Source: Marivirga aurantiaca
GTDB lineage: Bacteria > Bacteroidota > Bacteroidia > Cytophagales > Cyclobacteriaceae
DNA: 64,000 bases
Direction: 5' to 3'
NCBI RefSeq assembly: GCF_016679925.1
Contig: NZ_JAEQBW010000003.1
Coordinates: 124,001-188,000, forward strand
The notes under the pieces were generated by a model. The model searched no databases. It was not told the DNA's origin and saw only the letters and a list, made by a program, of their open reading frames with translations. Positions 1 to 64,000 of this stretch are shown in pieces. Within the stretch, counting starts at the first letter, position 1; every line of letters starts with the position of its first letter. Position numbers and translations under genes: made by a program.

Positions 1-369
1 TTGCCAACCCATATCTTCATGAAAGTAGAAGATCTGACTGGCTTTCCCTTCACCCGAACTGAGAACAATGGCTTCTTTGGCACTCAAAGGATGGATATCC
101 CTAAACTGCAAAGTGTCAGCTTCTTCATACTGGAATTTCTCCCAGCTCTCCCCGCTGTCATTACTTCTAAGAATGGTGGCATTGGTGCCACTTGCCCACA
201 CAATGCTATCGTTCAATGGTTGAAGCCCTATCAGAAGGGCGTCAGTTCCTGAGGATATTTCCTTGAGGCTATGGTTGATTTTCTCAGGGCCACAACTGCT
301 CATGAAAAATAGTAAATGAGCTATAAATAGGAGGGAAGTGCTTTTTCTATTACCAATCAAAATATTCAT
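1..369 (-). CDS. Partial lipoprotein with BNR/YCF48-like repeats
   Basis: Reading the minus strand from an ATG at 369 gives an open frame that runs off the window edge at base 1. The first 27 residues form a lipoprotein signal (basic start, LLFFMSSC lipobox), so the protein is probably anchored in a membrane facing the periplasm. Residues after it (ALLIGLQPLNDSIVWASG, TILRSNDSGESWEKF) have the look of a beta-propeller of the BNR / YCF48 type, where each blade carries an SxDxGxxW element. Such Bacteroidota lipoproteins are commonly annotated as photosystem-assembly-like or oxidoreductase-like proteins but their role is unknown. The start overlaps the end of the upstream AsmA-like gene by 20 bases, suggesting co-transcription. 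Only 123 codons are visible. Confidence 0.7.
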   Translation of the reverse strand, partial: MNILIGNRKSTSLLFIAHLLFFMSSCGPEKINHSLKEISSGTDALLIGLQPLNDSIVWASGTNATILRSNDSGESWEKFQYEEADTLQFRDIHPLSAKEAIVLSSGEGKASQIFYFHEDMGWQ

Positions 370-2845
370 CTTCATTAAGTTCAACTTCTTTTTTCTTTTT
401 TTCCTGTGGTTTTTCCCCGCTAATTATCTTTTTAATGGTTTTGCCTTCCTCCTGAATACGTTCCGCTACTGATTTGAGCGAGCGTTGTCCATCCCAGTTG
501 ACTTTAAAATCATCAGTGGTACCCACAATCTTAAGGTGTAATTTAGTATAATCATCTGTTTTTTCAATGGCACCGAATGCTTCATCTTTGTCTTGCTTTT
601 TGAAATTTTTGAGTGGCACGAGCAATCGGTAGTTGATTTGTTGGTCAAATGTGTGGGTTCCTTGCAGCACAATTTCCGATATATTGGATTTTATGACCAT
701 TTCCGGTAAATAAATTGTTTTGTTTTCAATCCGGATGGTATTGGTCAATTCACCAAAACTTAGGTTGGAAAGCTCTTTTTCATTCACATAATCCGAAAGG
801 CTAAGCATTGGAGCGAAATTGTTGAGTTGTCCATTAATGATGGTGGCATTAATGTCTGCGGTGAAATCTTCCGGTTTAAAATTGAGGGATTTGTCCAGTA
901 AAATAAAGGCACTCACTTTTGCATCAATTTTTCCTTTCAGATGCCTGTCTGCCAAAAAATCCTGGTTAAAGTTGTCGAATGAATAGAAAATACTATCAAT
1001 ATTGATCTTTTTAAAAGAGGCAACAGTGTTAATTTTGACTTGATCTTCCGCCACAGTATTAATAGTTCCATTAAGAACCATTTCCCCTCCGCTACTTTTC
1101 AAGTTCAGATTTTGAGCTTTTAATTCCTGATGCAGCACATTTATTTTACCGCTTATATTTCTGGCAGAGAATCTTTTAAAAGTCAATTGACTCACCTTTG
1201 TTTCCAGGTCAAATCTTAAATAAGGGCTAATGGAAAACTTGAACGACTTCTCTTGTTTCTCCAATGTGTTTTCTTCATTTGAGAGGCCGGAAAGTAATTC
1301 ATTTAAATTAATATTTCTGCTTTTGGTACTTGCTTCTACAAGCAGCGATTGATTCTCTTGTAACAGGTAGGGGAAAATATTGAGGAAGAAACCATTCATT
1401 GTAATGTCCGATTCGCCAATAATTCCGCTTAGAGAGTTTATGGCGATGTCATTCTTATTGAATAAAAGCCTGCCTGAGATGTTTTTGAGAGGTAAAGGAT
1501 AATCCAAATAAATGCCCCCTACATTTTTAAGCAGTATTTCACCGGAATTACTGATTTTATGAGCTGTGGAGGCTTTCTTAAAGTCATCAATATAGCCGGA
1601 AAGCTTGATGTTGAATTCAATTTCACCTGCCAGGTCTTTCATTTTGTCTTTGTTGGGGAGGAAAGTGAATAAATCCTGGGTGCTCAATACTCCTTCGGTG
1701 GAGAGAGTAAGAAAATAATTGTTGAAATTGCTTAAGGTAAGATCGGCCGTGAAAGGTTTATCCTGGATTACCCCTGCCATATTATTAAGTGCCAGCCTAC
1801 TGGTTTCGAAAGATTGGTATTTTCCGTTACTAAATTGGCCATTCAAATTTAGGTGGCTAATCCTCGTCTTGTATTCCGGATGGAAGAGTGAAGCTTCTTG
1901 CACATTGAATTCCAGGTTGACGGCTGGGTTCTCCTTTCGTGTTAGCTTACCAATAATGGTTCCTTTAAAATCAGCTTCTCCGGTGCTTTGATAGGCTGAT
2001 AGGGGTTTACTGTATTGCTCAGGTAACAGGGAAAGCAATGTGTTAAAATCGGTGTCTATTCCTGCTATGTTGAGGTTCATATAGCTATCTTCCAATTGAT
2101 AAACACCGGATATTTCAAAATTATTGGAGGCTACCAATACTTTGGAAGGCTTAATGATTACTTTCTTTTCAGCTTCATTATAATCCAGAGAGGCATCCAG
2201 TTTTAGTTTTTTGTTTTCAAAATAACTGAATTCATCAATCTTGATGGCCTTTGAAGTGAGATCACCTTTTGCCGTTATTTTGTAAACATCTTTTTTCTTC
2301 ACCAGTTGCGCACTTACTTTATGCCCCACTAACAAATAAGACTGATTGATGGAATGATCAACATAGTTAATAGCCACGTTATCAATGTTGATGTCCTTAA
2401 TGTTGAAGTTAAATTGTTGGTTTTCTTCCGATGAATCCGAACTCTCTTTGAGTATTTGATAGTTGGTGATTCCTTCTTTAGTGGTTCTAATGGTTACTTC
2501 GCCATTTTTTAAAATTATTTTATCGAATTGATAATTTTGCTTGTAAAGGGAGATAAGATCAAATGATAGAGAGAGTTGTTCCAGTTTAGCCAAAGGAAAT
2601 TTACTTCCTTTAATAGATTCCTGAATGGTTACATTCTGGAAGCGCAATGAAATATTGGGGAAATCGGTCCACCAGTTCAAATCAATTTTAGTGACTTCAA
2701 TGGGTGTCTGCAGGTTCTTGTTAATGGTCACAATAATTTGATTGACCAGTTTATCCTGATTAAAATATAAATAAGTGGAAACTGACGCAAAAACAGTAAT
2801 AAAGATGAAAAAAGTATAGATGAAAAATTTCTTAATGCGCTTCAA
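350..2845 (-). CDS. AsmA-like inner-membrane protein
   Basis: 831 residues. A single N-terminal transmembrane anchor (about residues 7-26) is followed by a long, beta-rich periplasmic part. The N-terminal block after the anchor (INKNLQTPIEVTKIDLNWW) and the C-terminal block (about 690-770: LSDYVNEKELSNLSFGEL, then an IYLPEMVIKSN strand) are typical of the AsmA / AsmA_2 family. Members form long bridge-like or envelope-associated proteins implicated in lipid transport and outer-membrane homeostasis. The last residues are acidic and charged (EKKKKEVELNEDEYFDW). Its 3' end overlaps the following minus-strand lipoprotein gene. The family assignment is firm; the exact function in this organism is not known. 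Confidence 0.85.
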   Translation of the reverse strand: MKRIKKFFIYTFFIFITVFASVSTYLYFNQDKLVNQIIVTINKNLQTPIEVTKIDLNWWTDFPNISLRFQNVTIQESIKGSKFPLAKLEQLSLSFDLISLYKQNYQFDKIILKNGEVTIRTTKEGITNYQILKESSDSSEENQQFNFNIKDINIDNVAINYVDHSINQSYLLVGHKVSAQLVKKKDVYKITAKGDLTSKAIKIDEFSYFENKKLKLDASLDYNEAEKKVIIKPSKVLVASNNFEISGVYQLEDSYMNLNIAGIDTDFNTLLSLLPEQYSKPLSAYQSTGEADFKGTIIGKLTRKENPAVNLEFNVQEASLFHPEYKTRISHLNLNGQFSNGKYQSFETSRLALNNMAGVIQDKPFTADLTLSNFNNYFLTLSTEGVLSTQDLFTFLPNKDKMKDLAGEIEFNIKLSGYIDDFKKASTAHKISNSGEILLKNVGGIYLDYPLPLKNISGRLLFNKNDIAINSLSGIIGESDITMNGFFLNIFPYLLQENQSLLVEASTKSRNINLNELLSGLSNEENTLEKQEKSFKFSISPYLRFDLETKVSQLTFKRFSARNISGKINVLHQELKAQNLNLKSSGGEMVLNGTINTVAEDQVKINTVASFKKINIDSIFYSFDNFNQDFLADRHLKGKIDAKVSAFILLDKSLNFKPEDFTADINATIINGQLNNFAPMLSLSDYVNEKELSNLSFGELTNTIRIENKTIYLPEMVIKSNISEIVLQGTHTFDQQINYRLLVPLKNFKKQDKDEAFGAIEKTDDYTKLHLKIVGTTDDFKVNWDGQRSLKSVAERIQEEGKTIKKIISGEKPQEKKKKEVELNEDEYFDW

Positions 2846-3127
2846 AGTTGCCTGGTGTTTATGCTGAAAACGAATTTATGTAAATAAGCGGTATAAAAGC
2901 AAAGGATAATTTAATTTATAATCTGAGTTTGTAAAACTACACTAGGACGTCATCTCATTAATATTTAGTATGACGGCATTCTGTAACAATCGAACTCAGA
3001 TTTATTGAATAAACAGCAGTAAATATACAAGTTTGAGGAATAGTTTGGTTTGAGAATTAAAGGTTTATAATTTATTGAGCTTCATTTCAGTGAAAGTAAT
3101 CCGCTGCACAATTTACTGCCATTGGAA

Positions 3128-3751
3128 TTACCATTTTATTGATAATAGTTTGAATAAATCGTATTCTTCAGGTATGTGAATTCCTTTGAAATTATTGGTA
3201 AGGCTTAGTAAAATGATGCCGCTTAAAACAATGCCAAAAATAAGAATCGTTCTGGATTGGTTTACAGGAGTTATCCCAAAAACATTTTGCTTCATTTTAC
3301 TTTGGTGTATGGAAGATATGTGTGCAAAAAAGGAAATTATAGCGAGTGAATAGTAAGGGATGAAAAAAATATTGAAAGGAAAAGTGTTGAGTCCTGCAGC
3401 ACCAAAATAGAAGTTGGTATCGAGCTGTAGAAAAAACCTGGCACCCAACACAGCTCCTATATGATTGAGCAGGAAAAAAGCCAAATATAAGCCTGACCAA
3501 AGGTGTAATTTTTCAAAAAAAGAGACGGCTAGTTTTCGTCTCTTCCTGAATAATTTTATCCCTGTAACTATCAGGGATAAACTAGCTGCTAAGAAAATAA
3601 TTTCTGCAATTGGATTTCTATAGAAGAGCCTTAAGGTATTCATCAACTCTATGTGTTTATCGGCTCCTAAAAAGCCAAATAAGTGATTGAACAAATGCAA
3701 TAAAATAAATACGGAGAAGGTAAGGCCGGAGAGATAGTGTATTTTTCTCAT
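3128..3751 (-). CDS. Haem-type multi-helix membrane protein
   Basis: 207 residues with about five hydrophobic helices and histidines placed inside or near helix ends (HYLSG, LLHLFNHL, LHLWSGLYLAFFLLNHIG, FFAHISSIH). The spacing resembles the cytochrome-b-like membrane anchors of the succinate dehydrogenase / fumarate reductase superfamily, so haem binding is plausible but only inferred. It lies 52 bases downstream of a Crp/Fnr-type regulator on the same strand, which suggests the regulator and this protein form a two-gene unit. No close named family was recognised. Confidence 0.6.
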   Translation of the reverse strand: MRKIHYLSGLTFSVFILLHLFNHLFGFLGADKHIELMNTLRLFYRNPIAEIIFLAASLSLIVTGIKLFRKRRKLAVSFFEKLHLWSGLYLAFFLLNHIGAVLGARFFLQLDTNFYFGAAGLNTFPFNIFFIPYYSLAIISFFAHISSIHQSKMKQNVFGITPVNQSRTILIFGIVLSGIILLSLTNNFKGIHIPEEYDLFKLLSIKW

Positions 3752-3803
3752 TTAATTTTTTTTCAAATGTCTGCTATCAATTCGGGAATCCATTTGACCT
3801 AAG

Positions 3804-4400
3804 TCAAATTCGGTTTTTTGGTTTGCGAATCCTGCTTAATGTTTCGAGAGCTATTCCTAAGTAGGAGGCAATATGGCTTAGAGGCACCCTTTGAGTAATG
3901 TCAGGCCGGGCGATAAGTAAATTCTCATACTTCTGCCGGGCAGTTTCAAATTGCATCGCTACAATTCGTTGCTGAAGTTGTAACATAGTTTTGGTGACTA
4001 CAATTCTTGCAAGCCTTTCAAAATCATGGTGTTTATCGCATAGCCATAAGAAATCTTTTTTGGAGAGTTCTATAGACGTAGTGGGTTCAAGTAGTTCGAT
4101 GTAATGTGGGCTCGGGCTGTTGAGAAAAAAGCTATTAATAGAACATAAAAACTCGTTTTCAAAAGCGAACCAATCTGAAATATCCTTTCCGTCCTTCAGG
4201 TAATAGGCTCTGGCAGTACCCCTGATCAGGTAGTAAATTTTTTCAGAATATTGTCCCTCTTTTAATAGATGGGCATTTTTATCAAGGGAAAAAACAGTAG
4301 AACAAGATCCAAGGTCAATTTGGCATTCCCTGGAAAGAGGGCAGTAGATTGCACTAATATTTGTTATTGCGTTCTCTATTTCTGATTGCTGCATTCTCAC
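3804..4400 (-). CDS. Crp/Fnr-family transcriptional regulator
   Basis: 198 residues. The N-terminal ~130 residues form a cyclic-nucleotide-binding-like beta barrel (LLKEGQYSEKIYYLIRGTARAYY, then SDWFAFENEF), followed by the long dimer helix and a C-terminal winged helix ending in VPLSHIASYLGIALETLSRIRK. No Fe-S cysteine cluster of the FNR type is visible. This short Bacteroidota subfamily often sits beside the gene it controls; here that is the haem-type membrane protein immediately downstream. The ligand is unknown. Confidence 0.85.
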   Translation of the reverse strand: MRMQQSEIENAITNISAIYCPLSRECQIDLGSCSTVFSLDKNAHLLKEGQYSEKIYYLIRGTARAYYLKDGKDISDWFAFENEFLCSINSFFLNSPSPHYIELLEPTTSIELSKKDFLWLCDKHHDFERLARIVVTKTMLQLQQRIVAMQFETARQKYENLLIARPDITQRVPLSHIASYLGIALETLSRIRKPKNRI

Positions 4401-4571
4401 ATATACTTATGGTATGAGCTTTCAAGATAGAAATTTTCAGGGAAAATTAATTCAGTTTGAGTTCGGACATCAACTATATCTCCTGGTTAGTGAATTTGAT
4501 AAGCATGTTCTAATAGGCTTACTGTGAGCAATCTTATGAAGATTAACTGATGAGAGTAAAGAGCTATAACT

Positions 4572-4605
4572 AAAAAAGCCTCCCGAAATCAATCGAAAGG
4601 CTTTG
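4572..4605 (-). terminator. Rho-independent terminator after tRNA-Val
   Basis: Read on the minus strand, directly after the tRNA, there is AAGCCTTT ... GGAGGCTTTTTT: an inverted repeat with AAGCCT/AGGCTT arms extended by weaker pairs, followed by a T run. It is positioned to end the tRNA transcript. Confidence 0.65.
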
Positions 4606-4609
4606 TCTG

Positions 4610-4687
4610 TGGTGGGGATAGTAGGATTCGAACCTACGACCCCCTGCTTGTAAGGCAGGTGCTCTAAACCAACTGAGCTATATCCCC
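4610..4687 (-). tRNA. tRNA-Val (anticodon TAC)
   Basis: The minus strand folds as a complete cloverleaf: acceptor GGGGATA pairing with TATCCCC, D arm GCTCAGTTGGTTTAGAGC, anticodon stem CCTGC/GCAGG with loop CTTACAA (anticodon TAC, reading GUA), T arm GTAGG-TTCGAAT-CCTAC, discriminator A and an encoded CCA. The anticodon assigns it to valine. It is a single tRNA gene, followed by a terminator. Confidence 0.97.
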
Positions 4688-4881
4688 ATTATGTTATTTG
4701 TTTTTCCTTTACAACTCTTTCGTTGTTTGGGAATGCAAATGTAGTACAGATTTTTAATCTTGCAAACTAAGAAGGGAAATTAATTGTGAGTTTTTTAAAT
4801 ATTATTTTCAGTTATTTGATTTTCAGATTTTTACACTTTTAAATTTCTTAATATTTTTATGACTTGATATGGTTTAAGTCA

Positions 4882-5532
4882 TTACTTCCACCCCTGCTCG
4901 CCCAGTAAAGGCACAAAGCTAAAATTATCAAATACCTCCTTTTCAATCTTTTTTTCTGCTGTTTTTCGCAAACGCATCATTTTCTGTACTTTGTTATCTC
5001 CCACGGGTATTACTAAAATTCCTCCTTCGGTTAATTGATTTAACAATTCGGTGGGAACCGTTGGTGCGCCTGCTGTTACTATGATCTTGTTGTAGGGGCC
5101 ATGGGCAGGCAATCCTTTGGAGCCATCTCCATAGAAAAAATGGGGTTTATAGCCCAAATCCGGTAAGAAAACCCTTGTACGCTCGTAAAGCATTTTCTGG
5201 TATTCTATAGTGTAAACTTTTGCTCCCAATGCTAAAAGCACACATGCCTGATAGCCTGAGCCGGTGCCAATTTCCAACACTCTGTCGGTGGGTTTCAATT
5301 CCAGCAATTGCGTTTGAAATGCGACAGTGTATGGCTGGGAAATAGTTTGTCCATGCCCAATAGGAAATGCCTTGTCCTGGTAGGCATGTTCAAGAAAAGC
5401 CTGATCGAAGAAAACATGTCTGGGAATTTTTCCAATAGCATCCAGAACTCGCTCATCATATATTCCCTTTTCCCTTAGCTTTCGTACCAGCCCCCTGCGC
5501 ATTCCCTGATGCTTGTAATTATCTTCAATCAT
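4882..5532 (-). CDS. pcm: Protein-L-isoaspartate O-methyltransferase
   Basis: 216 residues, the usual length for Pcm. It transfers a methyl group from S-adenosylmethionine to isoaspartyl residues as the first step in repairing damaged proteins in the cytoplasm. Visible marks are the SAM-binding loop VLEIGTGSGYQACVL (about 85-99), the substrate-region motif GHGQTISQPYTVAFQTQLL just before it, and the post-I motif DGSKGLPAHGPYNKIIVTAGAP. The start ATG at 5532 follows a short AT-rich leader. It stands alone between the tRNA gene and a divergent WG-repeat gene. Confidence 0.93.
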   Translation of the reverse strand: MIEDNYKHQGMRRGLVRKLREKGIYDERVLDAIGKIPRHVFFDQAFLEHAYQDKAFPIGHGQTISQPYTVAFQTQLLELKPTDRVLEIGTGSGYQACVLLALGAKVYTIEYQKMLYERTRVFLPDLGYKPHFFYGDGSKGLPAHGPYNKIIVTAGAPTVPTELLNQLTEGGILVIPVGDNKVQKMMRLRKTAEKKIEKEVFDNFSFVPLLGEQGWK

Positions 5533-5645
5533 ATTTCAAACTTAAAAAAAAATGAGCAATGATTTTTCTATTATTCAGCAGAAAGATTCTTTCTATTCTT
5601 TAAACATTAAAAGTTTTATAACTTTAGGCTTTCCATTCATCAATT

Positions 5646-8213
5646 ATGCAAAGAAGAGTAGTTTTATTGTTTTTTCTCCTTGTGTGTGGAGGCTCTTTTT
5701 GCCATGCCCAATCTGCTTTGCGCACCATGAAACATCTGGAAAAAGGTCAATTGGGAAAAGTAATAAAGGTACTGGAAAGAACCACTTCCAAAGATCCCGC
5801 TGATCCGGCCAATAATTTCATTTTGGCTCATTATTATATTCATCCGCAACTATCCTATGAAGCTATAGATTCTGCACATTTCCATATTAAGCGAGCGCGT
5901 GAAGGTTATCAATTAATAGATGAGAAAAAATTGAAAAAGTATCATCGAAAAGGAATGGACAGCTTGAAAATTGAACAGCTCTCGGATAAAATCGATAGCC
6001 TGGCTTTTCTTGCTTCCCTGGAATTGAACTCAGAAGTTGGTTATAATGATTTTATTGAGAAATATCCAGGAAGTATTCAAATAGAAGAGGCCATAGAATT
6101 GAGAAATGAAGTGGCCTACCAGAATGCCCTTGCGGAAAAAACGCCCGTTGCGATGCAGGAATTTTTCAGAAAATATCCGGAGGCTAAACAAGCCAAAGAG
6201 GCAAAGGATGCCTTTGAAACCTTGTATTACGAGCAAAAAACGCAAAGCAAAACAGTAGAAAGGTTTAAGGATTACCTACGGGAAAGACCGCAGTCGGTTT
6301 ATGCCGATGAGGCTGCATGGGAACTGCTAAAAATAACAAGTGCAGGGGCTAATCAATCCATCTTTGAGGCATTTAAAGAACAATATCCTAAAACGGAAGC
6401 AGCCAAAATTGCCACCACCTTGCTCAACCATATGTCTGACAAAGCTTTTAATCCGGAGTTGATGGTGCATGTGAAGAATAATACCTATCACTTTTATGAC
6501 ATCAGCAATAAGAAATTATTAGGCTTTGAATTGCCGGGTGTAATCACAGATTCCTGCAGATGGATTAAGGAGGTGCTGATCAGGACATCAGGCAAAAAAG
6601 GAGATACATGGTATTTAAAGAATGGAGAGGTCTTTATGGAAGGACCTGTCAATGATATTGTTTACCTGGGGTCCGGCTTCTTTAAAGCCAAATATCCGGA
6701 TCAATATAAAAAGCAGCTTTTACATATTTCACAAGACAAACAACTGTCTCAGTCAGCACTGGATTTTATAGCGATAGATGATTACTCTTTTGCTAAAAAG
6801 GAAAATAATGGCTGGCAACTGATTTCGCTATTAGGAGAAGAGATTTTGAAAAATACGGTAGACTCCATCTGGAAAATCAATGATGTCTATTTCTTTCGGC
6901 AAGATAAAAAAATGGCTGTGACTACCATTTCTGACTTGAGAAAAGAAGGAAGGAATGATTTGAAAAGCTTGGCTTTGCTCTATACTGATTATGAAATACT
7001 AGAGGATGGAATGCTTTGGCTGACTTCCAACAACTATCAGACAGTGCTTGATGCCAGCTTAAAACCTGTTATTCCTCTTCAGGAAGCTGAAATAGATAGG
7101 GTGGCACAGGGATGGACTATTTTCAAGAATGGCCAATATGAATTTTTGGATAACAATTTCGCTCCCCTTTACAACCGGAAATTCGATAAAGTACATTCCC
7201 GTAACAACATCATAGCCCTGAAAGCAGAGGGAAAATGGGCTGTTTCAGATATGGGAAATCTGATTTTCCCGGATTTCCGGTTTGATTCTGTGAGGCTATT
7301 CAATAGCTGGATTACTTTTGGAACAACAGCTGATGAGAAGGAACTAATTTTTCATGAGGGGAAAAATACAAAACTTGCCGATAATGAAATCTTCAAATTA
7401 CTCAATTCCCACAATGAGGCACTAGAGGAAGATATAGAGCAAATTCGTTTTGTGGACATTATAAATGACAAAGGATACCATAAAATATATAATGGCTATG
7501 GCAAGCTGATCCACGAAGGTTCCCAACTCAATATTGGTGTGCTTACATCAGGCCTGCTGCAAATTACCAGGGATAATAAGAGGCTTTTATTGGATAGCGC
7601 AGGGGTAAAGCTAGTGGAAAATTTGGATGCGATAGGTAATCTGCAAGAGGGACTTATTCCTCTACTGAAGAACAAGAAATTTGGTGCTCTTATTGTCTCC
7701 AATCAGAAGTTGATCCCTTATATTTCCGTGGCCAAAATTCAGCCTTTTCTGAAAGATTCCATTTTTATATACAGGAAAGATGGGCTTAGTGGATTGATCA
7801 ATGCAGAAGGAAAGGAAATTTTAACGAATGAATTTAATACCATAGAATATGTAAATGATTCCATGGCTATTGTAAGCAAGGATGACGATTTGAAGCTTAT
7901 CAATATTTATACAAAAGAGGTGATCATTAACGGGATAGTAGATATTGAAAAAGTGGTTTTTAAATTAAAAAGCTACTATATCCTCAGGATAAATTCCGGT
8001 TATGGCTTGATAGATCAGCTGGGGGAAACATTGATTCCTTTTATTTTCAATTCACTGGAAGCTTATTTCACAAAAGAAGAAATCATATGGATGGCCGAGC
8101 GCAGTATATCCGAAATTGATTACCAGGTATTGGCTTATTTTGACCAAAATGGCACCTTATTATTCAGGGAAGGATTGACGAATGAAGAGTACCTGAAAAC
8201 TGTTTGTGATTAA
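5646..8213 (+). CDS. Secreted WG-repeat / TPR-like protein
   Basis: 855 residues beginning with a clear signal peptide (VVLLFFLLVCGGSFCHAQS). Residues ~25-240 are helical and TPR-like (LEKGQLGKVIKVLERT, then FRKYPEAKQAKEAKDAFETL). From about residue 280 to the end there is a long series of beta hairpins of the WG-repeat type, with recurring units such as GYGLIDQLGETLIPFIFNSL and GLINAEGKEILTNEFN. WG-repeat proteins are common secreted or outer-membrane-associated proteins in Bacteroidota; their ligands are generally unknown. The upstream region is short and shared with divergent pcm. Start chosen for the signal peptide. Confidence 0.75.
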   Translation: MQRRVVLLFFLLVCGGSFCHAQSALRTMKHLEKGQLGKVIKVLERTTSKDPADPANNFILAHYYIHPQLSYEAIDSAHFHIKRAREGYQLIDEKKLKKYHRKGMDSLKIEQLSDKIDSLAFLASLELNSEVGYNDFIEKYPGSIQIEEAIELRNEVAYQNALAEKTPVAMQEFFRKYPEAKQAKEAKDAFETLYYEQKTQSKTVERFKDYLRERPQSVYADEAAWELLKITSAGANQSIFEAFKEQYPKTEAAKIATTLLNHMSDKAFNPELMVHVKNNTYHFYDISNKKLLGFELPGVITDSCRWIKEVLIRTSGKKGDTWYLKNGEVFMEGPVNDIVYLGSGFFKAKYPDQYKKQLLHISQDKQLSQSALDFIAIDDYSFAKKENNGWQLISLLGEEILKNTVDSIWKINDVYFFRQDKKMAVTTISDLRKEGRNDLKSLALLYTDYEILEDGMLWLTSNNYQTVLDASLKPVIPLQEAEIDRVAQGWTIFKNGQYEFLDNNFAPLYNRKFDKVHSRNNIIALKAEGKWAVSDMGNLIFPDFRFDSVRLFNSWITFGTTADEKELIFHEGKNTKLADNEIFKLLNSHNEALEEDIEQIRFVDIINDKGYHKIYNGYGKLIHEGSQLNIGVLTSGLLQITRDNKRLLLDSAGVKLVENLDAIGNLQEGLIPLLKNKKFGALIVSNQKLIPYISVAKIQPFLKDSIFIYRKDGLSGLINAEGKEILTNEFNTIEYVNDSMAIVSKDDDLKLINIYTKEVIINGIVDIEKVVFKLKSYYILRINSGYGLIDQLGETLIPFIFNSLEAYFTKEEIIWMAERSISEIDYQVLAYFDQNGTLLFREGLTNEEYLKTVCD

Positions 8214-8727
8214 AAGCATTGCAGTTCCGCAAAAGGGGAAGTAGGGGAAGGGCTTGGAATTACTTTAGCGGGCTCTCGATAAATACTTCAAAGTTTGAGA
8301 ACTAATAAAATCCCGATACACCGGGATAAGTTTTGCTCGGAGAGAGCGGGAGGGAGGACAAAACAGCGGGCCAGCGTTGGGATAAGCGTAGAAGCATTGT
8401 TTTGTTCCCGAGTATCGGGACAAAAAGAAGAATAAAAATTTGGTTTTAAAGTGCTTGAGATTTAAGTTAAACCTTAATTTTAAGTAAAATTTATTAATCA
8501 GGAATAGCCTATAGCGACCAACCGACATAATTTTTATCGATATAGGGTTCCCTGATGCAGCAATTTCGGGAACATTCCAGTTGATTTTTACTCAAATTTG
8601 AAAATCCGATCAGCTTTACAATATTATTTCACACTGAATTAACACCTCTTTTTGACCAATGTATTTAGATTCCATTAAATTGCATCAGGATTACAGTCTA
8701 TAGTACCATTAACCAAGCATTGAAAAC
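8214..8727. repeat. Gene-free gap with a dispersed intergenic repeat
   Basis: No convincing gene. Bases ~8310-8440 resemble sequence at 37190-37372 and 46362-46580 (shared pieces: AATCCCGA-ACCGGGA-AAGTTTTGCTCG, GAGCGGG, GACAAAA). The copy carries a perfect 15-bp hairpin TCCCGA-GTA-TCGGGA at 8406-8420. An 87-codon minus-strand frame here consists of repeat sequence and is not called. The rest is AT-rich leader of the pafA gene. Confidence 0.5.
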
Positions 8728-10386
8728 ATGAAGAAATTAGCGAAATTTTTATTAGTAATAATATGCATTCCTTTTGCATGTGTTCAAAATTCCAATGAAA
8801 ATACCCCCCTAAAAAGAAACGGAAACAAACCCAAACTAGTAGTAGGAATTGTCATTGATCAGTTCCGTCCGGATTACCTGACACGCTATGCCGAACATTT
8901 CTCAGAAGATGGATTCAAAAGATTGGTAGCTGATGGATTCTACAATAAAAACACTCACTTCAATTATATTCCCACTTATACAGGCCCGGGACATGCCTCT
9001 GTTTATACAGGTACCACGCCTGCCACGCATGGTATTATTGGTAACGACTGGTATGATAGAGAATTGAAAAAAACAGTTTATTGCGCTGGGGATACGGCTG
9101 TTCAAACGGTTGGCTCCGAATCACGTCAGGGCTTAATGTCTCCTCACAGGATGTTGAGCAGTACTATTACAGATGAATTGAGCTTTGCCACTAACTTCCG
9201 ATCCAAAGTGGTAGGAGTAGCGATAAAGGATCGTGGATCAATTTTGCCAGCAGGTCATAATCCTACAGGAGCTTTCTGGTATGATAGCAGTACAGGCGAT
9301 TTTATCAGCAGCTCTTATTATGATATTGCAGCATTGCCACAATGGGTTCAGGATTTCAATGCGCGCAAACTAAGCGATAAATACCTGGATAGTGCCTGGA
9401 CGCTATCCATGGAGGCTGAAAAATATACCCAGTCGACAGCAGATGATAAAGCATACGAAACTGTAGTAAAAGGGAAAGAAAAAGCTGTATTCCCTTATGA
9501 TTTGAAAGAGTTAAGGGAGAAAAACGGAAATTTTAAATTATTGCCCAGCACCCCTTTCGGAAATACTATCAGTACAGATTTAGCCATTGCAGCCATTGAA
9601 GGGGAGCAAATGGGGCAAGATAGTATTACTGACTTCCTGGCTTTGAGCTATTCTTCCACCGATTATATCGGGCATGGCTTTGGCCCCAGATCGGTAGAGG
9701 TGCAGGATACCTACCTAAAGCTGGACCAGGATATAGCCCGTCTGTTGAATTACCTGGATGAAACTGTTGGGAAAGATGAATATTTGATATTTGTCACCTC
9801 TGACCACGGCTGTGCGGAAGTGCCTTCCTATATGACCTCCAAAAAAATGCCGGCAGGATACTATAGCAGTAAAAACTATAAGGAATCCATTCAAACGGCT
9901 TTGACTGAAAAATATGGAAATGGAGATTGGCTGGAATATTATAGCAATGAGCAATTTTTTCTCGACCATGATTTAATAGCAAAAAAGAAAATCAAACTGG
10001 ATGAAATTCGCCAGTTTGTGGTAGATCAATCATTGAAATTGGAAGGTGTGGCCAAAGCTTATTCCGCTTCCGATATGCAACAAATTGAATTTACTGAGGG
10101 CATAGCCTCCGCATTGCAGATGGGCTACCATTTTAAAAGATCAGGAGATGTATTGTTGGTGCTGGAACCGGGTTGGTTTCATCAAACAAGTATAGCCACC
10201 ACCCATGGTAGCGGCTATGCTTATGACAGCCACGTGCCTTTGATCTGGTTTGGGGCAGGTATTAAAAGTGGTGAATCCTACAAAAGACAAAGCATTGATG
10301 ATATAGCTGTTACACTCTCATTTCTTTTGGAAACCAAATTGCCCAATGGAGCCACAGGCGAACCTGTTTTAGAGGTGTTGGAGTAA
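8728..10386 (+). CDS. pafA: PafA-type alkaline phosphatase lipoprotein
   Basis: 552 residues. Alkaline-phosphatase-superfamily enzyme that removes phosphate from organic monoesters outside the cytoplasm using two zinc ions. The lipobox IPFAC (Cys18) suggests membrane anchoring rather than free secretion. Catalytic marks align with Elizabethkingia PafA at a nearly constant offset: metal ligand Asp44 (GIVIDQFRPDY), nucleophile Thr85 in TYTGPGHAS, Asn106 in GNDWYD, Lys167/Arg169 in IKDRG. Further zinc ligands are in STDYIGHGFG, FVTSDHG and THGSGY near the C-terminus. It is monocistronic. Assignment to the PafA family is strong; preferred substrates are inferred from the family. Confidence 0.92.
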   Translation: MKKLAKFLLVIICIPFACVQNSNENTPLKRNGNKPKLVVGIVIDQFRPDYLTRYAEHFSEDGFKRLVADGFYNKNTHFNYIPTYTGPGHASVYTGTTPATHGIIGNDWYDRELKKTVYCAGDTAVQTVGSESRQGLMSPHRMLSSTITDELSFATNFRSKVVGVAIKDRGSILPAGHNPTGAFWYDSSTGDFISSSYYDIAALPQWVQDFNARKLSDKYLDSAWTLSMEAEKYTQSTADDKAYETVVKGKEKAVFPYDLKELREKNGNFKLLPSTPFGNTISTDLAIAAIEGEQMGQDSITDFLALSYSSTDYIGHGFGPRSVEVQDTYLKLDQDIARLLNYLDETVGKDEYLIFVTSDHGCAEVPSYMTSKKMPAGYYSSKNYKESIQTALTEKYGNGDWLEYYSNEQFFLDHDLIAKKKIKLDEIRQFVVDQSLKLEGVAKAYSASDMQQIEFTEGIASALQMGYHFKRSGDVLLVLEPGWFHQTSIATTHGSGYAYDSHVPLIWFGAGIKSGESYKRQSIDDIAVTLSFLLETKLPNGATGEPVLEVLE

Positions 10387-10532
10387 TTTTTTGTCTTGCC
10401 TGTGCTACAACAGCGGGAATTTTTCCTATTACTCAAGACAATCAATTTAAATATTTAATTCTTTACCATTTAATTTGAAAGAGAAATTAAAATTGGCACG
10501 AGATCTCTCCCCCTTTCCTTCAAAGGGGGACT

Positions 10533-10621
10533 CAATGCTATTAAGTTAAGACAAATTTCCTTCTCTCTTTGGAGAAGGATAAAGGTTGAGGTTTAAATTA
10601 AAGCTTAACTTAATAGCATTG
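10533..10621. mobile_element. MITE-like element, copy 1
   Basis: 89 bp bounded by perfect 18-bp terminal inverted repeats, CAATGCTATTAAGTTAAG at the left and its reverse complement at the right. The match extends two more bases on each side (CT/AG). The core holds CCTTCTCTCTTTGGAGAAGG and an AAAGGTTGAGG tail. There is no room for a transposase, so it would need one supplied in trans. It sits inside another intergenic repeat, which indicates insertion into an existing repeat. Confidence 0.65.
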
Positions 10622-10889
10622 AGGAAATTTCAACCAAAGGCTAATATCTTTTTAATCAGGCCTTAGCAGTCTTTGAGCTGAACTTCAAAAGAAATAACTT
10701 GAAACTTATGTGTTTGTCTGAAGCCTCAGTTTTTTTGACTCATCCCGATCCCGAGTACTCGGGACCACCCTTCTCTTCACAAAAGAGAAGGGAATATTAG
10801 GAGTAATCAATTTCAAATAATCTTTGTACTTGTTTTGAGGGTTACATAGATTCTCACGAGATTTCTCCCCTTTCCTTCAAAGGAGGACT

Positions 10890-10978
10890 CAATGCTATTA
10901 AGTTAAGACAAATTTCCTTCTCTCTTCGGAGAAGGATAAAGGTTGAGGTTTAAAGTAAAACTTAACTTAATAGCATTG
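10890..10978. mobile_element. MITE-like element, copy 2
   Basis: 89 bp with the same perfect 18-bp terminal inverted repeats as copy 1 and a core differing at only a few positions. The flanks are also alike on the left, so the two either inserted at equivalent places in two copies of a host repeat or were duplicated together with it. Downstream it continues as GAAAGGGGGATTAAGGGGG, the probable second half of the interrupted host repeat. Confidence 0.65.
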
Positions 10979-11065
10979 GAAAGGGGGATTAAGGGGGATT
11001 TTTTTTTTAAAGAAAGTAAGCAATTATTAAAACACCCCTGACATACCTCTGACATAAGACCATTT

Positions 11066-11073
11066 TACCTTTG
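11066..11073 (+). promoter_or_regulatory. Bacteroidota -7 box TACCTTTG
   Basis: A perfect match to the Bacteroidota TAnnTTTG -7 consensus, 24 bases before the start of the GyrI-like gene. A matching -33 TTG is not clear. Confidence 0.5.
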
Positions 11074-11097
11074 CTATGAATCAAAAAATATAGTAAA

Positions 11098-11556
11098 ATG
11101 GAAAATGTAAAAATTGAACCCTTTCAGGTCATTGGAATTGCGGTAAGAACCACTAATGAGAATGAGCAGGCAGCAAAAGATATTGCTCAATTGTGGGACA
11201 GGTTTATGAGTGAAAATATTTTGGATGCTATTCCAAATAAAATTGATAATACTGTATATTCCTTATATACAGATTATGAGGGAGACCATACGCAGCCTTA
11301 CACAGCCATGCTGGCTTGCCGGGTAAGTCAGTTGGATATTATTCCCGATGGAATGGTAGGAAAGTCGTTTAGCGGAGGTAATTATGTTAAAATAACAGCT
11401 AAGGGTGATCTCACAAAAGGGTTGATAGTGAATGAATGGTCTAAAATATTTGAGCTAAATTTAGAAAGAGTGTATACGGCAGACTTTGAAGCTTTTGGTG
11501 AAAAGGCCCGGAATCCGAAAGATGCTGAAATTGACTTTTTTATAGCAGTTAAGTAA
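11098..11556 (+). CDS. GyrI-like / effector-binding-domain protein
   Basis: 152 residues with the fold pattern of the GyrI-like small-molecule-binding domain (also AraC effector-binding or Cass2-like): N-terminal EPFQVIGIAVRT, central YSLYTDYEGDHTQPYTAMLACRV, and C-terminal YTADFEAFGEKARNPKDAEIDFFIAVK. There is no DNA-binding domain, so it is a stand-alone ligand-binding protein. Family members bind hydrophobic or cationic compounds; the ligand here is unknown. It has a good -7 box and is followed within ten bases by a DUF1801 gene, so the two probably share a transcript. Confidence 0.8.
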   Translation: MENVKIEPFQVIGIAVRTTNENEQAAKDIAQLWDRFMSENILDAIPNKIDNTVYSLYTDYEGDHTQPYTAMLACRVSQLDIIPDGMVGKSFSGGNYVKITAKGDLTKGLIVNEWSKIFELNLERVYTADFEAFGEKARNPKDAEIDFFIAVK

Positions 11557-11566
11557 ATTGGGAAAT

Positions 11567-11932
11567 ATGCATAACGACCTCGATAGTTATTACCTCAACA
11601 AAGAAGAACCCAACAGGGCATGCCTGCTGGCATTACGCACTATTATTCTTGAGCAGGATAGCCAAGTTACAGAAACACGGAAGTGGGGGATGCCCTGCTT
11701 CTGTTATAAGAAAAAGATGTTTTGTTATTTATGGATCGATAAAAAAACCAATGAACCTTATCTGTTAATGGTGGAGGGGAAACACCTTGACCACCTGGAA
11801 TTGGAAACAGGCACACGCTCAAGGATGAAAATTTTCAGAGTAAACCCGCACCAAGATTTACCCCTAGCCACCATTCAATTCATTTTAAATCAAGCCTTGG
11901 ATCTGTATAGAAAGGGTACGATAAGGATTTAG
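11567..11932 (+). CDS. DUF1801 (YdhG-like) domain protein
   Basis: About 121 residues from ATG 11567; a TTG nine bases upstream would give 124. The sequence (CLLALRTIILEQDSQVTETRKWGMPCFCYKKKMFCYLW, then PYLLMVEGKHLD) matches the DUF1801 / YdhG-like fold, a small domain of unknown biochemical role that is widespread in soil and marine bacteria. It follows the GyrI-like gene with almost no gap, so co-transcription is likely. Confidence 0.8.
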   Translation: MHNDLDSYYLNKEEPNRACLLALRTIILEQDSQVTETRKWGMPCFCYKKKMFCYLWIDKKTNEPYLLMVEGKHLDHLELETGTRSRMKIFRVNPHQDLPLATIQFILNQALDLYRKGTIRI

Positions 11933-11985
11933 TAAACAACCACAGTCTCGGTTTTTAATTTGCGCCAAAAACCCGCTAACACCTC

Positions 11986-12137
11986 ATTTCGGAATTACTA
12001 CCTACTTATAGGTATTTTGCTGTGGCTTTCGATAAATACTTAGGATTTGTTGAGGGAATGGTTTATGTTCAGCACTTTGATTACAAAAGCCGGACGAAAA
12101 CAGTGTGTAAATGTTTACAGTTGTTTATTGTCGGTTA
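11986..12137. repeat. Dispersed intergenic repeat before lone gene
   Basis: The segment ACTACCTACTTATAG-GTATTTTGCTGTGG-CTTTCGAT and a downstream block with TGTAAATGTTTACA and TTGTCGG recur at 16717-16866. The second block also recurs in weaker form near 48222-48262. A 60-codon frame that overlaps the next gene lies entirely in this repeat and is not called. Confidence 0.5.
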
Positions 12138-12201
12138 GTAAAGATAGAAAATATCAAATGAGTAGTTTGATAATAATATATATCAACAATAGCGATAGTC
12201 G

Positions 12202-12210
12202 GTTAGCTAT
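12202..12210 (+). other. Cassette-start box GTTAGCTAT
   Basis: Nine bases, 13 before the next gene. They are the exact reverse complement of ATAGCTAAC at 12927-12935, directly after that same gene. This is the arrangement expected of the R' and R'' boxes of one integron cassette. Confidence 0.5.
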
Positions 12211-12222
12211 GATAAAGCAATC

Positions 12223-12930
12223 ATGGTAAGAATATTTTTAATACTTATTTCTTTAATCAGTTTTGAAGGTTACTGCCAAGAGCTCTCACTGAATTACTAT
12301 GTATCTCAAAATGAAAAAGAAGTTGATGGACAGATTCAATTTATTAGATCAAAGTATTCATACATTACTTCTCAGAAGGAAAATTTAGACTTGTACTATA
12401 AATTTTTTATTAAAAACATCTCACGAAATGAATACAGTTCTTATCCTGAAAATAATCCTCAAATCATAGCCCCATTAAAAAGCTTAAAATCAATTTTAAT
12501 CGAATCTTCTGGGCCAGAAGGTTATGAAGAACTTATTTATAAAACAGATACATTATTTCATTATCCTGAAGCACCAACTAAGTTCTATTTTGAAAATGGA
12601 AACCTTAGATTAATTGAATACGAATATTCGTATGATTTTGATTATGAAAAAATAGAATACTACTTCTGGGATGATAAGTTAATCTTTGCATTTGTTGAGT
12701 CATGGCGACAAGCACATCCGAGTATTGGAAATATAAAAACTTTAAAACAGGAGAGATTTTATTTCAGAAATGAATCACCAATAAGAGCAATCATTAAGGA
12801 ATATCAAGGGGAGGATGATGTATCTAAAGGCATATTATCGCAACCACATATTGACCTAAACCTAACTGAAGGATTAAAAATCATTGATAAAGCCAAAGAA
12901 TTGCAGAGAATAGCAAATAATAAAATATAG
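12223..12930 (+). CDS. Secreted protein of unknown function
   Basis: 235 residues starting with a signal peptide (FLILISLISFEGYCQE), so exported. The mature part is rich in tyrosine, charged residues and beta-prone stretches (KFYFENGNLRLIEYEYSYDFDYE, then KIEYYFWDDKLIFAFVESW). No family was recognised. Its stop codon TAG lies inside the AAC-box of the following palindrome, and the gene is bounded by a self-complementary GTT/AAC box pair. It therefore looks like a single-gene cassette. Confidence 0.65.
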   Translation: MVRIFLILISLISFEGYCQELSLNYYVSQNEKEVDGQIQFIRSKYSYITSQKENLDLYYKFFIKNISRNEYSSYPENNPQIIAPLKSLKSILIESSGPEGYEELIYKTDTLFHYPEAPTKFYFENGNLRLIEYEYSYDFDYEKIEYYFWDDKLIFAFVESWRQAHPSIGNIKTLKQERFYFRNESPIRAIIKEYQGEDDVSKGILSQPHIDLNLTEGLKIIDKAKELQRIANNKI

Positions 12931-13055
12931 CTAACACTACATGTAGCTATGGCTGGCGAAGTGGTTAAAGAAAATTCAGTACATTTAAATAACATTGGTG
13001 CGAGCAGAGAGGAAAGTACTTCGAAAACCGCCAATAAAGATACTTAACGTTGTAG
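12931..13055. repeat. attC-like imperfect palindrome A
   Basis: Left arm CTAACACTACATGTAGCTAT then GGCTGGCG pairs imperfectly with the right arm CGCCAATAAAGATACTTAAC-GTTGTAG. An inner pair GTGGTT/AACCGCC adds to the fold. The right end has GTT followed within 50 bases by the next gene, and the left end has AAC directly after the previous gene: the polarity of integron attC sites. The sequence class recurs at 20720, 51761 and (shorter) 13618. Confidence 0.5.
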
Positions 13056-13094
13056 GACATTTATGCAGAACTTAATAACAAAACTAATTAGACT

Positions 13095-13607
13095 TTGGAA
13101 AACATTTTAAGTTGGCTTAATAGTTTCATAAGAGAAAACTCATTGACTTCAGTTCTTTTAGTCTCGTTAGTCCTAAATATTCTTTATGACTTACTAAAAA
13201 AGCTCTTTTTTTCCGGATTAAAATATAGTATCACAAAAACGAAACGATGGTCTTTGAGAAATATAGAATTTTTAATCAACCATCATAAAGATGAATTGAA
13301 ATCTCTGAAAAAGATTTCGGAAAATGACAAGGGAGAACTTTTAAAGTTAATTGAAGACACGTTTAATTATTTCTTCTTCGGATTAATATTTGCAGTCTCA
13401 CTTTTGTTTATTGACAAAGTAAGTAACGACTTATTCTTTTATGGTTTCCTTGGAGCTTCTACCACTCTGATTATAAAAATAACCCGGAATTTAATATACA
13501 ATTATAGACTGATTAGAAAATCGAAAAAGATAGAATATCACGAAATGAAGATCAAAAAGAGGATTAAAACTCTGAAAGAAATAATTAAGAAATCTAAAAC
13601 TGAATAA
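13095..13607 (+). CDS. Small membrane protein, function unknown
   Basis: 170 residues from TTG; no in-frame ATG gives a longer product. Hydrophobic segments at about residues 15-35 (SVLLVSLVLNILYDLL), 93-110 (YFFFGLIFAVSLLFI) and 112-132 (FYGFLGASTTLIIKI) separate a lysine-rich charged linker and a strongly basic helical tail (KKIEYHEMKIKKRIKTLKE). No family was recognised. It lies between palindromes A and B and is flanked by GTTGTA and TACAAC boxes, as expected of a cassette gene. Confidence 0.6.
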   Translation: MENILSWLNSFIRENSLTSVLLVSLVLNILYDLLKKLFFSGLKYSITKTKRWSLRNIEFLINHHKDELKSLKKISENDKGELLKLIEDTFNYFFFGLIFAVSLLFIDKVSNDLFFYGFLGASTTLIIKITRNLIYNYRLIRKSKKIEYHEMKIKKRIKTLKEIIKKSKTE

Positions 13608-13617
13608 GAAACGCTTT

Positions 13618-13750
13618 ACAACAAAGCCTATAGCAAATGCGGGCTGAATGCTTAAAAATGAAGATATTGCAACTGAATAAATTTACGTAAGGCGAACAAG
13701 AAAGCGGCTTCGAAATCCTGCACTTGCCATAGCCAGGGCCGTTGTGTGTA
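13618..13750. repeat. attC-like imperfect palindrome B
   Basis: Left arm ACAACAAAGCCTATAGCAAA-TGCGGG pairs with right arm CCTGCACTTGCCATAGCCAG-GGCCGTTGTGTG. The right edge carries GTTGTGTGTA, an exact reverse complement of TACACACAAC found after the next gene at 14798-14807. Confidence 0.55.
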
Positions 13751-13772
13751 AGTTGAACCAAAATCAACATTT

Positions 13773-14795
13773 ATGAAAAGAACTTTTTATTTTCTTATTC
13801 TAGTGTTAGTTCTCTCAAAAACTGCCTATGGGCAACATGAGAGCGTCACTAATAATTGGGAAACCGAAAGCATCTATGACAGTAGTCTTGGCGAAATTAA
13901 ATACCACATTTACAAAAATAAAATTAGTGACCATAAGCCTTTAATTGTCTATCTAGAAGGTTCCAGGAATTTCCCCTTGTATTGGCTAAACCCAAATGGG
14001 AGATATTCTAGTAGCATCACTTTGAATGTTAATTCAATGAGTAATGATTATCATATTGTTCTTATTAGCAAACCTAATACGCCTCTTGTTGACAGTATCA
14101 GAATAGCGCCATCAGGCAGAAAGCAATATCCTATGAAGGAAGGATATCGTGAGAAGTACAGTCTGGATTGGAGAGCAAATTCCGCTGACAAGGTCATGAA
14201 CGATGCATTAAAAAAACTGAATGTAGATAGCTCTACAGTCATTGTTTGGGGACATTCAGAAGGTTCGCAAGTGGCACCGGCCGTAGCAGTAAAGAACAAG
14301 AACGTTACCCATGTCATCTCTATGATGGGCAATTCACTCAATCATTTGTATGACTTTATCCTTATGGAAAGGCTGTCCGCCTTAAATGGTGAAAAATCAA
14401 ATGAAGAAGCACAGTCGAACATCGATTCTTTATATGTCGAATTTGAAAAAATATACAATGATCCAAAATCCACAACAAAAGAATGGTTTGGAGAAACTTA
14501 TTACAAGTGGAGTAGTTTCTCCTTGACCTCCCCACTTGAAAATATGCTGAAGCTTGACCTCCCGATTCTTTACATCGCTGGAGGAAATGACCACCATAGT
14601 ATTTTGAATATGGACTACGCAAAACTCGAGTTCTTGAGGAAAGGAAAAGACAATTTGACCTATAAAGTATTTCCAAACTGCGACCATTTTTTTATGGAGA
14701 CCAAGACCGATGAATCAGGTAAAAAAGAATGGATTGACCACTTGGATGAAGTCAATGACTTTGCTTTAGAATGGGTAACTAAAATTAATAAATAA
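13773..14795 (+). CDS. Secreted alpha/beta hydrolase
   Basis: 340 residues with a signal peptide (FLILVLVLSKTAYGQ). The mature part has the alpha/beta-hydrolase layout: strand PLIVYLEGSRNFPLYW with an oxyanion region, nucleophile elbow VWGHSEGSQVAP (Ser in GHSEG), an acid candidate in YIAGGNDHHS, and a C-terminal histidine in FPNCDHFFME. It is therefore probably an active serine esterase or peptidase acting outside the cytoplasm; substrate unknown. It is bounded by complementary GTTGTGTGTA (13741) and TACACACAAC (14798) boxes, the best example of a cassette-like gene here. Confidence 0.75.
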   Translation: MKRTFYFLILVLVLSKTAYGQHESVTNNWETESIYDSSLGEIKYHIYKNKISDHKPLIVYLEGSRNFPLYWLNPNGRYSSSITLNVNSMSNDYHIVLISKPNTPLVDSIRIAPSGRKQYPMKEGYREKYSLDWRANSADKVMNDALKKLNVDSSTVIVWGHSEGSQVAPAVAVKNKNVTHVISMMGNSLNHLYDFILMERLSALNGEKSNEEAQSNIDSLYVEFEKIYNDPKSTTKEWFGETYYKWSSFSLTSPLENMLKLDLPILYIAGGNDHHSILNMDYAKLEFLRKGKDNLTYKVFPNCDHFFMETKTDESGKKEWIDHLDEVNDFALEWVTKINK

Positions 14796-14797
14796 CC

Positions 14798-14850
14798 TAC
14801 ACACAACAATGTATACCTCAATAGGGGCTTTGTGGGTTAGGTTATTTCAG
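14798..14850. repeat. Left half of an attC-like site
   Basis: TACACACAACAATGTATACC then TCAATAGGGGC directly after the hydrolase gene resembles the left arms of the other palindromes. No matching right arm is visible before the DUF4157 gene at 14947, so the site seems truncated. Confidence 0.4.
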
Positions 14851-14946
14851 TGGTTCTAGCTATTTTGCTACGGGGACAGTGATTCACTTCGATGAGCCTA
14901 CGCACAGCGTTCTATGCAATATTCCAAAACCTGAAAAGAAAAGATT

Positions 14947-16212
14947 ATGAATACTCACGCTGACAAAATACAAGAGAATAAAAGCCAACCGGTATCTGCT
15001 TCGGTTTCTCAGATGCAGGGCAGTAGTGAGTCTACCTTTCAGTTTGTGGACAATCGACCTGAAGCAATTGCGCAAAGGAAACTGCAGGAGGTAGCGGATA
15101 ATAGTCCTCAAACCATGCAGTTGAGAGCTTTACAGGCAATGGCGGATCATTATTCTGCACAACAACAGCATCCCATTCAGAAAAAAGAAAACAACACTGG
15201 TTTACCTGATAATTTAAAGTCTGGTGTCGAAAGTCTTTCGGGCTACTCCATGGATGATGTCAAAGTGCATTACAATTCTGATAAGCCTGCTCAGTTGAAT
15301 GCTCATGCTTATGCCAAAGGAACGGATATTCATTTAGCTTCTGGGCAAGAAAAACACTTGCCTCATGAAGCCTGGCATGTTGTGCAGCAAAAGCAGGGAC
15401 GTGTTAAGCCGACCACTCAGCTCAAAGGAAAGGTAAATGTTAATGATGATGCTGGGTTGGAGAAAGAAGCTGATGTGATGGGGGCGAAAGCACTATCTTT
15501 TAACGGGGCAACAACTAATTCTGAAGAATCGAAATCAATTTCTTCAAACAATGTATCCCTTGTTCAAATGGTCAAATCAATTTCTGAAGTAGTGCCTCCT
15601 GGAAGAATATCCACTCCCCAACAATCCCTGACTCGATACAATTCATACTTGCAATCGGAGGTAAATGGTATTGCAAATCAAGGTTTACTACAAGGTTGGC
15701 AAATTGCTGCTCAACTTCAAATACTAACTAATGCCACTCAGATGATAAACGCCATGAATCCACCCACTTCTGAGCGGATCAAGGAGGTACATAACTTATT
15801 TGACCAAGTTAAACAATTCATAGTGGCGCAGCAAACACCACCGATAATCAATTTAGCCATTACCTATGGTGCTGCGCACGGTGATTTACATTTCATTGCC
15901 AACCCAACTGCCAATAAATCAGCATGGACTATTCCCAAAGTAAATGCGCTGGCACTGATGAATACAGAAATAACAAATCGTATGCAAGACATTGTACGAG
16001 CAGCTAGAGCATCTCAAAATGGACAAGTGGCACTATTACTCATTGCGGATTCGAACGGCCCCATAGGCAATTCCATTAGGAACAACAGAATTCAACGCTT
16101 TCAAATCCAATTGCAAGCAGACCTGAACAGCGGAGGAATCAGCTATCACGGTTTTCCTGATGATCAAGCACTCCACACGGGTCTTGGAGCCACTAGAAAT
16201 TCATTGGTATGA
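14947..16212 (+). CDS. DUF4157 eCIS-associated effector, payload 1
   Basis: 421 residues. Residues 1-80 form a low-complexity, Gln/Asn/Ser-rich leader with FQFVDNRPEAIAQRKLQE at ~31-48. Residues ~85-183 are the DUF4157 (eCIS core) domain with the metalloprotease-like HEAWH at 140-144. Residues 184-421 are a distinct, mainly helical C-terminal part with ITYGAAHGDLHF and ALLLIADSNGPIGNS motifs that I do not recognise. DUF4157 proteins are established cargo or toxin candidates of extracellular contractile injection systems. There is no signal peptide, in keeping with loading into an injection particle. It lacks the KKEEEELVQKKENK insert of the other three copies. Confidence 0.8.
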   Translation: MNTHADKIQENKSQPVSASVSQMQGSSESTFQFVDNRPEAIAQRKLQEVADNSPQTMQLRALQAMADHYSAQQQHPIQKKENNTGLPDNLKSGVESLSGYSMDDVKVHYNSDKPAQLNAHAYAKGTDIHLASGQEKHLPHEAWHVVQQKQGRVKPTTQLKGKVNVNDDAGLEKEADVMGAKALSFNGATTNSEESKSISSNNVSLVQMVKSISEVVPPGRISTPQQSLTRYNSYLQSEVNGIANQGLLQGWQIAAQLQILTNATQMINAMNPPTSERIKEVHNLFDQVKQFIVAQQTPPIINLAITYGAAHGDLHFIANPTANKSAWTIPKVNALALMNTEITNRMQDIVRAARASQNGQVALLLIADSNGPIGNSIRNNRIQRFQIQLQADLNSGGISYHGFPDDQALHTGLGATRNSLV

Positions 16213-16965
16213 GCAGATGTAAATTTGAAATATAACACTAACTATTCAAGTGATTAAAAAAAGCCTATGCCAACAGATAAGCGACATTAAAACGAGCGTT
16301 TGTTCAAACCTTTTAACTCCCATATAAAAAACAACCCCTCACCTATTAAAAAAAAAGTATAAATTTTTTATCCTCAAATTACCTTTCCCAGGCATCTTGC
16401 TTTGGGAAAGGTAAAAACCACGGCATCTTTTTCCTAAAACCACAGCATCTTTTTTTCAGAAACAAAATAGTGCCTTCCTACAGCGGAAATGGCATATTTG
16501 AGCCTTCCGAAAAGTCACTTATATAGCTCACATGAGTTCAATAGGATAGCATGGAAAGCGGGCAATATTTTAACGTAAAACAGAAGGGTTTATTGAAGAT
16601 GCTTTCCGGAATGAGACAGGTTTTATCCTTAGAAAATACAATATTACTATTTGTGAGAAACAACTCAGAGGCAGCCTTGAGCTGCTTCAACTTTCCAAAT
16701 TTGATGTTGGCTTATTTCAGAACCACTACCTACTTATAAGTATTTTGCTGTGGCTTTCGATCAAAAGTTAGGATATATTATGGAAAGGAAGTATGTTGAA
16801 GGGCTTAAATAAGCTTGATGACAGAGGAAATGCTTGTAAGCATTTACAAGCGTGTGTTGTCGGGTCTGGAAAATAGAAAGGAAGTATGTGCTCCAGGAGG
16901 TGCACTTAGTCACACGTTCGACAGAGTTTATGAGACTAGTAAGTAAAAATAAATTATAATAACAT
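16213..16965. repeat. Gene-free gap: hairpin and dispersed repeat
   Basis: 753 bases without a convincing gene. They contain a perfect 12-bp stem TTACCTTTCCCA/TGGGAAAGGTAA (16379-16414) downstream of the effector gene but with no T run. Next come two near-identical units CCACGGCATCTTTTT and CCACAGCATCTTTTT, and then from 16717 to 16866 the repeat shared with 11986-12137. A 62-codon frame at 16551 shows no coding signature. Confidence 0.5.
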
Positions 16966-17910
16966 ATGGATTTCGACTTATTTAAGATAATTAGAGAAGG
17001 AACCAAAGCAGTACCCGCTACTAAGTATGCTTTAGGCGTAGCAGGGATTATTGCAGTTGTAGCTTTAATAGTTTCTATTGGAATTGATTGGAGAATCGCT
17101 CTTTGGGGTTTTTTCATTCTAATAGCAATGATGATCCTACTGCTTGTCTTTGCTCAACTAACTAAAGTGGCCCCAGCCGCTTTTCTAATACCTGTTAAAC
17201 TCTTGATGTGGGCCATTGTGGTTCTTTTTATTATAATCTGTGTACTGTTGACTACATCAGTTTTCTTCAAAATACCATTGGATTTACAACATGTTTTAAC
17301 GGGAACGGGAATAACAGAATCGGATACTTCAAAGAGAGAAATTGAGTATACACAGGCCTTTTTCGACCTAATCAAGGACGCTGATACGAAAAAAGAACTA
17401 ATGGTTCAACTTAACAACGATAAAAATATTTTACCAAATTTTCTAAAATCTAAAACTGTTTACGAGTCTTTAACCTATACATACAACCTCAGTCTCAATG
17501 GGGAAACAATTGACTTAGTGTTATTTTACCATTACAACGAACAATCCCAAGCTCCACATTACATTTTCCTTACCAAGTTTTATGATATCGATGTCAAAAA
17601 TGTAAACTGGGAAGAACTTGACGCTGATTGGGATAAAATATCCCAAGTGTACGACTATGAAGTACTTCGAACCAAACTCGCACAAACCAATGGATTTAAT
17701 GCTCCAATTGAATTTCCAAACCCGATCGGGGGAGATAATTACCGACCAAAGATTGTATATCTTCAAGTCTGTGGACGAAGGGGAGAATTGAATTCAGTTG
17801 ATTTATCTAAAATGCAAAATCTCAATTCACAGTCAAGCAATGACAATAACATTTATAGGTTTCCTATTACTTATGACTACCTCCTGAGTGGATTAAGCGG
17901 ATTACTTTAA
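16966..17910 (+). CDS. Membrane protein with soluble C-terminal domain
   Basis: 314 residues. Three hydrophobic helices near residues 20-40, 45-66 and 75-105 (LLMWAIVVLFIIICVLLTT) precede a ~200-residue hydrophilic, mixed alpha/beta C-terminal domain (YNLSLNGETIDLVLFYHYNE, then YRPKIVYLQVCGRRGELNSV). No family was recognised. It is a lone plus-strand gene between repeats. Effector sensing or toxin tolerance would be speculation. Confidence 0.6.
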   Translation: MDFDLFKIIREGTKAVPATKYALGVAGIIAVVALIVSIGIDWRIALWGFFILIAMMILLLVFAQLTKVAPAAFLIPVKLLMWAIVVLFIIICVLLTTSVFFKIPLDLQHVLTGTGITESDTSKREIEYTQAFFDLIKDADTKKELMVQLNNDKNILPNFLKSKTVYESLTYTYNLSLNGETIDLVLFYHYNEQSQAPHYIFLTKFYDIDVKNVNWEELDADWDKISQVYDYEVLRTKLAQTNGFNAPIEFPNPIGGDNYRPKIVYLQVCGRRGELNSVDLSKMQNLNSQSSNDNNIYRFPITYDYLLSGLSGLL

Positions 17911-18146
17911 CAGGTATTAAGGAGTAAGGTACATCTGTTTAAGTGCAACTTATAGGGTGACGATAGCAGTTATATCTTTAATACCTCAATTAGAAAATAA
18001 CGACACAAAGCCTATACGCAATGCCCTTCGGGACACTGTGAATAGTTAGAGCGAATTAGGCACGATAAAGAGACATCGTTTACAAAGTTAAAGGGACATG
18101 GTTTACACTTTTTAAGCAGTAATTTGATTGAAAAACCAGAAATAAA

Positions 18147-18746
18147 ATGAAATATCTAGTTCTCTTAATATTACTATCCCATGCTTGTTTTGGACAAGTT
18201 AATCTGGAGCCTAACTCAATAGGACTAGCTTACATAGCTGGCTATGAAGAAACGGGTGATGGTTATAATGCCCTGATTGACATATCGATACCACAAGATT
18301 ACTTGATAAATGACAACAGGACTCTCCATGGCAAGACTTTTCAACAGAATGTAAATATTAAAATATTTGATGTGTCAAGAAGTTACCTGTTATTAGATAC
18401 TACTGCGAATTTTGAATTTAAAATGGAATTTTGGTGCGAAAATGACGGGGGAACCCAGTATCGTCCATCAGCTCATTTAAAAGTAGATAACAGGCAAATA
18501 TTAGGTGATTATATTGTCAATTATGAATTACAGGATCTGCTTGGTTTTGCAGTCATTGACTTAAGTGAACAAATAAAGCCTGCTACAAAAGGACAAATCG
18601 AACCGAAAATAGCTTTAAGCATTAATAGCAAAGATGAGCCTTCCGCTTATGTTTGGACAGATTATGATGATGCGGAGAATTGTGATGGGAAGCCTGAAAA
18701 CAATCTTATCGTTTTCCTCAAACCTCTAAAGGTAATTTCTTCATGA
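18147..18746 (+). CDS. Secreted protein of unknown function
   Basis: 199 residues with a short signal peptide (LVLLILLSHACFGQ). The mature sequence is beta-rich and acidic (GYEETGDGYNALIDISIP, then YVWTDYDDAENCDGKPENN) with cysteines that could pair outside the cell. No family was recognised. It stands alone between partial palindromes; the region just upstream (about 18001-18030, CGACACAAAGCCTATACGCA) resembles the left arm of an attC-like site. Confidence 0.6.
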   Translation: MKYLVLLILLSHACFGQVNLEPNSIGLAYIAGYEETGDGYNALIDISIPQDYLINDNRTLHGKTFQQNVNIKIFDVSRSYLLLDTTANFEFKMEFWCENDGGTQYRPSAHLKVDNRQILGDYIVNYELQDLLGFAVIDLSEQIKPATKGQIEPKIALSINSKDEPSAYVWTDYDDAENCDGKPENNLIVFLKPLKVISS

Positions 18747-18749
18747 GAT

Positions 18750-18927
18750 GCTGTGGACCATAATACGCATTGAACATTCTGTGAAACAATGGCTGGTCAG
18801 TAAGTTTTTTTGTTACTTAGCTCTTTGTTGAAAGCCAATCAATCCTGTGGATTGACTCGGTGGTAAACCGAAATTTAGTAACTTTAAAATAGCCACGATT
18901 TATACAGTAAGCATTGTGGCCAATTTA
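18750..18927. repeat. attC-like imperfect palindrome H
   Basis: GTGGACCATAATACGCATTG then AACATTCTGTGAAACAATGG pairs in part with CACGATTTATACAGTAAGCA then TTGTGGCC at the right end. The right-end box ATTGTGGCCAATTTA (18913-18927) matches the reverse complement of TAAACTGGCTACAAC (19903-19917), which follows the next gene, at 12 of 15 positions. Confidence 0.4.
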
Positions 18928-18934
18928 GAACAAA

Positions 18935-19900
18935 ATGACAAGAAAATTCTATACACTTTTATTACTACTTGCAATTTTCCAGCAAGCATGTGGACAACTT
19001 GATAGAGAGACAGAAAATGAAATTGATAAAGTTGTGGAATACTTTAACAATAAAGAATATAATAAAGCATTGACTTACACTGATAAATTAATAGCTAAAG
19101 ACAGCTTAGATTATGTTACTTGGACTATGAAAGGTCGAGCGCTATTTAATAGCGGTAGACAAGAAGAAGGAATAAAAGCTGTTAACAAAGCAATTGAAAT
19201 CAATCCAGACTATTATGAAGCATATGGTTACAGGGCAATAATGTCAAAGCTGACAGGAGACTACAATGCGAAACAAGTACTTGATGATTTCGAAATTGCA
19301 ACTTTACATGACCAAGAAAACTTTAAACTCCTTAAATCTAAAGCTGGTTTCTTATATATGACGGGACAATATGAAAAGGCTCTAAATGAATACGATGGAC
19401 TTCTCAAATTTTACCCAAACGACTATTCAATCATAGTGCTTCATTCCACTACAAATAGCAAACTTGGAAAACAAGAATTAGCTTTAAAGGGATACAATAA
19501 AGCTATCGAAATTGACTCGATTCAATCTTTCGCTTACGAGCAAAGAGGATTCTTATTCATTGAACAAGAAAAATATGAACAAGCAATTAAAGAGTTTAAT
19601 AAAGTAATTCAACTAATTCAAAAAAATAAAGAACTGGACCCTGTGGAGGCCTATAACTATAATAATCGAGGCTTCGCTTACCACAAGGCTGGTAATAATA
19701 AACAAGCATTAAAAGACATAAATCATTCTCTGAAATTACTCTCGTCAAATTCATATGCTTATAAAAATCGTGCAATAGTTTACTTTGATATGGAAAATAA
19801 TATAAAAGGATGCGAAGACTTAAAGAAAGCCGTGGAATTAGGATTTAGCCAGCAATATGGAGACGAGGTAGAAAAATTGATAATTGAAAACTGTAAATAA
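18935..19900 (+). CDS. TPR-repeat lipoprotein
   Basis: 321 residues. A lipobox (LAIFQQAC, Cys19) indicates lipid anchoring. The rest is a run of tetratricopeptide repeats; several show the canonical A-x3-Y/F pattern (ALTYTDKLIAKDSLDY, then GRQEEGIKAVNKAIEINPDY, YEQAIKEFNKVIQL, NKQALKDINHSLKL). TPR arrays bind proteins, and the role here is unknown. It lies in a cassette-like unit bounded by the box pair 18913/19903. Confidence 0.8.
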   Translation: MTRKFYTLLLLLAIFQQACGQLDRETENEIDKVVEYFNNKEYNKALTYTDKLIAKDSLDYVTWTMKGRALFNSGRQEEGIKAVNKAIEINPDYYEAYGYRAIMSKLTGDYNAKQVLDDFEIATLHDQENFKLLKSKAGFLYMTGQYEKALNEYDGLLKFYPNDYSIIVLHSTTNSKLGKQELALKGYNKAIEIDSIQSFAYEQRGFLFIEQEKYEQAIKEFNKVIQLIQKNKELDPVEAYNYNNRGFAYHKAGNNKQALKDINHSLKLLSSNSYAYKNRAIVYFDMENNIKGCEDLKKAVELGFSQQYGDEVEKLIIENCK

Positions 19901-19902
19901 AA

Positions 19903-20060
19903 TAAACTGGCTACAACCTCATATAAAACCCATTTACTTCGCACCTTGCAGCCAAGTCAGTGCAAAGTGAACCCGTAATGTATGCTTACATTCGATCGCC
20001 AGCTGGTAGCCACCAAGGTTATTTGGAACTGCTGTTTTTTTGCTTAATCTTAGAGTGCAT
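19903..20060. repeat. Partial attC-like site after TPR gene
   Basis: TAAACTGGCTACAACCTCAT then ATAAAACCC follows the stop codon. The right side near 20020-20035 (CACCAAGGTTATTTGG) supplies a GTT about 40 bases before the next gene. Internal pairing is weaker than in sites A, B, C, D and F. Confidence 0.35.
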
Positions 20061-20074
20061 TTAAAAATCATAAT

Positions 20075-20698
20075 ATGAAGAGTATCTGTTTTATATCCAT
20101 ATTTTTTCTGTTTGCTTTCTGCAACTTTCAAAATGAAAGTAAGAATAAGGGTGGTAAGAGTTCTAATCAAACAATAGAAAATAAATCGATAGATAAATCT
20201 CTTGAACTATCGTCATTTCAAAAGAATAATTCAGAGACAATAGAGCTTCCAGTAATAGGGACATTTGAATTGGGAAGTGCGGAAATTGATAGCACCAATG
20301 AATATGGTGCAGGCGACTGTTGGGGAAAAATTAAAAGATATTCGTTAGCAAATGTTGGACTTGCAATTGACTCGATGAGCTGTGGAGAATATGGATTCAC
20401 ATATACATACTATCTATTAAGCCAAACGGACTTTGTTCAATCTGTATTCATACAAAAATCTGAGTCTATTCTTAATCCTGAAAATAATTCATACTTCTAT
20501 ATTCAGGAAGAGCAAGTAATTGACTTTAATTCAGACCCGGCAATATCAATGATAAGAGTTGACACGGTGTACGAATACAACCTAAGACAAAACCAAATTA
20601 AAAAGAAATTTGTAACTGACGCTTTAAAAGATAAGCAAAAAACCTATGAGCACCTTGAAATGGAATATCAAGGAACGTGGACAAGACAATTGGACTAG
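20075..20698 (+). CDS. Small lipoprotein of unknown function
   Basis: 207 residues with a lipobox (FLFAFC, Cys16) followed by a Ser/Asn/Lys-rich linker (about 17-60), as in surface-exposed Bacteroidota lipoproteins. The folded part contains GDCWGKIKRYSLANVGLAID and a beta-rich C-terminus. No family was recognised. Lone plus-strand gene directly upstream of palindrome C. Confidence 0.6.
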   Translation: MKSICFISIFFLFAFCNFQNESKNKGGKSSNQTIENKSIDKSLELSSFQKNNSETIELPVIGTFELGSAEIDSTNEYGAGDCWGKIKRYSLANVGLAIDSMSCGEYGFTYTYYLLSQTDFVQSVFIQKSESILNPENNSYFYIQEEQVIDFNSDPAISMIRVDTVYEYNLRQNQIKKKFVTDALKDKQKTYEHLEMEYQGTWTRQLD

Positions 20699-20719
20699 TA
20701 GGAGATAAGTAATAGCACA

Positions 20720-20848
20720 CTAACATTGCATATAGCTTATGGCGAATAAAGCGGTAAGTGAAAATTCAGTACTTTTAAGTAAGTTTGGTGTGGGCAGAGA
20801 GGAAAGCGCTTTGAAATACCGCACTGCGCATAGCCGAAACCGTTTTAA
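20720..20848. repeat. attC-like imperfect palindrome C
   Basis: Left arm CTAACATTGCATATAGCTTA-TGGCG and inner GCGGTAAG. The middle, AATTCAGTACTTTTAAGTAA then GTTTGGTG, is close to that of sites A and D; the right arm is ATACCGCACTGCGCATAGCC-GAAACCGTTTTAA. The right-edge GTT is 13 bases before the next ATG. Sequence conservation with sites A (12931) and D (51761) is obvious along the whole length. Confidence 0.55.
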
Positions 20849-20860
20849 CATTCAGAAATA

Positions 20861-21538
20861 ATGAACCGAACATTAATTTTTATCCTATTCTATTTTTTCA
20901 GTCAAGTTTGCATGGGTCAGGACGTCTACGACAAGATATCTACACAATTATGTAAATGCATGGAAAATGAAAAAATTGAATCTATGGACAACATTAGCCA
21001 CTGCTTTGAAATATTAATCGCTAAAAACTTAGAATTAATATTAGAAGACCATCATGTTAAATCAATTTCTGAGATTGACGCTAATGAAATGGGACAACGG
21101 ATTCAAGGAAGACTAGTTAAAAATTGTAAATATGCATATGAATTAATGATTAAAGATCAGCCAAAACAACCTGTGCTAAAAGAACATCTTCCAGAAAGTC
21201 AACTAAATTGCAGCGAAGTTCATACAGGAGATTTTTATTATTTAACCCCTGATCAAGAAATTAATAAGAGAGATACAACATTTGTGACATTTACTGAGAA
21301 CGAATATCTTGAAAGAATGAAATTAGGAAGAACCTATTCTAAATTAGAATTGAACTGGCTGGATGACTGTCGATTTGAATTAACTTTTATAGAAAGTAAT
21401 GATCCCTTCAAAAGCTCCCTAAGCAAATCAGGAGATAAATATGAATACAAAATAATCGATAATAATAAGAATTCGATAATTCTAAGTCTTTGGGTAAATG
21501 AAAAAGAGTATCAAATAGAATATTTTAAAATTCAATAA
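20861..21538 (+). CDS. Secreted cysteine-containing protein, unknown
   Basis: 225 residues with a signal peptide (FILFYFFSQVCMGQ). The first mature part (VYDKISTQLCKCMENEK, then GRLVKNCKYAYELMIKD) is helical with cysteines, resembling small Bacteroidota secreted proteins that start with a CxC helix. The C-terminal ~110 residues are beta-rich (GDFYYLTPDQEINKRDTTFV, then LNWLDDCRFELTFIESND). No named family can be given. Confidence 0.6.
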   Translation: MNRTLIFILFYFFSQVCMGQDVYDKISTQLCKCMENEKIESMDNISHCFEILIAKNLELILEDHHVKSISEIDANEMGQRIQGRLVKNCKYAYELMIKDQPKQPVLKEHLPESQLNCSEVHTGDFYYLTPDQEINKRDTTFVTFTENEYLERMKLGRTYSKLELNWLDDCRFELTFIESNDPFKSSLSKSGDKYEYKIIDNNKNSIILSLWVNEKEYQIEYFKIQ

Positions 21539-21614
21539 TCGTTGTACAATAGTATATTAAATGGCTATGCCACTAAAATATACTTGCTATCTGTTGACAT
21601 TCATCACAAAAACC

Positions 21615-22889
21615 ATGAAAACAAACCCTATCCTTTACATTGTAATATTACTTTTCAATTATAACCTTGCTCAAGCGCAGCAGGATGCCAATAAAGTTGA
21701 ATCAACTCCATTAACTTTTGCCAGACAAGACGTAATTCACTCGAAAATTCTGAATGAAGATAGAACCATCAATATATTCCTTCCTGAAAGCTTTCACGAA
21801 ACGTCAATCCACCATACTTACCCGGTGCTCCTACTCTTGGAAGATGAGTTTTTTCTGATGGTTTCGGGAGTCATTAAGCATTTAAGTTCAGTTGAGAGAA
21901 TGCCTGAAACCATCGTGGTAAGTTTAGTTGATGGACCAAAAGTCCCAAAACTTTATACCAATGGTAGCGACTTCTGGCCAAAAGATTGGAAACAACTGCC
22001 ATTTGGAGGAAATACCGACCCATTCACCACGCACTTAAATCAAGAACTTTTTCCCTATTTGAAAAATAAATTTAGAGCAAACGATTTTAAAATTGTAATG
22101 GGACTTTCCGGAACATCAATTTACGCTTTACACGCCTTTGCTAAGGAACCAGGCTTATTTGATGCGCATATTGCTATCGCCTCCGGTGACATCCTGGGCA
22201 TGGGATATAGTGAAGGAGAAAGTCTGGTTGATGTTATTATTAAAGATTTTGAGAATAATCAGAAAAAAATAGGATGGCTATATGTTACATCTGCTGACTC
22301 AGATGGTAATGGCAATTCACCAATGATAAAAGAAAATTTGGAAGAATTAGAAAGACGACTCTCTCCCTATCGTTCTGATGATTTTTACTTTATCTCGAAA
22401 ATATTTCCCGATGAAGGGCACTATGATGTTGCCCTTCCTGCTTTGGAAGAAGCACTTGGGCTAATATTCCCTAAAGTAAAATGGTTTGCCAAATATGCTG
22501 AAATCATTGAAGAGTCAGGAAATGCAATGAAAAATATAGACAATTATTTTCAAAAACTTTCAATGGAATATGGATTTGAAATATTGCCAAAGGCAGAGCG
22601 CTGGAATAGCGGAAATAGTTTAAGCAGAATAGGACCCTCTTTACTAAGAGAAGGCAAAACCATAGAAGCAATTGAAGTCATTGAACGTTGGGTTGAATAT
22701 CGTCCAAAATCAACTTTAGCGTTAAGTGAACTCTCCAAAGCATATGAAAGTAATAATGAATTTACCAAAGCTATTTCAGCATTGGCGAGGGCCGGTGAAA
22801 TACCATCAGAACGGAGTATGGAAGAATCAGATAGCTACCAAGCCAGGATCAACCAATTGAAAAAGAAAATGGCGGAGAAAGGAAACTGA
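21615..22889 (+). CDS. Secreted esterase-like hydrolase with TPR tail
   Basis: 424 residues from ATG 21615, chosen because it gives a signal peptide (NPILYIVILLFNYNLAQAQ); an upstream ATG at 21561 would add 18 residues lying in palindrome-like sequence. Residues ~30-290 match the putative-esterase family (enterochelin/Fes-like): NIFLPESFHETSIHHTYPVL, nucleophile region VMGLSGTSIYAL, and a likely catalytic His in FPDEGHYDVALPAL. The C-terminal ~100 residues are TPR-like (IEAIEVIERWVEYRPKSTLA). This combination is common in Bacteroidota hydrolases; the substrate is unknown. Confidence 0.75.
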   Translation: MKTNPILYIVILLFNYNLAQAQQDANKVESTPLTFARQDVIHSKILNEDRTINIFLPESFHETSIHHTYPVLLLLEDEFFLMVSGVIKHLSSVERMPETIVVSLVDGPKVPKLYTNGSDFWPKDWKQLPFGGNTDPFTTHLNQELFPYLKNKFRANDFKIVMGLSGTSIYALHAFAKEPGLFDAHIAIASGDILGMGYSEGESLVDVIIKDFENNQKKIGWLYVTSADSDGNGNSPMIKENLEELERRLSPYRSDDFYFISKIFPDEGHYDVALPALEEALGLIFPKVKWFAKYAEIIEESGNAMKNIDNYFQKLSMEYGFEILPKAERWNSGNSLSRIGPSLLREGKTIEAIEVIERWVEYRPKSTLALSELSKAYESNNEFTKAISALARAGEIPSERSMEESDSYQARINQLKKKMAEKGN

Positions 22890-23078
22890 CAACACTCAAT
22901 GAGTGGCGGTTCTACAGGTAATTGAAACATTCATGTTTTTTATTACTTTTATAAAAGGATGAAAGTGAGATGTTTTGCAGCAGACAAAGTTTTTAAACCA
23001 AGCGTTGCCATGAATCCCCTGTATAGCCAATTCATCATGGCCTTGACCATTATACAGCAGCACTGAAAACCATCACAA
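22890..23078. repeat. Partial attC-like site after esterase gene
   Basis: ACTGACAACACTCAATGAGT then GGCGGTTCTACAGG on the left and GTTGCCATGAATCCCCTGTA then TAGCC on the right share short complementary pieces (GGCGG.TCTACAGG with CCTGTATAGCC). The fold is weaker than in the best sites. Confidence 0.3.
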
Positions 23079-23900
23079 ATGAACTATCAAACATATATAC
23101 CGCATTTCGACTTACAATCATTGGTCAAATGCTTTTGGACCCTGGAAGTGCCGGCCGAAAGCAATTCAGAAAAGCAACGAATTGTTCCTGATGGCTGTAT
23201 TGAAATGGCGTTTATATTGGGGGATAACATCAAGCGCTTTACTTCGGAAACAGATTTTATAATACAACCTCGTGCAATGGTTCTCGGCCAAACTATTGAA
23301 CCATTTTACATTCAGCCAGTGGGGTATGTCAACACTTTTGCTATTCGGTTTTATCCTTATGGTTTCGCAAATTTTGTTAATACACCAATCAAAAATTTGG
23401 CAAACAAAGAAACACCCATAGCTGAGCTTTTTGGGCAGTCAACAGCCAATGAATTGGAGCAAGCAATCATTCACGAAACTGGCACACAAGAACGAATTAA
23501 AGTGATTGAAAAATTTCTGCTAAACAAACTCAGGGATAAGGCTACAATAGATAATATCGTAAAATCAACCATTGACACACTACTTTCAACAAATGGGAGT
23601 ATGCCAATCCATACGATCCTGAAAGAAAATTTGTCAAAACGCAGGCAACTTGAAAGGAATTTTCTGAAGCATATCGGCATTAGTCCGAAACAATTGGGCA
23701 AAGTGATCCGGCTACAAACCGCCTTAAAACTATTGCTAAACCAGAAGACAGAAACATTTACCCAAATTGCTTACGAAAGCGAGTACTACGACCAAAACCA
23801 CTTTATCAAAGACTTTAAGGAATTTACAGGGACTACGCCTAAATATTTCTTAGCGGATGATACTTTGGCCCTTTCTTCCCTTTTCTATGGGAAAGACTAA
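23079..23900 (+). CDS. AraC-family regulator (DUF6597-type N-terminus)
   Basis: 273 residues. The N-terminal ~155 residues form the beta-rich sensing domain seen in many Bacteroidota AraC-like regulators (LVKCFWTLEVPAE, IVPDGCIEMAF, FAIRFYPYGFANF). The C-terminal ~100 residues hold the double helix-turn-helix, ending FTQIAYESEYYDQNHFIKDF-KEFTGTTPKYF, the AraC signature. It is likely a transcription factor for a nearby lipid or detoxification gene; the VOC-lipoprotein gene follows 72 bases downstream. Confidence 0.88.
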   Translation: MNYQTYIPHFDLQSLVKCFWTLEVPAESNSEKQRIVPDGCIEMAFILGDNIKRFTSETDFIIQPRAMVLGQTIEPFYIQPVGYVNTFAIRFYPYGFANFVNTPIKNLANKETPIAELFGQSTANELEQAIIHETGTQERIKVIEKFLLNKLRDKATIDNIVKSTIDTLLSTNGSMPIHTILKENLSKRRQLERNFLKHIGISPKQLGKVIRLQTALKLLLNQKTETFTQIAYESEYYDQNHFIKDFKEFTGTTPKYFLADDTLALSSLFYGKD

Positions 23901-23972
23901 GTTGTCGCATTTTTACTATTTATGTGTTTACGGAGAGAATAACTTTACACCTTAAACATACAAGATGTAAAA

Positions 23973-24452
23973 ATGAAAAGAACAATAATCGGTATGATAG
24001 TGATTTTTGCAATTGGGTGCTGGTCTTGCAATAACACTACAACTAAACAAAGCAATTCAAACCCAACTCAAAAAGTAAATAATATGAAAAGTTATGTTTC
24101 AATATTTGAAATTCCGGCAACCGAAATTTCCAGGGCTATCGATTTTTATCAGATAATTTTGGACATTAAAATTGAAAAAATGGATTTTCCGGAAATGCAA
24201 ATGGGAGTATTGCCATATGAAGGACAAATAGTAACAGGAGTGATAATCCAGGCGGATGGTTATAAACCTTCGGCTGATGGTGTAACCCTTTATCTAAATG
24301 GCGGAGATAACCTTCAGGTAATACTTGATAAAGTGGAGAAAAACGGTGGAAAAATCATGATTCCCAAAACACCTCACGCAGATGAAAGTGGATATTTTGC
24401 TATATTTCTTGATTCGGAAGGGAATAAAATCGGTATTCATTCCCCAAATTAA
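23973..24452 (+). CDS. VOC-fold (glyoxalase-like) lipoprotein
   Basis: 159 residues. A VOC domain (residues ~38-157: SIFEIPATEISRAIDFYQII, then GGKIMIPKTPHADESGYFAI and FLDSEGNKIGIHSP) is preceded by a lipoprotein signal (FAIGCWSC, Cys19). An internal ATG at 24084 would give the bare cytosolic domain, the form usual for this family. The metal-binding residues are only partly kept, so enzymatic activity is uncertain. It follows the AraC-type regulator and may be its target. Confidence 0.75.
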   Translation: MKRTIIGMIVIFAIGCWSCNNTTTKQSNSNPTQKVNNMKSYVSIFEIPATEISRAIDFYQIILDIKIEKMDFPEMQMGVLPYEGQIVTGVIIQADGYKPSADGVTLYLNGGDNLQVILDKVEKNGGKIMIPKTPHADESGYFAIFLDSEGNKIGIHSPN

Positions 24453-24725
24453 AAAAAGAACGACCATACAATGTTTCAGCGTAATGGCGGTCCGAGTACA
24501 AGCCCGAACCTTTTTACGTTTCAAATAAATATATACTAGCCAAAGAGCAAGCAAACCTCAATATTAAATAAAATTACTGTTTTATGAGGTTTTCCACTTA
24601 GGCTTAAAATTTAAAGAAACACTAATAAAAACAAGGATAGCCAATTTATAGGTGAAATTTATTTTTCATGAGGAGCCTAATTAATGGGGGCTAATATGTT
24701 AAATGGCAGCTTAGTCCCTTTTTAC
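24453..24725. repeat. Gene-free gap with dispersed repeat
   Basis: Bases 24462-24495 (ACGACCATACAATGTTTCAG then CGTAATGGCGG) resemble the left arm of the attC-like palindromes. Bases ~24567-24684 (including CACTAATAAAAACAAGGATA and GAAATTTATTTTTCATGAGG) recur at 46583-46697, and the last ~35 bases at 37476-37510. Confidence 0.5.
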
Positions 24726-24733
24726 TATCTTTG
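24726..24733 (+). promoter_or_regulatory. Bacteroidota -7 box TATCTTTG
   Basis: A perfect TAnnTTTG box 36 bases before the chosen ATG of the DUF4269 gene, just after the dispersed repeat. Confidence 0.5.
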
Positions 24734-24769
24734 TATAGGGCTACTTCGTACTTGCAGAGAGAAACAAGA

Positions 24770-25297
24770 ATGGATATAGATTTCACAAAGATTGATTATT
24801 TAAAAAATGGCAATGATAAGCAAAAACGTGCTTTTAATACATTGACAGAAAATGAAATATTGGCAAATCTTCAAGAATTTGGCCCCTTGCTGGTAGGCAC
24901 CATCCCGATTAATATTGACATCGAAAATAGTGACCTTGATATAATCTGTTATTACCGGAACAGCAATGAATTTACGGAAAAAATCAAGGAGAGATTTCAT
25001 GTGTATAAGGACTTTAAGATAAATGAATCAGATCACCATGAATTTAATGCAGTGATTGCAAAGTTTAGAATTGATGATTTCGAAATTGAGCTTTTTGGAC
25101 AGAATATACCAACACGACAGCAATATGCTTTTCGACACATGATGATTGAATACAAATTACTTTGTGAGCGAGGTGAAACGTTTCGACAAAAAATCGTTGA
25201 TTTGAAACTACAAGGTTATAAAACTGAAGTTGCATTTGGAGTTATGCTTTGTTTAACTGGAAATCCGTATCTTGAACTACTAAAATTTGAAAATTGA
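24770..25297 (+). CDS. DUF4269 nucleotidyltransferase-like protein
   Basis: About 175 residues from ATG 24770; a TTG at 24731 would place the start almost on the promoter box and is rejected. The motif GTIPINIDIENSDLDIICYY is typical of DUF4269, a family with a minimal nucleotidyltransferase-like core. FEIELFGQNIPTRQQYAFRH follows as usual. Substrate and role are unknown. A barstar gene follows 24 bases later, so the two are probably co-transcribed. Confidence 0.82.
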   Translation: MDIDFTKIDYLKNGNDKQKRAFNTLTENEILANLQEFGPLLVGTIPINIDIENSDLDIICYYRNSNEFTEKIKERFHVYKDFKINESDHHEFNAVIAKFRIDDFEIELFGQNIPTRQQYAFRHMMIEYKLLCERGETFRQKIVDLKLQGYKTEVAFGVMLCLTGNPYLELLKFEN

Positions 25298-25321
25298 AAA
25301 CATTCATTAGATTTTACTAAA

Positions 25322-25600
25322 ATGCGAGTTATTGAGATAAATGGGAGTAAATTTTCAAATCTAACTGGTTTCTACAGAGAAGTGGAACGGGAAATGACCT
25401 TTGGGTTGAATTGGAAGATAGGAAAGAATCTTAATGCATTCAATGATGTTTTATTTGGTGGATTTGGAGTTCACGATGTAGACGAAAAGTGCATTTTAAA
25501 GTGGCACAATAGTAAAAAGAGTAAAACGGAGCTAAAAGATTTTGACCGAATTATAGAAATTATAAAAGAACACGATAATATTGAACTACAATTAACATAA
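25322..25600 (+). CDS. Barstar-family ribonuclease inhibitor
   Basis: 92 residues, the usual barstar size. Barstar-family marks are GFYREVEREMTFGLNWKIGK at ~17-36 followed by NLNAFNDVLFGGFGVHD. Members block barnase-like ribonucleases by covering the active site with an acidic helix. No barnase-like gene is adjacent, so it is an orphan inhibitor in this window. It may protect against imported or neighbouring toxins, or act as a regulator; that is inference. Confidence 0.82.
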   Translation: MRVIEINGSKFSNLTGFYREVEREMTFGLNWKIGKNLNAFNDVLFGGFGVHDVDEKCILKWHNSKKSKTELKDFDRIIEIIKEHDNIELQLT

Positions 25601-25716
25601 GTACTGGAAATTAGAACAGCCTTAAGCGAAATCTCTAGTTGGAAATTAAAAGAAGAAAGGGATAAGATTGTTAAAGGTCTTGAAGAAAGTTATATATTAA
25701 GTCTAGTAGAGTTTTA
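25601..25716 (+). pseudogene. Coding remnant after barstar, no start codon
   Basis: Directly after the barstar stop, the same frame stays open for 38 codons, giving a plausible peptide (IRTALSEISSWKLKEERDKI, then VKGLEESYILSLVEF). It has no ATG. It looks like the C-terminal scrap of a lost gene; no family was recognised. Confidence 0.3.
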
Positions 25717-25724
25717 AAAAACAA

Positions 25725-26597
25725 ATGGATAGTCAGAAAGGAGGAATAATCATGGCACACTCAATCGTTCAAGGCTCTGTACCGGAAATAAAGGCTAACA
25801 CCAATAAAATGTTGATTGGTCTTTCGGTGGCATTTCTTTTTATAGGCGGACTTACGATTTTACAGGATTTGGCAGAATCCTACAGAAGTGGTTATGCCTT
25901 TTACTTCAGTGAGTCGCTATTGTTTAAAACCATTTGGTTGCTGTTTATCCCTATACTGACTATTCTGCATCACAGGCTCGAACGCGAAAATTTAGAGAGC
26001 TTGCGGAAGATCACACTTTACATTGCAGCGCCAATTGTTATTCATTTTCTCCTTGTCCCGTTCATTGCTTTTGGGTTCTCAGGTTTATTTTTTGAAGGGA
26101 GATACGGCCTGTATAAATTCTTTTCCTATACGCTTGCTCACGACTTCTATAAATTGGTAATCATTTATGCCGGTTTTGTATTGAGCTATAAATTTTTTCA
26201 AAAGGATTCAACAATATCAGCAAGTGTGCAGGAAAACGCTGTATTGAATAAGATGATCATTAACAATGGAAAAGACAATACTATCGTCTGTGTGGAAGAT
26301 ATCCTGCAAATCACTTCGGCAAGCCCCTATGTTTTTATTCATCTGGAAAATAAAAAACACTTGCATTCTGAAACCTTAAAATCTATTTGTCAGCAATTGG
26401 ACAGCAACATCTTCATTCGGGTGCATAAATCCACAATGGTTAACGTGGCCAAAGTACAATCATTCAAGTCCCGCCTCAATGGTGATTACGATTTGCTCTT
26501 AAAAAATGGTGATACCGTGAGGTTAAGCAGAACGTATGCTGCAAATTTCAAAAAGCACTTTAAAACATCGCCATATAATTCCAAAGAAAAACATTAA
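25725..26597 (+). CDS. LytTR-family regulator with membrane domain
   Basis: 290 residues from ATG 25725. An ATG at 25752 is preceded by AAAGGAGG, an unusually good ribosome-binding site for this phylum, and would give 281. Four hydrophobic helices (about 28-45, 65-85, 102-128, 140-160) precede a C-terminal LytTR DNA-binding domain (about 188-280: EDILQITSASPYVFIHLENK, IRVHKSTMVNVAKV, DTVRLSRTYAANFKKHF). Such proteins act as membrane-linked transcription regulators. The next genes, a dioxygenase-like lipoprotein and YceI, are candidate targets. Confidence 0.85.
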   Translation: MDSQKGGIIMAHSIVQGSVPEIKANTNKMLIGLSVAFLFIGGLTILQDLAESYRSGYAFYFSESLLFKTIWLLFIPILTILHHRLERENLESLRKITLYIAAPIVIHFLLVPFIAFGFSGLFFEGRYGLYKFFSYTLAHDFYKLVIIYAGFVLSYKFFQKDSTISASVQENAVLNKMIINNGKDNTIVCVEDILQITSASPYVFIHLENKKHLHSETLKSICQQLDSNIFIRVHKSTMVNVAKVQSFKSRLNGDYDLLLKNGDTVRLSRTYAANFKKHFKTSPYNSKEKH

Positions 26598-26880
26598 TCA
26601 ATACGAGATCTCTCCCACTTTTTGAAAGGTGGATTAAGAGAGGGTGTAGATTGAAATAAAAATTTCAAAAAAACTTGTTTTAAGAATGAGGGACTGATTT
26701 GACTAAGACGAATCAGGAGCCTGCCAGCCGAAGGCTGGGGGAGTTGTTATAAAATTTCATTAACTGTTTATCAAAACCAATAAAGAAGTTTATTACAAGA
26801 TCATTTTTACGAAAAGCCTAAAATAACTCATCAGGATACCATATAAACTCATCGGCTCAGCTAATTGATTTTTCATAGAG
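26598..26880. repeat. Intergenic repeat and hairpin
   Basis: ACGAGATCTCTCCCACTTTT then TGAAAGGTGGATTAAGAGAG (26603-26642) is an uninterrupted copy of the repeat that hosts MITE-like elements at 10.5 and 10.9 kb. A 15-bp hairpin CCAGCC-GAA-GGCTGG lies at 26724-26738. Confidence 0.5.
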
Positions 26881-26893
26881 ATTTTGCCCTCTG

Positions 26894-26901
26894 TAAATTT
26901 G
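26894..26901 (+). promoter_or_regulatory. Bacteroidota -7 box TAAATTTG
   Basis: A perfect TAnnTTTG box 26 bases upstream of the ATG at 26928; it supports that start over the upstream ATG at 26865. Confidence 0.45.
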
Positions 26902-26927
26902 TCCTCAACATCAAAACAATAAATAAG

Positions 26928-27557
26928 ATGAAATCTATCATTAAAACTTTTCAAGTATGCTGTCTTCTGTTTGTATTGGGACTGACAGCTTGTAATGCTC
27001 AAAGTTCAAAGATTGTAGGCGGACCTTGTGAAGGTTGCGAAGCAATTGATGAGTATGGTGATAAAAAACTCACAGCTACTGACACGCTGCCTGAATTTAA
27101 AAACAACGAACCGAAACTGAAGATTACCGGAACAGTTTTTGAAAAAGATGGTGAAACAGCTGCTGAAAATGTTGTTCTCTACATCTACCACACCAATAGA
27201 GAAGGGATTTATGAGAAAAAAGGCAATGAAAAAGGCTGGGCAAAACGGCATGGATTTATCCGTGGATGGGTCAAAACAGAAAAAGACGGAAAGTATACAT
27301 TTTACACTTTCAGACCTGCGGCTTACCCGGGTGGAAGCGAACCTGAGCACATTCACATCATCGTAAAAGAGCCCGGTAAAAACGAGTATTATCTTGACGA
27401 CTATCTTTTTGATGATGATCCGATATTGAGCAGGGAAAATCGGGAAAAATCAAGAGGTCGGGGCGGTTCCGGAATTATGAAGCCAAAAGAGGAAAACGGA
27501 ATCCTGACAATTGAGCGGAACATCATCTTAGGCAAAAACATCCCTAATTATGAATAG
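26928..27557 (+). CDS. Intradiol-dioxygenase-like lipoprotein
   Basis: 209 residues from ATG 26928, which gives a lipobox (VLGLTAC, Cys16). The rest matches the intradiol ring-cleavage dioxygenase fold: GTVFEKDGETAAENVVLYIY, the Tyr ligand in HTNREGIY, and TFRPAAYPGGSEPEHIHIIV carrying the second Tyr and the two His iron ligands. Family members split catechols or act on related substrates; an exported lipid-anchored form is typical of Bacteroidota. It overlaps the next gene by 8 bases, indicating translational coupling with the YceI protein. Confidence 0.85.
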   Translation: MKSIIKTFQVCCLLFVLGLTACNAQSSKIVGGPCEGCEAIDEYGDKKLTATDTLPEFKNNEPKLKITGTVFEKDGETAAENVVLYIYHTNREGIYEKKGNEKGWAKRHGFIRGWVKTEKDGKYTFYTFRPAAYPGGSEPEHIHIIVKEPGKNEYYLDDYLFDDDPILSRENREKSRGRGGSGIMKPKEENGILTIERNIILGKNIPNYE

Positions 27558-28182
27558 GGTATTTTGCATGGTTCTTTGGTCAATATTGACTATATCGTGT
27601 ATGGGCAAACATCAATCAGATGCCCAAAAAGTGGTGGCCCAGCCTGCAGCTGAACTTACCAGAGGTTTTGGAGCAGATACATTGAGCATAAATACTACTA
27701 AATCAAAAATCGATTGGATAGCCACCGAAATGCGGGGTGCAAAAAGTCGAACCGGAAAAATTTCGCTCATAGATGGCTATTTTCTGACAACGAACAATGA
27801 AATAGCAGGAGGGAAATTTATTGTAGATATGGAAACTATGGACGTTACTGATATGCCTGTCCATGAAAAAATAGCCCTCAAAAACCTGATTAACCATTTA
27901 AAGAGCGATGATTTTTTCAATGTAGCCTTTTATCCCGTATCGATTTTGGAAATCACCAGTGTTGAAAGCTTAGAAACAGATAGCCTGAAAATTTCAGGGA
28001 ACCTGAGCATAAGGGAAATTACCAGGAACATTGAATTTGTAGCCCGGCAAAATGAAAAGCATTTCACCGCCCAATTTACTTTTAACCGACTTGACTGGAA
28101 TATTGCTTACGAAGGAAGTTGGGCGGACAAAACATTAATAGATAAAGAAGTTGAATTAAGCATTTCTGTTTACGTTGATTAA
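27550..28182 (+). CDS. YceI-family lipoprotein
   Basis: 210 residues; lipobox LTISC. The mature part is a lipocalin-like YceI barrel (TKSKIDWIATEMRGAKSRTG then KISLIDGYF; EVELSISVYVD at the end). YceI proteins bind isoprenoid or other amphiphilic molecules in a central cavity and are often induced by stress. The overlapping start shows it belongs to the dioxygenase-like gene, so both may handle the same lipid or aromatic compound. Confidence 0.88.
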   Translation: MNRVFCMVLWSILTISCMGKHQSDAQKVVAQPAAELTRGFGADTLSINTTKSKIDWIATEMRGAKSRTGKISLIDGYFLTTNNEIAGGKFIVDMETMDVTDMPVHEKIALKNLINHLKSDDFFNVAFYPVSILEITSVESLETDSLKISGNLSIREITRNIEFVARQNEKHFTAQFTFNRLDWNIAYEGSWADKTLIDKEVELSISVYVD

Positions 28183-28592
28183 AAGCCTAAGCCTATCCGT
28201 AGTTTTAGCGTAGCGAACTACGGATTATGTAATAAGTTATAGTCTGTGATTCTACTCTCAGGTTAAAAAAATCAATTAAAAGAACCTAAAAAGAGGACTA
28301 TTAAAATCAAGTTTTCGTAGTCTTTGGGCTGAACTTCAAAGGAGATAACTAGATTTTGCTACAGAAGAAAATAGTGATAAACTTATTATTCCCTACTGGA
28401 ATAAATCTGTGAGACTGTCCCTCCCATAGGGATGCCTTTGGCGCTCGAGGGGACTACAGGGGTGTCAGTTGGGGAAATGAAAGCTTGTTATATACTAGAA
28501 AAAAATACAAAGAGGCCACAAAAATTTCATTAATAAAAAGGACGTTTAGAAATAACAAAATAATTTGAGAAATTAGTATTAAAACCTAAGGT
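28183..28592. repeat. Gene-free gap with hairpin and shared repeat
   Basis: A hairpin with CCGTAGTT/AACTACGG arms lies at ~28196-28226, a possible terminator stem without a T run. Bases ~28318-28357 (CTTTGGGCTGAACTTCAAAG) recur at 10667-10707. Nothing else is supported. Confidence 0.4.
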
Positions 28593-28958
28593 ATGCAAAC
28601 AACACCCGAACACGATGAACGAATGGCAAAAATGACATTCTCTTCTGTATATCCGCATTATGTCACAAAAGTGGAGAAAAAAGGCAGAACGAAAGAAGAA
28701 TTGCATCAGGTGATAGAGTGGCTGACCGGTTTTGATGAAAGGAAATTACAAGAACTCATTAATGAGAAAGTAACCTTTGAAACATTCTTTCAAAAAGCAA
28801 AATTAAATCCAAATGCTCAGCTCATTACAGGAGTGATATGTGGCTATCGTGTAGAAGAAATTGAGAACCCGTTAACGCAAAAGGTAAGGTATCTGGATAA
28901 GTTAGTGGATGAATTGGCAAAAGGTCGTAAGATGGAAAAGATTCTACGGGTTGCGTAG
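28593..28958 (+). CDS. DUF2200 family protein
   Basis: 121 residues, full length for DUF2200 ([20 protein letters not shown], then [34 protein letters not shown]). The family is small, cytoplasmic and of unknown function, often next to stress genes. The monooxygenase-like gene follows 61 bases later on the same strand. Confidence 0.85.
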
Positions 28959-29019
28959 AGGGAATGATTTACCAATGAACATTTTGATTATGTCCATTGG
29001 CCTGTAAATTTTAATAAGT

Positions 29020-29337
29020 ATGGAAAAGATAGTAATTGTGGGCTACAGACCCTTCCCCGGAAAAGAATCTCAATTAATGGAGCTGATGAATATCCATTGG
29101 CAAACCCTTGACAAGGAAAACCTGGTTTCGGCACGAAAGCCGGTACTGATGAAATCTTTGGACGGAACAGTGATAGAAGTATTTGGCTGGAAATCAAAAG
29201 AGGCCATGGATTTGGCCCACTCCAACGAAACAGTTTTGAAGATTTGGGAAAAATATGCTGAAGTTTGTGAATATGTACCCATTGCTGAACTGACTGAAAG
29301 CAAGCACATATTTTCTGAATTTAGTCCGCTCAATTAG
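29020..29337 (+). CDS. Dimeric alpha-beta barrel (ABM-like) protein
   Basis: 105 residues. The pattern KIVIVGYRPFPGKESQLMEL then MNIHWQTL at the start and AMDLAHSNETVLKIWEKYAE later fit the dimeric alpha-beta barrel fold that includes antibiotic-biosynthesis monooxygenases and EthD-like proteins. Active-site residues are not clear, so an enzyme call is not justified. Confidence 0.65.
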   Translation: MEKIVIVGYRPFPGKESQLMELMNIHWQTLDKENLVSARKPVLMKSLDGTVIEVFGWKSKEAMDLAHSNETVLKIWEKYAEVCEYVPIAELTESKHIFSEFSPLN

Positions 29338-29518
29338 GTGAGAATGATGATCTGAGAGTTCTATAAAATGATGCCTGTCAGCTCAATTTTGGGAGGATTC
29401 ATTTAACTTCAAATAGCAAAGGCGTAATAAAAGGAAAATAAAAGTATGTTGTTTCGTTGAATTTATTGTATTTTACTTGATCTTAGTCACTGTAAGATAA
29501 AACCAAACAAAATCCCCT

Positions 29519-31774
29519 ATGAAAGCCCAGGCTGAGCCAACCTCTGATAACAACTTATCTGCCAACAGACAAACCCGGGTGCCTCACGCAGTCGCACAAA
29601 AACAGGGCAAACATGAACCCGCTTTTCAATTTGAGGACAATAGACCCGAAGCTGTGGCACAAAGAAAGCTGCAAGAGGTGGCTAATAATAGCTCTCAAGC
29701 CAGACAAACTGCACACCTTCAGGTTTTAGCAGGTTCCAAGAATATTCAGCTAAAGAAGAAAGAAGAGGAGGAACTTGTCCAAAAAAAGGAAAACAAAACC
29801 GGATTACCGGACAACTTAAAAACAGGAATTGAAAATCTTTCAGGTTATTCCATGGACGATGTAAAAGTCCACCGCAATTCCGATAAACCTGCCCAGCTAA
29901 ATGCCCATGCCTACGCACAGGGAACAGATATCCACTTGGCGTCTGGCCAGGAAAAACATTTGCCTCATGAAGCCTGGCATGTAGTGCAGCAAAAGCAAGG
30001 TCGTGTAAAGCCGACCACTCAGCTCAAAGGAAAGGTGAATATCAATGATGATGAAGGTTTGGAGAAAGAAGCTGATGTGATGGGGGCGAAGGCTTTACAA
30101 CAAGCGAGTTTACCTACGCAATTAAAGTTTCAAAATGAAGTTTCAGGAGCTGTTGCCAGTGCGCCTATTCAAACCAAGCTTATACCAAACAAACTAAATG
30201 TAGTTGGAGAAAACCATACAGAATCGGATAAGCTCCGGAAAGATGAGCAAAATTTCGGAAAGGATGTTTTAGGAAGTAAAAACTATTGGACAGAGGCCCA
30301 GTTTAGGATGGGGAAAGAGCCGATGATATCTTTTTTTACAGATAGTAGAGAAATAGCCGATCCATTTGAACTAAGAATTCTACACTCTTTGAATTTCTTA
30401 AAGAGTCAAATTCAAAAGGATGACACCTACATGACAGCTGTAGAATGGAAAAATCAGCTCACCATCTATTGCAGTAATTTAAAAGAAGGCTCTGATGGAA
30501 ATGAACTTGACAAAGAAAGAAAGAAGTACTATACAAATGTTCTTGCTAAAACCTTTGACAGTTGGAAGAAAAAGGAGGATGATATTGTGATAAAAGAAAT
30601 AGATCAACTATTGCCGCAGCTGGCTCCTTTTGTGGCGGAAAATAGAGGCATAAAAGCTGATAAATTAGAAAGTGATAAAGGTGTTTCTTGCGAGCGTTCA
30701 CTGGCAATGCACAATGCTGCTAACAAAGAAGCTGCCAGCAAATCAGGCTTGTGGAAAGTAGGAGATAGTCATGCCAAAGACATGTCGAAATTGGAAGATC
30801 GGGAGTATGAACTTACCACTGAAAGGGATTTTCAGAGTTATTTGAAACTTTATCTCACAACTCCCGGCAAAGAAAATGTTAAGTCAAGTGCTGTTCTCGC
30901 TCAGCAAGATGAGGATATTAGAAAAGAACTTATTGACGATCTAACAAGCTTGATTGGTCAAGTATACTATGAAGGTGCAGAGGCAGATGCTGTAATTCAT
31001 GCTATCAAAACAAGAGTGAAAGAAAAAGTAGTAGCCGAGGCCATCCTCAAAAGCAAGGATTGGGAAAGAGCGCAAGATTATGTTACCAAAAAAGAGAAGG
31101 CTGAGAAAGAAGAGGCTCAATTATCGAGTCTGGAATTAGAAGTAAAGGAATTTGAAAAAAAACAAACTAAAGAAGATGACACGGACGAGAAGCGAAGAGA
31201 AAAAGGACAGCTAGAGCGTAGAAATGAGGAAATCGATTTGTTGAAATCCATTCTTGGCACTTTAATGAAAGAAATGGATTCCTTTGTTGTAAAGGCAAAA
31301 AAATTGACAGGGGAACCAGAATTAGAAGATAAGTATGCAGCAGAAGCTCAAGAAAAGCGGATTGCCAGTGGGATTTATTCAGGCCTTTCTAGTGTCATTC
31401 CGCTAATAGAAGAAGCCAACAAGCAAGTTGTATCTGCTGGTTATCCAAAGATTAGTATCAACTTTCTCATGGTTTGGGAAGATCTTACAAAACCTATTCC
31501 CAAACTAGAAGCAGTAAATAAGGATGCTCCATGGGATGCAATAGAAAATATAGAGAAGCTCTATGATATGCTTAAAAAAAGCCCCGCAAGTATCGAGAAG
31601 CAAAATATAACGGATGATGTCATATTGACGGAAGTACTTAAAAATTCCAAGGCAGCAAAGAATTTAAATAACTGGAGGAGAAATGAATCTACGCGGAAAT
31701 ATGATATGAAATACGGCTTTGATCGAATAAAACTTGCTGAACTTGAGAAATTTCTTCTAAGTATGAAAGCATAA
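29519..31774 (+). CDS. DUF4157 eCIS-associated effector, payload 2
   Basis: 751 residues, no signal peptide. The leader carries FQFEDNRPEAVAQRKLQEV (~37-54), then KKEEEELVQKKENKTGLPD (~80-98) and a DUF4157 domain with HEAWH at 150-154. The payload (~200-751) starts with KLNVVGENHTESDKLRKDE (GENH at 230-233), followed later by CERSLAMHNAANKEAASK and GLWKVGDSHAKDM (GDSH at 415-418). The spaced GE-x-H / ER...M / VG-x-x-H pattern recalls the EreA/ChaN/TIKI-like superfamily, which is an inference. The rest is a long charged coiled-coil region (~500-600) and a helical tail. A good eCIS cargo or toxin candidate. Confidence 0.8.
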   Translation: MKAQAEPTSDNNLSANRQTRVPHAVAQKQGKHEPAFQFEDNRPEAVAQRKLQEVANNSSQARQTAHLQVLAGSKNIQLKKKEEEELVQKKENKTGLPDNLKTGIENLSGYSMDDVKVHRNSDKPAQLNAHAYAQGTDIHLASGQEKHLPHEAWHVVQQKQGRVKPTTQLKGKVNINDDEGLEKEADVMGAKALQQASLPTQLKFQNEVSGAVASAPIQTKLIPNKLNVVGENHTESDKLRKDEQNFGKDVLGSKNYWTEAQFRMGKEPMISFFTDSREIADPFELRILHSLNFLKSQIQKDDTYMTAVEWKNQLTIYCSNLKEGSDGNELDKERKKYYTNVLAKTFDSWKKKEDDIVIKEIDQLLPQLAPFVAENRGIKADKLESDKGVSCERSLAMHNAANKEAASKSGLWKVGDSHAKDMSKLEDREYELTTERDFQSYLKLYLTTPGKENVKSSAVLAQQDEDIRKELIDDLTSLIGQVYYEGAEADAVIHAIKTRVKEKVVAEAILKSKDWERAQDYVTKKEKAEKEEAQLSSLELEVKEFEKKQTKEDDTDEKRREKGQLERRNEEIDLLKSILGTLMKEMDSFVVKAKKLTGEPELEDKYAAEAQEKRIASGIYSGLSSVIPLIEEANKQVVSAGYPKISINFLMVWEDLTKPIPKLEAVNKDAPWDAIENIEKLYDMLKKSPASIEKQNITDDVILTEVLKNSKAAKNLNNWRRNESTRKYDMKYGFDRIKLAELEKFLLSMKA

Positions 31775-32360
31775 AAAGCATAAATAGACCTGTAGTATTC
31801 AACCACAGATAGTGTATTCCTTGGTTTTAGGAATGAGAATATAGTTTTGTTCATTGAGTTCTGGTATAACGCAGTTGAAGACAGAAAGTGCTACCAAATT
31901 TGCACCAAACCCTATGTTTTCAGAGTCCCACATAAAGCCTGTTCAACTGTATAGTATACATGATGATTATATGGTTTCAGAAGGAGCAAGAGTCACAACA
32001 AGTTCTCTAAGCACAGGATGAACAAAAGAAGAATGACAAAATTAAAAAGATTGACGTTATCACTGTTGGAATAATTGGAATAATGTGGAAGGTCTTGTCT
32101 AACAGCAGCAAAAAGTCTGTCTAAGCTAATAAGTGGTGTATTAAACGCTGAAGATTTTTCAATAAAATTATTACTCTGCATTTTGTGCGTCTGGGAATAT
32201 TTTTATTCCTGAATGTAGAGGTATTGAAAAGTGACTATCCACCACATAGGTTATCAGCAAGCAGTTAGCTGTTAATTGAAATTTTATTATCTTTCTGTTA
32301 GGTCTTTAGCGCCCATCAACGGCTAGACTGGACTTTTAGCATTACTTAAAAGAAAAAGAT
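31775..32360. other. Gene-free gap with possible coding remnant
   Basis: No gene with a start codon. A plus-strand frame ending with TGA at 32019-32021 stays open from about 31842 and reads like protein (KFAPNPMFSESHIKPVQLYS, then IHDDYMVSEGARVTTSSL). It could be the remnant of a lost effector tail, but this is weak. The remainder is AT-rich. Confidence 0.3.
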
Positions 32361-32960
32361 ATGGCTTATATTAAAACAGGAGTAAACCAACCGGGAATTG
32401 TTGAATTGTTGTTCTATAAGGGATCGACCGGGAAAGCATTGTCAAACTTAGCACATACTTTACTTCATGGTCCTTCCGGACTGACACCAGCTGAAAGGGA
32501 GCTCATAGCCTCTTATGTATCAAAATTAAATGATTGTGAATTTTGCCACCAATCTCATTCGGCTTCCGCAAATGCACATTTAGGAGATGAAGGTAAAACA
32601 GTAAGTTGTTTAATTGATGATATAGAGAGTGCCCCGGTAACTGAAAAATTAAAAGCACTGTTAAGGATAGCCGCAAAAGTTCAACAAAGTGGAAAAGCGG
32701 TAACAGAACAAGATATAGAAACGGCAAAAACAATGGGAGCCAGCGATGAAGATATACATGATGCCATCTTGATTGCTGCTGCATTTTGCATGTATAACAG
32801 ATATGTGGATGGTTTGGGAACAACACCTGCAGCTTCGGATGAATATCCTGACATGGGTAAAAGACTAGCAAAAAAAGGATATAAGTATCCACCGGTATTT
32901 TTGAGACCATTCATAGTAAAACTAATGAACAGAAAAAAGAAAGCTCATACTAAAGGCTAA
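32361..32960 (+). CDS. AhpD-like / carboxymuconolactone decarboxylase-fold protein
   Basis: 199 residues. The motif DCEFCHQSHSASA carries the CxxC-x-x-x-H active site of peroxidase-related AhpD-like proteins, preceded by LTPAERELIASYVSKLN. These enzymes reduce peroxides through the cysteine pair in the cytoplasm. The C-terminal tail (MNRKKKAHTKG) is strongly basic. It is a single gene directly before the third DUF4157 gene. Confidence 0.85.
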   Translation: MAYIKTGVNQPGIVELLFYKGSTGKALSNLAHTLLHGPSGLTPAERELIASYVSKLNDCEFCHQSHSASANAHLGDEGKTVSCLIDDIESAPVTEKLKALLRIAAKVQQSGKAVTEQDIETAKTMGASDEDIHDAILIAAAFCMYNRYVDGLGTTPAASDEYPDMGKRLAKKGYKYPPVFLRPFIVKLMNRKKKAHTKG

Positions 32961-33022
32961 GAAAACTTGCAGTATGTTAAAGAGGATGAAATTTAGTAAA
33001 AAATAAACCTGTAGACCAAAAC

Positions 33023-34678
33023 ATGAATACCCACGCTAACAAAAAGCAACAGAATAAAAATCAATCAGTAGTAAATACCATTGCTCAAAAAAAGGGTGGA
33101 GGTGAGCCTGCTTTTCAATTTGTAGACAAAAGACCTGAAGCTGTGGCACAAAGAAAGCTTCAACAAATAGCCAATAACAGTCCACAAGCCAGGCAAACTG
33201 CGCAACTTTTGGGTAAGGTTGGTTCCGAAGATATTCAGCTGAAGAAGGAAGAAGAGGAGCTTGTACAAAAGAAGGAAAACAAAACCGGATTACCCGATCA
33301 GTTAAAAACAGGAATTGAGAACCTTTCAGATTATTCTATGGATGATGTGAAAGTCCACCGCAATTCCGATAAACCGGCTCAGCTAAATGCCCATGCTTAC
33401 GCACAGGGAACAGATATCCATCTGGCTTCCGGCCAGGAGAAACACTTGCCCCACGAAGCCTGGCATGTAGTGCAGCAAAAACAAGGAAGGGTAAAGCCGA
33501 CCACTCAGCTCAAAGGAAAGGTAAATATTAATGATGATGAGGGTTTGGAGAAAGAAGCAGATGTGATGGGGGCGAAGGCATTGCAATTTAAACAAGTTGA
33601 AAAAGATCATTTTAAATCATCTATACCATCTTCAGTTGCCCAATTATATAAGGCAATTGATTTGGACGAGTCTCAAAACTGGGAGGATGTAAGGGAAGCA
33701 TTTAAAGCTATAAAACCTCGGTTTATTGAAGAAGGAGATCTTGGGCAAGAACATTTCGTAATGAAATATGTCGAAGGACCTCCTTTATCTAGTAAGCTAA
33801 ATGTTTCTGAAGCAGGAAACCTGGCAATTAATGCTGATGGCGGTTCCCAGCATACTGTGTTTTTTCTTGCAGCAGGTACTCTTGATCAATCCAATACTGA
33901 TTTGGAGGCTGCAAATGGAGACTTTAGACTGACTCCGACTGGAATAGTCGTTGTAGTCAATAATCACCCTCAACAAGGAAGCAGAAGTAGATTACTGCAA
34001 GTAGAGGCGACACCAGTTGAAGATAAAGGAGTCCATTGGGCTAGAGATTTGGAGACTAGATGTGACCTGTACTATAAGAATATTACTAAAGCCCATGCTG
34101 GTTTTGTGGAAATATTCAGTACGTCATTAGCTGAAAATGACCAAGGAGAAATTAGTGCAGAGCGCCATCAACAGCTCGATCAAGCTTTAGCCAACATGAG
34201 GCTAACGGCCGGGGACGCTTTTGAAATTAAAGCCTTTGGTGCTAAAAGCCCAGGATTTGGATGGAATGAGCATTATGCTGGAATAGTTGCTGTTGATGGT
34301 GCTGATCAAGTAACTCTTGAAAATTATAATAGGGATGGTGAGTTCGGTGAACAAGCTGTCGTGGTGGCAACTCAAAAACTTGGGAAAAACGGACAACAAA
34401 TAGATGATGAATTAAGTCAGTTAAGAAAGGAGTTAAAGGAAAAATGGTTCTGGGAAAAAGCAGAAAAAATAAGGCTCAATGGTGCAATAGCAGATTTAGT
34501 GGTTCTTCAACAACAATGGCTCACAATAATGAGGGATAGTAGAAGAAGCCAGGTAGACACAAAGCATTTCAAGATGTACGGACCTGCTTCAAAAGGACAA
34601 TCCTTTTTAGATATGTGGCGGGGAGAAATGGAAATGCAACAAAGTAAATTAAGTGTTGCTAATGCAGAACGAGAATGA
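33023..34678 (+). CDS. DUF4157 eCIS-associated effector, payload 3
   Basis: 551 residues. Leader and DUF4157 domain are nearly identical to the other copies (VDKRPEAVAQRKLQQ ~34-48; HEAWH 144-148; end of shared part ~187). The payload (~190-551) contains WARDLETRCDLYYKN (Cys347), GFGWNEHYAGIVAVDG then ADQVTLENYNR (His417, Asn434/436) and HFKMYGPASKGQSFLDMW near 517-536. Cys, then His, then Asn/Asp, with a strand carrying LENY, looks like a papain-like or deamidase-type catalytic layout. That is inference. No signal peptide, in keeping with eCIS loading. Confidence 0.8.
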   Translation: MNTHANKKQQNKNQSVVNTIAQKKGGGEPAFQFVDKRPEAVAQRKLQQIANNSPQARQTAQLLGKVGSEDIQLKKEEEELVQKKENKTGLPDQLKTGIENLSDYSMDDVKVHRNSDKPAQLNAHAYAQGTDIHLASGQEKHLPHEAWHVVQQKQGRVKPTTQLKGKVNINDDEGLEKEADVMGAKALQFKQVEKDHFKSSIPSSVAQLYKAIDLDESQNWEDVREAFKAIKPRFIEEGDLGQEHFVMKYVEGPPLSSKLNVSEAGNLAINADGGSQHTVFFLAAGTLDQSNTDLEAANGDFRLTPTGIVVVVNNHPQQGSRSRLLQVEATPVEDKGVHWARDLETRCDLYYKNITKAHAGFVEIFSTSLAENDQGEISAERHQQLDQALANMRLTAGDAFEIKAFGAKSPGFGWNEHYAGIVAVDGADQVTLENYNRDGEFGEQAVVVATQKLGKNGQQIDDELSQLRKELKEKWFWEKAEKIRLNGAIADLVVLQQQWLTIMRDSRRSQVDTKHFKMYGPASKGQSFLDMWRGEMEMQQSKLSVANAERE

Positions 34679-34807
34679 TCAGGCGGAACAGAGAAGCCAA
34701 TACCAAAACAAATAAAGACCCCATAAGCCAGTGCTTATTCAACCACCACGGAGCCCATAAGCCAAAACATGCAAGATCAAAATTTAAGATCCTCCCCTCC
34801 AAAACCT

Positions 34808-35428
34808 CTATCTGTTCCATTCTAAATATATGGAGCGTCCTTCATCTGATAAATAGGGAAATATCATATATTCCAACAATCGGGAACCTTCAGGAATATC
34901 TTTTTTTCCTATCGCGCCATTCTTGTCAATGGAAGTGGCCGAAAGCCAAAAGTCACCGACAATTCGTAAATTTTTGAACAAATATTTATATTCATTCTCC
35001 ATAATTTCTTCTCTTATAAGTTTGGCGCCAATCAAATTATTCAATAGCCTCTCAAATTGCTTTTCACGCTCTTCTAACAGTTTTTGATAATGATTGTTAA
35101 TCATAGCATGGTTTCGAGTGATAAAAACAAAATCAAGCATAAGAAACCGGTATTCATAAAAGCGTGAAATAGTTGCATTGGGAATTTCAAATAGCAACTC
35201 AAATTGACTTTTTAAATCCAGTTTTTCACCAATAGCTTCGTCCAATTTACTTACTAATTCCAGGTAAAGAGCTTCAATAATTTCTTCTCGCTTTTTGAAA
35301 TGATAAGTCAGATTACCTAAGCTTATTCCCAAATCCGCAGATATAGTCCTTAAAGAGACTTGTGAAACGCCCATTTCATTAAACAAGCGTAAAGCACATT
35401 GTAATATTTCTTCTTTTCTTTTACTCAT
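34808..35428 (-). CDS. TetR-family repressor
   Basis: 206 residues from the ATG at 35428; a frame extending to 35485 would run through the operator region and is rejected. The N-terminal helix-turn-helix is clear (RKEEILQCALRLFNEMG, then VSQVSLRTISADLGISLGNL and TYHFKKREEI). The C-terminal ligand domain is helical with aromatic residues. It is divergent from a flavin monooxygenase gene with 108 bases between them, and that gap holds three copies of a 14-bp palindrome. It therefore very likely represses both genes until a ligand binds. Confidence 0.9.
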   Translation of the reverse strand: MSKRKEEILQCALRLFNEMGVSQVSLRTISADLGISLGNLTYHFKKREEIIEALYLELVSKLDEAIGEKLDLKSQFELLFEIPNATISRFYEYRFLMLDFVFITRNHAMINNHYQKLLEEREKQFERLLNNLIGAKLIREEIMENEYKYLFKNLRIVGDFWLSATSIDKNGAIGKKDIPEGSRLLEYMIFPYLSDEGRSIYLEWNR

Positions 35429-35453
35429 CGCTAAAACTGTTAGATGTTTTATT

Positions 35454-35520
35454 AGCACAAATGTACTAATTATTTTGTAGTACACTTGTACTATTCAGTT
35501 GAAAGTAGTACGTTTGTACT
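35454..35520. promoter_or_regulatory. Triple TetR operator over divergent promoters
   Basis: Three copies of AGTAC-N4-GTACT: AGCACAAATGTACT at 35454-35467 (one mismatch), AGTACACTTGTACT at 35479-35492 and AGTACGTTTGTACT at 35507-35520. The first contains a minus-strand -7 box (TACATTTG, 35465 to 35458) for tetR. The third contains a plus-strand -7 box (TACGTTTG, 35509-35516) for the monooxygenase. Repressor binding would therefore block both promoters directly. Confidence 0.8.
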
Positions 35521-35536
35521 ATAAATCTGATAAAAA

Positions 35537-36676
35537 ATGAAAGTAGAAATTATTGGAGCCGGAATAGCTGGCTTAACCGCAGCTATAGCTCTTGAGAAAA
35601 GAGGATTTCAACCTAAGATTTACGAACAGGCAAAAAATTTAAAGGCAGTGGGAGCCGGAATTATTTTAGCCAGTAATGCTATGCAGGTTTATAAACGTTT
35701 GGGATTGGACGAACAACTGAAGTCCCAGGGGATTCCGTTAAATGCATTGAACATTACAAATCAAAAGTTACAGCTTATTTCGAAAGTCGACCTGAATTAT
35801 TTTAAAAACAAATACAATCTACAAAGCCTGGCCATACACAGAGGCAAGCTACAGCAGGTTTTATTGGACAATTTGAAGCACACAGAGATTTGCCTTGATC
35901 ACCAATTAAAAAATATTACCCAACAAAATGAGGCTTACCAACTGGATTTCGAAAATGGAAAATCAGTAAACTCTACTTTGTTAATTGGTGCAGATGGCAT
36001 TCATTCCAAAGTACGGGCAAACTTGTTTCCAACTGGTAAAATCAGGAGCATGCGTCAGATTTGCTGGAGAGGAGTTACTCAATTTGAATTGCCATCGATT
36101 TATAAAAATGAACTGAATGAAGCATGGGGCAGGGGAGATAGATTTGCTTTTGTTCAGTTTAGCCACGATCAAATTTATTGGTACGCGGTGAAATCGTTTA
36201 AACAAAGCGAAAAGGAGTTTTCAGAAGATCACTTGAGCTCCTATTTTCAAAAATATCCGCCTATTGTTCAGGAAATTATTAAAGCCACACCTGCCCATAC
36301 ATTACATACCACGATAATGCAGGATTTAAAACCAATAAGCAATTGGCATGATGAATTTTCTTGCCTGATTGGCGATGCGGCACATGCTACTACTCCCAAT
36401 ATGGGGCAGGGGGCTTGTCAATCTATAGAAGATGCCTACATCTTAGCGGATTGTTTATCAAAACAAAATGTTTTAGATGCCTTTAAAACATATCAAAAAA
36501 TAAGAATGCCCAAGGCTCACCAGGTTGTGAAGCAAAGTTGGCAGATAGGTAAAATCTCGCATTGGGAAAATCCTGTTGCAATAGCTATCAGAAATAAATT
36601 GTTAAAATTAATTCCTCAGAAACTCAATCAAGTCCAGTTAGAAAAATTGTTTCAATTAGAAAAAATTATAGGATGA
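35537..36676 (+). CDS. FAD-dependent monooxygenase (class A, UbiH-like)
   Basis: 379 residues. It has the FAD-binding GAGIAGLTAAIALEKRG at the N-terminus and the second FAD motif GDAAHATTPNMGQGACQSIE near residue 280, typical of class A flavoprotein monooxygenases that use NAD(P)H and oxygen to hydroxylate aromatic or polycyclic compounds. The group includes salicylate hydroxylases and the Tet(X) family; the exact substrate cannot be told. It is controlled by the divergent TetR gene and overlaps the next gene by ATGA. Confidence 0.9.
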   Translation: MKVEIIGAGIAGLTAAIALEKRGFQPKIYEQAKNLKAVGAGIILASNAMQVYKRLGLDEQLKSQGIPLNALNITNQKLQLISKVDLNYFKNKYNLQSLAIHRGKLQQVLLDNLKHTEICLDHQLKNITQQNEAYQLDFENGKSVNSTLLIGADGIHSKVRANLFPTGKIRSMRQICWRGVTQFELPSIYKNELNEAWGRGDRFAFVQFSHDQIYWYAVKSFKQSEKEFSEDHLSSYFQKYPPIVQEIIKATPAHTLHTTIMQDLKPISNWHDEFSCLIGDAAHATTPNMGQGACQSIEDAYILADCLSKQNVLDAFKTYQKIRMPKAHQVVKQSWQIGKISHWENPVAIAIRNKLLKLIPQKLNQVQLEKLFQLEKIIG

Positions 36677-37158
36677 GTAAAGTAAAGGAAGAAGCTACAC
36701 CCAATGAGTATCTGGAAAGAAGATTGCTTGATCAAATTGATTTTTTTGACACATTTTCCACTACAAACCAAGAGAATAATCTGAAAGAAATCGCGCACCT
36801 TATTTTTAACAATCCGCCTAATTGGATAAAATGGCTATTTAATTTAAGAAACAAAATAGTGAAATTGTTTGGGCTAAAGACTGAAATGCCTGCCGATTAT
36901 AATGAGCGGTTTTCTGTCGGTGGATATATCGGTTCTTTCAGAATATTTTCTATTGCCGATCATGAAATAGTGTTGGGTGCTGACGATTCACATTTAAACT
37001 TTAAAGCAATTGTTGTAAACACCAATGCACCCTTGTATAATATTCAAGTTATCACCTTAGTGCAGTACAATAACTTAATGGGGAAGATTTATATGAGCGT
37101 TATAAAACCTTTTCATCGAGTGGTGGTAAAACGGATGGTGAAAAATGCTTATCAATAA
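36673..37158 (+). CDS. DUF2867 family protein
   Basis: 161 residues. It starts within the stop of the monooxygenase gene (ATGA), so it is translationally coupled to it. The pattern EYLERRLLDQIDFFDTFSTT, FSVGGYIGSFRIFSIADHEI and LVQYNNLMGKIYMSVIKPFH matches DUF2867, which in Bacteroidota often accompanies oxidoreductases. Its biochemical role is unknown; being in the same repressor-controlled unit suggests a helper role. Confidence 0.82.
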   Translation: MSKVKEEATPNEYLERRLLDQIDFFDTFSTTNQENNLKEIAHLIFNNPPNWIKWLFNLRNKIVKLFGLKTEMPADYNERFSVGGYIGSFRIFSIADHEIVLGADDSHLNFKAIVVNTNAPLYNIQVITLVQYNNLMGKIYMSVIKPFHRVVVKRMVKNAYQ

Positions 37159-37570
37159 AAAAAAACGAAAGTAATTAGGGTTGTCTTGTTAAATATCTCG
37201 ATGTTCAAAAACCAAATGATCTTCGCTGTAATCGGGCGGGCTGGCCGACAAAAAGGCGGGGAGCGCGTTGAATTGCAGCGTGGAAGCATCTTTTTGTCTT
37301 AATTTTTTGTTTCTTTTGTATCAAAACAAAAGAAAGGAGAAGAAAATATGGTTTTAAGAGGTGTGAAATTTAATTGAAAACCTCAATATTCAGTAAAACT
37401 TTTAATTTTTCAAGGTTTCATAGGCGAATCTAGTTCCTGTATCTACTGATTGAAATAATCTAATATGGTTTTTAAATGAAAATTTATTTTTCATGAGAAG
37501 CCTAATTAATAACCTAAAAAGGCAAATGGTTTCGGAAGTTAAAGGACAGAAAAGCTAAAGCAATTCTATT
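37159..37570. repeat. Gene-free gap with dispersed repeats
   Basis: Bases ~37190-37372 correspond to repeats at 8310-8440 and 46362-46580 (shared: GACAAAAAGGCGGGG, GAATTGCAGCGTGGAAG, CTTTTGTATCAAAACAAAAG, GGAGAAGAAAATATGG). Bases 37476-37510 (GAAAATTTATTTTTCATGAG) match the end of the repeats at 24567 and 46583. Confidence 0.55.
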
Positions 37571-37645
37571 CACTACATTAGAAGCTATTTGTGAAGCGTT
37601 GGAATATCGACCATCTGATAGTGATAGTTTACAAATAGTATCAAA
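37571..37645 (+). pseudogene. Fragment of an XRE-type helix-turn-helix gene
   Basis: A short plus-strand frame reads AILFTTLEAICEALEYRPSD, which fits the second half of a Cro/C1-type helix-turn-helix. It has no start, lacks the first helices and runs into unrelated sequence. It looks like the leftover of an excised or degraded regulator gene. Confidence 0.35.
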
Positions 37646-37697
37646 TATGACATTGTCCAATGTTGAGGGTAATGGAAAAACAACATTCTGAACAAAT

Positions 37698-38291
37698 ATG
37701 AACGGCTCCAACTTTAAAACCTATCTGACTTCAAACCTTGAAGTAGCCGAAGAAGAAATTTCGTCTTTGCTTGAGAACTGTGTCACTAAAATTTTTAAAA
37801 AGGGTCAATTTCTACTTCGTAAAAACGAATACTGTAAGCATGCCTTTTTTGTTGAAGAGGGACTCTTAAGGCAATATTCGATTAATGAAAAAGGAAAGGA
37901 ACACATTCTTTCATTTGCACCTGAAAATTGGTTTGCTACGGATAGGGAAAGTTCTGTTTTCAATCAACCCTCCGTTTATTACATTCAGGCGTTGGAGGAC
38001 AGTAAGGTGGTCATGATAGATGAAGATTTCATTCGCCTGCTCTCAGAAAAAATTCCAGCATTTACAGATTTCAATAATCGATTACTTCATAATCACATCA
38101 GACATTTACAAAATAGGATTAACCTCTTGTTGAGTGCAGCTGCTGAGGACAGATACCTACAATTCATTAAAATGTATCCGGACCTTTTATTACGAGTGCC
38201 ACAGACGATGATTGCTTCCTATTTGGGCATTACCCCGGAAACTTTAAGCCGTGTACGTAAAGAGTTGGCACAAAAAAACTTCAAAACTTAA
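37698..38291 (+). CDS. Crp/Fnr-family transcriptional regulator
   Basis: 197 residues: cyclic-nucleotide-binding-like barrel (FKKGQFLLRKNEYCKHAFFV, then EEGLLRQYSINEKGKEHILS), dimer helix, and a C-terminal helix-turn-helix (VPQTMIASYLGITPETLSRV). There is no Fe-S cysteine set. It is followed by a pirin gene 66 bases downstream, a common pairing in which the regulator controls pirin and neighbouring redox genes. Confidence 0.88.
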   Translation: MNGSNFKTYLTSNLEVAEEEISSLLENCVTKIFKKGQFLLRKNEYCKHAFFVEEGLLRQYSINEKGKEHILSFAPENWFATDRESSVFNQPSVYYIQALEDSKVVMIDEDFIRLLSEKIPAFTDFNNRLLHNHIRHLQNRINLLLSAAAEDRYLQFIKMYPDLLLRVPQTMIASYLGITPETLSRVRKELAQKNFKT

Positions 38292-38357
38292 GTTCTTATC
38301 ATACATCAATGCATGGAAGATGCATTGTGACTAATTTCATGATAAATACACAATATT

Positions 38358-39236
38358 ATGAAAACAAGAACAGTAGAAATTATAGCAAGTCCCAGAGAAC
38401 CACACCTTGTTGGAGATGGTTTTCGGGTGCACAATTTTATCCCAAGTGGGTATAGAATGGATATGCAACGCATGAATCCATTTATCATGTTGGATTATAA
38501 TTCAACCCATAATTTTCCGCCAGCTGACAAGCCAAAAGGAGTAGGAGTGCATCCGCATAGAGGATTCGAAACGGTGACTATTGCTTACAAAGGCAAGGTC
38601 CAACATCACGACAGCAGTGGAGGCGGTGGAGTTATTGGCGAAGGTGATGTTCAATGGATGACGGCTGCCAGCGGTGTCCTTCACAAAGAATACCACGAAG
38701 AAGAATGGAGCAAAAAAGGAGGTGATTTTCAAATGGTGCAGCTTTGGGTCAACTTGCCCAAAAAGGATAAAATGAGCGCACCGAAATATCAGGCTATCAA
38801 ATATGAGGATATCAAACGCTATGAATTGGAGAAGAATGCAGGGAATATAGAAGTGATTGCTGGCGAATATAAGGGCATCAAAGGTCCCGCTTCAACTTTT
38901 ACGCCTATCCATATGCTGAATGCTAAATTGAATAAAGGCGGAAAGGCTGTTTTTGAGTTTCCTGCCCATTACAATACCACCTTGCTTGTTTTGGAAGGAA
39001 GCATTGTAATCAATGGTAAAGAGGAAGCACCCACAAACCATATGGCATTGATGGCCAATGATGGCGAAAAATTTGAGATTGAGGCAAGTGATAAGGCAGT
39101 GGTTTTGGTTTTGAGTGGAGAACCCATTAACGAACCTATTGCAGCACACGGCCCATTCGTAATGAATACCAGGGAAGAATTGATGGAAGCGTTTAACGAC
39201 TTCAATAATGGAAAATTCGGATATTTAGAGGAATAG
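38358..39236 (+). CDS. Pirin family protein
   Basis: 292 residues, the usual pirin length, with two cupin domains. N-terminal metal-site motifs are GVHPHRGFETVTIAYKG and SGVLHKEYHEE; the C-terminal cupin follows (TTLLVLEGSIVINGKEE). Pirins bind Fe(II) and act as redox-linked regulators or quercetinase-like enzymes. It lies downstream of a Crp/Fnr-type regulator. A 79-bp inverted-repeat element separates it from the next gene. Confidence 0.92.
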   Translation: MKTRTVEIIASPREPHLVGDGFRVHNFIPSGYRMDMQRMNPFIMLDYNSTHNFPPADKPKGVGVHPHRGFETVTIAYKGKVQHHDSSGGGGVIGEGDVQWMTAASGVLHKEYHEEEWSKKGGDFQMVQLWVNLPKKDKMSAPKYQAIKYEDIKRYELEKNAGNIEVIAGEYKGIKGPASTFTPIHMLNAKLNKGGKAVFEFPAHYNTTLLVLEGSIVINGKEEAPTNHMALMANDGEKFEIEASDKAVVLVLSGEPINEPIAAHGPFVMNTREELMEAFNDFNNGKFGYLEE

Positions 39237-39251
39237 CGTAATCACAATATA

Positions 39252-39330
39252 ATGTCGTTTAGTTAAGCTTTATTTTAGGCCTTAATCCTTTTCCGATTGG
39301 AGAAGGATGGTTGTCTTGACTAAACGACAT
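39252..39330. mobile_element. MITE-like element, copy 3
   Basis: 79 bp bounded by ATGTCGTTTAGTTAAG and CTTGACTAAACGACAT (inverted, one mismatch), with the same CCTT..GAGAAGGAT-type core in altered order. A 9-bp direct repeat AATCACAAT lies close outside on each side (39240-39248 and 39333-39341), as a target-site duplication would. Confidence 0.6.
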
Positions 39331-39356
39331 GGAATCACAATTTTAAAATTATAATC

Positions 39357-40286
39357 ATGGATAAATTATTAAACTTACCCAAGCTGAATTATAAAGGAAA
39401 TGAAGATAAGAAAATGACCCTTCATTTGTTCCTGCAGGTGATGGGTAAAATTCGTTTGAAAATGACACCAAGAAAAAATCACTGGTGGTACGTGACCGAA
39501 TACGTGAGTACTCAAGGGCTAACAACAGGTTCTATTCCCTACAATTCAGGTCTCGATAAATTCAGCATTACTTTAAATGTCATTCAGCATAAATTGGAAG
39601 TAAATACAAGTAAAGGGGAACTGGAAAGTTTCCCTTTGCACAAAAGCCTTACGGTGGCAGATTTTTATAAAAAGTTGATAGCTATAATGCAGAAGCTGAT
39701 TATTCCGGTTTCTATTGTGGATGTCCCTTATGATTTGGGTATCGATAAGTCTTTCGGAGAGATTACCGAATACCACCATTATGATAAGGAGTATACCCAA
39801 AATTTATGGCGGAGTTTAGTTTGGATAGATGATGTTTTTACAGAATTCAGCGGCCGTTTTTATGGCAAAACCTGTCCCGTACACCTCTATTGGCATTCAA
39901 TGGATTTGGCGGTAACACGTTTCTCCGGCAATGAAGCGCCTCCTATGGGAGATGATGCACGGCTGTCAGACAAAGATGCTTATTCGCATGAATGCATAAG
40001 TTTTGGTTTCTGGGCGGGTGATGAAAATGTAACCGAACCGGCATTTTATTCCTATACTTATCCCTCTCCGGAAGGCTTAGATCAGGAAATTTTATCTCCT
40101 TCTTCAGCGGAGTGGGTGCTCAGTAACGGAAGTCCTATGGCAATTTTGAAATATAATAGCCTGTTAGCAGAAGAAAATCCAAGAAAGGCATTGCTGGATT
40201 TTATGGAAACAGCCTATCAGGCAGGAGCCAAAAGAGCCAATTGGGATCTTGAAAAACTAAAAGTGCCGGCATTGGATAATCTGTAA
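39357..40286 (+). CDS. DUF5996 family protein
   Basis: 309 residues. The layout NHWWYVTEYVSTQGLTTGSI, then SLTVADFYKKLIAIMQ, GRFYGKTCPVHLYWHSMDLA and ECISFGFWAGDENV is that of DUF5996, a conserved cytoplasmic family with no assigned reaction. The conserved His, Trp and Asp residues suggest a catalytic or ligand site. It is in a plus-strand run with pirin and a TMEM175-like protein. Confidence 0.82.
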   Translation: MDKLLNLPKLNYKGNEDKKMTLHLFLQVMGKIRLKMTPRKNHWWYVTEYVSTQGLTTGSIPYNSGLDKFSITLNVIQHKLEVNTSKGELESFPLHKSLTVADFYKKLIAIMQKLIIPVSIVDVPYDLGIDKSFGEITEYHHYDKEYTQNLWRSLVWIDDVFTEFSGRFYGKTCPVHLYWHSMDLAVTRFSGNEAPPMGDDARLSDKDAYSHECISFGFWAGDENVTEPAFYSYTYPSPEGLDQEILSPSSAEWVLSNGSPMAILKYNSLLAEENPRKALLDFMETAYQAGAKRANWDLEKLKVPALDNL

Positions 40287-40309
40287 AAAAGTTTTAAATT
40301 AATTACATT

Positions 40310-40885
40310 ATGAAAACAGGAAGATTAGAAGCGTTTAGTGACGGGGTCCTCGCTATTGTCATCACTATTATGGTTTTAGAGATGAAAGTGCCAGAAGGTG
40401 CTGATTTTGAAGCCCTGAAACCAATTTTCCCTGTTTTTCTGACCTATGTATTGAGCTTTGTTTATTTAGGGATTTATTGGAACAACCACCATCATTTGCT
40501 TCAAGCGGTTAATCAAATAAACGGAAAAATATTATGGGCGAACTTGAATTTATTGTTTTGGCTCTCCCTTTTTCCGTTTGTTACTGGTTGGATGGGAGAA
40601 AACCATTTTGAAGCAAACCCAATCATATTGTATGGGGTGGTATTGTTTATGGCAGCCCTGGCATTTAAATTTATGGTCTATTTTATAGTAAAAAACGAAG
40701 GGAAAAATTCTAAGGTGGGCAAGGTGTATGACAATGATAAAAAATTGAATATTTCACTTATACTATATTTATTTGGTATCGCCCTATCATTTTTTCAGCC
40801 AGTAGTCAGTCTGGTGATCTATTTAATTGTAGCCCTCATGTGGATAGTACCTGACCCAAAAATTGAAAAAACTTTAAAACAATAA
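40310..40885 (+). CDS. TMEM175-family (DUF1211) membrane protein
   Basis: 191 residues; begins with RLEAFSDGVLAIVITIMVLE, including the FSDG signature of bacterial TMEM175 / DUF1211 potassium channels. Hydrophobic helices continue to the C-terminus. Such proteins pass potassium across the inner membrane as tetramers of one repeat each. It follows DUF5996 by 23 bases and precedes the Fe-S/GNAT gene by 2 bases, so they are one transcript. Confidence 0.85.
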   Translation: MKTGRLEAFSDGVLAIVITIMVLEMKVPEGADFEALKPIFPVFLTYVLSFVYLGIYWNNHHHLLQAVNQINGKILWANLNLLFWLSLFPFVTGWMGENHFEANPIILYGVVLFMAALAFKFMVYFIVKNEGKNSKVGKVYDNDKKLNISLILYLFGIALSFFQPVVSLVIYLIVALMWIVPDPKIEKTLKQ

Positions 40886-40887
40886 CT

Positions 40888-41385
40888 ATGATAACCAAAG
40901 AATATTCAAACGGAGAAACCACTATTTTATGGAAACCAGAGAAGTGTATCCATGCTGGTATATGTGTTAAAACCTTGCCTAAAGTTTACCATCCTAAAGA
41001 GAAACCTTGGATTACAGCTGAAAATGCCACTTCTCAGGAAATAATTGATCAAGTAGCAAAATGTCCTTCAGGTGCATTGAGCATCAAAGGAACGCTTGAT
41101 AGCATAAAAATAGAACGTGAAGACAATGGTAAAAAAGGACGTTATGTGATTTACTACCATGATGAATTTGCAGGAGAAATGACCTTTACCTGGGCAGGAA
41201 AAACGCAGTTTATTATTGACCATACAGGGGTAGAAGAAAAATTTGCAGGAAAAGGACTAGGGAAGAAGTTAGTGATGAGATCAGTTGAATATGCTCGGGA
41301 AAACAATTTGAAAATCATACCGCTTTGCCCTTTTGCCAAGAAGGTATTTGATACAACTGAAGAAATTCAAGACGTAAGGAGTTAA
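40888..41385 (+). CDS. Fer4_19 iron-sulfur / GNAT YjdJ-type fusion
   Basis: 165 residues with two parts. Residues 1-68 are a divergent mono-cluster 4Fe-4S domain (EKCIHAGICVKTLPKVY, then VAKCPSGALSIKG). Residues ~75-165 are a YjdJ-like GCN5-related acetyltransferase (FTWAGKTQFIIDHTGVEEKF, then AGKGLGKKLVMRSVEYAREN and PLCPFAKKVF). The combination is known in Bacteroidota. Acetyl-acceptor and electron partner are unknown. A reading-frame remnant overlaps its end. Confidence 0.85.
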   Translation: MITKEYSNGETTILWKPEKCIHAGICVKTLPKVYHPKEKPWITAENATSQEIIDQVAKCPSGALSIKGTLDSIKIEREDNGKKGRYVIYYHDEFAGEMTFTWAGKTQFIIDHTGVEEKFAGKGLGKKLVMRSVEYARENNLKIIPLCPFAKKVFDTTEEIQDVRS

Positions 41386-41510
41386 AAAATCACTACCGCC
41401 AACACCTAGAAATAGACCTTGGGAGGACTTACCATTATTGTCTAAACAAAGGACATGAATGCGGTTTTACTAAAGGTGCGAAACTGTGGCAGTGGTTGGA
41501 AATTCCGTAG
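41386..41510 (+). pseudogene. Unidentified C-terminal coding remnant
   Basis: A frame that enters from within the end of the preceding gene and stops at TAG 41508-41510 reads NHYRQHLEIDLGRTYHYCLN then KGHECGFTKGAKLWQWLEIP. Its composition (His, Cys, Trp) looks like real protein, but it has no start codon. It is probably the tail of a degraded gene; family not recognised. Confidence 0.3.
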
Positions 41511-41662
41511 CAATTCGTAAATTTAAATCTGAGTGGTTTTGAGCAGATGGCAAGCTTAGTTCTTTCTCTCAAAGTGATACTATAGCAAAATCTCGCTCAT
41601 TATAGCTAGCTATCATTAATGGTAAAAAAACTAAAATTTAATTTTTGTATATTTAAATAACA

Positions 41663-42406
41663 ATGAAAAAACTCGTCTTACTTATCTTATTCGTATCCTT
41701 CTTTAGTTTAATTTCTTGTAACAACGATGATACAACGGAACCAGTAGTCACTCATCTGGAAGGGAACTTAGAAATCAGGTCAATGGAAGATTTAGAAGAC
41801 CCAATAGTTCAGGCATACAAATCAATTAATGGCAATTTGATAATAAATTATACATACGAAGTTGAGAATTTAAATTCCTTACAAAACTTAGAACAGGTGA
41901 ATGGGATTATAATTAAGAACAACCAGAATTTGAAGTCGTTAAATGGGTTAGAAAATATTCAGGAAGTAGAGTTTTTAGAAATTGAAGCCAACCCACAGCT
42001 TTCTTCATTAACGGGACTTGAAAACTTAACCAAAATTTCAGAGATCTTCAGTATTGACAACAACGATGGATTAGAAACTTTAAACGCCCTAAATGGATTA
42101 ACGAAAGTAGGTGTTCAATTTTTTCTTTTCGATAATCTATCATTAACCAGTTTAAATGGATTAGAAAATTTAGAAGAAGTTCCTCAACTTCTAATCACTA
42201 ATAATATTAATTTAACAGATATTAATGCCTTAGTAGGTGTTAATTCTTCCTCTGACATAAGAATTGATTCCAATGATCAGTTAGCAGATTTTTGTGCATT
42301 AGCGAATTTTGTAAAAGAAAATAGTGAATCTGTTTATTTTATAGCCAGGCATAATAACTACAATCCCACTATCGAGGACATGATAAATAATGATTGTTCT
42401 AACTAA
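41663..42406 (+). CDS. Leucine-rich (receptor-L-like) lipoprotein
   Basis: 247 residues; lipobox SLISC (Cys19). After an acidic spacer, the mature protein is built of ~22-residue repeats with the pattern LxSLNGLENL-x-x-V (LNSLQNLEQVNGIIIKNNQN, LSSLTGLENLTKISEIFSID, LTSLNGLENLEEVPQLLITN). This is the irregular leucine-rich solenoid of receptor-L-type domains. It is probably exposed at the surface and binds protein or sugar. It directly precedes the fourth DUF4157 gene. Confidence 0.78.
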   Translation: MKKLVLLILFVSFFSLISCNNDDTTEPVVTHLEGNLEIRSMEDLEDPIVQAYKSINGNLIINYTYEVENLNSLQNLEQVNGIIIKNNQNLKSLNGLENIQEVEFLEIEANPQLSSLTGLENLTKISEIFSIDNNDGLETLNALNGLTKVGVQFFLFDNLSLTSLNGLENLEEVPQLLITNNINLTDINALVGVNSSSDIRIDSNDQLADFCALANFVKENSESVYFIARHNNYNPTIEDMINNDCSN

Positions 42407-42446
42407 AAAATACTAGTGCCAATCAACCAAACATAAATACCAAAGA

Positions 42447-44171
42447 ATGAATACCCACGCTGACAAATCACAGGAGAATAAAAGCCAATCAGTAGCAAAT
42501 AGCATTGCTCAAAAAAATAGTGTCAGCGAACCTGCTTTTCAATTTGAGGACAATAGACCCGAGGCTGTGGCTCAAAAAAAGCTTCGAGAAATTGTAGATA
42601 AAAGTCCGCAGGCTGTTAAAATTGCGCAGCTAAAGGCTATGGCCGAAATCCAAAGTGTTCAGCTGAAAAAAGAAGAGGAGGAACTTGTCCAAAAAAAGGA
42701 AAACAAAACTGGCTTGCCCGATCAGTTAAAAACAGGCATTGAAAACCTATCAGGCTATTCCATGGACGATGTAAAAGTCCACCGGAATTCCGATAAACCG
42801 GCCCAGCTAAATGCCCACGCCTATGCTCAGGGAACAGATATCCACTTGGCATCCGGGCAGGAAAAACATTTACCCCATGAAGCCTGGCATGTAGTGCAAC
42901 AAAAGCAAGGTCGTGTAAAGCCGACTACTCAGCTCAAAGGAAAGGTGAATATTAATGATGATGCAGGCTTGGAAAAAGAAGCGGATGTGATGGGAGAAAG
43001 AGCAATACAGTTAGCATCAGCAAGCTCTTTCAATAAGACCCCTGAAAAGCCTTTAGCTTTTCAAACCAAATCGAAAGGAGCAATTCAGCTCAAGAGGACG
43101 GAAGTGGGAGGGGCACTTTATACGGAAAAAGCTTTTGAGAATCCATTAGAATTAGAAGAAACAACAACTGCAGCACCTCGTGTGGTAATGTCATTTGGAA
43201 ACAATGCTCAACAACTGAGTGAATTGATAATGGAAAATAAAGAGTTGGCAGAAACAAAACTAAATCCTAAATATGTAATCGGTGTAAATGTTGGTCCAAC
43301 AGATATAAAAACTTCCAAAAAGGGACCACAGGCACCTACCATGGCTGATGCCGAAGGTGAAGCCGAAAAAGTATTCGCAACTGGAAAGGATATGGGATTG
43401 GTTGTAATTCCATTTACCTGGTCGGCAGGAAACGCGAGAGATAGCATGTATGAATTTCCCTATTTTGAGGCGAGAAGTTTGCTCATGAAAGCAGCATTGC
43501 CCATAGGAGACTTAACCGAAGGAACAATTTATGCCATGACAGATCGGGATGCTAGAGATTCAACAGGAATTGATCCTGAGCATATTGCAGCGGAACGAAT
43601 TGACAATCAACTAAATAGCAAAACCCCAACCTTGGTTGCGGGCCCTTATGATTGGAGGGAAGATGACACGGATGATGCTTTACTTCAGTCCATTATTCTA
43701 GTTGTGAATTCTGCTGAAGAGGAATTCAGGAATTGGAAAATACAAAATGGACTTTCTTCCTATTTTCCAGAACCTAATTTGTTTTTTAATCGGGCCGGAG
43801 TGGAAACAGCGATTGAAAATTTCGATGGTGAAAAGCTTAGTGGCCAACAAGCTAAAGAGTCAGAGGTAATACGAAAACAAGGTATAAATGAAAAATACAA
43901 CAAGCATGCAAGGGTTACCAAGCCAGCCAAAAAGCCAATTGGTAAAAAAATGTACTTAGATGGGGTATACACTTTAATTGGTAGTTTTAAAAAACATAAA
44001 GATGTTACAGCCGAAGATGTACAGGAAATGTTTGATAATATTATTCAGTCGGAGTTGTCAGCTTCCAATGTAAGGGAAATGACAAATCAACAAGAAGATG
44101 CTGAAGTAAAAGCACTAGAAATCATAGAAAATGCAGCATCCATCATCAACAAAATATTAAAGATAAAATAA
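42447..44171 (+). CDS. DUF4157 eCIS-associated effector, payload 4
   Basis: 574 residues. The shared part runs to ~187 (FEDNRPEAVAQKKLRE ~33-48, KKEEEELVQKKENK, HEAWH 144-148). The payload (~200-574) carries PKYVIGVNVGPTDIKTS, VVIPFTWSAGNARDSMYEFP, YFEARSLLMKAALP and IYAMTDRDARDSTGIDPEHI. The acidic TDRDARD on a predicted strand end, after FPYFEAR, could be the DxD metal/nucleotide-sugar site of a glycosyltransferase-like fold, but I cannot prove it. Helical C-terminal tail. No signal peptide; an eCIS cargo candidate. Confidence 0.8.
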   Translation: MNTHADKSQENKSQSVANSIAQKNSVSEPAFQFEDNRPEAVAQKKLREIVDKSPQAVKIAQLKAMAEIQSVQLKKEEEELVQKKENKTGLPDQLKTGIENLSGYSMDDVKVHRNSDKPAQLNAHAYAQGTDIHLASGQEKHLPHEAWHVVQQKQGRVKPTTQLKGKVNINDDAGLEKEADVMGERAIQLASASSFNKTPEKPLAFQTKSKGAIQLKRTEVGGALYTEKAFENPLELEETTTAAPRVVMSFGNNAQQLSELIMENKELAETKLNPKYVIGVNVGPTDIKTSKKGPQAPTMADAEGEAEKVFATGKDMGLVVIPFTWSAGNARDSMYEFPYFEARSLLMKAALPIGDLTEGTIYAMTDRDARDSTGIDPEHIAAERIDNQLNSKTPTLVAGPYDWREDDTDDALLQSIILVVNSAEEEFRNWKIQNGLSSYFPEPNLFFNRAGVETAIENFDGEKLSGQQAKESEVIRKQGINEKYNKHARVTKPAKKPIGKKMYLDGVYTLIGSFKKHKDVTAEDVQEMFDNIIQSELSASNVREMTNQQEDAEVKALEIIENAASIINKILKIK

Positions 44172-44570
44172 TTAAATTTAAATATAAAAGTAAGGTCTGG
44201 TCTAAAATGAAATGACGTATTATCTCATGTCTAATAGTTCTCCAAAGCCTTTGCTTTTCTCAATTCAGAGAAGCATTTGAAAAAGAAATAAAAACCTATA
44301 AATGCAAAAGCAATAAGGAGTCAGTCTAGAAGAAATGCCTGATCCTGCCTTTGTAGATGGAAACATTACTCTATTCAAAACAGGGAACCATTAGCAACTT
44401 ATAACACGTAGAAAATAATATTTCGGGTTTTCAATGGCAGAACCAACAGATATTAAATCGTCTTCACGATAATTAAAAAAAAACCTATAACAAAGCCTAA
44501 AAATGATTAAAACGCTTTTTATCCAAGCCATTGTGCCTCATATCTAAAAAACGGATAAGGGACATGTTGA
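44172..44570. other. Gene-free gap, nothing recognised
   Basis: AT-rich sequence between the fourth effector gene and a start-less reading frame. I see no hairpin, repeat or gene that I can support. Confidence 0.5.
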
Positions 44571-45038
44571 TTAGATCAGGTTTTTGACAGGGTAGCTGAA
44601 TTAGAATACCGCTCGGGTTTCCAACAGCCTGGAGTAGGTGGAGGTGGAAGCTGGCAGAACGCAGCAACAAGGCGCTTGAAACAACAGACTGGTCAAACTA
44701 AAGGTAAACGTGCAGGAACAACTGCACTTCACCACAAGGTAGCTAGAAGCACCATAAAGGGCTGGGGCCCAAACTTTAAATTTTTAGCGAATCATCCTGC
44801 GAACTATACCATAGGACCTTTACCCGATCAACGTAACGATGACCCAAAATCAGGATTCGATCCTAATTTCAAGAGGGATGATGACGATAATGTTGTCCTC
44901 ACCCCGCGCTCTAGATATTTAAACGGCTTAATTGGTCAAGAAGATCCCGATACCGTCAGGCATGAGCTTGATAGGTTGCATGCAGACTCTAGGCATAGCA
45001 TAGAGACTCAATGGGAAAGTGGCAGGTGGGAAATTTAG
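44571..45038 (+). pseudogene. Start-less C-terminal fragment, toxin-tail-like
   Basis: The frame is open from just after TGA 44568-44570 to TAG at 45038 (155 codons); the first usable start is TTG 44676 (120 codons). It reads VAELEYRSGFQQPGVGGGSW, then TTALHHKVARSTIKGWGPNF, RNDDPKSGFDPNFKRDDDDN and RHELDRLHADSRHSIETQWE. The glycine-rich linker followed by a compact, His- and Trp-rich domain resembles the end of a large secreted or injected protein. The missing N-terminus, right behind an effector gene, suggests a displaced payload. It could also be a small real gene from TTG. Confidence 0.45.
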
Positions 45039-45076
45039 TAAGAAACAATAAGGTTATAGGCAATCTCCCATATCGC

Positions 45077-45180
45077 TAAGCATTGACTTCACAAGCTAAC
45101 GGGAGAGCGAGAAAATTCAAGTAATTAATGAAAAACAATAATGACAAATTGCTTATTTTTCGCACTTTAGTAAAAATTAG
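45077..45180. repeat. Dispersed intergenic repeat (uninterrupted copy)
   Basis: TAAGCATTGACTTCACAAGC-TAACGGGAGA then AATTGCTTATTTTTCGCACT, placed just upstream of the AraC-type gene. Relatives lie at 46129-46334 (with a MITE-like element inside) and 51899-51986 (upstream of the kinase gene). Confidence 0.5.
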
Positions 45181-45191
45181 TTAGAATTAAA

Positions 45192-46109
45192 ATGACCGTA
45201 CTAAAAAATGAAATACAGGTAGATTATAAAAATAGAATAAATCGTGTTTTCCAATTTATCGATGAGAATTTGGATTCAGACATATCTTTAAGCAAAGTAG
45301 CAGAAATTGCTTATTTTTCGCCATTTCATTTCCACAGAGTATTTAAAACAATAACAGGTGAAACTCTAAATGGATTTATAACTAGGAGAAAGATTGAAAA
45401 AGCTGCTCTAGATATATTACATAAGAAATGTAGCATATCAGAAATATCCCACATTTATGGATTCAGTGATAACTCAGCCTTTACAAAGGCATTCAAAAAA
45501 TTTTACGGAATTAGTCCTACAGAATTCAAAAGACAAAATCCAAACAGGTTTACCAAAATTCGACAATTAAAGAGCAAGAATGGACAAGAATACCCTGATT
45601 TTGATAAATACATTTGCATCATTGATAACCTTAAAAAATGGATAAAAATGAATGCAAAAATTGAAATTAAAGAAATGTCAAAGGCGAATTTCATGTACAT
45701 TTCTTGTCTTGGATCTCAAGAGCTAGCTGGTGCTTTTCAAAAACTCATCTCCTGGGCTGTACCAAGAGGATTAATGAATGAACGAGCAAAGTTAATGACT
45801 ATTTATCATGATAGTTTAAAGGTTACGGAAGAAGAAAAAGCTAGGTTAAGTGCCTGTTTTATTTTGGATAAATCAATTGAAACTGGCGGTGAAATTGAAT
45901 TATCAGAAATTAATGCGGGAAGGTACATCATTGGGAATTTTGAAATTAAACTTGAAGAATTCGAAAAATCGTGGACAAGCTTATACTTATGGATGAATGA
46001 GCATGGTTATAAAAAAGCCGATAGAGATGTGTTCGAAATTTATCATAATAATTTCAATGAACACCCAGAGAAAAAAGCAATTGTTGACTTTTGTATACCG
46101 ATTGAATAA
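45192..46109 (+). CDS. AraC-family regulator with GyrI-like domain
   Basis: 305 residues. The N-terminal ~115 residues form an AraC-type double helix-turn-helix (LSKVAEIAYFSPFHFHRVFK, then ISEISHIYGFSDNSAFTKAF). The C-terminal ~150 residues form a GyrI-like effector-binding domain (IEIKEMSKANFMYISCLGSQ, then FEKSWTSLYLWMNEHGYKKA and FEIYHNN). This order is that of the Rob/SoxS-related regulators that respond to small hydrophobic compounds. Target genes are not evident nearby. Confidence 0.9.
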   Translation: MTVLKNEIQVDYKNRINRVFQFIDENLDSDISLSKVAEIAYFSPFHFHRVFKTITGETLNGFITRRKIEKAALDILHKKCSISEISHIYGFSDNSAFTKAFKKFYGISPTEFKRQNPNRFTKIRQLKSKNGQEYPDFDKYICIIDNLKKWIKMNAKIEIKEMSKANFMYISCLGSQELAGAFQKLISWAVPRGLMNERAKLMTIYHDSLKVTEEEKARLSACFILDKSIETGGEIELSEINAGRYIIGNFEIKLEEFEKSWTSLYLWMNEHGYKKADRDVFEIYHNNFNEHPEKKAIVDFCIPIE

Positions 46110-46128
46110 AAAATACTGTACAATAATC

Positions 46129-46334
46129 TAAGCCATTGACTTCGCAAGCTAACGGACAATGTCGTTAAGTTAAGACAATCTTCCTTCTCACTTTGGAGAA
46201 GGATTAAAGGTTGAGGTTTTAGTATAAAACTTAACTAAACGACATTGAGCTAGCTGGAGGTAGGAAAATTGAAGGGATTAATACAGAATTAATAATTACA
46301 GATTGCTTATTTTTAACACTTTAATAAAACCTTA
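46129..46334. repeat. Dispersed repeat split by MITE-like element
   Basis: Outer parts AAGCCATTGACTTCGCAAGC and GATTGCTTATTTTTAACACT match the uninterrupted repeat at 45077-45180. The element at 46157-46247 sits between them, with AGCTAACGGA on the left and AGCTAGCTGGA on the right as a possible imperfect target duplication. Confidence 0.5.
46157..46247. mobile_element. MITE-like element, copy 4
   Basis: 91 bp with terminal repeats CAATGTCGTTAAGTTAAG and CTTAACTAAACGACATTG (inverted, one mismatch) and the core CCTTCTCACTTTGGAGAAGG followed by AAAGGTTGAGG. It is close to copies 1 and 2 in the core and to copy 3 in the ends, linking all four as one family. Confidence 0.65.
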
Positions 46335-46361
46335 GGGTACTCTTGGTAAATACTATGTTAG

Positions 46362-46697
46362 AAAACCAAATAAAATCCCGACTTACCGGGACAAGTTTTG
46401 CTCGTACAGAGCGGGTGGGTCGACAAAAAGGCGGGGTGCGCATTGAATTGTAGCGTGGAAGCCAGCCAAAGGCTGGTCAGCCTCTGGCTGACATCTTTTT
46501 GTCTTGTTCCGATAGCTATCGGAATTGTTTCTTTTGTATCAAAACAAAAGAAAGGAGAAGAAAATATGGTTTTAAGAGGTGAAATTAAGTAAAACTATTA
46601 TTTTGAGGTTTTGTACTTAGATGTAAATTTTATAAACACTAATAAAGGCAAGGATACCTAGTTTATAGATGAAATTTATTTTTCATGAGGGGCCTAC
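46362..46697. repeat. Composite dispersed repeats with hairpins
   Basis: 46362-46580 is a longer copy of the repeat at 37190-37372. Relative to it, it carries two extra inserts: tandem 15-bp hairpins CCAGCC-AAA-GGCTGG and TCAGCC-TCT-GGCTGA (46462-46491), and a perfect 18-bp palindrome TTCCGATAGCTATCGGAA (46507-46524). 46583-46697 is a second repeat type shared with 24567-24684. A 64-codon frame here is repeat sequence and is not called. Confidence 0.6.
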
Positions 46698-46810
46698 TTA
46701 AAGATTTACTACTTGGACTCCAAGAACAGAATCCTTGACTGCCATTAGAAAAGAAATGCCAAATAACATTATCGTATGCACCCGATAAACCCCGCTATTC
46801 AAATGAATTT

Positions 46811-46932
46811 TCTCCTGGAAAACTTCAATTAGCACATGTTTTTCGATGAATAGTTAAATCATAAAGACCAGTTTTAAAGATAAACTCCTATCTTGAAGGT
46901 TCAATAAATTCAACCAATAGTATGCCTGAAAA
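46811..46932. repeat. 122-bp direct repeat, left copy
   Basis: It matches 48075-48196 along its length (AACTTCAATTAGCACAT, TTTTCGATGAATA, AAAGATAAACTCCTA-CTTGAAGG). The two copies bracket the gene at 47034-48002. Each lies ~80 bases before a GTTGG box. Confidence 0.7.
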
Positions 46933-47009
46933 TATACCCAATACTGATTTATCTATCGGTAATCAATGTTTTTAATTATTTTTAAAAGTTTAGGTGTACA
47001 CAGCGAAAT

Positions 47010-47018
47010 GTTGGTAGT
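47010..47018 (+). other. Cassette-start box GTTGGTAGT
   Basis: It matches the reverse complement of ACTGCCAAC at 48010-48018, just after the same gene, at 8 of 9 positions. The arrangement matches the other cassette-like genes. Confidence 0.4.
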
Positions 47019-47033
47019 CATAAACAGAAACAA

Positions 47034-48002
47034 ATGAAGAAAATTTTAATAATTGGAATCTTATCTTTTTTCGGACTTCATTGCTTTTCACAATCCGAAC
47101 CGACCCAGAATTATGAACAAGTTCTGGTAAATGAAAATTTGAAAAGAATTAAAACGATGTATTATAGAAGTGAGGATACTACAAAATCTGAGGGGAGGCT
47201 ATTATTTAAAAAGGAATTTGATGAGGAGGGAGTGTTAGCTAGGAAATATGTTTACACATTTTGGGATGTAGTATCCTATGATCACACTACTAAATATAAA
47301 TATGATTCCAAGGGAAACCTTATAGAGAAAACAAAAATTCAGAAGATTCTTAATCTAGGTAAAAGAGATGCTGGATACATAGAAGCTCTTGGAGATGACC
47401 CAATTAATGAAAAATCATTTTATACATACGATGAATCAAATAGACTTTTAAAGGAAGTAAACTATACTTTTGGCAAAGAAGGATTCGATAAAAAAGATAC
47501 CCCTAGCAACACTGTAGAATACACTTATAACCAAAAGGGCCAGTTGATAAAGGAGATAGGGAAAGCACCTAACGGTCGAATAATTTATCGAAATTATGAG
47601 GCAACTTATGACTATGATAAAAACGGAAACAAAATCAAGGAGACTAGGATCTTTACCACCTCTCCAACAGAATATTCTAGAACAACAACCTATTCATATA
47701 ACAACAAAGGGAAGTTAATTGAAGAAAAGACTGAGGATTCTGGATTACCAAGCAACAACAAACATTTGAAGTATGAATATGATAGCAATGGGAGAATAAT
47801 CACAATTCTTAGATTCTCTCAAAATGATGATAGCTGGGAAGTAACTAAAGCCTTCTCTTTTGATGAAAATGGCAATCCGATACTTGGAGATGATGAAACA
47901 ACCTTTACGTTCTATGAAAATGGATTAATAAAAGGAGAATTATGGAAAAGCAGTAGAAGTGATGAAACTGTGAACTTCATAACTACATACGAATTTTATT
48001 AA
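47034..48002 (+). CDS. Secreted YD/RHS-repeat-like protein
   Basis: 322 residues; signal peptide ILIIGILSFFGLHCFSQ. The mature sequence is made of short beta-hairpin repeats of the type YKYDSKGNLIEKTK, YTYNQKGQLIKEI, YDYDKNGNKIKET, YEYDSNGRIITILR. These are the YxYDxxGxLIxx units of YD/RHS-like proteins, here without the large shell-forming core or toxin tip. Exported; probably a surface or secreted sugar- or protein-binding protein. It is enclosed by 122-bp direct repeats and a complementary box pair, so it is likely mobile as a unit. Confidence 0.7.
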   Translation: MKKILIIGILSFFGLHCFSQSEPTQNYEQVLVNENLKRIKTMYYRSEDTTKSEGRLLFKKEFDEEGVLARKYVYTFWDVVSYDHTTKYKYDSKGNLIEKTKIQKILNLGKRDAGYIEALGDDPINEKSFYTYDESNRLLKEVNYTFGKEGFDKKDTPSNTVEYTYNQKGQLIKEIGKAPNGRIIYRNYEATYDYDKNGNKIKETRIFTTSPTEYSRTTTYSYNNKGKLIEEKTEDSGLPSNNKHLKYEYDSNGRIITILRFSQNDDSWEVTKAFSFDENGNPILGDDETTFTFYENGLIKGELWKSSRSDETVNFITTYEFY

Positions 48003-48344
48003 AATTCGAACTGCCAACATTATGTTGCTATGAAAAGCCATAAGAATGCCAGCTAACCCTAAAAGGTGGGTTCCTCTCCCGAGAACTTCAATTAGCACAT
48101 CTTTTTCGATGAATAATTAAATTATATAGATTTATTTTAAAGATAAACTCCTACCTTGAAGGTTTAATAAATTCAATCATTAGCATGCCTGCAAATTTTC
48201 TTTGCTGGAATTTCTTTAAACATTTGTAAATGATTGTAAGCGTTTAGAAATGGCTGTAGGGATGGAGATAAAGGAAATAAACGTTGGGTGCGCATATCCG
48301 ATTATTGTAGCCAATACAAAGAAACATCCTACTAATTTGAAAGT
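48003..48344. repeat. Gene-free gap: right 122-bp repeat and boxes
   Basis: It holds the right copy of the direct repeat (48075-48196), preceded by CGAACTGCCAACATTATGTT, the probable cassette-end box. The block TTTGTAAATGATTGTAAGCG (from about 48220) is akin to those at 12100 and 16830. GTTGGGTGCG at 48283 lies before the next gene. Confidence 0.5.
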
Positions 48345-50741
48345 ATGATTAAGAATATAGAACAAATTGAGAAAATAAGTTGCTTTGACTCGTTCGTATG
48401 GACGGATATTCCTGATTTTACTAAATACAACTTCTTATTTGGCTTTAATGGTTCTGGAAAGACTTCATTATCTAATATTTTCAACTTAATTACCACAAAA
48501 ACAAACTTTTCTGAAGACAAGAAAAAAGAGTTGTTTCAAGATTTAAAAAATAGTGATGCAGGGAAGATTAGAGTAAATACTGGAAATAATCAAAAGTTAA
48601 CATATCCATCGACTGATAACCAAAATAATAGAAATGTATTTGTTTTTAACTCAAACTTCATCTCTGACCATGTTTACGATGGTACAAAAGGAAATTTTAA
48701 AAAGTTTAATGTATCTTCTACAGAGCTTAATGACCCTGACATAAAGAAAATTACAGATAAAATTGAGGCAAAGGAAGAAACTATAAAAGAACTGAATAAA
48801 AAGACAAAAAAGGCTGAAGATGAGTTAGCTCAGGTAAAAAAGGATTATAACTCAGATTTTAGGAAAAATTTTGCGAATAAAACATTATCCGTAGACAAAA
48901 CAATACCAACAGTAGACCAGATACCTAATGATTCAATAGAACAATTGAAACAGAAATTAACTCTAAAAATAAAGGAGCATAATTTATCAAAAAATCAAAA
49001 AAGCCTTGAAGAAGATGTCCAAAGGTTTTCTCAATTAAAATTTTCGGAGATTAAAATTCTTCAGGTAGATATCAATAAAGTACTTCAAGATTCCGTATCT
49101 AAAATAGCAACAGACTCATTGACTCAAAAAATTTCTGATTTTCAAGAAATTGTTGAAGAAGATGATATTAGAAAAGTAGAACCTTGGTATAAATTCGGTA
49201 ATGAATTATTCAAAAAGATAAGTCAAAATCAAAACAAAAATTGTCCTCTTTGTGATTCAAACATAAGTGAATCTTTTAATGATTTGGTTAAATCTTTTTC
49301 TGCATATTTTGATAAGGAGTATGAGGTTTTCATCGATAAAATTGATGAACAGATTACATTAATTGAGGCGCAAATCAATACAATTAAAGAAACCAATTCA
49401 AATTATGAAAAGCTTTTTAAGCTATACATCAAATACACAGATTTCATCAATCATAGTCCAAGCGAATTTTCTACAGGAGAACTTGAAACATTACTGAATG
49501 AAATAAAAGAGGAATTGATTAATAAAAAAAGTAATTCCAATAAGCAGCAGAAACTTGATTTTAGTGAATTGGATGATATTTTAAAGGTGCATAACCAAGT
49601 TATGGAAGAGTTGAGTGCTTACGTTGAATCATTAAAAGAAAATCTCTTATCAAGGATCAAATCTCCCAATACTATAGAATCAAGCATTAGGAATATTTAT
49701 AAATCAATTGTATACAAGAACCTTGACACTAAATTAAATGGAGTTGAAAAATATCATTCAAATTGTGGTTTAAAGAAAAAAACAGTTAAGGAAATTGAAG
49801 TATTACAAGAAGAAAAAGTTCAAAGACTTAAGGGGTTAAAAATAGAAGCTAAAAAAGTCGGAGAATTTTTAAAAAGGCTTGGAATTAATCATTTTACAAT
49901 AGATTTAAATGAAGAAAGTGAAGAAGATAATATACTTGTAAAATATAAATCTCAATCTCAGATTAAATCACGATTAAGGAATACATTAAGTGAGGGAGAA
50001 AAAACAGCGTTAGCTTTTTCTTATTTTTTGAGCAAAGTTACAATTGAAACTAAGAATCCCAGCCAAACGATTATTGTTATTGACGACCCGATTTCAAGCC
50101 TTGATGATAACAGAATTTATAATACAGCATCAATAATTTATGATACATTTTGTGATTATAAGCAATTATTCATTCTAAGCCATAATTTCTTCTTTCTGAA
50201 ATACATTTTTCCATTATTTAGAAAAGAAAAAAGTTGCTATCTCATTTCTAATGGCAATATTGATAGTCTACCTAAGAGTTTGCAAAACTTCCAAACTCCT
50301 TATTACTATATGATTGAAAGCATAAGTTCTTTTATTGATGCTAATGATAAAAACTATGATGAAGCAAGGAAGTTTTTACCAAATTATATTCGCAGAGTTT
50401 TAGAAACATTTTTCAGTTTCAAGTATGCTAAATTAACCAGAGCACGAAACGGAAGCCAATCTCCAGGTTTGGACGATTTTATTAAAGATTACATTGACTT
50501 TAGCTCATTACCAATAATGTCTGTGGATTCTATAAACAATGAAAATATAAAGGATAAACTACAAATGATAAGCAATGTGTGTGATAATTTTTCACACGGA
50601 AATATGCAGCAACTTGAAAATACAAACTTTATAACCAATCAGTCATTAGACTCTATTTCAAAAGACTGCTTATCAATTATAGAATTTTTTGATGGAATAC
50701 ATTTTAAGATGATAAACGAATTAAATAATACGGAGGAATAA
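48345..50741 (+). CDS. RloC-like AAA ATPase, possible anticodon nuclease
   Basis: 798 residues. SMC/ABC-type head: Walker A GFNGSGKT (33-40), signature LSEGEKTALAFSYFLS and Walker B IIVIDDPISSLD in the C-terminal half. Between them is a long coiled coil with a zinc-hook-like CPLC at 300-303. After the head is Arg683-x3-Glu687 (YIRRVLETFFSF) and His751 (NFSHGN), the residue types used by PrrC/RloC anticodon nucleases. RloC proteins cut tRNA during phage infection or DNA damage. The ATPase class is certain; nuclease activity is inferred from R-E-H and needs testing. It is a lone gene in a cassette-like position. Confidence 0.72.
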   Translation: MIKNIEQIEKISCFDSFVWTDIPDFTKYNFLFGFNGSGKTSLSNIFNLITTKTNFSEDKKKELFQDLKNSDAGKIRVNTGNNQKLTYPSTDNQNNRNVFVFNSNFISDHVYDGTKGNFKKFNVSSTELNDPDIKKITDKIEAKEETIKELNKKTKKAEDELAQVKKDYNSDFRKNFANKTLSVDKTIPTVDQIPNDSIEQLKQKLTLKIKEHNLSKNQKSLEEDVQRFSQLKFSEIKILQVDINKVLQDSVSKIATDSLTQKISDFQEIVEEDDIRKVEPWYKFGNELFKKISQNQNKNCPLCDSNISESFNDLVKSFSAYFDKEYEVFIDKIDEQITLIEAQINTIKETNSNYEKLFKLYIKYTDFINHSPSEFSTGELETLLNEIKEELINKKSNSNKQQKLDFSELDDILKVHNQVMEELSAYVESLKENLLSRIKSPNTIESSIRNIYKSIVYKNLDTKLNGVEKYHSNCGLKKKTVKEIEVLQEEKVQRLKGLKIEAKKVGEFLKRLGINHFTIDLNEESEEDNILVKYKSQSQIKSRLRNTLSEGEKTALAFSYFLSKVTIETKNPSQTIIVIDDPISSLDDNRIYNTASIIYDTFCDYKQLFILSHNFFFLKYIFPLFRKEKSCYLISNGNIDSLPKSLQNFQTPYYYMIESISSFIDANDKNYDEARKFLPNYIRRVLETFFSFKYAKLTRARNGSQSPGLDDFIKDYIDFSSLPIMSVDSINNENIKDKLQMISNVCDNFSHGNMQQLENTNFITNQSLDSISKDCLSIIEFFDGIHFKMINELNNTEE

Positions 50742-50746
50742 GTACT

Positions 50747-50880
50747 GGCTACAACATTTTGTATAAGTAATGGCAGGGAAAGTGCTTATATTTAAGGTTT
50801 GTAGCCCGCTCAAACTGCATAGGGGTTTAACTGGAAACTACCACGCAATCTGCCACTACTCATACAATTTACCGTTAGGC
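50747..50880. repeat. attC-like imperfect palindrome F (best fold)
   Basis: Left arm GGCTACAACATTTTGTATAA-GTAATGGCAG; right arm CTGCCACTACTCATACAATT-TACCGTTAGGC. The inner 18 positions pair with two mismatches. The right end GTTAGGC fits the integron R' consensus GTTRRRY exactly, and the next gene starts 15 bases later. Confidence 0.6.
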
Positions 50881-50894
50881 ATAATAATACAACC

Positions 50895-51776
50895 ATGAAA
50901 TACAGAGGATTATTTGTAATAATTTCAGCAATAGCATTAACAACCATCGCTTATTTAAATACGACTGAATACGCAATTCTAGGCGTACTTTTATTTTTTC
51001 TTCTCATTCTTGGAACATCTATTTATGGAATGTTAAAGCCAAAATCAGAAGATAACTATCACAATAGACGGTGGCTTGTTTTTCTTTCGGCAGTAGGTGT
51101 ATTTTTGTTAGTTTTTAGCAGAATAGTGTTAATGAACTATTGGACAGGTTTTTGGGAATTGTCTAATTATCTGTTTTACACATCAGTAGTTCTATTTCTG
51201 ACATTTGTTGTTGTTTTAACAATCTCAACCTATAAAAACAAAGGACTTAGTTTTTACAATTCCTCTGACGCAATATTATTATTAACTCCCTTAATATTGT
51301 TTTTTCTCTTAGAACTGTTTCATTTTAAAAATTCTGTTTCTAAGGAAAGTATAGACAGAGTCGGTAATTTAAGGAGGTATGCAGACATTTATTTAGGAAA
51401 TATAATACAAGAAAATAGAGACTCACTATTTATCAAAACTTACAAGCATATAGAGGAAATAGAAAATAAACTTATTGAACAAAGTGGAGGATTAAATACT
51501 GAAGGTCATTTAGTCAATGGAAACGATTACAGACGTCCAAATTCAATAGTCATCCAATCTGGCCGGTTGAGAGACTTGGAAATGACATTCAACAAGCTAT
51601 GGATTTCGATAGACAACAAAGAAGCTAAAGACAAGATAAATAGGATCTATCAATATATTTTAACTGAAAATATCAGAGACAATAGTGTGACAGAAATGCT
51701 TTACCGCCTATCTTTATTTAGATTACAATTAAAAAATATAGAATTAGAAATACACGCTACCCAACACTGCATATAG
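50895..51776 (+). CDS. Five-helix membrane protein in cassette position
   Basis: 293 residues. About five hydrophobic helices in the first 155 residues (FVIISAIALTTIAYL, AILGVLLFFLLILGTSIYGM, LVFLSAVGVFLLVFS, FYTSVVLFLTFVVVLTIS, LLLTPLILFFLLELF) are followed by a ~130-residue helical cytoplasmic part. No family was recognised. It is enclosed by palindromes F and D, and its last codons lie inside the left arm of D. R' GTTAGGC before it and R'' ACCCAAC after it both fit the integron box consensus. This is the cleanest single-gene cassette in the window. Confidence 0.65.
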   Translation: MKYRGLFVIISAIALTTIAYLNTTEYAILGVLLFFLLILGTSIYGMLKPKSEDNYHNRRWLVFLSAVGVFLLVFSRIVLMNYWTGFWELSNYLFYTSVVLFLTFVVVLTISTYKNKGLSFYNSSDAILLLTPLILFFLLELFHFKNSVSKESIDRVGNLRRYADIYLGNIIQENRDSLFIKTYKHIEEIENKLIEQSGGLNTEGHLVNGNDYRRPNSIVIQSGRLRDLEMTFNKLWISIDNKEAKDKINRIYQYILTENIRDNSVTEMLYRLSLFRLQLKNIELEIHATQHCI

Positions 51777-51890
51777 CTTATGGCGGCTAAAGCAGTAAAA
51801 GCAAATTTTGTACATTTAAGTAAGTTTGGTGCAGTCAGACGAGAAAGCATTTCCAAAACTGCTACCAAGCCACATGCTTAATGTTATGTA
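51761..51890. repeat. attC-like imperfect palindrome D
   Basis: CCAACACTGCATATAGCTTA-TGGCGG on the left; interior GTACATTTAAGTAAGTTTGG as in sites A and C; right arm CCACATGCTTAATGTTATGT. It overlaps the last codons of the preceding gene. The box ACCCAAC (51759-51765) fits the RYYYAAC consensus. Confidence 0.55.
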
Positions 51891-51898
51891 TTCCTCCA

Positions 51899-51986
51899 CC
51901 AAGCCATTGATTTCATAAGCCAACTGGAGAGTAGAAGAAATAATTATAAATTACTTGTTTTTCCATGCTTTATTGAAACGTTGTCA
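51899..51986. repeat. Dispersed intergenic repeat before kinase gene
   Basis: AAGCCATTGATTTCATAAGC then AATTATAAATTACTTGTTTT corresponds to the repeat at 45077-45180, which also sits shortly upstream of a regulatory gene. Confidence 0.45.
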
Positions 51987-52029
51987 GAAGCATTTAATAC
52001 TACTATTCAAGTCTAAATAAAACCGCTTC

Positions 52030-53754
52030 ATGAGTAAGAAAAGAATATTTAGAAAGGGACAGAAATTTAATGACTGGACTCTTACCCAATATGTGGGAGG
52101 AGGTGGGAATGGTGAAGTATGGGCTTGTCAGAATTCAAAGGGTGTTATTAATGCAATCAAGTTACTGAAGAAGATTAAGCCAAAAGCCTATACCCGGTTT
52201 ATTGACGAGATAACTGTAATTGATAAAAATTCAGCCATTCAAGGGATTATTCCAATTGTAGAAAAACATCTTCCTGACAAGTTAAATCAAGAAATTCCGT
52301 TTTATATTATGCCACTAGCGGAAAGTATAGAAAAGAAAATTAGAGGTGGTTCAATAGAAGACAAGGTAAAAGCAATTCTTGACGTTGCTGAAACACTTTC
52401 AAAGTTGCATGAAAGAAAGATATACCATAGAGACATAAAACCTGAGAATATTCTGTATTATAATTCGCGATTTTCTCTTGTAGATTTCGGACTAGTACAT
52501 TATCCAGACAAGAAAGAAGTATCTGTAAACAATGAAGAGATTGGCCCTAAATGGACAATGGCTCCTGAAATGAGAAGAGAATCATCAATTGCCGATGGCG
52601 CAAAGGCCGACATTTATTCATTAGCTAAAACGTTCTGGATTTTCTTAACAGAAAGGAAAAAGGGTTTTGATGGTCAGTATTCAACAGAATCAATTATAGA
52701 TTTAAAAAAGTTTTACCCTGAAAGCTATACATCACCAATAGACAATTTATTAATTTTATCAACTGACAATGACCCTCAAAAACGTCCTTCAGTTGATGAG
52801 TTTATTTCAAGCCTTCGTGAATGGAAAAAACTTATTGAAGATTTTCATGAGCAAAACCAAATGCAATGGTTCGAAATTCAGACAAAGCTTTTCCCGACTT
52901 CTATTCCACAAAGAGTAATCTGGGAAGATATTAATGATATAGTGAAGGTTTTAAAAGTGGTATGCTCTTTCGATAACTTAAATCATGTCTTCTTTCCAAG
53001 AAGTGGTGGCCTTGACCTAGAAGATGTCAGATTATCTCATGAAGACGGCTGCATAGAATTAGATTTTCAACTAATTGATATTGTAAAACCAAAACGGTTA
53101 CTTTTTGAATCTTTTGGTTATGACTATGAGTGGAATTATTTTCGTCTTGAGACAGGAAACCTTGAACCATCTAGTGCTTATGAAAAAGAGGAAGAAAGTG
53201 AAGATGGTGAGCCATTAGACAACGAACGTAATTGCGAAGAGGTAAGTGAGCTATCCCCCGGTGAATATTATCCATACCACATACTAGAGAACAGATACTA
53301 TTACAAGGATGATTATTTAATAACTGACCATGCTAGACATGTTACAAGATGGTTTAAGGGGAGTTTTGTAATGTTTTGTAAACGTTCGACTTATAATTTG
53401 ACGTCATCAACTTATGATGGAAGACATAATAAAATGACAACTGATGAATTCAGGAAATACATTGAGAGAAATGTCAAATACCTAAAGGACAGAAAAGAAA
53501 GTTCCCTAGTAAATCGGTTTCAAGCTGAGCAAAGGAGAAATAGCAGAGACCAAAGATTAAAGCATATTATTGAAGAAAGAACAGTATACAGATGTGAATG
53601 GTGTGGTGATATTGTTTCGGAAGATGGAAGTGAATTGGACTCTAATACATTTGCTTATAACTCAAAAGTTATTAATAAATATGGTGACTCTTTAGTTAAA
53701 CATGTAGCAGGATATTGTTGTATTGAAAAGGAGACCAAGCATTCTGTCAAATAA
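52030..53754 (+). CDS. Hanks-type Ser/Thr kinase with C-terminal Zn ribbon
   Basis: 574 residues. The kinase domain (~15-285) is complete: glycine loop VGGGGNGEVW (22-31), Lys44 (NAIKLLKK), Glu60, HRDIKPEN with catalytic Asp135, DFG at 152-154, APE at 178-180. The ~290-residue C-terminal part is unique; it ends with YRCEWCGDIVSEDGSELDS then KHVAGYCCIE, a likely zinc ribbon (CxxC...CC). There are no membrane helices, so it is a soluble kinase. It sits between an RloC-like gene and the eCIS genes; roles in defence signalling or eCIS control are both possible and unproven. Confidence 0.85.
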   Translation: MSKKRIFRKGQKFNDWTLTQYVGGGGNGEVWACQNSKGVINAIKLLKKIKPKAYTRFIDEITVIDKNSAIQGIIPIVEKHLPDKLNQEIPFYIMPLAESIEKKIRGGSIEDKVKAILDVAETLSKLHERKIYHRDIKPENILYYNSRFSLVDFGLVHYPDKKEVSVNNEEIGPKWTMAPEMRRESSIADGAKADIYSLAKTFWIFLTERKKGFDGQYSTESIIDLKKFYPESYTSPIDNLLILSTDNDPQKRPSVDEFISSLREWKKLIEDFHEQNQMQWFEIQTKLFPTSIPQRVIWEDINDIVKVLKVVCSFDNLNHVFFPRSGGLDLEDVRLSHEDGCIELDFQLIDIVKPKRLLFESFGYDYEWNYFRLETGNLEPSSAYEKEEESEDGEPLDNERNCEEVSELSPGEYYPYHILENRYYYKDDYLITDHARHVTRWFKGSFVMFCKRSTYNLTSSTYDGRHNKMTTDEFRKYIERNVKYLKDRKESSLVNRFQAEQRRNSRDQRLKHIIEERTVYRCEWCGDIVSEDGSELDSNTFAYNSKVINKYGDSLVKHVAGYCCIEKETKHSVK

Positions 53755-53859
53755 ATCTAATCATCCCCACCAACCCTCTAACACCCCTCCAATAAATTCA
53801 TCAGTTTTGCCTATCTTGAAACCCATTATAAATTTCCTGATAAAAACAGCCAAAAACCC

Positions 53860-56800
53860 TTGTCCCGGAACCACCATATTGAAAAACAGCGCATTATCAT
53901 CTCCGCCAAAAAAGGGGAGAACCTAAGCCCTATCAACAAGGAAATACAGGAAAGCAATGAGGAAAGCCTTCAATTCATTGAAAAACTATTCGATAAATAT
54001 ATTCCGGAAGATAAGCTCATAGAAATCAACAGCATCCACCTTGACCTGGGCTCCCTAAAGCATACAAATTTTAAAAAGGAATACCAGCGTAGGCTCATTT
54101 CCCTTTTAGAGGCCGAGCTGAAAAAGCTGACCAAAAGCCCGGAGTTTAAAGCGCATGTGAGCAAAGCGCCATTGCATATCTCGGATCGTTTCAGCCTGCT
54201 TGCCAGCTATTTCCTGAAAGGCTATGCACCTGCCCTGCAAAATGAGCCGGGCTTTGAAGTCAACCGTTTGGTAGAGGAGTTGATGTCTTCTGATCAACAA
54301 GCTTTCGCAAAGCAGATGTTACCGGCCTGGAACTCCGCTATCGGCCAAAAAAGAATCCAACATCAGTTGCAGCCCGCACTTTATCAAAAATTCTTCGCAT
54401 TAATGCAAACTGAAACAGCTGTGGAGGGCACGCCTCTCACCTCCGCAGGAATGATCATGCTAAGTCAGTATTTCAAAAGCGGAAGCTGGCCCGAAGGCTA
54501 CAAGGGCTATTCATTGTTGAAGCAGGATCTGATCTTTAGCCAATTGAAGGATAAGGAAAGGAAAAAGCTGGTGCCGGAGCTTTTCAAACTTGTCAGCCAA
54601 AAGGCTGCTCGCAGCAGAATGGCCGGGGCCTTATCTCTTCAATCCCTGAAAACAGCTTTCTCCACGCTTCAAATGCTTAGGCAAAGTCTGTCGGAACTAG
54701 AAGCGGTGGAGAGGGAATTGCGTACCAATGAGGCCACTGCTCAGTTCTTAAATGCTGCCGGTTTCCGTTCCTTTTGGCTTGAATACCTGTCGGAATACAG
54801 ACAAGTTAAAGGCAGGGCAAAGCTCCTGATGGATTTGCTGGATCATCAAATTCCGGGCTTTTTAAAGAATGAAAGTCTGATAAAAAGAATCGGTCAAATC
54901 AAAGATGCTGCCCCGCTTTTGGCAGAACTTAAAAAAAGGGAAGCCGCTGGAAAGGAACTGACTAATCAGCAGTCCGCTGCAGTCGGTAGTTCAATGAACC
55001 TGTTTTTACATTTCCTGGAAACCGGCTTGCTGCCCGCAGCCAAAGACCTTCACCAGATTTTATCCGGCTTGCTAAGCACCCATTCTGTTTTGCTGGCAAA
55101 AATGTTGAGAAATAAATGGAATCTGTATACGGTCAGGTACCGGCTAGCCTACCAAACCCGGCCCGATCATTTGATCCGGCTGGTTCAGCTATTGTTTGGT
55201 GAAACCAACTACCTGGCATGGCTTGAGGAAATGTTTGATACAGGGGCTGATGGCCAGCTAATCGATTCCGAGCTGTCCGATAAAATCAGAAGAGACCTCT
55301 ATTTTGCCTTTTTTGAAGTAATTGCCGAATCTGGAGGAGAGGAAATTGAAAAAGGGCAATTCTATGAACTTTATGCGGCTAGCTTGGCCAATGCTGTACC
55401 TGCACTGGATCCTCAGGAGTTGCTTAAGAGCCTGGACAACAAGGCTTATGCCGAGTTGGGCGCGCACATTATAGGGATATTGGGGAAAGAAGAAACCGGC
55501 ATTGAAAAGAAGAAAGGGATAAAAGCACTTTTAAGTGAGCTGATCAGTGAGGGAACCACTTCCCTTGCTTATAAGGAGCAGTTCCCGAATCAGGAGATTT
55601 TATTGTATTTTATAGAGGAGGCTATTAACAAAAATGAGTTCTCAGTACAGCTCTTTTTACAAAGCCAGATCCATCCTACCTTCTGGTCGGAATTGCTTCC
55701 ATCATTTGAAAATAAGCATCTTGAAAAGATGACCGTACAGGTGGCTACTTTTCAAAAAGCCAGTGTGCTTCAGGTGCTTGATGAATTACAATTGTTGGAA
55801 AAGGAAATGGAAACCGGGGCAGCTGCTGCTTTTTACCCGTTGGCTAAAGATATTTATGTAGTGCTCCTCAAAGCCCTGGCCAAAAGCAATTTCTCCATGA
55901 GCTCTACTCAGCTGACCGACCTCATGTATGCAGAAGTTTTTTCCCGCTTGAAAAAGGAGCGTACAGCTGTAGTGTATGAAAACCTGATGCAGAGCCTTTC
56001 TATCAAATCCAGTAGCCCGTTTTTTCAGGAGAAACATCCGAAAATAGTAAGCTGGCTTAAAAAGAATGATGACAGAAGGATTTCCGGCCAAAGTATTCTG
56101 ACACATGCTGAAGGAAAGAAAATCGGAATAAAAAAAGTCTGGCAGGATCAATATACGACAACGGACTTGCTCTTGTTTTATTTAGAAAAAGAGCGATTGC
56201 CGGACTGGTCTTCCTTGAAAAGCGAGGCGGATCTGAAGCCGGTTTTAGAGCAGATCATTCTTCAGGCTACACCGGCTTTTAAAGAGCAGTTGCGTGTTAT
56301 TCTCTCGGATAAAAAAGTGGTAGAGAGACTGCTCAATTTGCTGAAAGCTGACATCATAAGCCAGCTTATTGGTTTCCAACAGCCTGCTAAGCTGACACAA
56401 AAGGATATCCTGAAATGGGCCGGGCAAGCCAAAATTCCAAAAGCTTCTTCTTCCCCAATAAAGGAAGCTTATAAGAACCAGTACACAACCACGGACTTGC
56501 TCCTGTTTTATCTTGAAAAAGATGATTTGCCGGACTGGTCTTCCTTGAAAAGCGAGGCAGATGTGAAGCCGGTTTTTGAGCAGGCCATTTTTCAGGCTAC
56601 ACCGGCTTTTAAGGAGCAGTTGCGTTTCATCCTGTCGGATAAAAAAGTGGCAGAGCGACTGCTCAGTTTGCTGAATGCTGAAATCATAAGCCAGCTTATC
56701 GGGTTCAACCAATCTGCTAAGCTGACGCAAAAGGATGTCCTGAAATGGGCAGCGCAAAGCAAAATTCCAAAAGCTTCTTCTTCCCCTATTAAGGAAACTT

Positions 56801-59800
56801 ATCAGGACCAATACACCACAACGGACTTGCTCCTGTTTTATCTTGAAAAAGATGATTTGCCGGACTGGTCTTCCTTAAAAAGCGAGGCAGAGGTGAAGTC
56901 CCTTATGGAGGAGACTATTCTGGCTTTTGAACCGGAATTCCTTGCAAAAATACGACCTTTAGTTTTCGATGAGGTGATTGCCAGGAGACTATTTTCTCTG
57001 ATAAAACCGGCCACATTGAAGTGGCTTTTAAAACAGATCGATTCCCGGCAGTATGAGCTATGGATGCTGTTGATGGAAGATCTTTTAAAATGGGCTACTC
57101 AAACAAAAGTGCTGCAGGATTCACCTGGAAAAATTGAGGCATTTCTGCAATTATACATCATGAAAATCATCTTCATGGGAAGTTCTCATGTAGCTGAAGC
57201 GGATGTTAATAATCTCTTGAGGAATATTTCCCGTCTTTATAAATTTCCCTATCATCAGTTAATAGGATTGCTTCAAAAGGAAGCTCATGTATTCAAAAGT
57301 GAATTTTTAAAAAGATTTATAGGAAAAGAATATGCAATTGTCAACCTCCGGCAAGTCATTGAGTGGCGAAAATCCGGATTGAAACCCTCAAAATCCGATA
57401 ACTATTCAGCTACTGAGGTGATTTTATATTACCTGACCGAAGGCACATTCCCGGGATGGAGCACAGTCAGAAATGAAAATGAAATGAAGCAACTGTTGGG
57501 TGCCGGATTAAAGCATGCTCCTGCAGAGTTCATGGAAGTGGTTTTTCAGCTGTCCGGTCAGGAACAGCCGCTACTTCGTTTGGCCGCTTTATTGAAAATT
57601 GCACAAATGAAGAGGGTACTCCGGCTATTGGACGAAACCCAATGGCCACTTTGGGAAACTATTCTGGAAGACCTGGTTCAATTTCAACAACGAAGTCTTT
57701 TATTCAAAGGCAGCGAAACCTCCTTTAAGAGTGAACTATACACGCTCACATTTTTGGCTTTATTGGCAGAAAATAAAGGATTTCACCCGGGACATAAACT
57801 CCTGTATATTTTATTGGAGGCTCTTTCTGCTCAATATCAGCTGCAGCCAAGACATGTATATCAAAACCTCATTGTTCATTATCCTTCAATGGAAAGTGAA
57901 ATCCTGAAGGCTTTTATTCGGTCTTATTCGGTAGATAAAAAAACAAAGGAGACAAAAGCGCAATGGCATATTGAGGGGATATTGGAAAGCTTCCATTCTG
58001 AATATACCACTGTTGACCTCATTCTTTATTACCTCAAAACCCGCACATTTCCTGCATGGAGTACACTTAAAAGTACGGCTGCATTAAGGGCGTTGATTAC
58101 AAAAGGCATGAAAGTAGCCGTTCCGGAGTTAATGGAGTTGGTCAGGAAAATACAGGGAGATGATTTTGCAGGGACAACATTTACAGGCCTGCTGGATGAT
58201 AAAACCTTGCACGCTGTTTTGAAGATGATGGACCAGCAGAAGTTCCGCAGCTTTAAAGCAATAGCGGATGACTTTCTGAAAACAGTAGGGCTGGCAGAGC
58301 GATTATCCCTTGAAAAGAGCGATTTGAAAACCTATATGAATTTCCTGCTGCTTCATGAGGTTTCCGGTTCGGAATCACATTACCCTGCTGAAAAATTTGC
58401 TGCTTTTATGATAGCGCAGATTGCAGGAAAATTCGCATTGGGCCCTGACCTGATCTATCAGATTTTGGAAGAAAAAATAGATGTAATTAAAAGCAGGCCT
58501 TTACGAAAGGCCATTCATGATCAGCGGTCTCCTAAGCATACACTAAAAGAAGAAAAGGAAACAGTATCCTCCTTGTCAGCTGATATTGATGCATTTCTAT
58601 ACATGCTGGCCGAAAAAAGTATTCCCTGGTGGTATCTGAAGACTAGACAAAAGCCTAGTTCGCTTAAGGTAGAAATCCAAAGATTGTACAAGTTTTTGCT
58701 CAAGGAGCATTTCAATGAGCTTATTGCAGCGGTACAAAATTCCGGACGGGAGATTTTTTACCTGACGGAGATCTTCGGCCACATCACCTTAAACGAGTTC
58801 AATAGAATTGTGAGTGCAGTTGTACCGGGAGTTTCCGGCTTTGTGCTGATGTACACGCGGGTGCTGGAAATATTGTCGGTAGAGAAATTCCCACGTCTTG
58901 CTTTTAAAGCAGACACTCAAATATATGTCCATATCTACCAATATATTAGAGCCAAAAGCTCAGGCTTTACCGCCTCTGCTTTTACCCAGGAAGTTTCCAG
59001 GCAGATAGCGGATTATTTAAAGATTGATTTCCAGGAATTGATGGCACATTTTTCGGAAGTGGCAGAAACAATGATTGCTAAAGGGGAGCCTAAATTCAAA
59101 ACCTTCAGAGAGGTATTGCAGACTGTTCAACAGATGAAGCCTGCGGATTCATCCGGGGATAAACTTTTGGTATTACATGAGGAAAGCCTGGCTTCAGAAG
59201 AAGATTTTCCCCAGTCGCTTGCCTATTATCTGTTACATGGCTCTATGCCATTCAGGAGTAAAATTAAGAGTTATAATGAGCTTTTGCAGAAATTTGAAGA
59301 GCATGTAAAATCAAATCCCCTGGAGTTGAAAGCTGTGCTTACAACAGCCCTTACTGAAAAAATAGCTGTTGAACGTATGCTGCATCATGGCACCGGCTTG
59401 ATTTTTCGCATGGCTGCATTTATTTATCATACACAGGAAGAGCAGATTGAAGCATGGCTAAAAGGAGTGATTGATTTTATGCATTCCGGATATCCCAAAA
59501 TAGCAAAGTCAAAATTTGAAGCACTTGCAGTACAGGTATTGGTAAAATCATTTTCATCTCCCGGTCCGGGAAATTTTGATCAGCTTACCCTTACAAAATT
59601 ATTTTTCACCAAAGCTTCAGCGGAATTGGTGCCGCAATTAATGAGCAAGTTGCCAGCTGATTTCACCAACTATAGGCCGGCAGCCGGAATTTCAAAAGTG
59701 TTTATAAAAGTATTGGAAAAGATAGTGGAGTCAGGTGCAATAAAAAGTGTCCAACAGAAAGCGAAAACTCCTGAACTGGAAGCTAATGAGCCACTGGAAG

Positions 59801-60303
59801 GCCGCCTGGAGGTATATAATGCAGGTGCTGTAATATTAGCCACTTTCCTGCCAAGGTATTTTGATATGTTGGGAATGATTTCTAAAAAAGTATTTCATGA
59901 TCAGGAAACAGCAGTTCGTGCCGTGCATTTGCTGCAATACCTGGTGAGTGGAAAAAGTGAAACACCAGAACATGAGCTGGCCTTTATGAAAGTGCTGTGT
60001 GGAGTCGATCTATCCTATCCCATTCCGCTTTCCATTGAACTAACCGAGAAAGAAATAGAGATTTCAGAAAGCCTGTTGAAAGGGGTTTTGCAGAATTGGG
60101 ACAAACTAAAAAGTACCTCCATTGAAGCACTCCGGGATGGATTCCTCATACGTAAGGGTTACCTGAATGAAACACCCCATAATTGGGAATTGCAGGTAGA
60201 GAAAAGTGGCCGTGATATTTTATTGGACTATCTGCCTTGGTCATTTAACACGATCAAGTTATCTTGGATGCAGAAAAGCTTAAACGTACAGTGGAGAAAG
60301 TAA
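53860..60303 (+). CDS. eCIS tape-measure protein (CIS_TMP), very long
   Basis: 2147 residues from TTG; no in-frame ATG is available, and the TTG gives MSRNHHIEKQRIIISAKKGE, then EKLFDKYIPEDKLIEINSIH and LDLG, the usual N-terminus of contractile-injection tape-measure proteins. The rest is a helical repeat protein with at least nine divergent copies of a motif like YxxTDLLLFYLExxxLPDWS. Three copies (residues 768-877, 878-987 and from 988) are almost identical in DNA. Tape-measure length sets sheath length in related phage and tail systems, so this protein should set particle length. It is followed immediately by its AAA+ ATPase partner. Confidence 0.85.
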   Translation: MSRNHHIEKQRIIISAKKGENLSPINKEIQESNEESLQFIEKLFDKYIPEDKLIEINSIHLDLGSLKHTNFKKEYQRRLISLLEAELKKLTKSPEFKAHVSKAPLHISDRFSLLASYFLKGYAPALQNEPGFEVNRLVEELMSSDQQAFAKQMLPAWNSAIGQKRIQHQLQPALYQKFFALMQTETAVEGTPLTSAGMIMLSQYFKSGSWPEGYKGYSLLKQDLIFSQLKDKERKKLVPELFKLVSQKAARSRMAGALSLQSLKTAFSTLQMLRQSLSELEAVERELRTNEATAQFLNAAGFRSFWLEYLSEYRQVKGRAKLLMDLLDHQIPGFLKNESLIKRIGQIKDAAPLLAELKKREAAGKELTNQQSAAVGSSMNLFLHFLETGLLPAAKDLHQILSGLLSTHSVLLAKMLRNKWNLYTVRYRLAYQTRPDHLIRLVQLLFGETNYLAWLEEMFDTGADGQLIDSELSDKIRRDLYFAFFEVIAESGGEEIEKGQFYELYAASLANAVPALDPQELLKSLDNKAYAELGAHIIGILGKEETGIEKKKGIKALLSELISEGTTSLAYKEQFPNQEILLYFIEEAINKNEFSVQLFLQSQIHPTFWSELLPSFENKHLEKMTVQVATFQKASVLQVLDELQLLEKEMETGAAAAFYPLAKDIYVVLLKALAKSNFSMSSTQLTDLMYAEVFSRLKKERTAVVYENLMQSLSIKSSSPFFQEKHPKIVSWLKKNDDRRISGQSILTHAEGKKIGIKKVWQDQYTTTDLLLFYLEKERLPDWSSLKSEADLKPVLEQIILQATPAFKEQLRVILSDKKVVERLLNLLKADIISQLIGFQQPAKLTQKDILKWAGQAKIPKASSSPIKEAYKNQYTTTDLLLFYLEKDDLPDWSSLKSEADVKPVFEQAIFQATPAFKEQLRFILSDKKVAERLLSLLNAEIISQLIGFNQSAKLTQKDVLKWAAQSKIPKASSSPIKETYQDQYTTTDLLLFYLEKDDLPDWSSLKSEAEVKSLMEETILAFEPEFLAKIRPLVFDEVIARRLFSLIKPATLKWLLKQIDSRQYELWMLLMEDLLKWATQTKVLQDSPGKIEAFLQLYIMKIIFMGSSHVAEADVNNLLRNISRLYKFPYHQLIGLLQKEAHVFKSEFLKRFIGKEYAIVNLRQVIEWRKSGLKPSKSDNYSATEVILYYLTEGTFPGWSTVRNENEMKQLLGAGLKHAPAEFMEVVFQLSGQEQPLLRLAALLKIAQMKRVLRLLDETQWPLWETILEDLVQFQQRSLLFKGSETSFKSELYTLTFLALLAENKGFHPGHKLLYILLEALSAQYQLQPRHVYQNLIVHYPSMESEILKAFIRSYSVDKKTKETKAQWHIEGILESFHSEYTTVDLILYYLKTRTFPAWSTLKSTAALRALITKGMKVAVPELMELVRKIQGDDFAGTTFTGLLDDKTLHAVLKMMDQQKFRSFKAIADDFLKTVGLAERLSLEKSDLKTYMNFLLLHEVSGSESHYPAEKFAAFMIAQIAGKFALGPDLIYQILEEKIDVIKSRPLRKAIHDQRSPKHTLKEEKETVSSLSADIDAFLYMLAEKSIPWWYLKTRQKPSSLKVEIQRLYKFLLKEHFNELIAAVQNSGREIFYLTEIFGHITLNEFNRIVSAVVPGVSGFVLMYTRVLEILSVEKFPRLAFKADTQIYVHIYQYIRAKSSGFTASAFTQEVSRQIADYLKIDFQELMAHFSEVAETMIAKGEPKFKTFREVLQTVQQMKPADSSGDKLLVLHEESLASEEDFPQSLAYYLLHGSMPFRSKIKSYNELLQKFEEHVKSNPLELKAVLTTALTEKIAVERMLHHGTGLIFRMAAFIYHTQEEQIEAWLKGVIDFMHSGYPKIAKSKFEALAVQVLVKSFSSPGPGNFDQLTLTKLFFTKASAELVPQLMSKLPADFTNYRPAAGISKVFIKVLEKIVESGAIKSVQQKAKTPELEANEPLEGRLEVYNAGAVILATFLPRYFDMLGMISKKVFHDQETAVRAVHLLQYLVSGKSETPEHELAFMKVLCGVDLSYPIPLSIELTEKEIEISESLLKGVLQNWDKLKSTSIEALRDGFLIRKGYLNETPHNWELQVEKSGRDILLDYLPWSFNTIKLSWMQKSLNVQWRK
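56161..56905 (+). repeat. 330-bp tandem duplication inside tape-measure gene
   Basis: ACGGACTTGCTC starts units at 56161, 56491 and 56821, exactly 330 bases (110 codons) apart. Units 1 and 2 are nearly identical throughout; unit 3 is identical for ~85 bases and then diverges. Units 2 and 3 are the most alike at their starts. Confidence 0.9.
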
Positions 60304-60316
60304 AAATGTGGGCAAT

Positions 60317-61672
60317 ATGATAAAAGAATTATTGCAAAAGGAAAATAAATCCAGCATTCCTGTGATCCGGACGGAACTAGAATGGCTGCGGCAAGTGATT
60401 GACTTACGGCTCAACAGCTATTTCAAATCCTCTGAAATGGGAGATATTGAAAAGCTTACACCTCCTGATCTCAGCGGAGATGATTCTGTTTATGCCAAAA
60501 TCATAGCGGAAAATAATTTCAATACCACTGAAAGGATCATTTTGTTAATGGCACTGGCTGTCCATGTATCTCCGGATATTTATGACATCTTTTTTGTCAA
60601 AAACCCCAATATAGACCGTGGATATACGGTCTTCGGTGGAGTCACCAGTGAAGGCAATGGCTTTATTCCCACAGGGGAAACTGTTTCCTTTATTGTAGGA
60701 GAGGGCGATCTGGAAAAAAGGTTTAAATTATTAGACCTTTTCTCTGATTCCCATCCATTCAAAACACATAATATCCTTGGCCTCACCGGTGTAAAAGACA
60801 ATGAACCTGTATTTAATGGTGTGCTGGGGATTAGCAAAGAATACCTGAGCCTCTTGTCCCAGGGGAGGGCTTACCGGCCCCAATATTCATCTGCATTTCC
60901 AGCCCGTTTACTGGAAACCAAATTAAGCTGGGAAGATGCGGTTTTTGATGAATATACTTTAAGTGAATTGGAGGAAGCCAAAGTTTGGATGAGCCATGGA
61001 GAGGAAATCATGCAGCATGATCTGCTGAACAAACACCTGAAAAAAGGCTATCGTATCTTGTTTCATGGCCCACCGGGCACAGGGAAAACAATGACGGCTT
61101 CTTTGCTGGGGCAGGAATCACAAATGGATGTTTACCAAATAGACTTGTCGGCTGTAGTCTCCAAGTACATTGGGGAAACAGAGAAAAACCTGGCCAATGT
61201 TTTTGACCTGGCGGAGAATAAAAACTGGATCTTGTTTTTTGATGAAGCAGACTCTCTTTTTGGAAAACGTACACAGGTTCAAAGCAGCAATGATCAGTTT
61301 GCTAATCAGCAGGTAGCTTATTTGCTACAGAGGATAGAAGATTTTAATGGCATTGTGATACTGGCTACCAATTTCAAGGACAATCTCGATAGTGCTTTCC
61401 TCAGAAGGTTTCAATCAGTGGTTTACTTTCCAAAACCCAGGCTGGAACAACGTTTATTGCTATGGCAGAAATATTTTGAGGACACATTTGAACTGGTGGA
61501 TGTTGACCTGGAGAAGATTGCCATGGACCATGAGATCACAGGTGGAAGCATTATAAATGTATTAAGATATTGTTCTATAGCTGCAAAAAGGCGCAATGGC
61601 AATCAACTATATACTGAGGATATCCTTAAAGGAATCAACAAAGAATATCATAAAGAGGGCGTAACAATTTGA
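60317..61672 (+). CDS. eCIS-associated AAA+ ATPase
   Basis: About 451 residues from ATG 60317 (a GTG at 60308 would add three). The N-terminal ~200 residues are the family-specific helical part (NKSSIPVIRTELEWLRQVID). The AAA+ core has Walker A GPPGTGKT, Walker B ILFFDEADSLFGKR, sensor-1 ILATNF and an arginine finger region AFLRRF. Such ATPases are encoded directly after the tape-measure gene in eCIS loci (Afp15-like) and are needed for assembly or loading of the particle. The 13-base gap to the tape-measure gene supports a shared operon. Confidence 0.9.
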   Translation: MIKELLQKENKSSIPVIRTELEWLRQVIDLRLNSYFKSSEMGDIEKLTPPDLSGDDSVYAKIIAENNFNTTERIILLMALAVHVSPDIYDIFFVKNPNIDRGYTVFGGVTSEGNGFIPTGETVSFIVGEGDLEKRFKLLDLFSDSHPFKTHNILGLTGVKDNEPVFNGVLGISKEYLSLLSQGRAYRPQYSSAFPARLLETKLSWEDAVFDEYTLSELEEAKVWMSHGEEIMQHDLLNKHLKKGYRILFHGPPGTGKTMTASLLGQESQMDVYQIDLSAVVSKYIGETEKNLANVFDLAENKNWILFFDEADSLFGKRTQVQSSNDQFANQQVAYLLQRIEDFNGIVILATNFKDNLDSAFLRRFQSVVYFPKPRLEQRLLLWQKYFEDTFELVDVDLEKIAMDHEITGGSIINVLRYCSIAAKRRNGNQLYTEDILKGINKEYHKEGVTI

Positions 61673-61737
61673 CCAATAGTTTTACTGAAGTTTTGGATGA
61701 ATAAAGCTATTAAATATTTACATTCATTGAAGATAAT

Positions 61738-62994
61738 ATGAGGAAGATCACACAATTTCTATCCGGTGCCCGCCACGACATCAAACTTGCCTTGAAAGGA
61801 ATTGTAGATGAAACACTTCTGTTGGAACTGGCAGGCCTGCTGGAAAGGGGCGTAGCTGTCACACTCATCATGGAGGCTGATAACGAAGCCAGATTACGGG
61901 ACGATCTTTTTCTCTTTAATAAATGCCTGATTTTACTTAAAAAAGGAGGCTCAATAGCCTGCCACCCTTCCCTTAAAGCCAACCTTGCTATAAAAGATTA
62001 TGAACAATCTTTGCAAATAACGGCTGATTTAGATCAACATCCTGAAAAAGAGGAGGATTCCTCACTAACTCACCACTTTGTGCAGGAATTTAAGAAGCTT
62101 GACGCAGTTGCTGAACCTTTTCTTGAGAACAAAGATGATATCCGCATCCGTTTTTCCGCCAATGATGATATCATTTTAAAAGGTGATGAAATAAGCCTGA
62201 ATTGGGAAGTAGAGCATGCACAAACGATCATTATTGAAGGAATTGGAGAAGTAGCATCAGCAGGTAGCCGTAAAATCAAACCCGGAGCCGATACCATTTT
62301 TAAAATAGGAGCCTATAATGCCAGCCAATCTGCACTCAAGACTTTTGCGGTAAAAGTGTATGACAATATCGGAATTGATTACGACCTGAGCTTTGCCAAT
62401 AGAAGGACCGGGCAATATTCTTCTTTGGTGAAAGAAGATAACTATCCCCATGTATATGGAGTAGCTTTGGGAAATAAAGTAAAAATCAATTGGCAGGTAA
62501 AAGATTCCAATGAAGTGACCATTAAGCCTTTTGGCATTACTAAGTCGGTAGGTGAGCATGAATTTCTGCCACAGGAAAACATGATGATCGAAATCCGGGC
62601 CAAAATACTTCACAGAACATTTAGCAGGAAGATTCAACTGCTGGTTTTTCCTATCAAATTATTTACCGACAAACTGGTGAAGTTGTCAGCTGGACTGCAT
62701 CAGGAATTAAAGCGAGTTCCGGACGCCAGTGAAATTATTGAGCAGGTAAAAGAAAAGCAAGTGTCTTATAGTCAAAATCTTACCAAAATAAGAGAAGCTG
62801 AATTGAAGCAATATAATTTATTAGTAGAACAGATTCAAGAAATTACCTTTGATAAATCCAATAATAAATTTAATTTGGAACAAATTAACGCAAATGTTTT
62901 CAGGAAGTTAAAAAACTTCTATGCGGGCAAAGCAGGCAAAGCAGGCATGGCAGGCTTAATTGAATCAATAAAATCGTACTATGGAAAAGCATAA
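61738..62994 (+). CDS. eCIS-linked protein with Ig-like domains
   Basis: 418 residues, no signal peptide. Residues 1-85 begin MRKITQFLSGARHDIKLALK and resemble a small alpha/beta nucleotide- or phospholipase-D-like unit (LLLELAGLLERGVAVTLIME). Residues ~125-205 and ~220-305 look like two Ig-like beta sandwiches (DEISLNWEVEHAQTIIIEGI, then NKVKINWQVKDSNEVTIKPF). The C-terminal ~110 residues form a coiled coil ending KNFYAGKAGKAGMAGLIESI. It overlaps the DUF4407 gene by 14 bases. A structural or docking partner of the injection system is plausible, not proven. Confidence 0.65.
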   Translation: MRKITQFLSGARHDIKLALKGIVDETLLLELAGLLERGVAVTLIMEADNEARLRDDLFLFNKCLILLKKGGSIACHPSLKANLAIKDYEQSLQITADLDQHPEKEEDSSLTHHFVQEFKKLDAVAEPFLENKDDIRIRFSANDDIILKGDEISLNWEVEHAQTIIIEGIGEVASAGSRKIKPGADTIFKIGAYNASQSALKTFAVKVYDNIGIDYDLSFANRRTGQYSSLVKEDNYPHVYGVALGNKVKINWQVKDSNEVTIKPFGITKSVGEHEFLPQENMMIEIRAKILHRTFSRKIQLLVFPIKLFTDKLVKLSAGLHQELKRVPDASEIIEQVKEKQVSYSQNLTKIREAELKQYNLLVEQIQEITFDKSNNKFNLEQINANVFRKLKNFYAGKAGKAGMAGLIESIKSYYGKA

Positions 62995-64000
62995 GCCGGA
63001 AAATGAACCAATCAGGGAATTCACGCTGTCAATGCGGTTTTTCCTGTTTTGTGCGGCTGCCAACCAACAGATTTTAAAAAGATGTCCTTCCTCTGAACGT
63101 CATAAATATGCAGGAGTGGGAGCCACTGTATTCTTTACAGGCTTGCTGGCGGCCCTTTCAGGTGGCTATGCTATTTTTACTGTTTTTAACAGCATCTGGA
63201 TAGCTGTTGCCCTGGGGATATTCTGGGGGTTATTGATTTTTAACCTGGATCGCTTTATTGTCTCCACCATCAAAAAAAATGATTGCAAAGCCGACCAGTG
63301 GAAACAGGTTATCCCCCGTTTGCTACTGGCTGTATTTCTGGCTGTAATCATAGCGAAACCGCTTGAGATTAAAATTTTTGAACAGGAAATCAATGAAAGG
63401 CTTCATTATACCGGGGTTCAAAAATTAGAAAATGTAGATGCCCTCTACGAGCAAAAAATTGATAAGCAGAGGCTGGCCATCCAAAATTTAAAGGCTTCCA
63501 CAGAACAGAAATTTGAGCTGAGGGAAAAATATTACGAAGAGTACAAATGTGAGTGTGAAGGCAGCTGTGGAACCGGGGCAAAAGGTGTAGGATCGGAATG
63601 CCTGCGAAAGGAGAAGAAATATTTAAAAGCCGATGAAGAATATAAATTGGCAAAAGCTGAGAATGACCAGGAAATTGCGGCATTACAGCTTATAGTTGCT
63701 GATCTTAACGCGGAAAGGGAAAGTTATAAAGAAGAACTTCAGACTTCATTTGCCTCCGGCCTGATGGCTAAATTGCAGGCGCTTGGTGAATTGCCACCCG
63801 GTCCGTCATGGGCAGTGGTAATGTTGCTGATCTGCATTGAAATTGCACCCATTCTCACCAAACTTCTTTCACCTTATGGTCCGTATGATCATTTGCTGAA
63901 AACAGTGGAGTATGATTATGAAATTGATGAAATAGCGACCATTAATTTAAGAAATCAGAAATTAAATAATCAACTTACACTTTTGGCCAGTGTTGAACAG
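62981..64000 (+). CDS. DUF4407 membrane protein (partial at edge)
   Basis: 340 codons are visible and the frame is still open at the window end. It begins MEKHKPENEPIREFTLSMRF, then a helix pair near residues 45-90 (GVGATVFFTGLLAALSGGYA, then IFWGLLIFNLDRFIVS), a third helix (LLLAVFLAVIIAKP), a long coiled coil with a small Cys cluster (YKCECEGSCGTG), and another helix (WAVVMLLICIEIAPILTKLL). This is the DUF4407 architecture. It is often found near eCIS or mobilome genes in Bacteroidota; function unknown. The start overlaps the previous gene, so they are translated together. Confidence 0.88.
   Translation, partial: MEKHKPENEPIREFTLSMRFFLFCAAANQQILKRCPSSERHKYAGVGATVFFTGLLAALSGGYAIFTVFNSIWIAVALGIFWGLLIFNLDRFIVSTIKKNDCKADQWKQVIPRLLLAVFLAVIIAKPLEIKIFEQEINERLHYTGVQKLENVDALYEQKIDKQRLAIQNLKASTEQKFELREKYYEEYKCECEGSCGTGAKGVGSECLRKEKKYLKADEEYKLAKAENDQEIAALQLIVADLNAERESYKEELQTSFASGLMAKLQALGELPPGPSWAVVMLLICIEIAPILTKLLSPYGPYDHLLKTVEYDYEIDEIATINLRNQKLNNQLTLLASVEQ

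What the first reader, a model, noticed from the sequence alone, without database searches (positions are those of the whole stretch)
12202..14850. Integron-like gene cassettes without an integrase
Lone plus-strand genes are separated by imperfect palindromes with attC polarity (AAC at the left edge just after a gene, GTT at the right edge just before the next). The box before a gene matches the box after the same gene, not the other edge of the same palindrome: GTTAGCTAT/ATAGCTAAC around 12223-12930 is 9 of 9, GTTGTGTGTA/TACACACAAC around 13773-14795 is exact over 10 (11 of 12 with the next bases), and GTTGTA/TACAAC around 13095-13607 is 6 of 6. Within palindrome A the two edges share only GTT. 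This self-matching is expected if each unit once circularised at its own attC. Integron cassettes are established biology; their presence in this phylum, with such long sites and no integrase in view, would be unusual.
Basis: partly seen in the sequence, partly recalled or inferred. Interest (0 to 1): 0.82.

Follow-up and report, generated by a model that had tools for sequence, protein, structure and literature searches.

The report
Hidden integron-like cassette arrays in Bacteroidota
The three genes look like stranded members of a gene-capturing system, much like the integrons that spread antibiotic resistance, which recurs in many bacteria of this group, normally has an unusual recombinase of its own, and which this genome appears to have lost the ability to run.

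Summary
Palindromes A and B belong to one family of about 130-bp attC-like sites, modelled without window sequence (R1). The window holds five R1 sites; 101 of 148 sampled genomes of its family hold at least one. The stem covaries strongly (571 double changes; shuffled mean 163), with two fixed A.C oppositions that become T.G on the bottom strand. Each cassette's end boxes match each other, not the other edge of the same palindrome: 4.73 of 6 bases in 99 pairs, shuffled 2.16.

Outside the window the rest appears. A tyrosine recombinase related to IntI and XerA, lacking the IntI-specific insertion, heads arrays. A putative attI lies 44-173 bp after its stop codon (20 of 28 heads; 30 of 756 controls). 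Three pairs of congeners are identical up to GTT, then carry unrelated first cassettes. Plasmid pPP2 of Persicobacter psychrovividus carries a 99-kb, 75-site array with the recombinase at its head. Elsewhere the window's genome keeps an attI-like junction, a first cassette and an array, but only about the last 50 codons of the recombinase.

Not shown: recombination itself, and mobility of the window's own three genes.

The parts
12203..13049 (+). cassette 1 (from TT of the GTT at 12202 to the G of the GTT at 13049), lone gene 12223-12930, 235 aa, no Pfam match
   Evidence: box pair GTTAGCTAT 12202 / ATAGCTAAC 12927; Pfam 0 families; gene found in 1 of 148 family genomes, its own
12920..13064 (+). 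attC-like site A (AAC 12933, GTT 13049), diverged member
   Evidence: R1 25.8 bits, E 9.5e-7
13050..13741 (+). cassette 2, lone gene 13095-13607, 170 aa, no Pfam match; box match weak
   Evidence: GTTGTA 13049 / TACAAC 13617, 5 of 9 bases after GTT, tied by two other GTTs
13607..13756 (+). attC-like site B (AAC 13620, GTT 13741), the window site closest to the family consensus
   Evidence: R1 134.4 bits, E 7e-45; 86.5% identical over 89% to a site on plasmid NZ_AP025294.1
13742..14909 (+). cassette 3, lone gene 13773-14795, 340 aa, alpha/beta hydrolase
   Evidence: box pair GTTGTGTGTA 13741 / TACACACAAC 14798, 8 of 9; Pfam DLH 5.9e-6
14796..14921 (+). palindrome C, probable attC-like site of another subfamily (AAC 14805; GTT 14909 read by eye)
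   Evidence: left box matches cassette 3's start; no R1 match; fold not better than shuffles
20709..20857 (+). further attC-like site
   Evidence: R1 38.3 bits, E 3.7e-11
50740..50889 (+). further attC-like site
   Evidence: R1 43.1 bits, E 8.1e-13; not among the rows of the genome-wide search
51750..51898 (+). further attC-like site
   Evidence: R1 36.7 bits, E 1.4e-10

Best explanation
The window genes are cassettes of an integron-like site-specific recombination system of Bacteroidota. Each cassette is usually one gene plus a trailing attC-like site of about 130 bp. A tyrosine recombinase (most often 358-409 aa: N-terminal part, SAM-like domain, catalytic domain; no IntI insertion), encoded at the head of the array and in the same direction, would bind the folded bottom strand of the site and cut at G|TT in the right-hand box. 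It would join circular cassettes to an attI that lies 44-173 bp after its own stop codon. In the circle the cassette's start box pairs with its end box, which explains why boxes match across a cassette and not across a site. Shown by comparison: site family, covariation, self-matching ends, head position, attI-like junctions, precise breakpoints, duplicated cassettes. Inferred: circular intermediate, bottom-strand use, the exact cut, catalysis by this recombinase. In the window's genome the recombinase is seen only as a C-terminal remnant, so its arrays are orphaned and probably frozen.
For: Model R1 from 65 sites outside the window finds 5 sites in the window, 16 listed in the genome at E<1e-4, and sites in 101 of 148 family genomes. 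Covariation: 95.8% of 1893 cells paired, 571 double changes against 163 shuffled, slid versions 27-46% paired. Box self-matching. 31 recombinase heads: 96 sites downstream on the same strand, 0 upstream. attI box match in 20 of 28 heads against 30 of 756 controls. Congener breakpoints: exact runs of 71, 52 and 36 nt up to GTT, then 33, 24 and 32 of 100. pPP2: 75 sites from 304176 to 403541, all minus, recombinase matches at 404100-404591 and 6-326 across the record start; duplicated cassettes end at GTT. Own remnant at C30:448734-448901, 50 residues at 80% to the congener's recombinase, with a GTT 44 bp after its stop whose box matches 8 of 9 a left box at C30:448129.
Against: No recombination was observed. 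Whole-site folding of A, B and C is not better than shuffles. Relatives of the hydrolase in 4 other genomes lie in loci (1.5 kb flanks) without R1 sites, so mobility of the window's own genes is not shown. The box match of cassette 2 is weak, and the best upstream box for the sites at 20709, 50740 and 51750 is only 5, 5 and 4 of 9. 8 of 28 heads gave no attI match of 6 or more of 7. Layout exceptions in capped listings: site upstream of the recombinase (G044:C154, G159:C1), opposite strand (G098:C50), divergent (G155:C517). The pair counts use an alignment fitted to the model. 12 of 141 stems are more stable on the top strand.
Confidence: 0.87

Rival explanations
1. Canonical integron remnant (CALIN): the sites are ordinary attC sites once served by a classical IntI that was lost.
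For: Same logic of cassette, attC polarity, G|TT and self-matching R boxes; classical cassettes also self-pair over 9-11 nt (PMC2727003, passages seen). Same-direction layout is known in Treponema (PMC3607928, passages seen).
Against: No IntI over the cut-off in the own genome or in 14 site-bearing genomes (0 of 14). The recombinases scored below the TIGR02249 cut-off of 265 wherever a whole-protein score was printed: 203-212 for four from site-bearing genomes, of which L167 shares a contig with an array, and 204.9 for the congener's array head. They lack the IntI insertion. Instead of bulged extrahelical bases the consensus stem has A.C oppositions.
Confidence: 0.08
2. The repeats are RNA elements (terminators, riboswitch-like or REP-like hairpins) spread by ordinary homologous recombination, with no site-specific recombinase.
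For: Conserved hairpin with covariation; sites trail genes, as terminators do.
Against: No Rfam family at gathering score except a tRNA in the window, and none in four array loci. G-U pairs are only 24 of 1893 cells (counted from the table); I recall RNA helices as richer in them. An RNA element does not explain boxes matching across a cassette, attI-like junctions beside a recombinase or exact duplicates ending at GTT.
Confidence: 0.03
3. A transposon-like or MITE-like repeat family that inserts after genes; arrays arise by repeated insertion.
For: Dispersed repeats of fixed length in many genomes; annotated transposase genes lie within the pPP2 array.
Against: All R1 sites of the pPP2 array point one way (75 of 75); the gene travels with its trailing repeat; boxes outside the repeat match across the gene.
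Confidence: 0.02

Closest known systems
Integrons (IntI / attI / attC cassettes), superintegron type of Vibrio cholerae
   Same: Mostly single-gene cassettes in one orientation; attC-like palindromic sites with R box, spacer, L stem and long terminal part; joints at GTT; self-matching R boxes; tyrosine recombinase with an adjacent attI-like junction; array of 75 sites on one replicon.
   Different: Recombinase lacks the IntI insertion and has an extra N-terminal part; attI lies 3' of the recombinase gene; A.C (bottom T.G) oppositions instead of bulged extrahelical bases; terminal part of about 75 nt conserved within subfamilies.
Treponema chromosomal integrons
   Different: Those are described with intI; phylum differs. 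Their sites were not compared here.
Integron-like subgroup of simple tyrosine recombinases; XerA/IntI-like NF040815
   Same: Four recombinases of site-bearing genomes score 207-220 bits to NF040815 (cut-off 220, one just over), the congener's array head 216.6. PMC8138268 (passages seen) says the integron insertion is not fully conserved in its integron-like subgroup, yet essential for integron function.
   Different: The passages seen do not link insertion-less members to cassette arrays.
CALIN (attC clusters lacking an integrase)
   Same: The window's arrays have no intact recombinase in view.
   Different: The remnant recombinase and the stem differ from classical integrons.

Membership tests
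Integron (classical, IntI-based) | IntI with its specific insertion, over the curated score | tested here: not met
   Own genome best 81 of 265 bits; 0 of 14 site-bearing genomes over cut-off; model positions about 181-235 unmatched, and IntI4 residues 178-241 answered by about 21 residues
Integron (classical, IntI-based) | attC sites: palindromic, AAC...GTT polarity, R box - spacer - L stem - terminal part | tested here: met
   113 of 128 distinct copies have both AAC and GTT near the expected places although neither was in the search pattern
Integron (classical, IntI-based) | Extrahelical bulged bases in the L stem | tested here: not met
   Consensus arms are of equal length with two fixed A.C oppositions (132 and 99 of 141 sites); subfamilies were not checked one by one
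Integron (classical, IntI-based) | attI next to the integrase gene | tested here: met
   Junction boxes in 20 of 28 heads against 30 of 756 controls; position is 3' of the gene, as in Treponema
Integron (classical, IntI-based) | Cassette gain, loss or shuffling with breakpoints at G|TT | tested here: met
   Congener pairs and duplicated pPP2 cassettes; not for the window's own three genes
Integron (classical, IntI-based) | Recombination of folded single-strand attC by the integrase | not testable with these tools
   Only stem energies: bottom strand more stable in 128 of 141 and 65 of 65 sites
Integron (classical, IntI-based) | Promoter Pc that expresses cassettes | not tested
   -
CALIN (sites without integrase) | Cluster of attC sites with no integrase nearby | tested here: met
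   A and B lie 0.5 kb apart; no recombinase in the window by tblastn with two related recombinases; only a C-terminal remnant elsewhere

The most novel reading that the evidence does not exclude
A separate lineage of integron, widespread in Bacteroidota and missed because surveys look for the IntI insertion: an insertion-less recombinase reads the site strand through fixed T.G wobbles in the bottom-strand stem instead of bulged bases, with attI 3' of its gene, and builds arrays of superintegron size, also on plasmids.
Probability: 0.6. Interest if true: 0.92.

Novelty: new variant of a known kind. Interest (0 to 1): 0.85.

Why it matters
Few integrons are reported in Bacteroidota: IntegronFinder 2.0 (PMC9024848, passages seen) names a complete one in Salinibacter ruber and says that before only In0 had been found; PMC8618304 (passage seen) lists the phylum among carriers. 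A gene-capture platform in many sampled genomes of one family, also on a 405-kb plasmid, would be a large unseen route of gene exchange in a major phylum. It also asks whether the IntI insertion, called essential for integron function (PMC8138268, passage seen), is one of two solutions. Strand choice by T.G wobbles instead of bulges is directly testable.

Tried and rejected
Whole-site folding energies gave no support; covariation was used instead. A blind search of all GTT against all AAC boxes after the recombinases was too noisy (15 of 31 score 7 or more of 8, controls 184 of 870); restricting to R1 sites gave the clear result. The idea that an integrase sits beside the window's left flank gene in the congener G116 was dropped: that 292-aa recombinase is followed by a 383-aa ORF and looks like an IS-type element (family name from memory). 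The idea that an SSB gene accompanies the recombinase was dropped: it lies beside the remnant, and none was found among the upstream ORFs examined at the other heads, several of which had little or no upstream room. Homologues of two window genes were sought in 148 genomes: the hydrolase in 5 including its own, the first ORF only in its own; no R1 site in the four foreign loci. Rfam: only a tRNA in the window, nothing in four array loci. Phage records: no match. Eight paper searches listed no paper on such a system that I recognised.
Full report
WHAT IS THERE. The window is G000:C30:124001-188000 of a 5.01-Mb, 36-contig genome, 99.98% complete. Two of the three box pairs are strong: 7 and 8 of 9 bases after GTT, the best among 63 and 67 candidate GTTs within 4.5 kb. 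The pair of the middle cassette (GTTGTA/TACAAC, 5 of 9) is weak and on its own would be chance. For the sites at 20709, 50740 and 51750 no good start box was found upstream (best 5, 5 and 4 of 9).

THE SITE FAMILY. Palindrome B has a second close copy in the genome (C30:323911). A pattern of its inner arms, leaving out the AAC and GTT edges, hits 8 of 148 genomes of the same family, with 0 for the reversed control pattern in the rows shown, 116 stretches of named genomes (mostly Bacteroidota, some Chlorobiaceae and single others by record title), and one viral contig. One search gave 134 rows with enough flank, 128 of them distinct; 113 of the 128 have both AAC and GTT near the expected places and 14 one of them. 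Outside the edges the sequence varies. The inner part is 98-101 bp long and falls into sequence subfamilies. I chose 65 non-redundant copies, leaving out the two of the own genome, and built model R1. R1 finds B (134 bits), A (25.8 bits, E 9.5e-7) and three more sites on the plus strand in the window (20709, 50740, 51750); the minus-strand hit at B is its own palindrome. In the genome-wide search 16 sites are listed at E<1e-4 (the window's 50740 is not among them), five of them in a minus-strand array at C30:437582-446439. 101 of 148 family genomes have a site at E<=1e-6 (stricter filters, 20 candidates scored per genome).

COVARIATION. On 141 hits in 21 fetched sources the 14 stem pairs are standard in 95.8% of 1893 cells, with 571 double changes (shuffled mean 163) and a covariation score of 0.735 (0.149 shuffled). 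The numbers of pairs with a double change (13) and of further pair types (41) do not exceed the shuffles. Sliding the partners by 1-3 columns drops pairing to 27-46%. The alignment is fitted to the model, which helps the structure somewhat. G-U or U-G pairs are only 24 of the 1893 cells by my count of the table, which fits DNA better than RNA (recalled yardstick). Two positions hardly ever pair: A opposite C in 132 of 141 and in 99 of 141 sites, while their neighbours change freely. On the bottom strand these become T.G. The bottom-strand stem is accordingly more stable in 128 of 141 sites (mean -2.4 kcal/mol; 12 the other way) and in 65 of 65 of A1. Whole-site folding of A, B and C is not better than shuffles.

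SELF-MATCHING ENDS. I left out two hits that are the reverse reading of a site, so 139 sites remain; 133 have AAC and 135 GTT at the expected place. In 99 neighbouring pairs under 2.5 kb apart, the box before a cassette and the box after it agree at 4.73 of 6 positions, with 63 of 99 perfect. For cassettes under 700 bp, 35 of 42 are perfect and 40 of 42 have 5 or more. Shuffled partners give 2.16 (sd 0.12, maximum 2.59 of 2000). The two edges of the same site agree at 2.26 of 6 (n=130), that is, chance. Because pPP2 repeats some cassettes I recounted distinct box pairs: 81 pairs, mean 4.57, 49 perfect, shuffled 2.11; without pPP2, 30 pairs, mean 4.73, 18 perfect, shuffled 2.19. Classical cassettes are also described as self-pairing over 9-11 nt (PMC2727003, passages seen).

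THE RECOMBINASE. No IntI passes the cut-off in the own genome or in 14 genomes reached through site-bearing loci (16 loci given, 15 placed; 0 of 14). Thirteen of those 14, by my reading of the table, hold a recombinase with a best piece of 94-127 bits, matching TIGR02249 in two pieces, roughly positions 2-180 and 236-315. Four examples score 203-212 bits (cut-off 265) and 207-220 to NF040815 (cut-off 220). 25 array-head recombinases all match both families, but their scores were printed for one only: 204.9 and 216.6. The congener's protein aligns to IntI4 (2A3V) in two stretches, with chain residues 178-241 answered by about 21 residues. Pfam gives Phage_int_SAM_4 and Phage_integrase in 4 of 4, and in one a sub-threshold HARP match in the N-terminal part. 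Of 31 recombinase ORFs at heads, 23 are 358-409 aa, the whole range 273-544 (starts not verified). In 148 family genomes profile A2 hits 146 at E<=1e-40, but that includes XerC/D and IS-type recombinases.

HEAD OF ARRAY AND attI. I examined 31 recombinase loci. Twenty-one were chosen because sites were already known near them. Ten more came from the top of the list (G102, G070, G050, G114, G047, G085, G128, G078, G097, G034; G073, G091 and G126, of similar rank, were not fetched, and G085 had a listed site about 10 kb downstream). In all 31 together, 96 R1 sites lie downstream on the same strand, none upstream on the same strand, and one on the other strand, which is a palindrome's reverse reading. 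The fetched upstream stretches were shorter than most downstream ones, so this is not a fair two-sided count. Of the ten, 7 have sites downstream; the other 3 end in 0.2-2.1 kb of contig. In 20 of 28 heads with sites, a GTT 44-173 bp after the recombinase stop matches the left box of the first or second site in at least 6 of 7 bases, against 30 of 756 cross-genome controls; of the ten, 5. The attI candidates often end in ..ATAAGTAAG|TT or ..TATAAACAAG|TT. Three pairs of congeners (L229/L242, L260/L265, L272/L273) are identical for 71, 52 and 36 nt up to GTT and then agree at 33, 24 and 32 of the next 100 bases (the low downstream values printed are an alignment artefact). Identity through GTT cannot tell G|TT from GTT|. 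Exceptions to the layout seen in the capped listings: G044:C154, G159:C1, G098:C50, G155:C517.

pPP2. Contig G049:C3 equals NZ_AP025294.1, plasmid pPP2 of Persicobacter psychrovividus NBRC 101262, by length and by position of the match. It has 75 R1 sites from 304176 to 403541, all minus. The annotated genes I viewed in the array are 79 of 79 on the minus strand, by my count, two of them transposon-type genes: 39 and 40 from 302591 on; most of 344-360 kb was not viewed. Recombinase matches at 404100-404591 and 6-326, minus, run across the start of the circular record, just ahead of the array. Seven groups of cassettes repeated with identical proteins give 11 pairwise comparisons with 100% identical coding sequence. 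Exact identity starts 1-3 bases before the GTT in 9 of 11, runs about 14 bases further into a similar upstream site in one (685), and is cut by an indel 5 nt before the gene in one (682-683). In 11 of 11 it ends at the next GTT or one base beyond.

THE WINDOW'S OWN GENOME. The only trace of the recombinase found is C30:448734-448901 (73.5 bits, profile positions 401-456): 50 residues at 80% identity to the end of the congener's 390-aa protein. 44 bp after its stop (counted) is a GTT (about C30:448683) whose box matches, 8 of 9, a left box at C30:448129. So an attI-like junction and a first cassette remain; that cassette's own site is not an R1 hit, and the five-site array follows. The same-genus genomes G055 and G116 have intact copies. 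No recombinase lies in the window by tblastn. The window's sites are thus orphaned, either cut off from, or once scattered from, such a platform.

LITERATURE. Seen: passages of PMC9024848, PMC8352920, PMC8618304, PMC9668308, PMC2727003, PMC8138268 and PMC3607928; for the rest only search listings. None of these described such a system in Bacteroidota; the library lacks preprints and most subscription journals. IntegronFinder's integrase test uses PF00589 plus a second integrase profile (PMC9668308, passage cut off before the second profile was named), so I infer that these recombinases would be missed.

VERDICT. Works like an integron: well supported by comparison. Is a classical integron: not met, because the IntI-specific insertion and, in the consensus, the bulged bases are absent. 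New variant of a known kind.

Noticed in passing
window 10510-10621 and 10867-10978: 112-nt direct repeats, 96% alike, each with a perfect inverted repeat of 18-20 bp (CTCAATGCTATTAAGTTAAG); MITE-like.
   Followed up: no
window 11098-11556: Gene matches Pfam Cass2, integron-associated effector binding protein (1.3e-23), just upstream of the first cassette; whether it is itself a cassette was not settled.
   Followed up: partly
window 14924-14980, 33023-33056, 42429-42480; L234 402-458 and 11650-11706; L233 11328-11382: A stretch that includes the start of the eCIS_core-domain gene (14947-16212) recurs at 80-93% identity in five other places of the genome: several genes seem to share one N-terminal stretch.
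   Followed up: no
window 11983-12069 and 16711-16797; L234 3151-3350; L179 391-516: Another repeat family, 73-84% alike in the pieces found, not matched by R1; one copy lies just before the first cassette. Possibly a further site subfamily.
   Followed up: partly
L270, L271 (and L283 4642-6682): In G047 and G085 a second recombinase of 279-280 aa follows the array recombinase, near a GTT with a similar next stretch; G085 lists six copies with the same score. In L283 a similar 292-aa recombinase is followed by a 383-aa ORF. Looks like an IS that may insert at attI; the link is inference.
   Followed up: partly
NZ_AP025294.1 360000-404592: Seven of 39 annotated genes viewed here are DUF4279, DUF4272, DUF6678 or suppressor-of-fused domain proteins, which I recall as common among immunity proteins; worth a defence/immunity scan.
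   Followed up: no
L286 1172-1507: An SSB-like gene (named from the sequence, no family search) lies beside the recombinase remnant; not found among the upstream ORFs examined at the other heads.
   Followed up: yes
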